Source: a virus
Strand: one strand, 5' to 3'
IMG/VR virus record: IMGVR_UViG_3300049595_001405
Coordinates: 1 to 36,991 of that record
Length of the DNA stretch: 36,991 nt
The notes under the pieces: generated by a model
What the model was told of the DNA's origin: nothing
Databases searched by the model: none
What the model saw: the letters and a program-made list of their open reading frames with translations, nothing else
Shown: positions 1 to 36,991 of the stretch, one piece after another
Layout of the letters: every line of letters starts with the position of its first letter
Numbering within the stretch: the first letter of the stretch is position 1
Made by a program: the position numbers and the translations under genes

Positions 1-127
1 TCGGGCTTGGGGATTGATCCTCGAAGTGCCACTATGAAACTCCCTTGGCCTGTGTGTGCTGCGGTCTGTGCGTCGGCCACTCGCACGCAACCGATGACTG
101 TGTCTACGCTCGGGCCCGCCTCCGTGC
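1..127. repeat. Terminal direct repeat, left copy (contig overlap)
   Basis: These 127 bases are identical to 36865-36991. A length of exactly 127 equals a common maximum assembly k-mer, so this is most simply the overlap left when a circular or circularly permuted genome is assembled. Positions 32 down to 1 therefore repeat the first codons of the Sak4-like gene that is complete at 36018-36896. Positions 33-147 are the spacer between that gene and the stop codon of the gene at 148-969. The spacer holds no coding signal I trust. Confidence 0.95.
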
Positions 128-147
128 AGGCCCTCGCGTGGGAACAG

Positions 148-969
148 TCACTTCCCAATATCAAGCTTGTCCTCAACCGCCACGGCCAGCCCGAGCAGGT
201 CCGCCTCGTCCAGTTCGCCCGTGAGCAACAGGGCACGCGAGGCAGACTCCAGTACGGTCCTGATCGTGCCGGTGTCGAGCTTCCCAGCAAGGTCATAAGC
301 AATAGCGTTCAGGATGCCGCGAGTCCAGTCTTCCGGGAGGAAGACATGATGCAACGCGAAGTGTTCGGGGTACCCCGGCTCGTCATGCGTGCGCGGCTCG
401 GCCTTCTCGACTTGGCCCGTCACGCGGAAGGACATGCCGTGGCTTACCTCGATGGCCCCGTTGACCTTGGCCAGCCGGTCGATGAGCTTCTCGATGCTGT
501 CAACGGGCTTCGGCTTAATGGTTGTGAAGGCCTGGTGCATCGGCCCGGTCGCCTCGCAGAACGGTTCGGGCTGCTCGGCATCCGCTGGTGCGTACGTGGG
601 CTTGGCCGGTGCCGGGCTGGTCACGTCCGGCGGTGTATCGGCCAGCCGCAGGGCCATGCGTGCGCCGGTCGGGGTTGCAAAGTTGCCGGTCACGACGGCT
701 TCTTTCGGAAGGTGAAACCACTGGCCGCTGCTGTCCAGCCAATACTGCCCGCTGGGGCTGACCATCTCCCACAGGTCAAACCCGCGTGAATCCCTCCGCA
801 GCTTGCACTGGTTGCGCCAGTCGCCCGGCCCCGCCCCAGCCACCGCAGTAGCAGCCTCGTTCTGGCTGGCCGCGTCTGACCGGACGTTGGGCTGGGCTGG
901 CTTGGCGACGGTGCCGCCGACGCTGCGGGTGATGCGGTCGAGGTAATCCTGTGACAGACGTTCTTCCAT
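148..969 (-). CDS. Hypothetical protein, 273 aa, first gene upstream of the recombination block
   Basis: I do not recognise this family. The ATG at 969 is chosen because it follows a strong ribosome site (AAGGGAGCA) inside the leader shared by several genes here; the open frame extends further upstream without such a site. The N-terminal third is Ala/Gln-rich. A middle segment carries aromatic repeats (WLDSSGQWFHLP near residue 80). A proline-rich linker follows, then a C-terminal half of roughly 100 residues that looks folded and alpha/beta. No signal peptide or membrane segment is visible. On the circle it lies directly upstream of the Sak4-like ATPase, with a 115-bp spacer, so a role in early or recombination functions is possible by context only. 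Confidence 0.75.
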   Translation of the reverse strand: MEERLSQDYLDRITRSVGGTVAKPAQPNVRSDAASQNEAATAVAGAGPGDWRNQCKLRRDSRGFDLWEMVSPSGQYWLDSSGQWFHLPKEAVVTGNFATPTGARMALRLADTPPDVTSPAPAKPTYAPADAEQPEPFCEATGPMHQAFTTIKPKPVDSIEKLIDRLAKVNGAIEVSHGMSFRVTGQVEKAEPRTHDEPGYPEHFALHHVFLPEDWTRGILNAIAYDLAGKLDTGTIRTVLESASRALLLTGELDEADLLGLAVAVEDKLDIGK

Positions 970-1042
970 TGCTGCTCCCTTCGTTGTGGTTGGACGGTTC
1001 GGACAAACCGGCCCGGCCCTTTTCAGGGGCGGGCGGGGGGGG

Positions 1043-1255
1043 TTACAGGCTGAGAAGGCTCTTGATCTTGGCATCCCACGCGGCCCGCTCGCGCTTGTCG
1101 GCCCGGCACACGGCGGACGAGGCGTAAGCGCGGTTGCCGTTGGCCTTGTCCCAAGCGTGCCCGGCGTCGATGCGTTCCTGAATCTCGGCCACAATCTCGG
1201 CGTACTGCTTGGCGGTCTTGGCGTTGACGTTCGCGTTGTTGGTCATGGTCTGCAT
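1043..1255 (-). CDS. Small charged hypothetical protein, 70 aa
   Basis: A 70-residue soluble, largely helical protein rich in Ala, Lys and Glu, with no recognised family. The ATG at 1255 is preceded by CGAAGGGAACAGCA, a variant of the leader found before other accessory genes, which fixes the start; a second ATG lies three codons in. It is the first gene after the promoter at 1300-1328, which carries two copies of an operator-like repeat, so it is probably an early, regulated gene. The spacer to the next gene at 969 holds a GC-rich hairpin followed by another copy of the same ribosome-site leader. Confidence 0.7.
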   Translation of the reverse strand: MQTMTNNANVNAKTAKQYAEIVAEIQERIDAGHAWDKANGNRAYASSAVCRADKRERAAWDAKIKSLLSL

Positions 1256-1285
1256 TGCTGTTCCCTTCGTGGTTCGTGGTGCGTG

Positions 1286-1321
1286 CTACCGACAGGATGA
1301 GTATACCTTACCTATCGACAC
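1286..1321 (-). promoter_or_regulatory. Operator-like repeat pair overlapping the promoter at 1300-1328
   Basis: Plus-strand copies ctaccgacag (1286-1295) and ctatcgacac (1312-1321) read on the coding strand as CTGTCGGTAG and GTGTCGATAG. One sits four bases downstream of the -10 hexamer and the other lies within the promoter spacer. The same arrangement is present at 30172-30204, which suggests a shared regulator. Confidence 0.55.
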
Positions 1322-1328
1322 CCCGCAA
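1300..1328 (-). promoter_or_regulatory. Sigma70-like promoter for the 1255 gene
   Basis: On the minus strand, TTGCGG (1328-1323) is separated by 17 bp from TATACT (1305-1300). TATACT matches the TATAAT consensus at five of six positions, and the -35 is moderate. It reads into the 1043-1255 gene. The surrounding gap of 270 bp (1256-1525) is the longest gene-free stretch in the window and is locally AT-rich near 1330-1375. It also contains a dyad AATCCG-tt-CGGATT at 1418-1431. Confidence 0.6.
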
Positions 1329-1525
1329 CCCATTACCCACTATTTCGTACAACATTTGTTCAACTTGTCCGTAACCCCATGCTACAACGCCACTTGCGCC
1401 ATACCGACCGCAAGCCTAATCCGTTCGGATTGTGGTGGAACCGGCCCGCTAGAGGTCCACGTAGCACTCGCACTCTGCGTAAGGCTGGCCACAGGTCAGG
1501 CAGTCGAGCCAAGCGTCGTCGAACC

Positions 1526-1789
1526 CTACCGCTTGCGGGCTGGCTTGGGCACGATGCGGTAGGCTGGCGATGGCTTGTCGATGCCGGACAGCACCCGGCG
1601 CATCACGGTGCAATGCTCCATCAGCCCGGCACCCATCGCGGCGCGGATCACTTCGAGCGTTGGCCTTGTCTTTAGCCGCCATTCCTCACCCCACTCTCTA
1701 GAGGTTTTGGCATCGCTCGCGCCACGTTCCACCATCGCACGCACCGCCGCCAGCACGTCCTCACCGACCACGCTTTTTCCCTTCGCCAT
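1526..1789 (-). CDS. Small hypothetical protein, 87 aa
   Basis: A basic, mostly helical 87-residue protein with no recognised family; the spacing of its helices would fit a small DNA-binding protein, which is inference. The ATG at 1789 follows GATGGGAGCAAGCG, a good ribosome site, and overlaps the last 29 bases of the phosphoesterase gene in another frame. Immediately past its stop, the -1 frame continues with a cysteine-containing tail (CLTCGQPYAECEC) ending at 1449. That tail looks protein-like but has no convincing start of its own. Confidence 0.65.
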   Translation of the reverse strand: MAKGKSVVGEDVLAAVRAMVERGASDAKTSREWGEEWRLKTRPTLEVIRAAMGAGLMEHCTVMRRVLSGIDKPSPAYRIVPKPARKR

Positions 1790-2522
1790 CGCTTGCTCCC
1801 ATCGTTCGGAACTCTGTTGGAAAGACCCACACGCCACCGACCGGCTGGGCTTGGAACACTACCGCCCTGCCGTTGATGATGAAGCCATACGCAAACCCGT
1901 GCCGCTGCTGGAGGGTGTTGAGGCTGGCCGCGTTGTAGGGCAGGTCCAGGCGGCACAAACACCCGATGCACATGCCGATGCGGTCCTCGATGCCGTTGAC
2001 CTGCACGCGCTCGACCCGGTGCAGGTGGCCCATCATCACATTGCCGTAGGTGGCCGCTGCCGTGCGGATGGCCGTGGCCCCGCAGGAATACCCGTGGATG
2101 ATCCGCCAGTCGGCTAACTGGTACACGCCGTTTCGCTTGTCGTAGTTGTGCGTGACGCACCCGGCTGGCAGGGCATCGGCTATACGGTCCACCAACATCT
2201 CGGCCAATGCTCGAGTAGCTCCCTGCACGCCCCCAACAGCTCGAGCTAGCCGGGCATCGTGGTTGCCCCACACGACCGCCGTGGGCTTGTACCACTCGAG
2301 CAGCGATAGACCGCTCTCGATGTCGGCTATCACGTCGTCGTACTTCTCCTCGTCGGTCGCGGCTGACCGCAGCCACCGCAGGTCGAACACATCCCCGGCG
2401 TGGATGCGATGGTCCGGCTTGAACTCGTCGATAAAGGACTTGGCCGCCGCGAACGCTGCCGGGTCTAGTTGATCACCGTGCGTATCGCTGATGACTACGA
2501 ACCGCTCCGTCTTCGTCGCCAT
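1761..2522 (-). CDS. Calcineurin-like metallophosphoesterase
   Basis: A 253-residue metal-dependent phosphoesterase. All the family motifs are visible: DTH at residues 13-15, GDVFD around 43-47, GNHD at 86-89, an HGYS histidine at 143 and GHLH at 165-168. These are the ligands of the two-metal site. The substrate is unknown; phage members may act on nucleotides, nucleic acid ends or phosphoproteins. The ATG at 2522 follows AAGGGGCAAGGC, and residues before it in the open frame lack the family pattern. It sits among small accessory genes, with a 10-bp gap from the upstream DUF6378 gene. The length is typical of compact phage members. Confidence 0.9.
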   Translation of the reverse strand: MATKTERFVVISDTHGDQLDPAAFAAAKSFIDEFKPDHRIHAGDVFDLRWLRSAATDEEKYDDVIADIESGLSLLEWYKPTAVVWGNHDARLARAVGGVQGATRALAEMLVDRIADALPAGCVTHNYDKRNGVYQLADWRIIHGYSCGATAIRTAAATYGNVMMGHLHRVERVQVNGIEDRIGMCIGCLCRLDLPYNAASLNTLQQRHGFAYGFIINGRAVVFQAQPVGGVWVFPTEFRTMGASDGEGKKRGR

Positions 2523-2532
2523 GCCTTGCCCC

Positions 2533-2832
2533 TTATGTGGTGCCCTCGACCGATGCCGGTAGTGGCGCGCTCGGCTGCCACTCCGCCACGAAACTGAGAT
2601 AGGCCGCAATGTCCGTGAAGTTGTCGGCGTGGTAGACGCGCCGCATCCGGTTCATTTTCATCGCCGCCATGCAAAGGGCCACCACATGCGGCGGGAGTGG
2701 CTTGCCGTCCCGGATCTCGATGTGCCACGGCTGGAGCAGGGCGGTCCAGGCCGCCGCGATGCCCTCGTGGTTCTCGCGGGGCGGGCCGTAGATTTTCTGG
2801 CGTTCGTGCTTGACCGCTGCCACCTCGTCCAT
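2533..2832 (-). CDS. DUF6378-like phage protein
   Basis: A 99-residue protein matching from memory the DUF6378 pattern found in many phages: an R-x-x-x-YG motif near the N-terminus (RQKIYGPPRENHEG), a following W, then a helix with AAMKMNRM and a D-x-x-x-DIAAYLSF helix. This layout resembles small all-alpha MazG-like or dNTP-handling folds, but no function is established to my knowledge. The ATG at 2832 follows GAAAGGGGTTGCG. The short upstream gap holds two palindromes (2850-2863 and 2864-2888) that may control its expression. Confidence 0.75.
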   Translation of the reverse strand: MDEVAAVKHERQKIYGPPRENHEGIAAAWTALLQPWHIEIRDGKPLPPHVVALCMAAMKMNRMRRVYHADNFTDIAAYLSFVAEWQPSAPLPASVEGTT

Positions 2833-2849
2833 CGCAACCCCTTTCGTTT

Positions 2850-2888
2850 GCTTTTGCAAAAGCAACCTGTAACGATTGCTTACAGGTT
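2850..2888. promoter_or_regulatory. Two adjacent palindromes upstream of the DUF6378-like gene
   Basis: The first is a perfect 14-bp palindrome, GCTTTTGCAAAAGC (2850-2863). The second is a perfect 9-bp inverted repeat, AACCTGTAA/TTACAGGTT (2864-2872 and 2880-2888), with a 7-base loop that begins at the stop codon of the 2888-3247 gene. It may be a hairpin terminator with a weak T-run (GCTTTTGC), or operators for a dimeric regulator. Confidence 0.55.
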
Positions 2889-3247
2889 CACCATTTCTGT
2901 TGGGGGCACTGCTCCGACGCTACCACGGTCTTCCCGCCCGCGTAGGTCTTGCCCTCGATGCGCACGCTTACAAGGCAGCCGCAGGTCATCACGCCATCAC
3001 GGAACGGCGTGCCACAGAACACGCCCGTCGCGTTCGCCGCCGTGGTCCGGCTGGTACTCGACGGGCACGCCCAACACTTATCCGCGCGGGCCTGTTGCGT
3101 GGCCGGGTCCGCCACGTCCCCATCGGCCACGGCACGGCGGTACTTCTCCGCCCCGCGCAGGGCGGTCCAGACCTCGCGCGGGCCGAGTTCACCGGCTAGG
3201 GCCATGCGGATCAGTTCGGACGTGGCGAGGGTAAACAGGCGCGTCAC
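2888..3247 (-). CDS. Cysteine-motif (putative zinc-binding) hypothetical protein
   Basis: A 119-residue protein whose C-terminal half carries C58-x-x-C61, C78, C89-x-C91 and C114, a spacing that suits zinc binding. The N-terminal 55 residues are helical and charged. No family is recognised. The start is a GTG at 3247 that overlaps the methyltransferase stop as GTGA, indicating translational coupling to the upstream DNA methyltransferase. A role in DNA modification or anti-restriction is possible from that coupling but is not shown by the sequence. Confidence 0.75.
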   Translation of the reverse strand: MTRLFTLATSELIRMALAGELGPREVWTALRGAEKYRRAVADGDVADPATQQARADKCWACPSSTSRTTAANATGVFCGTPFRDGVMTCGCLVSVRIEGKTYAGGKTVVASEQCPQQKW

Positions 3248-4011
3248 TTGATGCCCTCCAGCATTGGCCGGGCCGCAGCCTCCGCGATGCGGCGGCGCGC
3301 GATCTCGACGTACTTTTCGTCCCGTTCAATGCCAATGAACGCCCGGCCATTCTCGACACAAGCCACGCCAGTAGAGCCGGACCCGCAGAACGGGTCAAGG
3401 ATTACCGCGCCCTTGTCCGAGTACCAGCGGACCAGCCGCTCCATGACGGCCACGGGCTTTTGGGTTGGGTGTTCGCGCGTCCCGTTTACCGCTGGCGACC
3501 GGATCAGGTCAACCGGGTATCTAGTTCCGTCGTCTACGGTCGTGGTGCCTGATCCGATGGTGTCGTTGTAAAGCACGCCCGGCCTGCGTTTCTTGTGGTG
3601 AACCGTGCCGTAGCTCGGCCCGTCGTGCTTTTCTTTGTGTGGCCAATATGCTGGAAGTCCCTCGCGGGTAAAGACGTATATATCTTCATGCCTTCGCATC
3701 GGCATGATGTTGGCTTTCATAAACCCGGAAGGTCTGCCCATCCGATCCCATACCACCTTGTACCGGAACCAATCGCCAGCCTCGCGCAGCAGCCTCACGA
3801 TTGGCTTGCCGCACATGAACAGGCACACCGCCCGGCCCGGCTTGACCACGCGCCAGACTTCCTCCCACCACTCCGGCCCGGTTGCCCACTGATCCCAATG
3901 GGCATTGGTGGAACCGAACGGCGGATCACAGAGAAGGGCATCGACCGACGCATCAGGCATGGCCCGCATGAGGTCTAGAGCGTTGCCGTGTTCAACCTTC
4001 CAATCGGTCAC
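3244..4011 (-). CDS. Adenine-N6/cytosine-N4 DNA methyltransferase (beta class)
   Basis: A 255-residue S-adenosylmethionine-dependent DNA methyltransferase. The catalytic DPPF is at residues 29-32 and the SAM-binding FCGSGSTG at about 208-215, preceded by HPTQKPV; the catalytic motif coming before the SAM motif is the beta-class order. It probably modifies phage DNA against host restriction. The GTG at 4011 is preferred over an in-frame TTG at 4032 because GGGAG lies seven bases upstream and the GTG overlaps the stop of the preceding gene as GTGA. No partner nuclease is nearby, so it is an orphan enzyme. Its site specificity cannot be told. Confidence 0.92.
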   Translation of the reverse strand: MTDWKVEHGNALDLMRAMPDASVDALLCDPPFGSTNAHWDQWATGPEWWEEVWRVVKPGRAVCLFMCGKPIVRLLREAGDWFRYKVVWDRMGRPSGFMKANIMPMRRHEDIYVFTREGLPAYWPHKEKHDGPSYGTVHHKKRRPGVLYNDTIGSGTTTVDDGTRYPVDLIRSPAVNGTREHPTQKPVAVMERLVRWYSDKGAVILDPFCGSGSTGVACVENGRAFIGIERDEKYVEIARRRIAEAAARPMLEGIK

Positions 4012-5342
4012 AGTCCTTCTCCCTTTCCACAACTAGCACACCCCTTGCGTGCCTCGCTCTGCTTCACCGCCGGAACAGCCGCGCGCCGGTCGAACAGCAA
4101 CGGGGGCAGGCCGCCGGGGTTGCCCACGCATTGCGGCTCTAGGCAGGTTGGGATGCCGCTCCGCTCAATGCTCCACACCGCCTCGACCCGGTACAACGCG
4201 CGCGATACCCACGGCTGCCAACCACTCGCGGGCAGGGCAAAGAACCGCGTGCTAAATCCAGATTCGTATTCCCCGTTGTAGAGGAACGATCCACCGTCAC
4301 AGGATTGGTTGCCGTTCCATTCCTTCGTGATGCTTCGGACGTTGCCAGCACCGGCTAGCAATGCCTCGCACGGATCGGTTGTCCAGCTTCTATCAATCAC
4401 CTCGAACGTATTGTCCGACCCAAAGCAATCCCGCCCGAACCGATCCGGGAAGAACACCAACCCGCCCGCGAATACCTGATCGGAATGGCCCAGCGACGGC
4501 GCAGCGTTGGCCGCGTTGAACCAGCCTTTGTTGAACCACGTAGACGCTGGCTCGTTTGGACTAAACATCTCCGCGCAGCCCTCGTCCAGATCGGCGTCGA
4601 TCGGTAGCTCGGTGCGGATCGGTGCGAACCCATCCTGTAGGCTGCAACTGTGCCCGACCGGGCCGGTTACGTCCCAGTTGAGAAGCTGCCGGGACTGGCG
4701 CGCGCCCGTGCATACGCCCGTGTATCTGCCGTTGCTGTCGCAAGTGAACCGCACGCTGATGAAGTACGATGAGCTACCACTTACGGACTGGACTTCCCCG
4801 CTGTACCGGAAACATTCGAGGCAGAATGGTTCGCTAGCGTTCCAGCCGTACACGCGCCGGAACTCCTGATATGTCTTGGTTACGCCGATGTTGACGGTGA
4901 AGGTGCCGCCATGCTCGCAGCACGCAGGCCCGCCGCATTCGTTATCCGAGATGTGCCGGACAACACAACACTGCGGGCAAGGCTGGCAAACCGGATCGTC
5001 ACAACCAGACGGAGCCACTTCCGGCCCCGGACCCGCGTACAAACGAAAGTCCGCGTCTGGGTCAAGTGCAATGATTTCGTCATACGTAAGTGCTACGTCG
5101 GGGCGGGTCGTTGCACAGTACGGGCCGGACCTGATCGTGACGGGCACGCCCGGCGTATACAGGACTTCACCGTTCCGGCCAAGTTGCCCGACCTGTAGCC
5201 AAAACGTCTCATCCGGGAAGCAGCAGTCGGCCACCTCGAACCAAAGCGGCTCGGAGCCTTCGCAGCACTGGGTACATGACTCCCGCGCGAGGCGGGTGTC
5301 CTGCACAACAAGCTTCCCATCCCGGACAAGTAGGAACGGCAT
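4008..5342 (-). CDS. Cysteine-rich protein, last gene of the tail block
   Basis: A 444-residue protein with 27 cysteines, several in pairs (CTQCC, ADCC, PACC, PQCC), spread along the whole length and ending in CASCGKGEGL. There is no signal peptide or membrane helix. It follows the tail genes in the same operon with a three-base gap, and its stop overlaps the methyltransferase start, so it is probably a distal tail or adsorption protein. The cysteines could bind metal or form disulfides after release; neither is shown. I recognise no family. The ATG at 5342 has no strong ribosome site, so it may depend on coupling to the upstream gene. Confidence 0.75.
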   Translation of the reverse strand: MPFLLVRDGKLVVQDTRLARESCTQCCEGSEPLWFEVADCCFPDETFWLQVGQLGRNGEVLYTPGVPVTIRSGPYCATTRPDVALTYDEIIALDPDADFRLYAGPGPEVAPSGCDDPVCQPCPQCCVVRHISDNECGGPACCEHGGTFTVNIGVTKTYQEFRRVYGWNASEPFCLECFRYSGEVQSVSGSSSYFISVRFTCDSNGRYTGVCTGARQSRQLLNWDVTGPVGHSCSLQDGFAPIRTELPIDADLDEGCAEMFSPNEPASTWFNKGWFNAANAAPSLGHSDQVFAGGLVFFPDRFGRDCFGSDNTFEVIDRSWTTDPCEALLAGAGNVRSITKEWNGNQSCDGGSFLYNGEYESGFSTRFFALPASGWQPWVSRALYRVEAVWSIERSGIPTCLEPQCVGNPGGLPPLLFDRRAAVPAVKQSEARKGCASCGKGEGL

Positions 5343-5345
5343 TGG

Positions 5346-6173
5346 TTAGATGCGGCTGCGCCCGCGTGCTCCCTTGTTGGCCACGTTCTCGGTACCAATC
5401 GTGATGTTCACGCCCTTGATGAACGTCGCTGCGAAGTCGGAGTTCATTGTAGTGAACGTTACGGGCCGCTGCGTTGCCGAACAGTCCAGCGTCCCGCCGT
5501 ACAGGTTGACCGTCGTAACCGTGCCGGAGTTGAGCAGCCGGACGTTGCCGCCGGTAATGGTGATGGTCGTGATGGCCAGGGCCGCGCAGTCGATGACAAG
5601 CTCGCCGCCGTAGACGTTCAGGGTCGTGGCGTTGCGGCTCAGCGTGTGCCGACCAGCCACCACGTCAAGCTGTGGGATGGCAAGGGCCGCGGCATAGTCG
5701 ATAATGCCAACCCCGCCCGTGAACCGCCACACCCCGCCCGTGCCAGCCACGGCAGCCGCGAAGCGTGCCGTGCCGTTCTGTAGGACCACGTTCTTCATAA
5801 TCCCGTCGGTGCCCCAGAACGTCCCGCCCGTGTTGATCTCGACGAAGTGGGCCAGCGTGTTGCCGCCCGTGGCCGAGAAGTAGAAGTTGCCGCCGCTGGC
5901 GTTGTAGCGGATGCGCGAGAGTCGCGTGGTCGGACTCTCGGCGGTCCCGTCCGCGTCACACCGAAGCGAACCAGACGCGCTGCCGATGTTGCCGGAGAAG
6001 CCTTCCAGAATGTCAAGGAACTCAATGGACGTTGCGGACTGGTTCAGGTCGTTGACGATGGCTTGGCTGCCCTCGCGGATGACAAGCTGCGCCGCCGCCG
6101 CGAAGCCGGTCGTGTCCGACCAGTTGGCTGCTGCCATTGAAGTCGCGCCGGTGTTCAGGAATGCAACTGGCAT
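5346..6173 (-). CDS. Putative beta-solenoid tail protein
   Basis: A 275-residue protein rich in Gly, Ala, Thr and Asn. From about residue 120 it shows regular short strands with G-G or N-G turns (TLNVYGGELVID, TITGGNVRLLNSG, TVNLYGGTLDCS), spaced at roughly 20 residues as in a right-handed beta-solenoid. The N-terminus looks like a particle-attachment segment. A clear ribosome site (AGGAGA) precedes the ATG at 6173. Position and composition point to a tail-tip or fibre component that touches the host surface. No catalytic residues could be assigned. Confidence 0.7.
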   Translation of the reverse strand: MPVAFLNTGATSMAAANWSDTTGFAAAAQLVIREGSQAIVNDLNQSATSIEFLDILEGFSGNIGSASGSLRCDADGTAESPTTRLSRIRYNASGGNFYFSATGGNTLAHFVEINTGGTFWGTDGIMKNVVLQNGTARFAAAVAGTGGVWRFTGGVGIIDYAAALAIPQLDVVAGRHTLSRNATTLNVYGGELVIDCAALAITTITITGGNVRLLNSGTVTTVNLYGGTLDCSATQRPVTFTTMNSDFAATFIKGVNITIGTENVANKGARGRSRI

Positions 6174-6182
6174 TGGAGTCTC

Positions 6183-6527
6183 CTACCTCCCCGTGTGGGA
6201 GATGAATATGGACACGTCGATTCTAGCGTCTGAGGTTTGGCCGTTCGTCACTTCCAGACAGATATACCCGGCCTCAACCGCCTTTAGCGCACTGGTTCCG
6301 TCTGCCGCAACGTCTATGTGGGGGGAGTAGTCGTTCCATGAGAGCGGGTTGTCGAAGTTGCTCTTGCGAATGCGAAGGTTGCTGGTAGACCACGCGCCAG
6401 ATACCAGCATAGCCGACACGCTCACGTTGTCGCCCTCGTCCACCGGGACGATCACGCGCCGGTACAGGCCGTCGGTCAGGACACCCGCGTACCGGATCGG
6501 GCAGTTGAGGTGCGTATAGATCGGCAT
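6183..6527 (-). CDS. Small tail-region protein, 114 aa
   Basis: A 114-residue, all-beta-looking protein (alternating hydrophobic pattern, few charges) of unrecognised family. Its ATG at 6527 shares one base with the upstream stop (TAATG), so translation is coupled to the 6527-6907 gene. A tail or fibre accessory role is inferred only from position between the tape measure and the tail-tip genes. Confidence 0.7.
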   Translation of the reverse strand: MPIYTHLNCPIRYAGVLTDGLYRRVIVPVDEGDNVSVSAMLVSGAWSTSNLRIRKSNFDNPLSWNDYSPHIDVAADGTSALKAVEAGYICLEVTNGQTSDARIDVSIFISHTGR

Positions 6528-6907
6528 TAGTTGTCACCTCCACCAGTCACCGGCGTACCGCCCGGCGCGGCTGCGGACGGGATGCCCTGCCTTATCCGTT
6601 CAATCTCCATCATCGTGCCGGGCATTGGCGGGGGCTGGCCGCAATCAGCCACCATCGGCGGCATGATGAACCAGCATTCGATGATGTTCTGTGGCCGGGT
6701 CATTTGTGCCATAATGATAGTGCCAACTAACTTGGCCGGATCGACTTGGACCGTGTTGCCCCAAAACGGCAAGTTCTCGGGCTGGACGCCGCTGTACGTG
6801 ACAACGCCGCCACCCTCCTCCACTTGGATCGTGAAGGTGTATTCGCCCTCGGTGCCACCCGGCGAGCCAGCGAAGGCGGTGATCTTGGCGCGGACCAGTT
6901 CGGTCAC
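6527..6907 (-). CDS. Tail-region structural protein, 126 aa
   Basis: A 126-residue protein with a beta-rich N-terminal half and a proline/glycine-rich C-terminus (PPPMPGTMM and a GGTPVTGGGDN tail). I do not recognise the family. The start is a GTG at 6907 overlapping the upstream stop as GTGA; a longer open frame to 6940 would overlap the previous gene without a ribosome site. The low-complexity tail resembles linkers that protrude from virion proteins, but that is inference. Confidence 0.7.
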   Translation of the reverse strand: MTELVRAKITAFAGSPGGTEGEYTFTIQVEEGGGVVTYSGVQPENLPFWGNTVQVDPAKLVGTIIMAQMTRPQNIIECWFIMPPMVADCGQPPPMPGTMMEIERIRQGIPSAAAPGGTPVTGGGDN

Positions 6908-7746
6908 TGGATGCCCTCCGTGCCGGGCAGGGACCGCCACCCGTCCGGGTCGCGTGCGTAGGTCTGGACCGCGATGTGTCCGTTTGGTTCCACCTCGGGG
7001 CCGGTCGATGGAATGGTCACGAAGGACTCGTAGGGCAAGCGGTAGAACCCGGCAGATACGGGCCGGTTGTTCGGGTCAAGGATCAGATACCGATCCCCGA
7101 AGTTCTCTTGGTTGGTTGGCCGTGGCGTGCCCGCGTCAACTTCCCAGTTGTATTCGACGGTGTACCAACCGGGCCGCTTGTCGTCGTCGCGTGCCGTGCC
7201 CGATGCAAACCGGGCCAGCACGCCGCCAAACGTGTGGACCTTGCCAAGTTGGTTGGTAATGACGCGGAAGGATCGGTAGTCTGAGACTTGCGTGTAGGCT
7301 TGGAAGATCCAGACCGTCCGGTATTCCTGGATCGGCAAACTTGCCGACACCCACACGTCTACCACGTCCTCGGTATCGCCGGACTTGACGATGCGTTGCT
7401 CGCGCACGTTGGCCGGGATCTCAGTCGTCACCGATACATTCGAGTACCGCCACTTGAACCAGTACCCCTCGGGCTGCTCGCGCGTGTTGAACCGGCCACC
7501 GCCAAAGGTCGTGTAGGATGCGGTCAGCCGGTAGCCGCTGCCCCGATCTTCCGGCACGATGCTAACCCTGTCGAACCGCAGGCTGGGGTTAGTCGGGTGC
7601 GGGCCGGTGCCGATCTCGTTATAGAACGCTGCCGTAGCAGCCTCCGGCGTGGACAGGCTGGAGTAGAAGATACGCACCGATGCGGCCTTGTTCGCCGCGT
7701 CGATGTCGATGGAGCCGGAAGTGTCAAGCTCGATGAGGTTAGCCAC
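6904..7746 (-). CDS. Putative distal tail / tail-tip protein
   Basis: A 280-residue protein downstream of the tape measure gene, where siphoviruses place distal-tail and tail-associated proteins. It is beta-rich, with many aromatic residues in strands (WFKWRYSN, GWYTVEYNWEV, FYRLPYESF) and few cysteines. No specific family is recognised. The GTG at 7746 lies eight bases inside the end of the tape measure gene and is preceded by AAAGGAG at good spacing. A baseplate or receptor-contact role is inferred from order alone. Confidence 0.7.
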   Translation of the reverse strand: MANLIELDTSGSIDIDAANKAASVRIFYSSLSTPEAATAAFYNEIGTGPHPTNPSLRFDRVSIVPEDRGSGYRLTASYTTFGGGRFNTREQPEGYWFKWRYSNVSVTTEIPANVREQRIVKSGDTEDVVDVWVSASLPIQEYRTVWIFQAYTQVSDYRSFRVITNQLGKVHTFGGVLARFASGTARDDDKRPGWYTVEYNWEVDAGTPRPTNQENFGDRYLILDPNNRPVSAGFYRLPYESFVTIPSTGPEVEPNGHIAVQTYARDPDGWRSLPGTEGIQ

Positions 7747-8884
7747 GCAGTCGGCTCCTTTGGTCGGCCAGTGCTTCCAGACGTTCGATCATGGTTTCGA
7801 TAGAACCGATCAGCCGCTCGGCGGGGAAGGCGTTGGCCGAGTCCGCGCGGATGCGGTCAAAGGCACCGGCGTAGGCATCGGCTAGGGCTTTGGCTTGGCG
7901 TTCGGCGGCGTCGTTGGCCCGCTTGTCATCTTCCCGTGCAGCCTTCTCGCGTGCGTCCCGCTTCTCTCGCATCTCATCAACAAGCCTCTGGACGCGCTTG
8001 TCGTAGTTTGATTTCTCAGCCTTGGCTTCGTCGTCAAGGCTGGCAAGCAACTCCGCAGACGCACCTTTGCGGCGCTCGTTGATTTCGTTGATGCTTTTTC
8101 GGTACTCGGCATTCAGCTTGTTGATTCCGGTCAGTTCGGCGTTCTGTAGTTCAATGACACGCTTGCGAGACTCAACCAGCAGCAACTCCTGCCGGTTTTT
8201 TTCTGCGGCCTCTTCCCGTGCCTTGGCTTCGTCCTGCGCTTTCTTTAGCGCAAGCTCGGCCTGCTTGACGGTTTCCTCCGTGCCCTTCTTGTACCACTGA
8301 TAGAGAAGGGCCGCCGGTGAAACCGCCGCAACAAGTTTGGAGACAAGGCCCGTAGTGGCCGCCTCGGTCGTCGCTGCTCCAAGTGCAATCTTGTTGACAC
8401 CATCGACGACACCGTTCAGTTCTCCCAAGGATTCAATGTCCCGGCGGACTTCCTTGGTGGCCGCTGCGATGGCCATTGCCTTCTTTTCGGCCTCGGTCAA
8501 GCCTTGGCTGATTTCGCTGCCGGAACCTAGAGCCTTGCCGATGCTGTCGGCCTGATTCACAACGTCCCGGCCAGCGTTGCGGAATCCGTTGAAGGAACCG
8601 ATGAGCCGGTCGATAGCAGCACCAGCCGCCGTTGCTGCACCGGCGATACCAAAGATGCGGCCCGCGCTGGTGCGCAGTTCTTGGTCCACACCCTTAGCCG
8701 CTGCACCAACGCTGCCAGTCCCGACACCACCACCACCAGCCCCGGCCCGGCCCGACATGGCCGTATCCACTTCCAGCTTCTTGACCTCGGCCTTGGCCTG
8801 CGTGACGGCCTGTTGCAATGGCGCAACGTTGCCCGTGATGTCCACGCGCGTCGTCATAATCGGATCGCCGCCAGGTCCAGCCAT
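7739..8884 (-). CDS. Short tape measure-like protein
   Basis: A 381-residue, strongly helical protein. The N-terminal 70 residues resemble tape measure starts (DITGNVAPLQQAVTQAKAEV and a Gly-rich stretch). A hydrophobic alanine-rich segment follows around residues 78-90, then a long charged coiled coil from about 210 to 340. It follows the tail tube gene, as tape measures do, and is by far the shortest candidate for that role. Since tape measure length sets tail length, a very short siphovirus tail is predicted. The ATG at 8884 follows AAGGAGGCGGC, the strongest ribosome site in the block. A chaperone or coiled-coil tail protein is the alternative. Confidence 0.75.
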   Translation of the reverse strand: MAGPGGDPIMTTRVDITGNVAPLQQAVTQAKAEVKKLEVDTAMSGRAGAGGGGVGTGSVGAAAKGVDQELRTSAGRIFGIAGAATAAGAAIDRLIGSFNGFRNAGRDVVNQADSIGKALGSGSEISQGLTEAEKKAMAIAAATKEVRRDIESLGELNGVVDGVNKIALGAATTEAATTGLVSKLVAAVSPAALLYQWYKKGTEETVKQAELALKKAQDEAKAREEAAEKNRQELLLVESRKRVIELQNAELTGINKLNAEYRKSINEINERRKGASAELLASLDDEAKAEKSNYDKRVQRLVDEMREKRDAREKAAREDDKRANDAAERQAKALADAYAGAFDRIRADSANAFPAERLIGSIETMIERLEALADQRSRLRG

Positions 8885-8893
8885 GCCGCCTCC

Positions 8894-9736
8894 TTAGGTC
8901 AGAACGCCCGAGCCGCGAATGGTGCCGGTGACACGGATAGGACCGTCGCTGGGCACCTCGACGCGGAGCGTGCGAAGGAAGCCCGTGCCGGTGTAGGACG
9001 TGCCCGAGACGGTGCTAAACTCGATGTCATTGCCAAGACCAGCGCCGGATGCGTCCCAGTCCGCGCCGTCAACGGTGCCAGCGGGCAACAGTGCCGGGGT
9101 GCCTGTCGTGCCAGCCACCGACGTAACCGCCCCGTCGAACTGGAATCCGTACTCGACCATCTGCTCACCAGCCGGTCCGATGGTCGGTCCCGTTCGGCTG
9201 ATCGTGCGGATGTTGCCGGTAAAGGACGGATCGGCCGCGCCGCCTTCGGCCAACTTGAACGTTGCCGCCGCAGCCGCCGTGTTCGCGGCCACCACCGACG
9301 TGGGCTTGGCCGCCGAGTCAACCAGCGTGGTGAACGTGCCAGTGACGATTGGACGATGGGCCGGGCGGTAGATGCGAGCGGCCAGTGCCGTACCGTCCGC
9401 CGCAGCGCGGCTGGTAATGTCAATTTCGCCAAAATCAAAATCGAGACTGAATGACTTGATGAACGGCACGTACCCGCTGGCGAAGGTCACGAAGCCCTGA
9501 TTGCCGTAGCGGGGTGCGCTGGTAGGGTACAGGGCCTCGACCTCGATGGTGTAGTTGGACAGGCCCTGCATGAATGAGGTAGACCCGGATTGCAACACCG
9601 TTGCGTCCGCAGAGTCGGCGTTGATGGTCAAGGCCGCGCGGACCAGACGCGATGCGGTGAAGAACGCCTGGTAGAAGTCCACCGTCGTCGCGGACGATTC
9701 AAGGTTGCCTTCTTCCGATGAGAGTTGATAGCCCAT
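8894..9736 (-). CDS. Putative major tail tube protein
   Basis: A 280-residue protein, beta-rich, with Thr/Ser/Gly/Ala composition typical of tail tube proteins. It lies between the tail terminator candidate and the tape measure, which is the canonical place. Recognisable features are a central segment (GYVPFIKSFSLDFDFGEIDITSR, shown here only as a landmark around residues 88-110) and a C-terminal domain of alternating strands that could be an Ig-like addition. The ATG at 9736 follows TAGGAGGTTCT. Identification rests on order and composition rather than a specific motif. Confidence 0.75.
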   Translation of the reverse strand: MGYQLSSEEGNLESSATTVDFYQAFFTASRLVRAALTINADSADATVLQSGSTSFMQGLSNYTIEVEALYPTSAPRYGNQGFVTFASGYVPFIKSFSLDFDFGEIDITSRAAADGTALAARIYRPAHRPIVTGTFTTLVDSAAKPTSVVAANTAAAAATFKLAEGGAADPSFTGNIRTISRTGPTIGPAGEQMVEYGFQFDGAVTSVAGTTGTPALLPAGTVDGADWDASGAGLGNDIEFSTVSGTSYTGTGFLRTLRVEVPSDGPIRVTGTIRGSGVLT

Positions 9737-9744
9737 AGAACCTC

Positions 9745-10233
9745 CTACGCCGCGTTGGTCTGGAGCCGCGCGGTGAATGTCATGCGACCTGTTACCACCT
9801 TCTCGTCCGCAAACGATGCGGACTGGGCGGTACAGATAAACCCGTTGAGCGTGCTGCTGAACGTGTTGGGTGTGGTCGGGGTCAGGCTTGCCAGCCGGTG
9901 CAGCCCATACGTCGGCGTGCGGTTGGCCTGTGAGATGGCGTCCCCGTAGATGCGAAGCATGGCCGCCTCGATGTTTCCGAAGGCGTTGTCGGTCTTATCG
10001 TACAGGTCGATATTGATTGTGACGTTCTGGCCGTCGTCGCGCATGCCGATGGTCTGCGACAGTTCAACCGTAAACACGGCATACGGGAACGGCTCGGACC
10101 CGGCTGGTGTGGCTGCGCCGTGCCACATCCCGCCGGTGATGAACTTCCAGGCGTTGCCTTCGTACAGACCGCCCGTGCTGGTGTCGGTCTTGAGCTGCGC
10201 GATGATGGAGCGGGCGACGATGAATGGTGTCAC
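9745..10233 (-). CDS. Putative tail terminator / completion protein
   Basis: A 162-residue protein just before the tail tube gene. The beginning (VTPFIVARSIIAQLKTD) followed by beta-strands with PFPYAVFTV and INIDLYDKTDN matches the look of DUF3168-type and gpU-like tail terminators, which cap the tail tube and join it to the head. The GTG at 10233 is chosen because it overlaps the preceding stop as GTGA and follows GGGGTGG; the longer open frame starts inside the upstream gene. No residue-level signature confirms the family. Confidence 0.7.
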   Translation of the reverse strand: MTPFIVARSIIAQLKTDTSTGGLYEGNAWKFITGGMWHGAATPAGSEPFPYAVFTVELSQTIGMRDDGQNVTINIDLYDKTDNAFGNIEAAMLRIYGDAISQANRTPTYGLHRLASLTPTTPNTFSSTLNGFICTAQSASFADEKVVTGRMTFTARLQTNAA

Positions 10234-10871
10234 TTGGCCACCCCCGCTGTAAACTGGACCACGCCGGACTTGACCGCCCCACGGATAGCCCGGTCGATGG
10301 TCCCGTCCTTGGTAGCCTTGGCCAGCGCCGGTGCAGCCCACGGACGGCGCGGCATCCGCACGGACTTACGCAGGGCGAAGATTGGCTTGTTGTTGACGCG
10401 CAGCCCGGCCTCTTTGTTCCGGTACCGCACCTTGTCCACGCCCATGAGGTAGAGCTTGCCGCCCTTGGTCCTGATGACAGTCATGGGGAGTTTACTAAGC
10501 GAACCCTGATGCGTTTCCATCAGCCGCTTGGCGGCCACGTTGATAGGCACTGGGAGGAACTTTCCGGCCTTGGCGCGGATCGTCCCGCCCTTCTCGTGAA
10601 TGCGAGCGTACGGAAGTGCAGACCCTGCCGATGCAGTAAACTTACCGTTTACTTCCTTAGCCGTGGTGTGACTAAGCGTTGCCGCCAGTCCGCTGCTGCT
10701 CCGTTGCCTGTTGGGTGGCGTGCCCGGCGCGGAAGTCTTGAACCGTACCGCCCGCGTCATGCTGTTCTTCATTACCTCAGACACAGCCTTGGCCGCGCGA
10801 GTGATACCAACCGCCATCGACCGGCGGAACGCGGCTTGGAACTTCGCGGTATTGTCCGTGGTCTTGGCCAC
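10230..10871 (-). CDS. HK97 gp10-like / tail completion morphogenesis protein
   Basis: A 213-residue basic protein with the segment ALPYARIHEKGGTI near residue 88, the signature loop of the HK97 gp10-like and virion-morphogenesis families. These connect the head-tail interface to the tail terminator. It also has a proline-rich stretch with many arginines and a C-terminal RRPWAAPALAKA segment typical of this family. I prefer the GTG at 10871, which shares a base with the upstream stop (TAGTG) and follows TTGGAG; another GTG at 10904 lacks a ribosome site. Its place between the head-closure and terminator candidates supports the call. Confidence 0.8.
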   Translation of the reverse strand: MAKTTDNTAKFQAAFRRSMAVGITRAAKAVSEVMKNSMTRAVRFKTSAPGTPPNRQRSSSGLAATLSHTTAKEVNGKFTASAGSALPYARIHEKGGTIRAKAGKFLPVPINVAAKRLMETHQGSLSKLPMTVIRTKGGKLYLMGVDKVRYRNKEAGLRVNNKPIFALRKSVRMPRRPWAAPALAKATKDGTIDRAIRGAVKSGVVQFTAGVAK

Positions 10872-11245
10872 TACATGCGCTCCAAGGTCAGTTGCAACAG
10901 GCACCCGGCACCGTCCGGGTCACGGGCTGGCCCGTCCACCCGGTACGTCACGCCGCTGATCGTCACGCGGACAGTCTTCCAAACGTCATGGGCATAGCTG
11001 ATCGCCTGCCCGTTATTGTCATACGGGGCGATGAACAGTTGATAGACCACCGTGCCCGTGTCCCGCCCGTACATCATGGACTCGCTGGAGCTAAGCGGCT
11101 GGAGCCGCCCCTGTACCGTCACGGACGTAGCCCCCGTGTAGGTCCACTCAGGCGAGCCGCTGCTAGCCTCGGTCGTTACCGTGGCCGGGGTCAGGGTCAC
11201 AGAGTCCCTGAGCAGGTGCCGGGGTGTGCGTGGCGTGCGGCTCAT
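10871..11245 (-). CDS. Putative head closure / head-tail joining protein
   Basis: A 124-residue beta-barrel-looking protein of the size and position of SPP1 gp16-like head-completion proteins. The start RHLLRDSVTLTP, the central GRLQPLSSSE and the C-terminal TYRVDGPARDPDG are features seen in that group. It would close the portal channel and give a docking surface for the tail. Its ATG overlaps the upstream stop as ATGA, and its own stop overlaps the next start. Identification is from order, length and fold pattern. Confidence 0.75.
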   Translation of the reverse strand: MSRTPRTPRHLLRDSVTLTPATVTTEASSGSPEWTYTGATSVTVQGRLQPLSSSESMMYGRDTGTVVYQLFIAPYDNNGQAISYAHDVWKTVRVTISGVTYRVDGPARDPDGAGCLLQLTLERM

Positions 11246-11877
11246 ATGACGGTGCCCCTTGTCTCGCTGGGCATGTTGCTCTTCAGGATCTCATGCTCGG
11301 TCACGGACGAACCCGACGTAGACACGCTGTAGACTCCGATAGTCTCGCTTGTCGCAGACGGGTTGCCGCCAGCGTTGGCCAGCTTGTAGTCGATGAGCAT
11401 GTAAACCACGGCCACGATGTCAGCCGGGATCGTTGTATAGCCGCCCGTGTACGTCACGCGCACGCTCGCGGGATCGGCACTCCACGATGGCGAGACTCCA
11501 AAGGCCGGGTTATTCCCGCCGCCCACGAAGTCTGACACGATCCGGCCCCAGGTCGCACCGAGCCGGTAGAGCTGACCCGTGCGGGTGTCTACCCGGTATT
11601 CGTCCGCGTCCAGCGTGGTCCACGTCCCGGCCCGGTCGCGCTCCTCGACGCTGGTCAGGGTCGTGATGGGCCACTCGCGGAGTTGCAGGACAGAACCGCC
11701 GTCGCCGTTGTAAGTCTCGGTACGGTTCGCAGACTCGAAGCCGTTGGTCATGTCACGCCCGGCATAGCGGCGCACCGACGCTTCCGCCTGCGCGAGCATG
11801 AGCGTGATGGCGGCATCGCTGCCGGTCCCATTGATACCGGCCCATGCTTTATAGTTTGCTACCGTCGCCAGAGGCAT
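11242..11877 (-). CDS. gp6-like head-tail connector
   Basis: A 211-residue protein of the phage gp6-like connector group. The N-terminal helix-rich segment (ATVANYKAWAGI, then DAAITLMLAQAEASVRRYAGRD) is the hallmark, followed by a beta domain with REWPITTLTSVE and a VTYTGGYTTIPADIVAVVYML segment that is common to the family. It forms the adaptor ring below the portal. The ATG at 11877 follows CTAGGAGTCACCC. It begins the four-gene coupled chain of head-tail joining proteins. Confidence 0.85.
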   Translation of the reverse strand: MPLATVANYKAWAGINGTGSDAAITLMLAQAEASVRRYAGRDMTNGFESANRTETYNGDGGSVLQLREWPITTLTSVEERDRAGTWTTLDADEYRVDTRTGQLYRLGATWGRIVSDFVGGGNNPAFGVSPSWSADPASVRVTYTGGYTTIPADIVAVVYMLIDYKLANAGGNPSATSETIGVYSVSTSGSSVTEHEILKSNMPSETRGTVI

Positions 11878-11886
11878 GGGTGACTC

Positions 11887-13035
11887 CTAGTAGGCAAGGC
11901 AACGCTCGGGCGGGCCGCTCTTATCCCAATCGGACACGTATTGATGAACCGGCATCAGGTCAAAGCCGGGCCATGTCGCCATCAACTGCAAGTGCCCGAC
12001 CGCTACGTGCGGGGTCACTCCGGCCTTGTGCCCGGCGGCCCGTAGACGGTGCCAGAACGCCACGTCCGCGTCGATCCGCCCGTCCCCATACCCGCCCTCG
12101 GGATCGGGCTGGCAGAGGAACCACGGCTTCGGAACGTCCTTCAATGCCGCCGTGCGGATCAGGGTCAGACCGAAATGGGCCGAGTCACACGGCAGAATGT
12201 CCGCACGCATCTGCTCGCGGGTGGTCTGTTCCTTCCGGCAAAGCAAGGCTACAGACTCTTCCCGCTTGGACTGCATGGCTGCGATGGCCGCATAGTCCGG
12301 GTTGGCGTCTGCGATCTGGACCAGCCGCCGCACGTCGTCAACGGTAAAGAGCGTGTCGTAGTCGATGGTCAGCACGTACTCGGCATCGCTGGCCCATTCC
12401 AGCGCACGCGTGATGCCCTGGTGCCAGTACGCGCCTTGGCAGGTCTGGAACGCGATGCCCAACTCCATGACGGTGCGGGTGATGGCAGAGAAGTTGTTGG
12501 TGAAGCCCACGCGCGGCACGGTCATAACGCCCTTCACGCGCGACCGGACGGACTGGATCGGATGGGGCTTGACGCCTTCAATGTTCAGGCTGATCGGGTG
12601 GCGCGAGCAATCTTCCGCAAACGGCTGGAACTTCCGAACGCTGATTAGGCCAAGCTCACGGAACAGACCGGCCAGCGTCGCCGCGTTGAATGCGTTTCGG
12701 TGGAAGTCGTCGGCGTCGATCTGGCCGCCGTAGGCAATGCCAGCCATATCGAAGTCGTGCTTGCCTTCCACAACCCACTTGGCCCACAGTTCCATATCGG
12801 GCACGGCCACGCGGATGATCCCGCCCGGCTTCAATACCCGAATCCACTCGCGCAGGGTGCTGATCGTGTCGGCCCGTACGATGTGTTCCAGTACGTGCGA
12901 GGCGTACACCTCGTCCACGGACTCATCGGCGTACGGCAACTTCCCGGCCTCGGTGCCGGTCTTGATGTCCAATGGCGTATAGCCGTCGATGACGACGTCG
13001 CCAGCTCCCACGTTCAACCTCACTGCGTTTGTCAT
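11887..13035 (-). CDS. Methyltransferase-glycosyltransferase fusion protein
   Basis: A 382-residue two-domain protein. Residues 1-165 form a class I SAM-dependent methyltransferase: LNVGAG at 7-12, LPYADESVDEVYASHVLEHI at about 33-52 and VLKPGGIIRVAVPD at 68-80. Residues 168-382 resemble a GT-A glycosyltransferase with a DYD metal motif at 225-227 and the phage-typical CDSAHFGLTLIR and GRIDADVAFWHRL segments. It lies inside the head operon, between the decoration candidate and the connector, so modification of a virion protein is an attractive but unproven role. The ATG at 13035 is preferred to TTG at 13041. No ribosome site is visible, and a hairpin lies just upstream. Confidence 0.85.
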   Translation of the reverse strand: MTNAVRLNVGAGDVVIDGYTPLDIKTGTEAGKLPYADESVDEVYASHVLEHIVRADTISTLREWIRVLKPGGIIRVAVPDMELWAKWVVEGKHDFDMAGIAYGGQIDADDFHRNAFNAATLAGLFRELGLISVRKFQPFAEDCSRHPISLNIEGVKPHPIQSVRSRVKGVMTVPRVGFTNNFSAITRTVMELGIAFQTCQGAYWHQGITRALEWASDAEYVLTIDYDTLFTVDDVRRLVQIADANPDYAAIAAMQSKREESVALLCRKEQTTREQMRADILPCDSAHFGLTLIRTAALKDVPKPWFLCQPDPEGGYGDGRIDADVAFWHRLRAAGHKAGVTPHVAVGHLQLMATWPGFDLMPVHQYVSDWDKSGPPERCLAY

Positions 13036-13040
13036 AAGCA

Positions 13041-13068
13041 ACGGGGCCAGCCGTTAGACCGGCCCCGT
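13041..13068 (-). terminator. GC-rich hairpin between the decoration candidate and the MT-GT fusion
   Basis: A perfect 8-bp inverted repeat, acggggcc (13041-13048) and ggccccgt (13061-13068), with a 12-base loop. It begins six bases after the upstream stop codon and ends six bases before the ATG at 13035. There is no T-run, so it may weaken read-through, protect the capsid message 3' end, or mask initiation of the next gene. Confidence 0.55.
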
Positions 13069-13074
13069 GTTGGG

Positions 13075-13560
13075 TTAGATGGCAACAGCCGTGCCGTTCA
13101 GCGAAGTCTCGGTAGCGGAGCTTGGGGCCTCCACCGAGTCGATGCCAACAGCGTCGATGTTCACCGTGAAGTTAGACGCCGGTGCCTGGTACTGGACGAA
13201 CCAGTAGCGGCCATAGCGACCGGGGTTGCGGACGGTGATGATGGTGTCCTGACCGGCTGCCGTGTTGTTGTTCGTTGGGAGGACGAACTGGCCAGCCGCG
13301 GCGGTCGTGTTGGTCGTGCCAACCAGACCGGCCACGGTGTTGTTGGTCGAGAACGTGTTGGTGTCGGACGCGCCGAACGCCAGCACGGTCCACTTGGCGG
13401 ATGCGTTGGTTGCGGACGCGGCGGGGAGCCGAGCCTTGATGAGAAGCACGCCGGGGTTACCGAGCGTGTTCAGATCAATGCTGGCCGAGGCGGTCGCGTT
13501 GGTCGCAACAGTGACGGGGCCGAGAAGCGTGCCCCAACGGAAGTCTGCGCCTGAAATCAT
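13075..13560 (-). CDS. Putative head decoration protein
   Basis: A 161-residue protein immediately downstream of the capsid gene. It is extremely rich in Ala, Thr, Asn, Ser and Val with almost no Cys, Lys or Glu, giving long beta-strand patterns. This composition and position fit a capsid decoration or stabilising protein. The ATG at 13560 follows CAGGAGACTCAGAC. A GC-rich hairpin follows the stop. No specific family is recognised, and a minor head protein is the alternative. Confidence 0.65.
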   Translation of the reverse strand: MISGADFRWGTLLGPVTVATNATASASIDLNTLGNPGVLLIKARLPAASATNASAKWTVLAFGASDTNTFSTNNTVAGLVGTTNTTAAAGQFVLPTNNNTAAGQDTIITVRNPGRYGRYWFVQYQAPASNFTVNIDAVGIDSVEAPSSATETSLNGTAVAI

Positions 13561-13593
13561 GTCTGAGTCTCCTGTACGTGGTTGGGGTCTTGG

Positions 13594-14958
13594 TTAGGCG
13601 GTGGCGAGCAGGCAAGCAACGGGGCCAACGGTCGAGCCGCGCCCGTCGCCGTGAATGGTCACGTCGAAGCGGGTCGTTGCACGCCACTTGTACGAATCGG
13701 TCGTGAAGCCAGCCTCGGACGAGCCGAGGATGGCAAGGTCACGGCGTTCGCCAATCATGGTCGCGGCTGCGAAGTCGCCGATGTAGCACGAACGGACGGT
13801 GTTGCCGGTCGCCGTGGGCATGAGGGCGGCGAAGTAGACCGGGTAGCCGAGGAACATGGCATCAGCCCCGCCGTTGCCGGGTGCTGCCAGATCCTTGAAC
13901 TGGTTGAGGCCCTTCTCCAGACGGAGCATGACCTGGTGGTAGAACTGGCGCGAGCAGGCCATCGCAATGCGGCTGCTATCGACGTTCTCCAGCGAGCCGA
14001 GAACCGTGTTGAAGTTGGCCGTGGTGATCGCCGACCACGCGCCCGCACCGTTGATGTACGCGGCGGAAGGCAGAGCGTTGGTCAGGCCGTTGATACCAGC
14101 CGTGGCCGAAGTGCCGGTGCCGTTGAAATAGCAGGTGTCGATGATGCGGTCGTAGGACTCGCGGACGCTGGTAGCGATCATGTCCGCGACGTTGATGGCC
14201 GAGTCTTCCAGCAGTTCGTTGCTGGCCGCGAGGATGCGACCAAACTTCTTGGCGGTCAGGCGGACCTGATCGAGGGTCACGTCGCCCTCGGTGATGGTGC
14301 CGTTCTCGGCCACGGCGGACATCGCGGGGATGCTGGTCTTGCGGGGGTACATGCGAACGTCGCTACCCATGCGGACCACGTTGGCCAGCTTGCGGGCCGT
14401 GCCGATGCTGGTCTCGGTCAGGTACAGGATCTGGTTGACAAGCTCGGGCGCGACCGTGTAGCCGCCGAGGGTGTTGTCGAAGTTCACCTGCGTCTTTACG
14501 ATGGCCTTGTCGTTGGCTTCCTGCGAGTAGCCGCGCCCGCCGTAGTCCTTGCCGAACGTGGCGAGGCGGAAGAACGCACCGACCTGCTCGGCAGCGTCCG
14601 CATCGGCCAGCTTGGTCAGGCCCTGAGCAGCGCGAACGTTGTACGCCTTGCGGACCGACATGGCCCCGTTGAACTTGGGCGCGTCGCCGTCGTCGTTCAG
14701 CTTGGTCTGGCTAGCCTGCTCAACCCGGTCGGCCTTGGCCTTGGTCTGGCTGGCAGCCTTGACCGCCAGATCGTTGGCCTCGACCTCATCCTCGATCAGG
14801 ATGGGCTTGGCGGTGTGGGCCTTGTACGCGGCGGCAACATCGACGGGGCCGGACGCGGACTTGATGACAGCGTTCTGCTCGTCGATGGCCTTCTGAACCT
14901 GCTCCAGCGTGGCGGTGTCCGCCAGACCGAGCGCCTTGCAAATGCTTGACCACTTCAT
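13594..14958 (-). CDS. HK97-fold major capsid protein
   Basis: A 454-residue capsid protein. The first 130 or so residues are helical and charged, the delta-domain (scaffold) that the prohead protease normally removes. The HK97 fold begins near residue 160 with LGGYTVAPELVNQILYL and continues through RKTSIPAMSAVAENGTITEG, a long spine helix region with ASNELLEDSAINVADMI, and the C-terminal RFDVTIHGDG segment. It lies directly after the protease and portal genes. A strong ribosome site (TAGGAGACTTCTT) precedes the ATG, and a 163-bp structured leader lies upstream. Confidence 0.95.
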   Translation of the reverse strand: MKWSSICKALGLADTATLEQVQKAIDEQNAVIKSASGPVDVAAAYKAHTAKPILIEDEVEANDLAVKAASQTKAKADRVEQASQTKLNDDGDAPKFNGAMSVRKAYNVRAAQGLTKLADADAAEQVGAFFRLATFGKDYGGRGYSQEANDKAIVKTQVNFDNTLGGYTVAPELVNQILYLTETSIGTARKLANVVRMGSDVRMYPRKTSIPAMSAVAENGTITEGDVTLDQVRLTAKKFGRILAASNELLEDSAINVADMIATSVRESYDRIIDTCYFNGTGTSATAGINGLTNALPSAAYINGAGAWSAITTANFNTVLGSLENVDSSRIAMACSRQFYHQVMLRLEKGLNQFKDLAAPGNGGADAMFLGYPVYFAALMPTATGNTVRSCYIGDFAAATMIGERRDLAILGSSEAGFTTDSYKWRATTRFDVTIHGDGRGSTVGPVACLLATA

Positions 14959-15121
14959 AAGAAGTCTCCTAGTGGTGTACCTTGTGGCACAACTGGGGAC
15001 GCCTTACGTCGTGGCCTCGGGCCTGCCGTAGCAGGTTGCGTCGGCCCCTCGGGGGCTCCGTCGTTTTGAACATCCCCGCCGGACTTTCATCAACAGCGGG
15101 GATGGAGGGGAAGGGAGCTAA
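14959..15121 (-). promoter_or_regulatory. Structured leader upstream of the capsid gene
   Basis: This 163-bp gap on the coding strand holds several hairpins: CATCCCCGC/GCGGGGATG (9 bp, 16-base loop), GCCCC-CGA-GGGGC, and CCTGC-TACG-GCAGG, whose TACG loop would be a UNCG-type tetraloop in RNA. A GGGG..ACGC/GCGTCCCC pairing could enclose the last. A TTGT/ACAA hairpin precedes the ribosome site. I see no ORF. It may be a terminator plus processing or stability element for the capsid message. Confidence 0.5.
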
Positions 15122-15826
15122 TCAATCAACGATGTAGATCGTGCGCTTCTCGGGTCTGTAGTAGTCTAACGCTGGCTTGGCCCATGCCATGCCCTTGGTC
15201 ACCAACGACTGTAGCCGCGCGGCCTTGCCTTCGTCGGCAACTACGGACACGCCAGCACAGGACATATTGCACGGCATCGGGGTGGCCGACACTTCAAACA
15301 CATCGGCCTTGCGCGTGATGGTCCGGGCTGCCGGGTACATTTTCTGTTCTGCCGGGGTCAACGCCCCCCGGTCGGTTGGGGCAAAGCCGATACTAAACCC
15401 CAACGCCCCGGCCTTGGCCAGTTCCAACGCGCGGGCTGAGTCCTCGAATCGGTCGGTAGGCATGAGCCGGGCACGCATCCGCCAGCCCCGCACTGTGCCG
15501 TCGATGCCCTTCACTGGGCGAATCCAGCGAAGGGTGGCGACGACATTCTTTAGACCATAAACGTGATCGGCGAAGATGGATCGGTACGTCTCAAAGATCC
15601 GGAAGTCCAGCCCGTCCGCCAGCACAACCTCATCGTCACAGTCCACGCTGGCATAGGTGGCCATGCCCTCGATCTCGATGCCGCCGTTCTGCTCGATGAT
15701 GGCCGAGTCCTCACCCATCGACACGCCCAGCATACCGGCCTTCGTCGTGTCAACAGACAGCCCCAGCCGCTTGCACGTCTCGGCCATTCGGCTGCGGATT
15801 TCTGTGGCGTTGCGCGTCATAATCAT
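15122..15826 (-). CDS. HK97-type prohead protease (peptidase S78 family)
   Basis: A 234-residue serine protease that matures the capsid. Family landmarks are GMATYASVDCDDEVV near residue 54, DHVYG with the catalytic histidine at 88, and ALGFSIGFAP with the catalytic serine at 145, followed by a DVFEVSATPMP segment that is typical of the family. The start at 15826 is chosen over GTG at 15856 because GGAGG lies seven bases upstream; the GTG has no ribosome site. Downstream of the portal and upstream of the capsid, it is in the standard place. It probably removes the capsid N-terminal delta-domain. Confidence 0.93.
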   Translation of the reverse strand: MIMTRNATEIRSRMAETCKRLGLSVDTTKAGMLGVSMGEDSAIIEQNGGIEIEGMATYASVDCDDEVVLADGLDFRIFETYRSIFADHVYGLKNVVATLRWIRPVKGIDGTVRGWRMRARLMPTDRFEDSARALELAKAGALGFSIGFAPTDRGALTPAEQKMYPAARTITRKADVFEVSATPMPCNMSCAGVSVVADEGKAARLQSLVTKGMAWAKPALDYYRPEKRTIYIVD

Positions 15827-15865
15827 TGGCTGGCCTCCGACAAGTATAGTAGTCACTAACGCGGC

Positions 15866-18181
15866 CTAGTTGCCGTCGTCTGGTTCGTCCGCCAGTTCGT
15901 TGATGCTGATGCACCTGCATTGCGGGTGAAGTTCACTCGGTACCCAAATGTCACGCGCCAGCGTCACCGCACCATCCGCCGCCGCAATGGTCGTGCCTGC
16001 CTTGAAGAACGGCTCGGAGAACGGCACCACCTTACCCGCCAGGATCTCGGACGCCGCCGCACACAACGGGCAAGGCCCACCCGCCAGCAGCCACGTCCGG
16101 CCCTTGAACCCGCCCAGTTCCTCCGCGCCTTGCATGTCCCCGTACTGGTACGCGCGGGCCGTTTCGGTACGGGCCACACGCTCGGCCATCGCATCGACCG
16201 AGCCAACGTCTGCCAGCCCGTCCCGGATCTCGTTGATGGTCTGACCTTCACCAACCCCATCCGCGATGATCCGGGTAGCCTCTTCCTTCAATGTCTCGGG
16301 GATGGTGCGGACCAGTTCGAGCTTCGTTTCCATCAGGTACTGGCGTGCCCGGTCGTTGATGTCAAACGTGGGCATGACACCATCGGCGTCTGGCATGGCC
16401 TGTACCGTGTCCGCGTAGCCCTGCCGGTACATCCGCGCGAGCCCATCATCCAGCACCCGGTCAAGCTCGGCAAGGGCCTGCGTGGACACCACCAGCCCGG
16501 ACTCGGTGATGCCAGCCGCGAGCGTGGACTGATACCACCGGGCCATGTCGTCCGCCATCTGCTCGATAGCCGTGTTCATCCCGTCCGGTCGCCGGGCAAG
16601 CTCGGCTTCCTTCGTGTGGTTGTCACAAGTGCAGGTCAGTTTGGATAGAGCCGCACCACCCCGTCCGGGTAGGCCGTCCCCATGTCGTGCGAGTGCATCG
16701 CCGCCAGTGCCATCCGAACGCAGATCGTTGGACTTGGCAGCAGTTGCCTCATCCCCCTCTCCAGCATCGTCCTCTCCATCTCCATTGCCTCCCTTTGGCT
16801 CATTGCCGGTTTCGGGTGCGGGATCCTGCGGCTCATCCCCTTCCTTGGCCGTTTGCGTGGTTGCATTTGGAGCCTCCGGTACGCGATCCATCGCCGGGAC
16901 CATGATGGGAACGCCATTGAAACGGTACACGTCCAGTTCCGGCCCGGCCTGCTCGATGCCCAACGCGGCACGGGCTTCGTTGGCCGATACCAGACCAGCA
17001 TTGGCGAGGCTGACCATGCGGGCCGTTTCCTGCGTCACGTCCTCATTGTCCGGGTTGTCGAACGCGAGGAACATTGTCCCGGTCGGATCAAACCGGCTCA
17101 CAACGTACTCCGTCAGGATCTCGGCCAGCGTGGACAGGCGGGGCCAGATCGTGAGGTTCATATACGCGGGCGAGGCTGCCGACGCACTGGCAAGGTTGGC
17201 ATCGTTCAGCTTCCACAGCGGTTCGGGGATGCCAGCGGCCCGGTAGATGCGGGCCTCTGCCGTGTCCAGACCGGCCTGGTAGTTCATCTCGTGCGGCTTG
17301 CTGGCGGGCTGGATGACTTCGGCATTGCTGATGATGAGGTTGCGCCCGGCCTTGTTCACGCCGCGCGTCTGCCGGTCGATCTCGTTCGCCGCCCGGTCAA
17401 ACTCGGTCTGGCTGGTGGCGTTGATCTTGTAGATAGCACCGGGCAGGCCGCCATTGTTCCACCGTGCAATCTCGGACTGGAGCGCGGCCTGTTCCATGTC
17501 GCTCGGCATGATGACGGACGACACCCACGACGCGGCCCGGTTGGGATTCTGCGGGTGTGGCCGGAGCCGGAAGTACGCACACTCCTCGTAGGGGAAGAAC
17601 CGCTCTTTGCTTGTCTCGGACCCGAACGTGAAGCCCCGGATGTAGTCTTGCACGGTGAAGTCGATCTTGGTCTGGTGCGGGGCCAGCACGTACATGCCCT
17701 TGGGGATCTGGTCCGGCCCCATCCATGCCGCGCACCAGCCGGTCGCTTCGATGTAGGACTGGATCAGATAGAACCATTGGCCGCACGTCATAGACGGATC
17801 GGGCGCGTACAACAGGTCCAGGATGGGATGGGATGTAATCTCCTCCATCTCATCGCTGGCACTGGACACGCTCACGGCCTTCTTGTGCGGCTTGCACACG
17901 CCACGCCCGGACAGGAACGCCTTGGTCTTGCGGTCCACCCGACGCTTGCCGTAAACCTTGGACCCGCTGGAGGGCCGGTACAGGCGCATGGGTTGGCTCG
18001 ATACAACCGTGGCGTTCAGGTCGATGGCACGCGCGACGGTGTTGCGGATCATCCGCCCGACCAGTTCAACGTCGGCGGACTGGACCATGTAACGCGACGA
18101 CAGCAGGTCGTTGTTGGTCAGCGACGCAGCCGCGTACACCTGCGGGGTCTGTCGGTCGTCGGGCTTCTTTCGCTTGGCCAT
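15866..18181 (-). CDS. Portal protein fused to a MuF-like minor head protein
   Basis: A 771-residue protein with two parts. Residues of about 30-430 are an HK97-family portal (DLNATVVSSQPMRLYR, an RAAGIPEPLWKL-like segment, and the LANAGLVSANEARAALGIEQAG end). An acidic Glu/Asp/Gly/Pro linker covers about 440-490. The C-terminal part (about 560-771) is a Mu F/SPP1 gp7-like domain with RVARTETARAYQYGDMQG near 668, CPLC at about 704-707 and HPQCRC at about 752-757, likely a zinc-bound core. The portal forms the DNA entry channel; MuF-like domains may be ejected or help assembly. The ATG at 18181 follows AGGGGCAACCT. Confidence 0.93.
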   Translation of the reverse strand: MAKRKKPDDRQTPQVYAAASLTNNDLLSSRYMVQSADVELVGRMIRNTVARAIDLNATVVSSQPMRLYRPSSGSKVYGKRRVDRKTKAFLSGRGVCKPHKKAVSVSSASDEMEEITSHPILDLLYAPDPSMTCGQWFYLIQSYIEATGWCAAWMGPDQIPKGMYVLAPHQTKIDFTVQDYIRGFTFGSETSKERFFPYEECAYFRLRPHPQNPNRAASWVSSVIMPSDMEQAALQSEIARWNNGGLPGAIYKINATSQTEFDRAANEIDRQTRGVNKAGRNLIISNAEVIQPASKPHEMNYQAGLDTAEARIYRAAGIPEPLWKLNDANLASASAASPAYMNLTIWPRLSTLAEILTEYVVSRFDPTGTMFLAFDNPDNEDVTQETARMVSLANAGLVSANEARAALGIEQAGPELDVYRFNGVPIMVPAMDRVPEAPNATTQTAKEGDEPQDPAPETGNEPKGGNGDGEDDAGEGDEATAAKSNDLRSDGTGGDALARHGDGLPGRGGAALSKLTCTCDNHTKEAELARRPDGMNTAIEQMADDMARWYQSTLAAGITESGLVVSTQALAELDRVLDDGLARMYRQGYADTVQAMPDADGVMPTFDINDRARQYLMETKLELVRTIPETLKEEATRIIADGVGEGQTINEIRDGLADVGSVDAMAERVARTETARAYQYGDMQGAEELGGFKGRTWLLAGGPCPLCAAASEILAGKVVPFSEPFFKAGTTIAAADGAVTLARDIWVPSELHPQCRCISINELADEPDDGN

Positions 18182-18190
18182 AGGTTGCCC

Positions 18191-19435
18191 CTATCGAATC
18201 CCGCCGAGCCTCACAAAGAACTTTGGCGCATTTAGCTGTGCCACCGCTTTATGGTTAGCAAGGGCTAACGCACACACTGTATCGTCATGGTCTGCCAGCG
18301 TATCGTAGGTCATTCCCGAGCGAGTGTATTCGTACTGGTAGGCTTCCATCTCCGTCACGATCAGCCCGTCAGGGAAGCCGATGCGCTTGGACTGGATGTC
18401 TACGGCCAGCCCTTCCATGATCTTCTGCTTCGTGCCGCTTGGCCCGCCCGTGAACTTGAAGCCCTCGACCGTGGGCCGCTCGCGGCTGATCCGTTCCACA
18501 ACCGGATCGCCCACGCCGGTCGAGTCGATCAACGTCGGCACGTTGCCGATTAGGGACAGGATGCGGTTCTCGGTCTGGTCCCATGTCGTGCCGTTCCACC
18601 GCTCGAACCGGCACACGTCCTTGTTTTGGTCCAGCCCAATCACCACCGTGTAGTCCTCAGACCGGGCAAGGTCGATGCCGAACACGACGGGCGGGAGGGT
18701 GGACAGGGGCTTGACGCAGGCGCGGATGGCACCTAGCCCAAACGGGTTGGATGCGTCCTCGGCATCCTCGCACAGATACAACTCTTGGAACACGTTGAAC
18801 GGAAGGGTGTTCTTGGCGTCGTCGAACTCTTCCTGACTCATCAGCCCGGCCTTCACCGCGTCTAGTGCTGAGATGCGATGGGCGGACCAGTCTGGATCTC
18901 CGTTGGCCTGCTTGCGTTCTGCCTCGCGTGCGAGCTTCCAGCCCCACCCCTTGCCGCGTTTGTTGCCAAGGAACCGCACGCGGCCTTTGGTGGCGGTCAG
19001 CGTAGACCGGACAGCAAACCACGCCTCCTCACGCTGGCGGGTGTATTCGTCAAGCACCGCACCCCACACATCCTCTCCAAATAGGTTGTCGGGGTCGTCG
19101 CTGGTCTTGAACCAGAACACGCCCAGCCCGATGATCTCCAGCCGCCGGTCTGTGTCGTTGGTTTTCATCTCGCTTTCGCCCATGCCGGACTCGCGCAGCA
19201 TCCGGCGTAGGCGGGTGTAGGCGATCATGGCCTGCGACATGGTGGGGGCTACCCAAAAGTAGTTACGGGCTGCCGGTGAACCAACCCGCGCGGCCACTTC
19301 CGACGCCTCCCATACCAGCCACAACAAGCCGGGCAGGGTCTTGCCGCACTTGGTTGAACCCTCGATGACGGCGTACCGCTCCGGCCCGAACAAGGCTTTC
19401 TGCTGGTACTCGTAAAGGGGTGGAAGTTGAATCAT
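18191..19435 (-). CDS. terL: Terminase large subunit
   Basis: A 414-residue packaging motor. The ATPase part has Walker A GSTKCGKT at residues 26-33 and Walker B WGAVLDE at about 124-130. The nuclease part carries the expected acidic residues in VFGIDLARSEDY, LIDSTGVGD and TLADHDDTVCALALA. It cuts and translocates DNA into the prohead. The ATG at 19435 fits the usual N-terminus, but no Shine-Dalgarno site precedes it; a weak TTGCCG-17-TAGCCT promoter would start RNA almost at the ATG. Its upstream neighbour TerS is separated from it only by a plus-strand HNH gene, which may have displaced the original leader. Confidence 0.95.
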   Translation of the reverse strand: MIQLPPLYEYQQKALFGPERYAVIEGSTKCGKTLPGLLWLVWEASEVAARVGSPAARNYFWVAPTMSQAMIAYTRLRRMLRESGMGESEMKTNDTDRRLEIIGLGVFWFKTSDDPDNLFGEDVWGAVLDEYTRQREEAWFAVRSTLTATKGRVRFLGNKRGKGWGWKLAREAERKQANGDPDWSAHRISALDAVKAGLMSQEEFDDAKNTLPFNVFQELYLCEDAEDASNPFGLGAIRACVKPLSTLPPVVFGIDLARSEDYTVVIGLDQNKDVCRFERWNGTTWDQTENRILSLIGNVPTLIDSTGVGDPVVERISRERPTVEGFKFTGGPSGTKQKIMEGLAVDIQSKRIGFPDGLIVTEMEAYQYEYTRSGMTYDTLADHDDTVCALALANHKAVAQLNAPKFFVRLGGIR

Positions 19436-19455
19436 TGGTAGGCTATGCTTATCGC

Positions 19456-19944
19456 ATGAACACGGCAACACTTCCGGGCTTTTCTCGGTACATCATCCAC
19501 TCCAACGGCCAGATCGTGAGCCTGTGCCACAAGGCTCCTCGATCCATCGCCACGGCCATTGACCGCGACGGGTACCACAAGCTCGTCATGTTCGATGACG
19601 CCTTCAAGTGCAAGAGCGTTCGCAGGGCCGCCGTTGTGTGCGCCGCGTTTCATGGCCCCAAGCCGGACGGGATGACGGTGCGGCATCTTGACGGGACCAA
19701 AGACAATGACGACGCCTCCAACCTTTGCTGGGGCACGGTCAAGGAAAACGCCGAAGACAGGCGGCGACACGGGACGATGCAGATGGGCGAGTCTCATTCG
19801 TCTTCCCTGCTCACGGCTGATGCGGTCAGGCACATTCGGAACAACCCCAACGCCAACAAGCGGGAGCTTGCCAAGCGTTTCGGCGTGTCGGTCACGGCCA
19901 TCTTCGATGTTCTGGCCCGCCGGACTTGGAAGAGTGTCGCGTAG
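19456..19944 (+). CDS. HNH homing endonuclease (only plus-strand gene)
   Basis: A 162-residue HNH enzyme of the phage homing type. The N-terminal strand IHSNGQIVSLCHK is NUMOD4-like. The HNH core carries VRHLDGTKDNDDASNLCWGT near residues 74-96. A C-terminal helix-turn-helix (RELAKRFGVSVTAIFDVL) would read DNA. The start at 19456 is the first in-frame methionine of the domain. It lies head-to-head with TerL (20-bp gap) and ends five bases from the TerS stop, so it fills the TerS-TerL gap in the opposite orientation to every other gene. This is the layout of a mobile, selfish insertion; the target site is presumably the joined TerS-TerL region. Confidence 0.9.
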   Translation: MNTATLPGFSRYIIHSNGQIVSLCHKAPRSIATAIDRDGYHKLVMFDDAFKCKSVRRAAVVCAAFHGPKPDGMTVRHLDGTKDNDDASNLCWGTVKENAEDRRRHGTMQMGESHSSSLLTADAVRHIRNNPNANKRELAKRFGVSVTAIFDVLARRTWKSVA

Positions 19945-19949
19945 TCTGG

Positions 19950-20324
19950 TCATGCCTTGGGCTTCATCGTGTCCGGCCTAAGCACGCGGACGATGCCCAC
20001 GTTCTCCGTAGCCTTGCCATCGTCCAGCCGCTCGTTCTTGTCCGCGAGATGTTCATCGGCCTGACACTGAGCTTCCATCAGTACCCCGGTGCGGACAATG
20101 CTCGGGATCATCTTCACGCCTTCAAGGGCTATCTCTGGGTTGTCGTTGGCCGCGAGCCGCTGGGCCGCTTCGTTGGCCATGCGCAGGCTTTCCGCAAGCT
20201 CATCCTTCACCGCGTCGGTCAGCCCACGCCAGCGACGGGGCCAACGCCGCATGGCCATTCGTGCCATGCCACGGTCCTTTTCGTCGCCCATGTCGAGGGA
20301 GAGTTTGGGGGGGTCTTGGCTCAC
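19950..20324 (-). CDS. Putative terminase small subunit
   Basis: A 124-residue helical, basic protein upstream of TerL (apart from the HNH insertion), where the small subunit normally lies. It has a basic region (MAMRRWPRRWRGL) near the N-terminus that could bind DNA, then helices suited to ring assembly. The GTG at 20324 overlaps the upstream stop as GTGA; the longer open frame to 20471 runs through the previous gene. No family motif is firmly recognised, so the call is mainly positional. Confidence 0.65.
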   Translation of the reverse strand: MSQDPPKLSLDMGDEKDRGMARMAMRRWPRRWRGLTDAVKDELAESLRMANEAAQRLAANDNPEIALEGVKMIPSIVRTGVLMEAQCQADEHLADKNERLDDGKATENVGIVRVLRPDTMKPKA

Positions 20325-20560
20325 GCCTTCTCCGTGGCTGTTGGGTCGGTGTCGTGGACTACCTGATCTTCGGCGTCCCTGTATACCAGACGGCCACTCT
20401 TCAACTTGACCAGCAGCTTGATCCGTCCGTCGTATTCGTAGCCAACAACCTTTCCACCGTCGTCTGTCCACCTGTTGAATAGTTCGTCCGTGTCAACCAG
20501 CGAGCCGCGTATTGGTGGCGGGTCGATGTAGTCCCTGTCTGCTTGTGACATCTCTTCCAT
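20321..20560 (-). CDS. Small hypothetical protein, 79 aa
   Basis: An acidic 79-residue protein with a central beta-strand segment (GGKVVGYEYDGRIKLLVKLKSGRLVYRD at about 36-62, cited as a landmark) that looks like a small barrel. No family is recognised. It is coupled at both ends: its ATG shares a base with the upstream stop (TAATG) and its stop overlaps the TerS start as GTGA. Its constant company with TerS may point to packaging or lysis, without direct evidence. Confidence 0.7.
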   Translation of the reverse strand: MEEMSQADRDYIDPPPIRGSLVDTDELFNRWTDDGGKVVGYEYDGRIKLLVKLKSGRLVYRDAEDQVVHDTDPTATEKA

Positions 20561-20832
20561 TACCGCTTCTCCAGTGTGCCGCGAATGTACGACACATCCC
20601 GCTGAATCTCGGACAGCCGCTCGCTCATCCGTTCCCGTGACAGATCGGCTTCGGCCTTGTAACGCTCAACCTTGTCGGCTAGTTCGCTGGTCTGGCTCTG
20701 GATGGTGTTCACCCGCTGCTCTAGCAGTTTGAACGCAACGTATACGCCAAACGCTCCGCCGACAATCGGCATGATGACGGGCCAAAGGATCGACACCCAA
20801 CGAACTGCTTTTTCGCTTTGTTCCTCGCTCAT
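20560..20832 (-). CDS. Membrane-anchored coiled-coil protein, candidate lysis factor
   Basis: A 90-residue protein with one transmembrane helix (residues 12-35, WPVIMPIVGGAFGVYVAF) followed by a charged coiled coil to the C-terminus. The ATG at 20832 follows AGGAGG with good spacing and shares a base with the upstream stop (TGATG). This architecture matches inner-membrane spanin subunits or XhlA-like holin partners, and a lipoprotein-like candidate (26873-27499) is encoded in the same block. Function is inferred; a virion-associated membrane protein is possible. Confidence 0.7.
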   Translation of the reverse strand: MSEEQSEKAVRWVSILWPVIMPIVGGAFGVYVAFKLLEQRVNTIQSQTSELADKVERYKAEADLSRERMSERLSEIQRDVSYIRGTLEKR

Positions 20833-22406
20833 CACGAACCTCCTAGACCGCTGTAGGTTGGGCCAAGTATTTGAGGCAACTGCGCCTCTGCCGATGCCGG
20901 GAAGTCTACGACGATGCCACCGTTGCCGGGATCGCCGGTCAAGGTTGCCACGATTGGATTGAGGATGCGCAGACCCTGCTGGACTTCGTTCCACCGTTGC
21001 TCGCTGGTCAGGTTGCCGAGCGTGGCGTTCGTCCAGCCGTAGTCCAGACAATCAATCCAGAACCCTACGGACCAGCCCGATCCGTACCCGTCGATGATGT
21101 CCAGGTACACGCGCTGGTCCGCCGCAGACAGGCGGTAGCCGGTTGTTTGCGAGAAGTACCCGACCGGGGACAGCCACGCCACTACGGGCAGGTCTACGGT
21201 GTTGGCCACGTCGTCGATGAGGTTGAAGTAGAACGTCGATAGCCTGGTCTTCTCGGTGAAGGTGTTGTGCGTCACGTTCACGTCGTTGACCGGGCGCGAG
21301 CCGGACCACGCTTCGGACCCGCCCGCGAGGAAGTACCGGGCCGCCGCGCCCGACGTTGAACCGGGCGGGAGCAGGTCATACGCCTGCACGCTGATCGAAT
21401 CGAATAGCGGGTACAGGTCCGTCGCCATCCATCCAAGTGCCTCGTACCTGATCGCCTCGTACCGCTTCATGGGCGTGCCGTCGATGGTTGCGATGGGGCT
21501 GGCGTTCCAGACCACGGTATCGGTTGGGTCAAGCTGGTACCAGTTCTGAAACACCGGGGCATTGAACCAGACCAGGTGGCACAGGGGCATCTTGGCTTTG
21601 ATGAGGTCTACCACCTCGGACATGAAGTCGGCCACCAACGTACGGAACCGCTCGCGGCTTTGCTGTTCCGTCTCAGTCCCGCCCGTGACGGTGTTCCACG
21701 GCGAGGCCAGCGTGCCGGTCCCGCCCGTTGACAGTTGCCGCCACTGGCGGTAGCAGATCCAACTAGCGTCCCCGTCCGCCCCAATCCGGTTCACGTCAAA
21801 GGTGAACGCGGCCAACCGTTCCCAGTTCAGCACAACCACGCCACGGTACAGGGTCGGGTCGTTGCCGGGGCTGATCGGCGTGACGAATCTGGTGATCCAG
21901 TTGTCGTATTCGTCGGCCATCTCTGCCACCCATGCGGCCGCGCCGTACACGTCGATCTCGACCCAGCCCCGCATTTTCGGGCGGGTGCCGAGCAGCAGGC
22001 TTTGCGTAGGCCGTACCACGTCCTGCGGCAGCCCGCGCGTGGTGGCCTCGCTGGACAGCACCGGCACGTCCTGATTGGGGTCGGTCGCGTACAGGGCTGG
22101 GAACGCGCACCACGCCGGATTCACTGGCGGAGTCGTGCCGTTCTCGTCGCCTTGGCCCTCGGTCATTACCGGGCAATAAAGCGTGTTGAACCCGGCCCGG
22201 CCCTGCGGGTACGTGGACAGGCTGCCCGTTTCAATGTCAACCACGCGGGCCTCGGCCACGCTGCCCTGCCCCCACGGGGTCATCGCAAACTTCAACTGTG
22301 GCAAGGGCGAGAACGGGCCAACCTCGTTCACGATCCGCACCGATGCCGGGCTGATCGTGATGGTCACGGTGTTGGGCGTGCGCGTGATGTTCACCCGTGG
22401 ATACAT
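20832..22406 (-). CDS. Large tail-block protein with glycoside-hydrolase-like barrel pattern
   Basis: A 524-residue protein. After a beta-rich N-terminal region, residues of about 190-480 show alternating strands and helices like a TIM barrel: RGVVVLNWE, a long helix, CHLVWFNAP, DSISVQAYD, PVVAWLSPVG and VGFWIDCLDYG near the ends of strands. Acidic residues at the strand ends (NWE, QAYD, WIDC) resemble glycoside hydrolase active sites, but I cannot assign a family. It follows the beta-helix protein in the same operon, so a host-surface polysaccharide enzyme is plausible. The ATG at 22406 follows GGAGG; the open frame upstream overlaps the previous gene. Confidence 0.7.
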   Translation of the reverse strand: MYPRVNITRTPNTVTITISPASVRIVNEVGPFSPLPQLKFAMTPWGQGSVAEARVVDIETGSLSTYPQGRAGFNTLYCPVMTEGQGDENGTTPPVNPAWCAFPALYATDPNQDVPVLSSEATTRGLPQDVVRPTQSLLLGTRPKMRGWVEIDVYGAAAWVAEMADEYDNWITRFVTPISPGNDPTLYRGVVVLNWERLAAFTFDVNRIGADGDASWICYRQWRQLSTGGTGTLASPWNTVTGGTETEQQSRERFRTLVADFMSEVVDLIKAKMPLCHLVWFNAPVFQNWYQLDPTDTVVWNASPIATIDGTPMKRYEAIRYEALGWMATDLYPLFDSISVQAYDLLPPGSTSGAAARYFLAGGSEAWSGSRPVNDVNVTHNTFTEKTRLSTFYFNLIDDVANTVDLPVVAWLSPVGYFSQTTGYRLSAADQRVYLDIIDGYGSGWSVGFWIDCLDYGWTNATLGNLTSEQRWNEVQQGLRILNPIVATLTGDPGNGGIVVDFPASAEAQLPQILGPTYSGLGGS

Positions 22407-22407
22407 G

Positions 22408-24792
22408 CTAGCCTCCGATGATCCCCTGCAACGATCCGCCGATGAACCCGACCACGTTGGGCTGCACAATCTGGACCGCACCAAGGCAGGCCGAGCCAGC
22501 AAAGCGCCGCCCGTACAGGTCGAAGGGCACGTAGGGCTGTCCAATCCTGCCGATGAACGGATCGCCTGCCGCTGGCGTGTAGTCGTTGGCCGCCGCGTCT
22601 ACCCATGTCGGGGTTACGCGAGAGCTATCTACGCCAAGGTTTTCCCAGTCAAACGTACCGGACGACAGCGTGTCCACGTTTACGCTGCGCCACTTCGCGC
22701 CGTACAACTGCGGCCAGTTGCCCGTGCGTCCAAGGCCGAAGTACGTGATGGTTCCGGTTGCTGGCGTGGCCGGTGTGCCCGACACCGTGAACGAGACGGT
22801 GCCGCCAGCCGTGGCTCCTGAGTTGGCCGTGATCGTAAAGGTGCCGTTGTATTCCGGTTGTGTCGCGCCAGAGATGAACAGGCTTTGGCCAACCGCGTAG
22901 GTGATTGAGGCATCTTCCGCCGGTATGGTCATGGTGGCCGTTGACCCAGACCGCGTGATCGAGGTAGGCACCTGCCCGAACGCATCGCTCTTGATGTTGC
23001 CCTCATCAATGTGCGTGCCAAGGAAAAAGACGGACTTGTGCGCGTAGGCCGTCGTGCCCCGGTCGTTGTAAAACAGGTTCCAGCGTCGGCCCGATCCAGA
23101 ACCAACGCCGGTGTTGTGCGCGACGATGACGTGCGTGGCCGCTGCCGATGTTCCGTCCGCCCAAAGGTGGACCGCCGACTGTGATCCTGCGGTTTTCTCC
23201 CACAGGTTGCCAATGATCGATACGCCGGTCTGTGCGATGGGGCCAAGGATGAGCAGGTTCCGGCTTGCGTTGGTCGCGTTTAGGTTGGTGTTGAACTCGA
23301 ACAGCACGCCGTTCTGCGTCGGCCCGTCCGCCGTCGATAGCTTGCTGGCAAAGCCGTTGCCGTTCAAGGCACACGCCACCACGCGATACCACGCGGCAAT
23401 ATCAGCTACCGCCGCATTGTCCGCCTCAAACTCGCAACCGTCATACTGGGTCAGCACGCGGGCGGTCGAGAATGCTTGCAGCGTCCACTTGGTGATGGCT
23501 AGATCGCCGTCACAGTTCAGCACGTACGCGCCAAGGCTCTGGTAGGCGAAGCTAGTTGTAGGGTTGCCCACGGCGTTCTTGTTGAAGGTCACGCCGGACA
23601 GGGCAATGAAGTTCAGGTTGTCGCCATCCAGCCATGAGCCGGTCGTGGCCAGCCTCATCTCGCAGTTGCGAATCAGCAGCCGCTCGCACCGATACGTGCG
23701 GGTCGTGGTCATGCTAACCCGGCAACCAACCACGCCCGTATCAGGCTCGACAATCACCCACTCGGTAGCAGTCCGGCGCGTCGCCGTGCTGCCAAGATTG
23801 TGCGTGGTGTTGTCGCCCATCAAGCGGACGATGTTCACGCCTGCCGTGGTTGTCGCCTTGCTAATCGTGGCCCACGGGAGGCCGCTCGAACCGTCGCCCG
23901 TTGCATCGTTGCCAGACGTGGAAACGTACCGGATCACGTCCAGCAGGTCGTCCTTGTCGCAGGTCACGATTAGATCGTTCCAACCAAGGATTTCATTTGA
24001 TGCCGTGGTTCGCCCGTTCGTGTCGAGGATGCTGTTGGCGTCACCCACCACCGGATAGGCCCGGACCCGCACGGTGATCGTCTCGCCCTGCGTGTAGCCA
24101 GCAAGCGGGATGCTGGACCCGTACGCGCACCCGTATAGGCCCGTAGCCGTCCGCTCCGTCTTGGTCTGGACCGTGGCGAACGCTTCCTGCGTGTGGGCGC
24201 TGGTCCCGCCCGTGGCGTTCCACCGCACGCACGCGATGCCCTCGCCGTGGCGGGCGTTGAAGGCTACCGGGAAGTCGGACTTTACGCGCGACATTATGAG
24301 CGTGCCCGCGATGGGATCGTGCTGGCCAAAGCAAACCGGGTAGTCGAGCGTGCTGCTGTTGGTCACGGTCAGAGCCGTCACCGCGTTGTTCGTGTCGGGC
24401 AGGGTGGACGTGGCCCACGCAGCCGCAACGGTCACCGTCGGGGCCGTGCCCGACTTGCCCGCTCCGGTGTTGTCGTCGTCGTATACGTCACGGGACAGGG
24501 CTACGCGAATCTTGAGGTCAGATCCGACCGCCACTTCGTCCAGGCTGGCCTCGTCCGGCTTGGCCTTGCGCACAGTGTCATAGGCATAGAGCGTGCGCGT
24601 GACTGTTCCAAGCGTGCCAACCCCGTCGTAGCCCTCGCTGACCACGGTAAAGGCCACAGTACCGGCCCCGTTCGTCACGTCGCCGTAGTCGTAGGTGATC
24701 GTGCCAGCCAAGGCAGACCAGCCCTCCACGGTGATGTACGCGAACGAGCCGGTAGAATCGACCTCGCACGCGATGATGTCGCCTGTTGCCAT
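22408..24792 (-). CDS. Right-handed beta-helix tailspike-like protein
   Basis: A 794-residue protein. The N-terminal 270 residues are beta-sandwich-like and may attach it to the particle. At about residue 288 the segment RYVSTSGNDATGDGSSG with PWATISKA marks the start of a right-handed parallel beta-helix of the pectin-lyase fold, running to roughly residue 600. A C-terminal beta domain follows. Such proteins bind or cut host surface polysaccharide; catalytic residues cannot be assigned. It shares a base with the upstream stop (TAATG) and is followed two bases on by the barrel-like protein gene. Confidence 0.82.
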   Translation of the reverse strand: MATGDIIACEVDSTGSFAYITVEGWSALAGTITYDYGDVTNGAGTVAFTVVSEGYDGVGTLGTVTRTLYAYDTVRKAKPDEASLDEVAVGSDLKIRVALSRDVYDDDNTGAGKSGTAPTVTVAAAWATSTLPDTNNAVTALTVTNSSTLDYPVCFGQHDPIAGTLIMSRVKSDFPVAFNARHGEGIACVRWNATGGTSAHTQEAFATVQTKTERTATGLYGCAYGSSIPLAGYTQGETITVRVRAYPVVGDANSILDTNGRTTASNEILGWNDLIVTCDKDDLLDVIRYVSTSGNDATGDGSSGLPWATISKATTTAGVNIVRLMGDNTTHNLGSTATRRTATEWVIVEPDTGVVGCRVSMTTTRTYRCERLLIRNCEMRLATTGSWLDGDNLNFIALSGVTFNKNAVGNPTTSFAYQSLGAYVLNCDGDLAITKWTLQAFSTARVLTQYDGCEFEADNAAVADIAAWYRVVACALNGNGFASKLSTADGPTQNGVLFEFNTNLNATNASRNLLILGPIAQTGVSIIGNLWEKTAGSQSAVHLWADGTSAAATHVIVAHNTGVGSGSGRRWNLFYNDRGTTAYAHKSVFFLGTHIDEGNIKSDAFGQVPTSITRSGSTATMTIPAEDASITYAVGQSLFISGATQPEYNGTFTITANSGATAGGTVSFTVSGTPATPATGTITYFGLGRTGNWPQLYGAKWRSVNVDTLSSGTFDWENLGVDSSRVTPTWVDAAANDYTPAAGDPFIGRIGQPYVPFDLYGRRFAGSACLGAVQIVQPNVVGFIGGSLQGIIGG

Positions 24793-26309
24793 TATGCGTA
24801 CTCGATATTGACCGCCACCTCGTTGGCAGAGATAGACGTGTTGTCCGTCGCGCTGATGCCAGCCACAACCGCGAAGGCAATGCCCGTGCTGAACACAAGC
24901 CCAATGTCGGTGATCCGGCAGATGCCACCACCAGCCGGGAGCATGTACGTTGCCACCGGGGTATCACTGGCCGGACTTGGGGCGCTGGCTTTGTTGTAGA
25001 GTTTCAGGTAGCGGTTGGCCGCCCCGTTGTTCGTTGCGATGACGGCATAGACCCGGCCCGCGCTGTTCTTCACGCTGGTAGCGTTGTTGGTGGCTGCCGA
25101 CGTGTTTAGAACGTACCCGGTCAGGCCGCCCGTGCCCGTGGCTCGGCTGGCCCCGCCCACGTCACCGATCAGGTTCGTACCGGTTGCGATGGACAGGATG
25201 TCAACGTCACCGATGTTGTTCGTGCCAGCCGGAAGTGCCTGGCCAACCCGAGTCCAGAGATGGCCCGTGCTGTCCGTGTTGAGGCTGGCGTAGTCCCCGT
25301 CCGTACCGGCCCCGGACGCTGCCGTGTCACGCCTGACCGACCAGATAGCCACGCCCGTATCGCCGCTGGCGTGTGCGGCATCCTCGGCCTTGCCCAAGTT
25401 GGTCGCGCCCGTGCCCGTGATGACGGTTAGCACGTCCACGTCACCGATATTGTTCGTACCGGCAGGCAGGGCCACCGTCACGCTTGCGTCAACGTAGAGC
25501 CGCCCGGTACTGTTGACGTTTAGCGTGGCGTAGTCACCATCAGCCGCGCCAGATGCAGCCGTGTTGCGTTGCACGGCAAGGGCCATAACGCCGGTGTCGC
25601 CCGTGGTGTGTACCGCGTCCTCTGCTTTGCCAAGGTTGGCTGCTGCTGTGCCCGGCGTGATCGAAGTTGCGATGGTTCCGATGTTGCCGATGGTGTTCGC
25701 GCCGGTTGGAAGGGCCGAACTCACCTGCACCGCGAACGTGCCCGCGTTGGTCACGTCATGGCTAGGAACGCTTGCCAGTGACACAGGCTGCGTGGTTTGC
25801 CAGAACGTGCCGGTGACTGCGACGGAGCCGGTTACGGTCGAGGTCGTGTAGAGCCGCCCATCAGCGTCCGTACTGAGCGTGATGTAGTCGCCGTCCGATG
25901 CAGTCCCGGCCAGCGTGTCACGCCGCACGGCCAAGGACACCACGCCACGGTTGCCGCTGGTATGGATCGCATCTTCCGCCCGCGTGATGTCCGCGAGGCT
26001 GGCGTCGATGCTGGTCAGGGTGTCGGATGCCGTTGCAAGCGTTGCTTGCGTGGCCGCCCCGGTCGGCAGGCTGATCGTCCCGCTGATGTTGGTCACGTTC
26101 CACGTACCCGACTGCGTGGCGGCCACCGTGCCATCGACGGTCAGGCTGCCACCGTTGTCTGTGACGGGGAAGGTACCACCAGCCCCGGTCACGGTCACGG
26201 TCCCGTCGATGATGTTGTGGGCCACGGCAGGATCGCCAGCCGAGCCTGCGCCCGTGCTCTTGCGGTACTTTGTTGCGCCCGATGCGTCTAGGAATGTTTC
26301 GTTCGCCAT
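24792..26309 (-). CDS. Repeat-containing tail fibre-like protein
   Basis: A 505-residue Ala/Gly/Thr-rich protein with three repeats of about 45 residues (at about 110-154, 228-272 and 307-352), each reading roughly AEDA-x-H-x-S/T-G, L-A-V-x-R, DGDY-x-x-L, and G-R/H-L. Between them a second repeat recurs (LPAGTNNIGDVD at about 280 and 359, diverged at about 200). This repeat type is common in phage tail and fibre proteins. The start at 26309 follows CGGAGG. It heads the tail-fibre block and probably links the particle to the beta-helix protein downstream. Confidence 0.8.
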   Translation of the reverse strand: MANETFLDASGATKYRKSTGAGSAGDPAVAHNIIDGTVTVTGAGGTFPVTDNGGSLTVDGTVAATQSGTWNVTNISGTISLPTGAATQATLATASDTLTSIDASLADITRAEDAIHTSGNRGVVSLAVRRDTLAGTASDGDYITLSTDADGRLYTTSTVTGSVAVTGTFWQTTQPVSLASVPSHDVTNAGTFAVQVSSALPTGANTIGNIGTIATSITPGTAAANLGKAEDAVHTTGDTGVMALAVQRNTAASGAADGDYATLNVNSTGRLYVDASVTVALPAGTNNIGDVDVLTVITGTGATNLGKAEDAAHASGDTGVAIWSVRRDTAASGAGTDGDYASLNTDSTGHLWTRVGQALPAGTNNIGDVDILSIATGTNLIGDVGGASRATGTGGLTGYVLNTSAATNNATSVKNSAGRVYAVIATNNGAANRYLKLYNKASAPSPASDTPVATYMLPAGGGICRITDIGLVFSTGIAFAVVAGISATDNTSISANEVAVNIEYA

Positions 26310-26319
26310 AGAGCCTCCG

Positions 26320-26499
26320 TCAATCCCAAGTGAGCATCATGTGCGCCGAGTTGTCCGCGTCGTTGAACAGCCAACCGCCACCAGTGCCAGGCGGTGCCGG
26401 TTCAGCCGCCCATCGGTTCACAACATTAGCCTCCGCAACAATCATCGTAATGGTTGCGGACGGACTGTACCGTACAACCGTCACGCTCGGGTAACTCAT
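26320..26499 (-). CDS. Short hypothetical protein, 59 aa
   Basis: A 59-residue open frame running from ATG at 26499 to TGA at 26320, beginning MSYPSVTVVRYSPSATI and ending in MMLTWD. The start overlaps the upstream stop as ATGA and follows GAGGTG, and the stop lies 10 bases before the next start, next to that gene's ribosome site. It fills the gap with no loss of frame, so it is probably real. The sequence is beta-rich with a GTGGGW turn. The family is unknown; a small fibre accessory protein is plausible. Confidence 0.75.
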   Translation of the reverse strand: MSYPSVTVVRYSPSATITMIVAEANVVNRWAAEPAPPGTGGGWLFNDADNSAHMMLTWD

Positions 26500-26873
26500 C
26501 GCGTCACCTCGCGGCTAATCACGCCAACCCCGCCAGCCATGCGAGTTACCACGCCACCAGCCGACACGATCTCGATGTCCCACACGAACGTGCCAGCAGC
26601 TAGGGCCGCTGTCTGCGTGTTCGTAATCGTCACCGTGACAAGCCCAGACGCGCCCGTGATAACCAGCCCCGCCGCTGGCGTGCTGGTCAGGTCGAGCAGG
26701 CTGGTCGTGGCCTCGTAGTCCGAGCGCAGGGTCATGCGGGCCGAGTAGCCTGAGATGTCAATGGCTGCCCCGGCGTTGGTCACGTAGTAGAGGCCAAGCT
26801 GGTACGTGGCTCCCTGCTTGATCTCCAGTTCACCCTGTAGGTCCAGCCGGTACGTGGTGCTGATGTCTGGCAT
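26496..26873 (-). CDS. Small beta-rich tail-block protein, 125 aa
   Basis: A 125-residue beta-sandwich-looking protein. It contains GATYQLGLYYV and ISGYSARMTLRSDYEAT, a pattern seen in N-terminal domains of phage baseplate and fibre proteins (BppU-like), then FVWDIEIVSAGG and VTRMAGGVGVISREVTR. It probably helps attach the fibre proteins encoded just downstream. Its ATG shares a base with the upstream stop (TAATG). Family assignment is tentative. Confidence 0.7.
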   Translation of the reverse strand: MPDISTTYRLDLQGELEIKQGATYQLGLYYVTNAGAAIDISGYSARMTLRSDYEATTSLLDLTSTPAAGLVITGASGLVTVTITNTQTAALAAGTFVWDIEIVSAGGVVTRMAGGVGVISREVTR

Positions 26874-27499
26874 TACTTCGCCCCCTTCTTGGCAACCCGG
26901 AAGGCCGCGTCATAGAGCGGGCTGGTCCGTTTTACACCCATCGCGGCGGTCTGCTTCGGGTCTGCCGGGTCAAACGCCTCATAGTCCAGCTTGGCCTCGG
27001 CTCGCACGCGCGGCGGGATCAGGGCCGATGCCAGGGCCGGAACCTTGGCGACGATGCTAGCGATGGCACGGAGGACCAGCGGAAGCAGGCCATACCACGC
27101 CAGCACAAGGGCAATGCCCATGCCGACCAGCCCCCAGAACCCCATGCCGAGCAGCGTCTGCCACCAGGGGGTTGTATCGACCACGCCGGGCAGCTTCTCG
27201 CGGATCTTGGCCCCGCTGCCACCGATCCGCTCGGCCCCGTGGTCGATCCGTTCGGCGGCGGCGATGATGGTCTTGACCTTCTCGAATGCGTTGGGCATGT
27301 CGTCCGGGTACGCGACCTGCTCCGGTATGAGCGGGAGCAAATCCTGTGCGTTGTCCCGGATGGTCTGTGCGTCGGTTCGGACGCTCTTGGCCACGCTGTC
27401 GATGGCGATGGCCTCGGCTTCAATGGTCCTCTTGGCGGAAGTGCAACCGGCCCCTGTCAGGGCTGCGGTTGCAACGGCAATGGTGGCAAATCTGTGCAT
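26873..27499 (-). CDS. Putative lipoprotein with transmembrane segment (spanin-like)
   Basis: A 208-residue protein. The N-terminus (MHRFATIAVATAALTGAGC) resembles a lipoprotein signal with Cys19 as the lipidated residue, although the lipobox is imperfect (GAGC). A helical, periplasmic-type region follows, then a strongly hydrophobic segment at about 115-138 and a second, weaker one to about 162, and a 45-residue basic tail. An outer-membrane lipid anchor plus an inner-membrane helix is the layout of a unimolecular spanin, which fuses the two membranes at lysis. The long C-terminal tail is unusual for that family. The ATG at 27499 follows GCAGGAGGCACC. Confidence 0.65.
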   Translation of the reverse strand: MHRFATIAVATAALTGAGCTSAKRTIEAEAIAIDSVAKSVRTDAQTIRDNAQDLLPLIPEQVAYPDDMPNAFEKVKTIIAAAERIDHGAERIGGSGAKIREKLPGVVDTTPWWQTLLGMGFWGLVGMGIALVLAWYGLLPLVLRAIASIVAKVPALASALIPPRVRAEAKLDYEAFDPADPKQTAAMGVKRTSPLYDAAFRVAKKGAK

Positions 27500-27532
27500 G
27501 GTGCCTCCTGCGTACAGGAAGCGTAGGCGCGG

Positions 27533-28030
27533 CTAGTGAGGGTTAGCCTCGCCCGTCGCTAGCCTAGCTCGGGCAGCCCTTTGCCACGCGATGTCGCACG
27601 TCCTGCACTTTCGACTGCCATTCATGGTCTTACAAAGGTTGCTGCCCTCTAGCGGATGGCCATTCTTGCACGTCGTTTTTCTCGCGTTGATTGCAGCCGT
27701 GCCAAACCCGCGAAGAATGTTGACGCGGTGTGTTACCGCTTCTAGGTGGTTGACGTTGATGCAGGCGGGATTTCTGCACAAATGATCTAGCACCATGCCG
27801 GGCGGGATTGGACCGTTGACAGCCTCCCACGCGGCTCGATGCGCCCATAGCTTTTTGCCGCCAACACGGACCTGGCCGTATTTCTCAACACGGACCCGGC
27901 CGTATCTCTTTGATTTGCGGCCCGCAAACTCGATGCAGTCGCCGGGCGGCTTGGGAGGAACGGGCAGGCCGGGCGCGACGACAGCGGCATCAACGGGCGA
28001 TGACGGGACAGACGAAGTGCTAATATCCAT
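27533..28030 (-). CDS. HNH endonuclease with C-terminal zinc ribbon
   Basis: A 165-residue phage HNH enzyme. The HNH core reads [16 protein letters not shown], then [20 protein letters not shown], giving the conserved His and Asn residues and two zinc cysteines. A C-terminal ribbon follows (CKNGHPLEG, then CRTC). The N-terminal 30 residues are Pro/Ser/Val-rich. Such stand-alone enzymes spread between phages as homing elements and nick or cut a target DNA. The ATG at 28030 follows GAGGAGACGCGC. It sits at the start of the late fibre block, downstream of a candidate extended -10 promoter. Confidence 0.88.
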
Positions 28031-28069
28031 GCGCGTCTCCTCGGCCCTAGCAGGCCGTCGGGGATGAAC

Positions 28070-28142
28070 GCCAGCAACTCATTGCTAGCGGGTCGCTGGT
28101 GCCTGACAGGGCATCATGCGGCCTTGACCCATGATTATAGCA
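28070..28142 (-). promoter_or_regulatory. Candidate extended -10 promoter and leader hairpin
   Basis: On the minus strand a perfect TGC-TATAAT (28142-28134) lies at the stop of the 28135-28560 gene, without a matching -35. A hairpin follows in the leader: GCTAGCAA/TTGCTGGC (28089-28070) with a TGAG loop and one G-T pair. It could drive the HNH, spanin and fibre genes and perhaps the late operon. The rest of the 104-bp gap holds nothing further that I recognise. Confidence 0.4.
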
Positions 28143-28560
28143 CAGCCTCCCCAATCCTGCCCATCCCAAGCCGGGCGCGGGTGGCGTCGTTGGCGTTGGC
28201 GGCTTGGCGCAGGTCCGCCCAACGCCGGGCCGGTGATGGCTGTGGCACGATGCTATCGGTTGGCCCGGCCATCTGCAACGGTGGCGGGGACAGTGCGGTA
28301 CGTGCCGCCGCACACTCCGCCTCGGCTGCGGCGAGGGCTTCGCGGAGGCTGGCCAGCTCCTTGGCCGGGTCGTCCAGACCGGCGCAGGCGTTGACGCAAT
28401 CAACAATCCGGGCAGAGTTGGCCCCACTGGTTGTCTGATTGGTCTCGCCCCACGACCACCACTGGATATCGCCAACGCTGCCGTTTTCAGTTTCGATCCG
28501 GTACATGCTTCCGCCGTAGTGCCGACCCTGCCACGGCTCCGGGGTCCAGTTTCGTTCCAT
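28135..28560 (-). CDS. Phage hypothetical protein with RIVDCVNAC motif
   Basis: A 141-residue protein. The N-terminal half is small and aromatic (NWTPEPWQGRHYGG, IQWWSWGE). It is followed by ARIVDCVNACAGLDD, a motif recurring in many short phage proteins of unknown function, and then a helical coiled segment (ELASLREALAAAEAE). The ATG at 28560 follows GAAGGGAGCAATGA, part of the shared leader. It is the first gene after the promoter at 28581-28609. No function is established. Confidence 0.75.
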   Translation of the reverse strand: MERNWTPEPWQGRHYGGSMYRIETENGSVGDIQWWSWGETNQTTSGANSARIVDCVNACAGLDDPAKELASLREALAAAEAECAAARTALSPPPLQMAGPTDSIVPQPSPARRWADLRQAANANDATRARLGMGRIGEAVL

Positions 28561-28580
28561 TCATTGCTCCCTTCTCCCCC

Positions 28581-28609
28581 ACCCTACCACGCCAGCCCAG
28601 GCACGTCAA
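28581..28609 (-). promoter_or_regulatory. Sigma70-like promoter for the 28560 gene
   Basis: On the minus strand, TTGACG (28609-28604) and TAGGGT (28586-28581) are separated by 17 bp. The -35 differs from consensus at one base and the -10 at two. The RNA start would fall about 15 bases before the ribosome site AAGGGAGCA of the 28135-28560 gene. No copy of the GTGTCGRTAG operator is present here. Confidence 0.55.
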
Positions 28610-28627
28610 GGGCGCAGGTTCCCTATA

Positions 28628-28643
28628 CCCGCAGCAAAGCGGG
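28628..28643 (-). terminator. Short hairpin after the DnaA domain IV gene
   Basis: A 5-bp GC stem, CCCGC/GCGGG, with a 6-base loop, lies 24 bases past the stop of the 28667-28957 gene and just before the next promoter. It lacks a run of T, so it is a weak terminator candidate that would separate the early replication operon from the 28560 transcript. Confidence 0.35.
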
Positions 28644-28666
28644 CTAGTCTGGAATGATTCTAAGTC

Positions 28667-28957
28667 TCAACTAGCCTTAGCCGCCCGGTTCAGGATTGCC
28701 GCAACCTCGGCCTCCAGTTCCGGCTCATTTATGATCCGCTTGTCGATCTTCTGGTACGCCGTCAACGCGCTGGTATGGCCGGGCCGTTGCATGATCGCGG
28801 CTATCTGGTGCCAGGACAGCCCGGTATGTTGCCGGAGCAGGTAGGCTGCGACGGCGCGGGCCTTGACGCATCGCTCGTCCCGGTTGCGGGCAATGAAGGA
28901 CTGGGCGGGGATGTCGTAGTGGTCCAGAACGGCGTTGATGATGTTGGTTGCGGTCAC
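28667..28957 (-). CDS. Free-standing DnaA domain IV-like DNA-binding protein
   Basis: A 96-residue protein whose residues of about 22-71 match the C-terminal DNA-binding domain of bacterial DnaA. The helix RDERCVKARAVAAYLLRQHTG precedes LSWHQIAAIMQ, and the signature GHTSALTAYQKI follows. The ATPase domains of DnaA are absent. It could bind DnaA-box-like sites, steer host DnaA, or regulate early transcription. The GTG at 28957 overlaps the upstream stop as GTGA; a longer frame to 29047 runs over the previous gene. It ends the replication operon. Confidence 0.87.
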   Translation of the reverse strand: MTATNIINAVLDHYDIPAQSFIARNRDERCVKARAVAAYLLRQHTGLSWHQIAAIMQRPGHTSALTAYQKIDKRIINEPELEAEVAAILNRAAKAS

Positions 28958-29322
28958 TGCCCCACCCCCCTCTCCGCCCGAGCCTTGTCGTGGGCGTCGG
29001 CTTGTGCGACCCATCGCCACACACCGTTGATGTCGGTGCCGCCCCATTCACGGTTGTTGGCGTGTTCGCCAATCAGTCCACGCCACTTCCCGCACTCCTC
29101 CCACGCCAGCAGGTAAAGCTCCGCAATTGGCCGGAGCCGGGCGAGTTCGGCCAGTGCCCTGTTGCGGTCCATCTCGCAGACGTTGACCATCTCTTGCAGT
29201 TCAGCGATGGCGGCTTCCAGTTTGGCAATGCGGTCAAGGGCTTCATCGGCCCGGACCCAATCGCCCCAGTCGTTTGCTGGTTCCATGCAGCCGTCGATAT
29301 TGGCCCATCTCTGAATGTTCAC
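28954..29322 (-). CDS. Coiled-coil hypothetical protein, 122 aa
   Basis: A 122-residue protein with an N-terminal DWGDWVRADEALDRIAKLEAAIAEL-type coiled coil (cited as landmark, residues of about 18-42) and a C-terminal aromatic segment (EWGGTDINGVWRWV). Similar short proteins occur in many phages without known function. It begins with GTG at 29322, overlapping the RusA stop as GTGA. It lies between RusA and the DnaA domain IV gene, so it may help DNA replication or recombination, by context only. Confidence 0.75.
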   Translation of the reverse strand: MNIQRWANIDGCMEPANDWGDWVRADEALDRIAKLEAAIAELQEMVNVCEMDRNRALAELARLRPIAELYLLAWEECGKWRGLIGEHANNREWGGTDINGVWRWVAQADAHDKARAERGVGQ

Positions 29323-29687
29323 TTGCCTGCCTCCTCCCCGCCGACGCGGGTGATTGTCAACTCCACTCGCGGATTCGCCTTGTCAATCCCGCCCCTGCGG
29401 ATGCGCAGGTCGTCAATGTCCGAGTCGTCCCTGAACACCCCGTGATGGGTCAGGTAGTCCAGCATCGGCTTCCAGATGTTGTCGAGGTCGCGCGTGCGTG
29501 CATCGGGCATGTACGCCACGGCATCGACGGACAACCTGCCGTAGATTGGCCGCTCGTCCAGCTGGAACGCGACAACGTAAAGCGGATTGGCCTTGTACGC
29601 CCGGCCCTTCGCAGACAGGACGGTGCGGCCCTTGACGTTGCGCCAGTAGGTGTTCACCGTTGGCGGGTAGGGGAGGGTGATCTTCAC
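29319..29687 (-). CDS. rusA: RusA-like Holliday junction resolvase
   Basis: A 122-residue endonuclease that cuts four-way DNA junctions formed in recombination. The family start is present (VKITLPYPPTVNTYW) and the acidic catalytic set is D67, D69 and N70 (RDLDN), K73, and D87, D88 and D90, matching RusA. The GTG at 29687 overlaps the 32-residue gene's stop as GTGA and follows GGAG; the open frame to 29861 is a shadow. Its length is normal. It would resolve intermediates made by the phage Sak4-like and SSB-like proteins. Confidence 0.92.
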   Translation of the reverse strand: MKITLPYPPTVNTYWRNVKGRTVLSAKGRAYKANPLYVVAFQLDERPIYGRLSVDAVAYMPDARTRDLDNIWKPMLDYLTHHGVFRDDSDIDDLRIRRGGIDKANPRVELTITRVGGEEAGK

Positions 29688-29782
29688 CGGAACAACTCCA
29701 GTGCAGCCAACGCCACCGGCACACAGGCCAGCGACACGACGGCGAATGTCAGGGTCAGGTACTCGCGGGTGCGGCGGGTCAT
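29684..29782 (-). CDS. Tiny membrane protein, 32 aa
   Basis: An open frame of 33 codons from ATG at 29782 to TGA at 29684, starting MTRRTREYLTLTF and ending LELFR. A single hydrophobic helix (about residues 9-29) follows a basic N-terminus. The start overlaps the upstream stop as ATGA and the stop overlaps the RusA start as GTGA, so it is held in the coupled chain and is likely translated. A membrane role such as a small holin-like or inhibitor peptide is possible; no family is recognised. Confidence 0.65.
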   Translation of the reverse strand: MTRRTREYLTLTFAVVSLACVPVALAALELFR

Positions 29783-30150
29783 GGGTTGGCCTCCGCGTCA
29801 GCAAACCCAGCCACGCGCCGGGCCTCGGCCTCGCTATCACACCACACCCATCCGTATCCATGACTCATTGCTTCAAGGTGCGGGATCTCGTCGTCCTCGA
29901 ACAGGTCGTCGTGTTCATAGCCGTCGTCGTCAATGTGGACGCCACGCCACACCCCGCCGATTCGCTTGCAGTATTCGCCGTTGTCGGCGTATGCCCAGAA
30001 CACCGGCTCGGCCTTGGCCTGTGCCTTCTTGTGCATCGCCTCGCACGCGGCTCGCCAGCCAACAGAGAAGCCGACTGTAAACTCGTCGCCCTCGAACGGC
30101 CGCGCGTCGATGTTGGCCCTCATCTCGTCCGGCAGATAATCCACTTCCAT
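29779..30150 (-). CDS. Hypothetical protein, 123 aa, first gene after an operator-bearing promoter
   Basis: An acidic 123-residue protein with a helical N-terminal half (FTVGFSVGWRAACEAMHKKAQ) and a C-terminal half of clustered acidic and aromatic residues (DDDGYEHDDLFEDDE, then GYGWVWCDSEAEARRV). No family is recognised. The ATG at 30150 follows CGAAGGGAGCAACG, the shared leader, and the promoter at 30186-30214 drives it together with the tiny membrane gene and RusA. Its position suggests an early regulated gene. Confidence 0.75.
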   Translation of the reverse strand: MEVDYLPDEMRANIDARPFEGDEFTVGFSVGWRAACEAMHKKAQAKAEPVFWAYADNGEYCKRIGGVWRGVHIDDDGYEHDDLFEDDEIPHLEAMSHGYGWVWCDSEAEARRVAGFADAEANP

Positions 30151-30171
30151 CGTTGCTCCCTTCGTCGGCCT

Positions 30172-30204
30172 CTACCGACACCCATAGCCTACCCCTACCG
30201 ACAC
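30172..30204 (-). promoter_or_regulatory. Operator-like repeat pair overlapping the promoter at 30186-30214
   Basis: Two identical 10-bp copies of GTGTCGGTAG (coding strand) lie at 30204-30195 in the promoter spacer and at 30181-30172 just past the -10, 23 bp apart start to start. The pair resembles the one at 1286-1321, where the downstream copy lies the same four bases from the -10. A dedicated phage or host regulator is implied. Confidence 0.6.
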
Positions 30205-30214
30205 GCCCTGTCAA
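30186..30214 (-). promoter_or_regulatory. Sigma70 promoter with consensus -35 for the 30150 gene
   Basis: On the minus strand, TTGACA (30214-30209), a perfect -35, is separated by 17 bp from TAGGCT (30191-30186). It reads into the 29779-30150 gene. The 80-bp gap between this gene and 30231 holds nothing else, apart from the operator pair. Confidence 0.7.
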
Positions 30215-30230
30215 TAGGCTTGGCCAAGTT

Positions 30231-30440
30231 TCACATCCCCGCCAGCCAGTCACGGCCCTCGTCGGTGATGACGTACCGATACCAGCCGATAGACCGCAGC
30301 AAGCCCTCGGCCCGCAACTCCTCGCACAGCCTCGCGGACTTGCTCATGGTGTTGCCGTTCGCGTCGATTGCCTCGACCTCGCCGTACAGGGCTGCGTATT
30401 CAAGAACGCCGCGGCGGGTCCACTTCATGTTTCGGATCAT
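30231..30440 (-). CDS. Small winged-helix-like protein, 69 aa
   Basis: A 69-residue protein that looks like a winged helix: a helix WTRRGVLEYAALYG, a recognition-helix-like MSKSARLCEELRAEGLL, and a strand pair SIGWYRYVITDEGRDWL typical of such folds. It may bind DNA, perhaps as a regulator or a replication accessory factor. The ATG at 30440 overlaps the methyltransferase stop as ATGA. The longer open frame to 30545 is a shadow. Confidence 0.72.
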   Translation of the reverse strand: MIRNMKWTRRGVLEYAALYGEVEAIDANGNTMSKSARLCEELRAEGLLRSIGWYRYVITDEGRDWLAGM

Positions 30441-31036
30441 GGGGCACCCCACTGGTCCGCCATTGCTTCTGCGATGCCTGGGAATGTGGTTGATGCGATC
30501 TTGGCCCTCTTTGCCTTGTTGGTGCCGCTGGTTGTGTGTGACCACGCCGACATTCTGGCCCCGTTCTTTTTGGTGTAGAACCGCCCACGGTCCACGATCT
30601 GCGTCGGAACCAGCAGCGGAAGCCCTCGCGTCCAGAGGCAGGTTGGCTTGTTGGCCTCATGCCCGAACTGCCAAGGCTGAACGATCTGATCCGGCTTGCG
30701 GAATCTGGTGTTCATAATCCCAACAGGGTTTTCGATGGCCATTCGCTCGCACGGGATCGACCACACGAACCGAAAGAACGCCTCGGCCTGGTCCGTCAAC
30801 GCCCAACGCTCGGGCCGCTTGTGGTTCCACCACACGCCCATTCCGCACAGATAGGTGCATGGCGGGTGCGCGATGATGAGGTCGTAGCTGCTCCAGTCAT
30901 GCTCGCGCAGGTCGCCTTGGATGTGCGGGCCTGGTGCTTCGGTTGGCAACAGGTCGCATGAGATAGCGTCGTGGCCGCGCCGGATAAACGCATCGCGCAC
31001 GGTGCCGCTGAACTCGCAGAGTACCGCTACCTTCAT
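30437..31036 (-). CDS. C5-type cytosine DNA methyltransferase-like protein
   Basis: A 199-residue SAM-dependent enzyme. Motif I-like CEFSGTVRDAFIRRGHDAISCD is near the N-terminus, PPC with the catalytic-type Cys60 follows at 58-60 (IIAHPPCTYLC), and an ENP motif (AIENPVGIM) appears near residue 102. These are motifs I, IV and VI of C5 methyltransferases. It is short, lacking the usual target-recognition and motif IX-X regions, as are many phage copies. It likely modifies phage DNA against restriction. The ATG at 31036 overlaps the upstream stop as ATGA. Confidence 0.85.
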   Translation of the reverse strand: MKVAVLCEFSGTVRDAFIRRGHDAISCDLLPTEAPGPHIQGDLREHDWSSYDLIIAHPPCTYLCGMGVWWNHKRPERWALTDQAEAFFRFVWSIPCERMAIENPVGIMNTRFRKPDQIVQPWQFGHEANKPTCLWTRGLPLLVPTQIVDRGRFYTKKNGARMSAWSHTTSGTNKAKRAKIASTTFPGIAEAMADQWGAP

Positions 31037-32058
31037 GGATTCCCCTTGATTGCACGGGCCTCGGCCCTTACGGTCCTCAACACCCGCCACAGTACGGACT
31101 CTGTTGGCTCGGTAACATCTCCGAAAACAGGGTCAATGCGTCGGAAACCTACGAGGCGGGCCGCGTCCTTGCCACGCAACGGCACTACGTTCGTCCAGGA
31201 TCGACGCTGACCCTCCACCCCCGGCCCTACCCGCCACCGCACCCTCTTGACGCTCCTGACGCGTTCTAGCAGCCCTTTCCGGGCAAGCTGGTCAAACCCC
31301 CACCAACGCCCCGTCACGTTCTGGGGGGTTCTACCTATCCGCGGCATGGCGATGGCCTCGACATCCGCCCAAACGTCCTGCCAGTGCGACCAGTCCCGGC
31401 CCAGCATGGCCGTCAAGATACAGGCTTGCGTGTCGGTCAGGCCCGGCCAGCCCAGCGCCGTCGCTACGTGGCCGTCGTGGTTGACGAGGTAGTTAGCCCG
31501 GAGCGTGGCCTCGTCGATGCCAGCCGCCACGTACACGCGCCACTTGTCCCGGCACGGAACATTGATAATCGTCTTGGCGGCATGGTCCACGGCGTACCAG
31601 TACGTCGGCACGAACCCGAGAACGTGGCTGCCAAGCGTCTTGGCCTTGCGTGCCCGTTTCGCACCGACGATCATCCGCGCGAGCTTGGCGTTGTTCTCCT
31701 CCGGGTGGAGCCTGATCCAGTTCCGGGCACGGTCGGAGAATGTGCCAGCCGCTAGGTTCTCGATGCGATGGTCGAACGGATCGCCGTTGAGGTGGTAGAT
31801 CACCTTCCCCGGCGGGACTGGTCCGACATGCTTCTCCCACGCCACGACCGCGACCGGCTTCCAGTTCAGGTGGAACCGGGTCTGGCCCGTCGTCACCTTC
31901 ACGTACTGGCACTTCCCCGATTGTGTACGGTACGTCACCACGTCGCCCACATTGAACTTGCGCCGGGTCCGCTTTGGCTTGGGCGGCTTGACCGGCACCA
32001 GCTTGGCCCCGTCGCGCGTCCGCCCGCGCGGGGCTTCGTTGAGGATGAACTGGGTCAT
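31033..32058 (-). CDS. HNH-like endonuclease with a long C-terminal extension
   Basis: A 341-residue protein. Residues of about 25-125 carry an HNH-type core: a strand domain, then WEKHVGPVPPGKVIYHLNGDPFDHRIENLAAGT (landmark around 65-98), with the expected His and Asn residues. The remaining two thirds (about 140-341) are alpha/beta with WRVYVAAGIDEATLRA and WGFDQLARKGLLERVRSVKRVRWRVG, a possible winged helix for DNA targeting. The ATG at 32058 overlaps the upstream stop as ATGA and follows GAGGAGG. It might be a homing enzyme or a recruited replication nuclease, since it lies within the replication operon. Confidence 0.75.
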   Translation of the reverse strand: MTQFILNEAPRGRTRDGAKLVPVKPPKPKRTRRKFNVGDVVTYRTQSGKCQYVKVTTGQTRFHLNWKPVAVVAWEKHVGPVPPGKVIYHLNGDPFDHRIENLAAGTFSDRARNWIRLHPEENNAKLARMIVGAKRARKAKTLGSHVLGFVPTYWYAVDHAAKTIINVPCRDKWRVYVAAGIDEATLRANYLVNHDGHVATALGWPGLTDTQACILTAMLGRDWSHWQDVWADVEAIAMPRIGRTPQNVTGRWWGFDQLARKGLLERVRSVKRVRWRVGPGVEGQRRSWTNVVPLRGKDAARLVGFRRIDPVFGDVTEPTESVLWRVLRTVRAEARAIKGNP

Positions 32059-32315
32059 GGGTTGGCCTCCTCGTCCTCGCGGATCTCGCGCTCCATCGCC
32101 TCGACGACAGCCCAGAATCCGATGTTCGCCATGAGCGAAACGATCATCTCGCGGTCGTTGCGGCCAAAGTGGGCACGCTCGCACCGACGCTTGATGTCCT
32201 CGTACACCTCGGCAATGTCAGCGTCGGGAAGTTTCAGCCCGAGCATTTCGCACGCCAGCCCGGTCGCCTGATCGTCCCGCGCCCGCATCCGCTCAATCAC
32301 TGGGTCTAGTTTCAT
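32055..32315 (-). CDS. Small helical hypothetical protein, 86 aa
   Basis: An 86-residue, highly helical, charged protein (ARDDQATGLACEMLGL, IAEVYEDIKRRCERAHF, MEREIREDEEANP). No family is recognised. ATGA overlaps link it to both neighbours: its ATG at 32315 overlaps the upstream stop and its stop overlaps the HNH-like start. It may be an accessory replication protein by position. Confidence 0.72.
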   Translation of the reverse strand: MKLDPVIERMRARDDQATGLACEMLGLKLPDADIAEVYEDIKRRCERAHFGRNDREMIVSLMANIGFWAVVEAMEREIREDEEANP

Positions 32316-32515
32316 GCCTTGGCCCTCACCATAAACGCGCCACCTTCCCACCCGCCCCGGCACTCCAGCTTGCCGTCGTCGATCAGGTTGTGGACCACGC
32401 GGTAGAGATACGGGCTGGCACTGTCGCTGCCCCACTTGGTCATCTTGCGCAGGGCGTGGAGGTCGGTCCAGATGTCCCTGACTAGGGACACGATCAGTTG
32501 CTCGTCGCGGTTCAC
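32312..32515 (-). CDS. Small winged-helix-like protein, 67 aa
   Basis: A 67-residue protein with three helices followed by strands (LYRVVHNLIDDGKLECRGG, then GGAFMVRAKA), the look of a winged helix-turn-helix. It begins with GTG at 32515, overlapping the helicase loader stop as GTGA; the open frame to 32587 is a shadow of that gene. It may bind DNA near the origin or help the loader, which is inference from its place. Confidence 0.7.
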   Translation of the reverse strand: MNRDEQLIVSLVRDIWTDLHALRKMTKWGSDSASPYLYRVVHNLIDDGKLECRGGWEGGAFMVRAKA

Positions 32516-33270
32516 TTGGCTGCTCCTGCGGTCTGTGCCGCCCTTGACCTGTAGCTCTGCCCATCCATCACAAGAATCCGCCCACACTCCTGCATCCTGC
32601 TAGTCGCGCTGGCCCCGATGCTTTTGGCAAAGTCCGCCGCCGTGAGGTTGGCGATCATCACCGTGGGCAACTGGCTTGCGTACCGCTTGTCGATCAGCCG
32701 GTTTAGCTCTCGCGTCTCGAACGCAGAGTCCACCCGGTCGGCAAGTTCGTCGATAATCAGCAGGCCCGTCCGGACCAGCTTGGCCATTGCCTTGCCCTGC
32801 TTGCCGTCCTCGTCAAACTCACGCCGCATCGAATCGAACATGTCATCGGCCCGCGTATACCACGCCGACCCGCGCCCGCCCATCACCCATGCGTGGGCCA
32901 GCCCAACGGCAAGTTGGGTCTTTCCGCTGCCCCGCGTCCCGACCAGAGCCAGCAGCCCGCCGTCCATCGCGGTCTGCCAAGCCTGGGCCGCGTGGTCGAT
33001 GTTCAGCTCCACGCCAGCCACGATCCGCGCCCGGTGGCGTGCTGGCATGTTGGCCTTGTCCCACACCTCCTCTCGCTCATACCGCCGCTGACGCGCTTCC
33101 GCTTGTTCCGGGGGGGCGATAGACAAGCTGGGCGAGGATGTCTTCGATGGGAGGCTCGGGGAACTCTCGCTTGGCACGCTCCTCGGCTGCCGTGGTGCGG
33201 GAGGCGCGATCCCCAGTTCGGCCCGACGCCTGCTGACGCGATCCAGAATTTCGTTGGTTGTCTTGTCCAT
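32512..33270 (-). CDS. DnaC-like helicase loader (AAA+ ATPase)
   Basis: A 252-residue AAA+ protein that loads the replicative helicase. Walker A GTRGSGKT is at 111-118, Walker B LLIIDE at about 170-175, and a sensor 1 region is at VMIANLT. The ATG at 33270 follows GGAGCAACAGCA. This start makes its first 64 residues overlap the end of the replisome organizer in another frame for 194 bp. Those residues are Ser/Pro-rich and might be a disordered arm. An in-frame ATG at 33048 would give a 178-residue protein starting near the usual loader domain. It follows the initiator, like lambda P after O. Confidence 0.9.
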   Translation of the reverse strand: MDKTTNEILDRVSRRRAELGIAPPAPRQPRSVPSESSPSLPSKTSSPSLSIAPPEQAEARQRRYEREEVWDKANMPARHRARIVAGVELNIDHAAQAWQTAMDGGLLALVGTRGSGKTQLAVGLAHAWVMGGRGSAWYTRADDMFDSMRREFDEDGKQGKAMAKLVRTGLLIIDELADRVDSAFETRELNRLIDKRYASQLPTVMIANLTAADFAKSIGASATSRMQECGRILVMDGQSYRSRAAQTAGAAK

Positions 33271-34081
33271 TGCTGTTGCTCCACGCCGCTGGCGTTTCGT
33301 AAATACCCTCGCTCCAGAACCTATCGCACGCTGGCAGGAACCGAGTTCCTTGCCCTTCAACCGCCTTCGCATATGCCAGCGTGGTTTGCATCATCCACGC
33401 CAGCCCACGCTTGATTCGTTCGTCTTCGGTTCCCTCGCCGCCGTGATGGTGATAGATCGACGGCCAGACTTCGCGCATGGCGTCCACAGACTTTCGCCAG
33501 CCTGCGGCCTTGGGGTGTGCATCTGCGATTGGCTTGAACTCTGGCACGTCTCCGGGCATCGGAACCGCCCCCGGCACGTTGTCGAGTTCTTGTGCGCGCG
33601 CTCTCTCTCTCACAATACCTTCCCTTACATTACCATACTCTACAATACCCCCCCCCGTCGGTTGCGCGCCTTGTGCGCCGGGTGTGCGCTCGGTGTGCGC
33701 GTCCTGTGCGCGCGGTGTGCGCGCGGTGTGCGCAGGCTGGACGGTCTTGGCATCAACCAGCCAACCGATTTCTGCACTCATTAGCAGGTCAAACGCGGTT
33801 TCTACCACCTTGGCGGGAGTTCCAAACCGCTTGGCAAACCGGGCCGGAGTCCAGTCGCCCTTGTCGTCGGTCAGTGTCCCGCGTTCCGGACACTTCGATC
33901 CGATCTGGACCAGAGCGATGAAGACGCCGTACGCGATGATGCCGGACGGGGTTCGCATGAGCTGCACAAAGGCTCCGGAGTCCTGCTTGTTCGTTATCGA
34001 CACGTACCGGAGCGTGTCGAGACGCCTTGACAAACGGTTCTCGAAGGTCTGATCCCAGTCCTTGATGGCGTAGGTTGTCAT
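33077..34081 (-). CDS. Replisome organizer / replication initiator-like protein
   Basis: A 334-residue protein upstream of the helicase loader. Residues 1-112 form a helical, winged-helix-like N-terminal domain (ARFAKRFGTPAKVVETAFDLL near 80-100). A linker at 113-145 follows, then a C-terminal part with a long helical region, and a Ser/Gln/Arg-rich tail from about 270 to 334 that overlaps the loader gene. Domain order and gene order match lambda O-like initiators. The linker DNA holds iterons and a G-free AT-rich tract, a candidate origin inside the gene. The ATG at 34081 follows AAAGGAGG and overlaps the upstream stop as ATGA. Confidence 0.8.
   Translation of the reverse strand: MTTYAIKDWDQTFENRLSRRLDTLRYVSITNKQDSGAFVQLMRTPSGIIAYGVFIALVQIGSKCPERGTLTDDKGDWTPARFAKRFGTPAKVVETAFDLLMSAEIGWLVDAKTVQPAHTARTPRAQDAHTERTPGAQGAQPTGGGIVEYGNVREGIVRERARAQELDNVPGAVPMPGDVPEFKPIADAHPKAAGWRKSVDAMREVWPSIYHHHGGEGTEDERIKRGLAWMMQTTLAYAKAVEGQGTRFLPACDRFWSEGIYETPAAWSNSNGQDNQRNSGSRQQASGRTGDRASRTTAAEERAKREFPEPPIEDILAQLVYRPPGTSGSASAAV
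33591..33733. repeat. Candidate replication origin: iterons and AT-rich tract
   Basis: TGTGCGC occurs at 33672, 33683, 33694, 33705, 33716 and 33727, exactly 11 bp apart, with a degenerate seventh copy at 33661 and a further exact copy at 33591. An 11-bp period shifts the reading frame each time, so it is a DNA, not protein, repeat. Beside it, 33601-33656 has no G on the plus strand and is AT-rich (33611-33648), with two ACAATACC copies 30 bp apart at 33612 and 33642. This layout matches lambda-type origins in an initiator gene. Confidence 0.65.
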
Positions 34082-34320
34082 CGTGCAGCCTCCTTTGACA
34101 CAACCTTCCAGCCGCCAGCCTCGCGCATCTTCCGGTACCGCTCGCGTGCCTTAGCCCTGGCCGCCTCCGGGTCGCGTTCAAACCGTGCCTTGGCCGCCGC
34201 GTTCATGCAGTCCTTGCACCGTCCGAAGTGGCCGTCGCGGTGTGCTGCGTGCCGGTAGAAGTCCTCTATCGGCTTGGTCTTGCCGCACGCCTTGCAGGGT
34301 TTTTGCTTGGGGGTTTCCAT
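34078..34320 (-). CDS. Zinc-ribbon protein, 80 aa
   Basis: An 80-residue protein with CKAC-GKTKPIEDFYR and a following GRCKDCMNAAAKA, forming a Cys4 zinc ribbon like that seen at the N-terminus of phage recombination endonuclease VII-type proteins. A long basic helix follows (RFERDPEAARAKARERYRK). The HNH-type catalytic part is absent. It may bind DNA or RNA. The ATG at 34320 has no clear ribosome site. It is the first gene after the dyad-bearing promoter region and heads the coupled replication chain. Confidence 0.75.
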   Translation of the reverse strand: METPKQKPCKACGKTKPIEDFYRHAAHRDGHFGRCKDCMNAAAKARFERDPEAARAKARERYRKMREAGGWKVVSKEAAR

Positions 34321-34342
34321 ACCGATAGCGTACCCGGACAAA

Positions 34343-34398
34343 CACTGTTTCACAGTGCAAACCTTTGAAATATACAGATTAGATATAACCCCCCACAA
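34343..34398 (-). promoter_or_regulatory. Promoter and dyad operator for the replication operon
   Basis: On the minus strand, TTGTGG (34398-34393), 18 bp, then TATATT (34374-34369) form a plausible sigma70-like promoter in an AT-rich patch. A perfect dyad CACTGT-TTC-ACAGTG (34343-34357) lies just downstream of the predicted RNA start, a good place for a repressor. The rest of the 160-bp gap (34321-34480) is GC-rich and has no ORF. Confidence 0.5.
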
Positions 34399-34480
34399 CC
34401 CGTCCCGCGACCTACTCAGCTACGGGACGGTGCGGCGTAGTTCAATCCCGCCCGGTCGGTTTCCCGACAGGGCTGGGCGG

Positions 34481-35371
34481 TCACTCCGGGTATTCGGTGC
34501 AGGTCTGAATCTCCTCCGGCATCATGGCAAGCAGGTGATCGGGCCAGCCGGAACGCGGCCTCACAATCTGGATCGTGCGGCCCTCGTAGTCGGCCACGGC
34601 TGCCGCAACCGCCGCCCCGTACACGCGAGTCACGGCACCCCAGCCCGACATGCTTGGGGGCATGCACAACAGGAAGTCTCGCAACATCCGACCCGGCTGC
34701 GACGGGCCGTCCGGCTCGCTGATAGACATGCCAAACACCTTGGCCTTGTCTGGAGCAAATGAGTGGTACTCGGCCAGCACCGCAACCACTCCGGCCCGGC
34801 CCGATCCGCGCTTGCGTTCGTTCAGTTGCATAGCGGCCTTGACGTGTTCGCGGTATGCAGAACACCAAACCTCGGTCACGCCCGGAGCCATTGGATAGGC
34901 CCGAGAGGTGCGAGCGTACCTAGCCGCCCTGATAGCCGAGTGGAACTTGGCGTTGTCTGAGTCAATGTCCATCTCGCGGAACCTGTCGGCGGTCGTGCGA
35001 GCCTTGTCACCGCCGAGGTACTTGAACAGGTCCGGGCTTGCGCCGGTAGTCACGTTCAGCCATTGCCCGTTCCCGTCCTCAATGATCGCGTGCAGCGTGT
35101 GCTGTCCATCATCCAACGAAGGCCGCCCATCAAGGTTGGCCGAGAAGATCACGCCGCCGGGGTAGTCGTGCCTCCACGAACCCTCTCGCATGATGCGAAC
35201 CAGCCTCATGACGTTGGCCCTGTTGATGGCGCGTTGGTGCGGTCGCCTGTAAGTGAGCCACTGGGACGCGATTTCGGGAGTGACGAACACGCGATAGGCA
35301 CCCTTGGCCACCAATGCCTGCTCCGATAGCGTGTTTGCACCAACCTGAACGCGAGAGGAGATCGTTGCCAT
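34481..35371 (-). CDS. DGQH-motif (ParB/DGQHR-like) phage protein
   Basis: A 296-residue protein with LDDGQHTLHAI at about 86-96, preceded by VTPEIASQWLTYRRPHQRAI and MREGSWRHD. This is the pattern of a widespread phage family related to DGQHR and ParB-like nuclease folds. The function in phages is unknown; links to DNA modification, partition or toxin-like activity have been proposed for related folds. The third DGQH position is T instead of the usual R. The ATG at 35371 is preferred over TTG at 35377. A structured 176-bp region lies upstream. Confidence 0.8.
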   Translation of the reverse strand: MATISSRVQVGANTLSEQALVAKGAYRVFVTPEIASQWLTYRRPHQRAINRANVMRLVRIMREGSWRHDYPGGVIFSANLDGRPSLDDGQHTLHAIIEDGNGQWLNVTTGASPDLFKYLGGDKARTTADRFREMDIDSDNAKFHSAIRAARYARTSRAYPMAPGVTEVWCSAYREHVKAAMQLNERKRGSGRAGVVAVLAEYHSFAPDKAKVFGMSISEPDGPSQPGRMLRDFLLCMPPSMSGWGAVTRVYGAAVAAAVADYEGRTIQIVRPRSGWPDHLLAMMPEEIQTCTEYPE

Positions 35372-35547
35372 TCCCAACCCTTTCCGCCCCTGTGGGGCAA
35401 ATCCCGCCCGGCCCCTCTCGGAGCCGGACGTGAGCAGGGATGCTTGGACCTGCGTGCAGCCGTTACTACCCGACGGCCTGCTGCGGTTGAAGATGCTCGG
35501 TCAAACCCCGCCGCGCCGGGTTCCGAACGCGACGGAGTGAAGTGTGA
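35372..35547 (-). promoter_or_regulatory. Structured non-coding region upstream of the DGQH gene
   Basis: These 176 bases hold no ORF I trust. On the minus strand they can form a chain of hairpins: AACCC/GGGTT, GCAG(G)CCGT/ACGGCTGC, GCAGG/CCTGC, CCGGC/GCCGG, and GCCCC-ACA-GGGGC directly before the ribosome site. It may end the SSB-like transcript, act as a leader, or be a small structured RNA. No sequence family is recognised. Confidence 0.45.
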
Positions 35548-36018
35548 CTAGAACGGCACGGATTCATCGTCGATCACCGGCTTGCGCTGCATCTCCGACA
35601 CCCGCTTGATGAGGCCGCCAGCGTTCGCGGGTCGCGCACCAACCGCCGTCGGTTCAAACACCTTGATCTCGTTCTGCTCGCCGTACTTCGGATCGTCCTT
35701 GACGGCCAGCGTGAGCCGCAGGTTCTTGTCGAGGAAGTCGCCGGGCACCAGCTTCCCTGCCTTGAACTTCTCGCCCAGCCCAACCGCCTCGGCCATCTTC
35801 TTCACTCGCCACAGGGCGGACGGACCAGCCGAGAAGTATTGGGACAGCTTGCGGGTCGCGTCGCCCACGTACACATCGAACGACACGCGCATCATGTCGT
35901 ACCCGTTCTTGTCCTTCATGTCCGAACCGTCTTCCTTCCGCTCGACGATGTTCGTCACCGTCGCCTCGTAGACACCGGCGGGGATTGCACTGCTCGCGTC
36001 CTTGGGATCGTACTGCAT
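35548..36018 (-). CDS. Single-stranded DNA-binding-like protein
   Basis: A 156-residue protein with beta-strand-rich residues 10-115 that could form an OB fold, and an acidic tip ending in VIDDESVPF, closely similar to the DDDIPF tail by which SSBs recruit partners. Phage DUF669-like proteins have this plan. It shares a base with the Sak4-like gene stop (TAATG), and a Sak4-SSB pair is the expected partnership for single-strand annealing or strand exchange. It would coat single-stranded DNA in replication and recombination. Confidence 0.82.
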   Translation of the reverse strand: MQYDPKDASSAIPAGVYEATVTNIVERKEDGSDMKDKNGYDMMRVSFDVYVGDATRKLSQYFSAGPSALWRVKKMAEAVGLGEKFKAGKLVPGDFLDKNLRLTLAVKDDPKYGEQNEIKVFEPTAVGARPANAGGLIKRVSEMQRKPVIDDESVPF

Positions 36019-36896
36019 TAGCTCACCTTCTCAATCTTCGCGCGACACCACTTGATGCACGCCTCGATGCTCTTTGCGGGCATGTCGGACAGGCTCTCGG
36101 CGTTCGCCTTCGTGAGCCACTTGTCCACGGTTTCCGGTTCAATCTTCATCGCCTCGACCAGCCGCGCCAGTTCCTCAACCTGGGTCGGGCTTGCCAGTTC
36201 AACCACCTCGGCCACACGCTCCAACGTGGCGCGGCCGTACCGCTCGGCCACTTCGTCATAGGACCACGGGAACACGTCGTTCTCCGTAAAGTTCTGGACG
36301 CGGCTCTTACGCACCTTCCCCACCCGCTCCGTGCCGCGCTTGGTGATCTCGAACACCAGATCAAACACGTAGTCAAGCTTCTTGTAGCCGTCGAAAGTAT
36401 CGGCCAGCTTCGCCATGCCGTCGCCGTAGACCGCCTTGCTGTGGGCCGTGACAATCACGTTCATGTCCAGCCGGTAGCACAGGTTCAGCAGGTGGCGCAT
36501 CCGGGTATCGGCTAAGCCGATGTGCCGACCGAACTCCTGGCCGGTCGCGCCCGGTTCCTTGGACCGTGCCCGGATTTCTGCCGCCGCCTTGTCCACCAAG
36601 TCCGAATAGACCACGGTGATCGGGTCAATGATGAGCGTGCGGTAGTTGTGCTTCTCGGTCATCAGCGAACGGATCTCGGCCAGCATCTCATCGAAGTCGC
36701 TGGTCTGGAACAGGGCACCGCCCCGGTCTGCCAGCATCTTGACGTACTGATCGTTCTCGGCCCCGCGTTCCGTGTCGATGAGGTACGGTGCGGGAAACTG
36801 GATCGCGGCGGTAGTCTTGCCGACTCCGGCCGCGCCGAAGAACATGGCTTTGAGCCGCTTGTCCTCGGGCTTGGGGATTGATCCTCGAAGTGCCAC
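36018..36896 (-). CDS. Sak4-like RecA-type ATPase (AAA_24)
   Basis: A 292-residue P-loop ATPase. Walker A is GAAGVGKT at residues 21-28 (after KAMFF), Walker B is in YRTLIIDPITVVYSDL near 85-100, and the rest resembles phage Sak4/AAA_24 recombinases, which help single-strand annealing. The GTG at 36896 is chosen because GGGAG lies seven bases upstream; GTG at 36950 has no such site. On the circle it follows the 148-969 gene. Its first codons lie inside the terminal repeat, so they are present twice in this contig (36896 and 32). Its stop shares a base with the SSB-like start. Confidence 0.88.
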   Translation of the reverse strand: MALRGSIPKPEDKRLKAMFFGAAGVGKTTAAIQFPAPYLIDTERGAENDQYVKMLADRGGALFQTSDFDEMLAEIRSLMTEKHNYRTLIIDPITVVYSDLVDKAAAEIRARSKEPGATGQEFGRHIGLADTRMRHLLNLCYRLDMNVIVTAHSKAVYGDGMAKLADTFDGYKKLDYVFDLVFEITKRGTERVGKVRKSRVQNFTENDVFPWSYDEVAERYGRATLERVAEVVELASPTQVEELARLVEAMKIEPETVDKWLTKANAESLSDMPAKSIEACIKWCRAKIEKVS

Positions 36897-36991
36897 TATG
36901 AAACTCCCTTGGCCTGTGTGTGCTGCGGTCTGTGCGTCGGCCACTCGCACGCAACCGATGACTGTGTCTACGCTCGGGCCCGCCTCCGTGC
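36865..36991. repeat. Terminal direct repeat, right copy (contig overlap)
   Basis: Identical to 1-127. This copy contains the true start (36896) of the Sak4-like gene and its ribosome site. Joining the two ends gives a 36,864-bp circle and continues the minus-strand gene chain without a break. Confidence 0.95.

Follow-up and report, generated by a model that had tools for sequence, protein, structure and literature searches.

A putative replication origin of 11-bp-phased heptamers within the initiator gene of a phage

The replication region and its repeats

The window, by which we mean the whole stretch of 36,991 nucleotides that was analysed, comes from an uncultured phage listed as a virus record in IMG/VR. 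Its ends overlap by exactly 127 bp, and the genome is therefore a circle of 36,864 bp, as the preliminary description had it. The replication region lies on the minus strand, with SSB/DUF669-like and Sak4-like genes upstream of the gene for a 334-aa protein, and a helicase loader gene downstream of it. Its features are as follows:

32512–33372, minus strand: DnaC/IstB-type helicase loader (PF01695, E 3.9e-15; phrog_50, E 3.5e-29)
33077–34081, minus strand: initiator gene, 334 aa, with residues 1–115 forming the domain conserved in Planctomycetota homologues and the linker coded by the array
33591–33597, plus strand: outlying exact TGTGCGC, on the opposite side of the tract from the array
33601–33656, plus strand: G-free tract of 56 nt (C-free on the coding strand), 48% GC, a candidate unwinding element
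33661–33733, plus strand: iteron array, a degenerate GTTGCGC and six exact TGTGCGC in 11-bp steps (GCGCACA on the coding strand)
34078–34398, minus strand: small gene, endonuclease VII/HNH-like, adjoining the initiator on its upstream side, at the flank of the exchanged module (phrog_2340, E 1.5e-11)
34373–34455: last stretch common to the phage L002 before divergence at the initiator module (95% identity over 83 nt)
35548–36018, minus strand: SSB/DUF669-like gene of the same replication region (phrog_378, E 9.5e-7)
36018–36950, minus strand: Sak4-like single-strand annealing ATPase (PF13479, phrog_124)

The IstB/DnaC ATPase domain of the loader scores 56.4 bits against PF01695 (cutoff 24.1). 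Its true start is probably near 33270, and in that case it would share ~190 nt with the 3' end of the initiator gene, read in a different frame (window 33077–33270). The 334-aa protein itself has no match in Pfam, PHROGs, NCBIfam, the PDB (phmmer) or INPHARED (tblastn), and no DnaD-like C-terminal domain was detected in it with Pfam or PHROG. Searches of viral contigs by peptide patterns found no close relatives of the initiator or the loader, and a single-sequence AlphaFold model of the initiator was unusable (pLDDT 36).

Exact copies of TGTGCGC start at 33672, 33683, 33694, 33705, 33716 and 33727 on the plus strand, each 11 bp from the next, and the degenerate seventh unit at 33661 (GCGCAAC on the coding strand) lies 11 bp beyond the six. 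Read along the coding strand, the gene consists of the N-terminal domain, six GCGCACA and the GCGCAAC, GGGGGGGGGTATTGTAGAGTATGGTAATGTAAGGGAAGGTATTGTGAGAGAGAGAG, one further GCGCACA and the C-terminal part. The origin-like array thus lies inside the gene, ~350 nt from its start, after the conserved N-terminal domain and between protein domains. The tract contains two copies of ACAATACC, at 33612 and 33642, and is the sole G-less run of 30 nt or more in the window, which has no C-less runs of such length; at 48% GC against ~63% for the genome it is moderately AT-rich only. The array, the outlying copy and the tract all lie where the preliminary description had placed them.

The genome's most AT-rich 40-bp stretch (at 34348) is intergenic and lies just upstream of the initiator region (window 34330–34420); it could be a promoter or an alternative site of opening. 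A change of GC skew near 33.6 kb had also been anticipated, and this was not borne out: detrended cumulative skew has no turn there, and its extremes lie at ~28.4 kb and 4.6 kb. GC skew is a weak test here, as the phage's main genes are all on one strand.

Constraint on the array and tract as DNA

TGTGCGC occurs 12 times in the whole window against ~14 expected, an ordinary count, and it is the clustering and phasing of the copies that is unusual, not their total number. The array is the strongest local periodicity of the genome (lags 7–39; 47/60, against 37/60 for the next best). When the protein was held fixed and codons were redrawn from the phage's own usage, none of 20,000 synonymous recodings had more than four of the six TGTGCGC copies, and the 11-bp periodicity seen in the phage was never reached; the C-free tract of the coding strand was equalled in none of 5,000. 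Since synonymous recoding never rebuilds either element, both are constrained as DNA. The spacers between the heptamers vary and the heptamer itself is fixed; it contains no stop codon in any coding frame, and an 11-bp array can therefore cross all three frames. Because 33 bp is 11 codons, the linker does contain an 11-residue peptide repeat, AHTxRTPxAQx, which follows as a consequence of the DNA repeat.

Controls in which the period was varied gave viral matches to TGTGCGC repeats 13 times at 11 bp, 14 times at 10 bp and 16 times at 12 bp. Counts by period alone are uninformative, and it is gene context that separates the matches: the 16 viral stretches with 12-bp matches are largely codon-phased protein repeats and include no initiators, whereas three of the 14 matches at 10 bp are in initiator-like genes (L100, L104 and L105). 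Together with L003, L006, L012 and L015, these carry TGTGCGC arrays at 10 or 11 bp inside other replication-initiation genes; L014, whose array is in an ORF without a family match, was left out of this count. The period-12 control also yielded viral genes with long 12-bp codon-phased repeats of a different kind (AVRDAVDGAV; L081, L083, L087–L089 and L095). In bacterial genomes the 11-bp pattern corresponds mostly to plain minisatellites with constant spacers. What does inform is whether the spacers vary, whether the array lies in an initiator gene and how it fares under recoding; pattern counts prove nothing alone.

Homologues, an exchanged module and an analogous family

G002, the genome to which a Blastopirellula contig belongs, is one of the Planctomycetota, and a search of 392 genomes of that phylum, with a profile search in addition, found three homologues of the N-terminal domain, at E values of 1.9e-21, 6e-15 and 2.5e-6. 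They are denoted L206, L207 and L208. In L206 the linker contains 11-bp repeats of CGCTCCYAG/GCTGGTAG type and in L208 11-bp repeats of ACCGGCAG type, and in the window, L206 and L208 alike the array was as periodic in none of 1000 recodings. No significant direct-repeat array of 9–13 bp was seen in L207, where CCGGGAA motifs occur inverted and a C-free tract of 31 nt is present (9 of 5000 recodings); no long C-free tract was found in L206. The homologues differ from the window in their iteron cores and in their C-terminal parts, that of L207 being DnaD-like (phrog_186, E 5.9e-6; Pfam DnaB_2 slightly under cutoff). L207 is followed by a DnaC-like loader gene (phrog_50, E 2.1e-10), whereas L206 is followed by a PriCT_2/primase-helicase protein and has an integrase upstream. 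Two of the three relatives thus retain the period and the place of the array but not its letters, as would be expected of a co-evolving initiator and origin. Loss of the period from relatives that keep the protein, which the preliminary description had named as counting against it, is not the pattern in L206 and L208. The N-terminal-domain homologues, the sole indication of host, also suggest that the phage may infect Planctomycetota.

A second line of comparison comes from a near-identical phage, L002 (contig IMGVR_UViG_3300044858_004190), which shares 97% identity with the window over 35400–36991 and 89–95% over the neighbouring part of the circle, and encodes an identical Sak4 protein. Beyond the short common stretch 34373–34455 the two diverge, and in place of the window's 334-aa gene L002 has an ORF that begins MAGDWIKIRTELINDLDVMDIC and matches phrog_2509, 'replication initiation protein' (E 1.9e-32). 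Because near-identical phages hold different genes of this kind at one place, the comparison supports an initiator function for the orphan protein of the window. The L002 contig ends just before the linker, so that its own iterons are not readable. In both phages (L002:5567–6383; window 33077–34372) a small zinc/HNH-like endonuclease gene lies immediately upstream of the different initiator genes, and it might drive their exchange. Five further relatives by capsid (L113–L117; capsid protein 88–98% identical) are on contigs that stop short of the initiator region.

The family to which the L002 gene belongs was also reached through the pattern scan (three TGTGCGC at 11 bp), which gave the viral initiators L003, L006, L012 and L015, all assigned to phrog_2509/9474; L007–L009 are the same phage as L006. 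Named members include those of epsilon15, SPN1S, phiPSA1 and Carin1, and Rac YdaU. A family-alignment scan yielded at least 572 stretches that code for relatives, and 80 of these were retained (L118–L197); 95 genes were examined, 65 of them non-redundant (<80% identity in the N-terminal domain). In-gene iteron cores in this set include CGTTAC, CGTGAC, GCGGAC, TCCGAC and GTCACA among others, with dominant spacings of 11 and 13 bp, the latter being that of a fixed inverted arrangement, which accounts for 70 of 82 inverted pairs. The iterons form two clusters, at nt ~137–195 and ~340–410, the first within the part coding for the N-terminal domain, where in L006 and L012 it accompanies an insertion.

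A tract motif, CCAGAGAAGAGAAG, follows the in-gene iterons in 48 of the 65 non-redundant genes, and in 30 of these 48 the core count exceeds that of synonymous permutation (p ≤ 0.01). The string [CT]AGAGAAGAGAAG stands directly 3' of the last iteron and is read in frames 0, 1 and 2 in 4, 17 and 27 non-redundant genes, giving the peptides QRREEK, PEKRREEK or TREEKRREE. As one string is kept in three frames, the tract is conserved as DNA, and this is strong evidence of a cis-acting element. The retention of CCAGAGAAGAGAAGAGAAG past the last in-gene iteron in all three frames can be followed across phage initiators (e.g. L136:3001–3768, L186:3001–3861 and L006:547–1320), and explains linker peptides of EKRREEK type as coded DNA. 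Two members (L119:3001–4026 and L126:1952–3061) have an HNH-like domain between the N-terminal domain and the tract, and the motif persists ~300 nt further on.

In the AlphaFold model made for one member, both terminal domains (N and C) are ordered and confidence is low at 118–151, where the iterons and tract are coded; Foldseek returned only weak matches to MarR-type winged helices (best E 0.12), which do not establish the fold. Walker-A genes lie downstream of 15 of 71 phrog_2509 genes, so a DnaC-like ATPase is not universal beside them, and phrog_2509 was found in three of 369 genomes of one class. The lag test alone is not passed by every phrog_2509 gene (e.g. Rac, PAN70 and VW-6S). Same-orientation cores are 12 bp apart in 8 of 21 cases where the core contains a stop triplet against 8 of 53 where it does not, a weak trend that we offer as an idea only.

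The resemblance to the window is one of layout. Like the window, these genes have in-gene iterons between domains, 11-bp spacing, an adjoining tract (here of purines, directly downstream of the iterons), sometimes a DnaC-like gene next and, in L002, the same locus. They differ in that their cores are mostly GTAACGC, TGTCACG or TGTCCGC, in the second array in the N-terminal part and in the lack of detectable protein homology: the window protein has no hmmscan match to the phrog_2509 profile (hhalign probability 0.3%). The motif CCAGAGAAGAGAAG is absent from the window, where the tract is a different one.

A probable origin within the initiator gene

Taken together, the DNA-level constraint, the placement and phasing of the array, the homology of the N-terminal domain, the recurrence of the 11-bp period and the swap with a known initiator family make it very probable that the region at 33.6 kb is the vegetative replication origin of the phage, lying inside the gene of its own initiator. 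We infer the following course of events from sequence comparison. The N-terminal domain of the 334-aa protein would bind the GCGCACA heptamers, which, being one helical turn apart, would set successive monomers on one face of the DNA; the bound array would strain and open the adjoining 56-nt strand-asymmetric tract, and the DnaC-type ATPase of the neighbouring gene would then load the replicative helicase. The array also codes for a flexible hydrophilic linker (AHTARTPRAQDAHTERTPGAQGAQ). An in-gene origin of iterons and an unwinding tract, followed by a helicase loader, is what the preliminary description had proposed, and the comparisons support it well, through the initiator of L002 and the two of three homologues that keep the period.

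The alternative that survives best, albeit with little probability, is that the array is an operator through which the initiator or a repressor controls its own transcription, with the origin elsewhere. Regulators too can use phased sites, the intergenic stretch at ~34348 is more AT-rich and skew leaves 33.6 kb unmarked; however, the array is far into the gene, between domains and adjoining an asymmetric tract, and recognised initiator families show this anatomy again, together with a frame-independent tract. It is more improbable still that the sites are bound by some other protein of the phage or its host, for instance a nucleoid factor or one for partition or packaging. A shared external binder might give the same heptamer in several barely related initiators, but the cores differ among relatives, each time within an initiator gene, which fits co-evolution with the encoded protein. 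We consider a neutral minisatellite, arising by slippage in a tolerant linker, equally improbable: although bacterial genomes commonly contain TGTGCGC minisatellites of 11 bp whose spacers are constant, variable spacers around a fixed heptamer are not a slippage product, and distant homologues, like the analogous initiators, have phased arrays of other cores at the same place. Least credible of all is that the linker repeat AHTxRTPxAQx is the functional element and the DNA repeat secondary, for although the peptide repeat is present and in register with the codons, recoding never rebuilds the heptamers and the analogous phrog_2509 string gives different peptides in its three frames.

An origin inside an initiator gene is an already known arrangement. 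Iteron plasmids have arrays of initiator sites beside an opening element; their iterons are as a rule longer, and are located outside the rep gene. The lambda ori lies within the initiator gene O, with iterons beside an AT-rich tract and gene P next (PMC7466680), and the window resembles it in the mid-gene position of the putative origin, the repeated sites by a candidate unwinding tract and the adjacent loader gene. The term 'lambda-O-like' used in the preliminary description is apt as an analogy but no further: the four iterons of lambda are imperfect inverted repeats of 19 bp (PMC7466680), whereas the window has direct heptamer repeats at 11 bp, its loader is a DnaC/IstB-type ATPase and not P, and the window protein matches no lambda O or O-like family in Pfam or PHROG. 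Within the open-licence literature we found no description of the phrog_2509 tract motif or of TGTGCGC iterons, nor do the heptamer and 11-bp layout, the frame-independent tract or this initiator group seem to have been described there.

A broader proposition, to which we give an even chance, is that unrelated or barely related families of phage initiators share one design, in which the inter-domain linker carries short, helically phased iterons and, after them, a strand-asymmetric tract that is preserved as DNA irrespective of frame. Letters would change quickly while period and geometry stay, initiator and origin would form a swappable, self-specific cassette, and stop-codon avoidance would shape the choice and spacing of iterons.

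If the origin reading is true, origins could be located in many uncultured phages from sequence alone, by searching the linker of a replication gene for a strand-asymmetric tract and an array phased at 11 bp, and peptides of the EKRREEK or AHTxRTPxAQ kind in the linkers of phage 'replication proteins' would be shadows of DNA elements. The relatives would offer a natural series of initiator–iteron pairs, with the period kept and the letters varied, for working out recognition specificity, and initiator modules would be exchanged whole between near-identical phages. One stretch of DNA appears to serve both as protein code and as a start signal for replication, and distant relatives appear to do likewise with different repeat letters.
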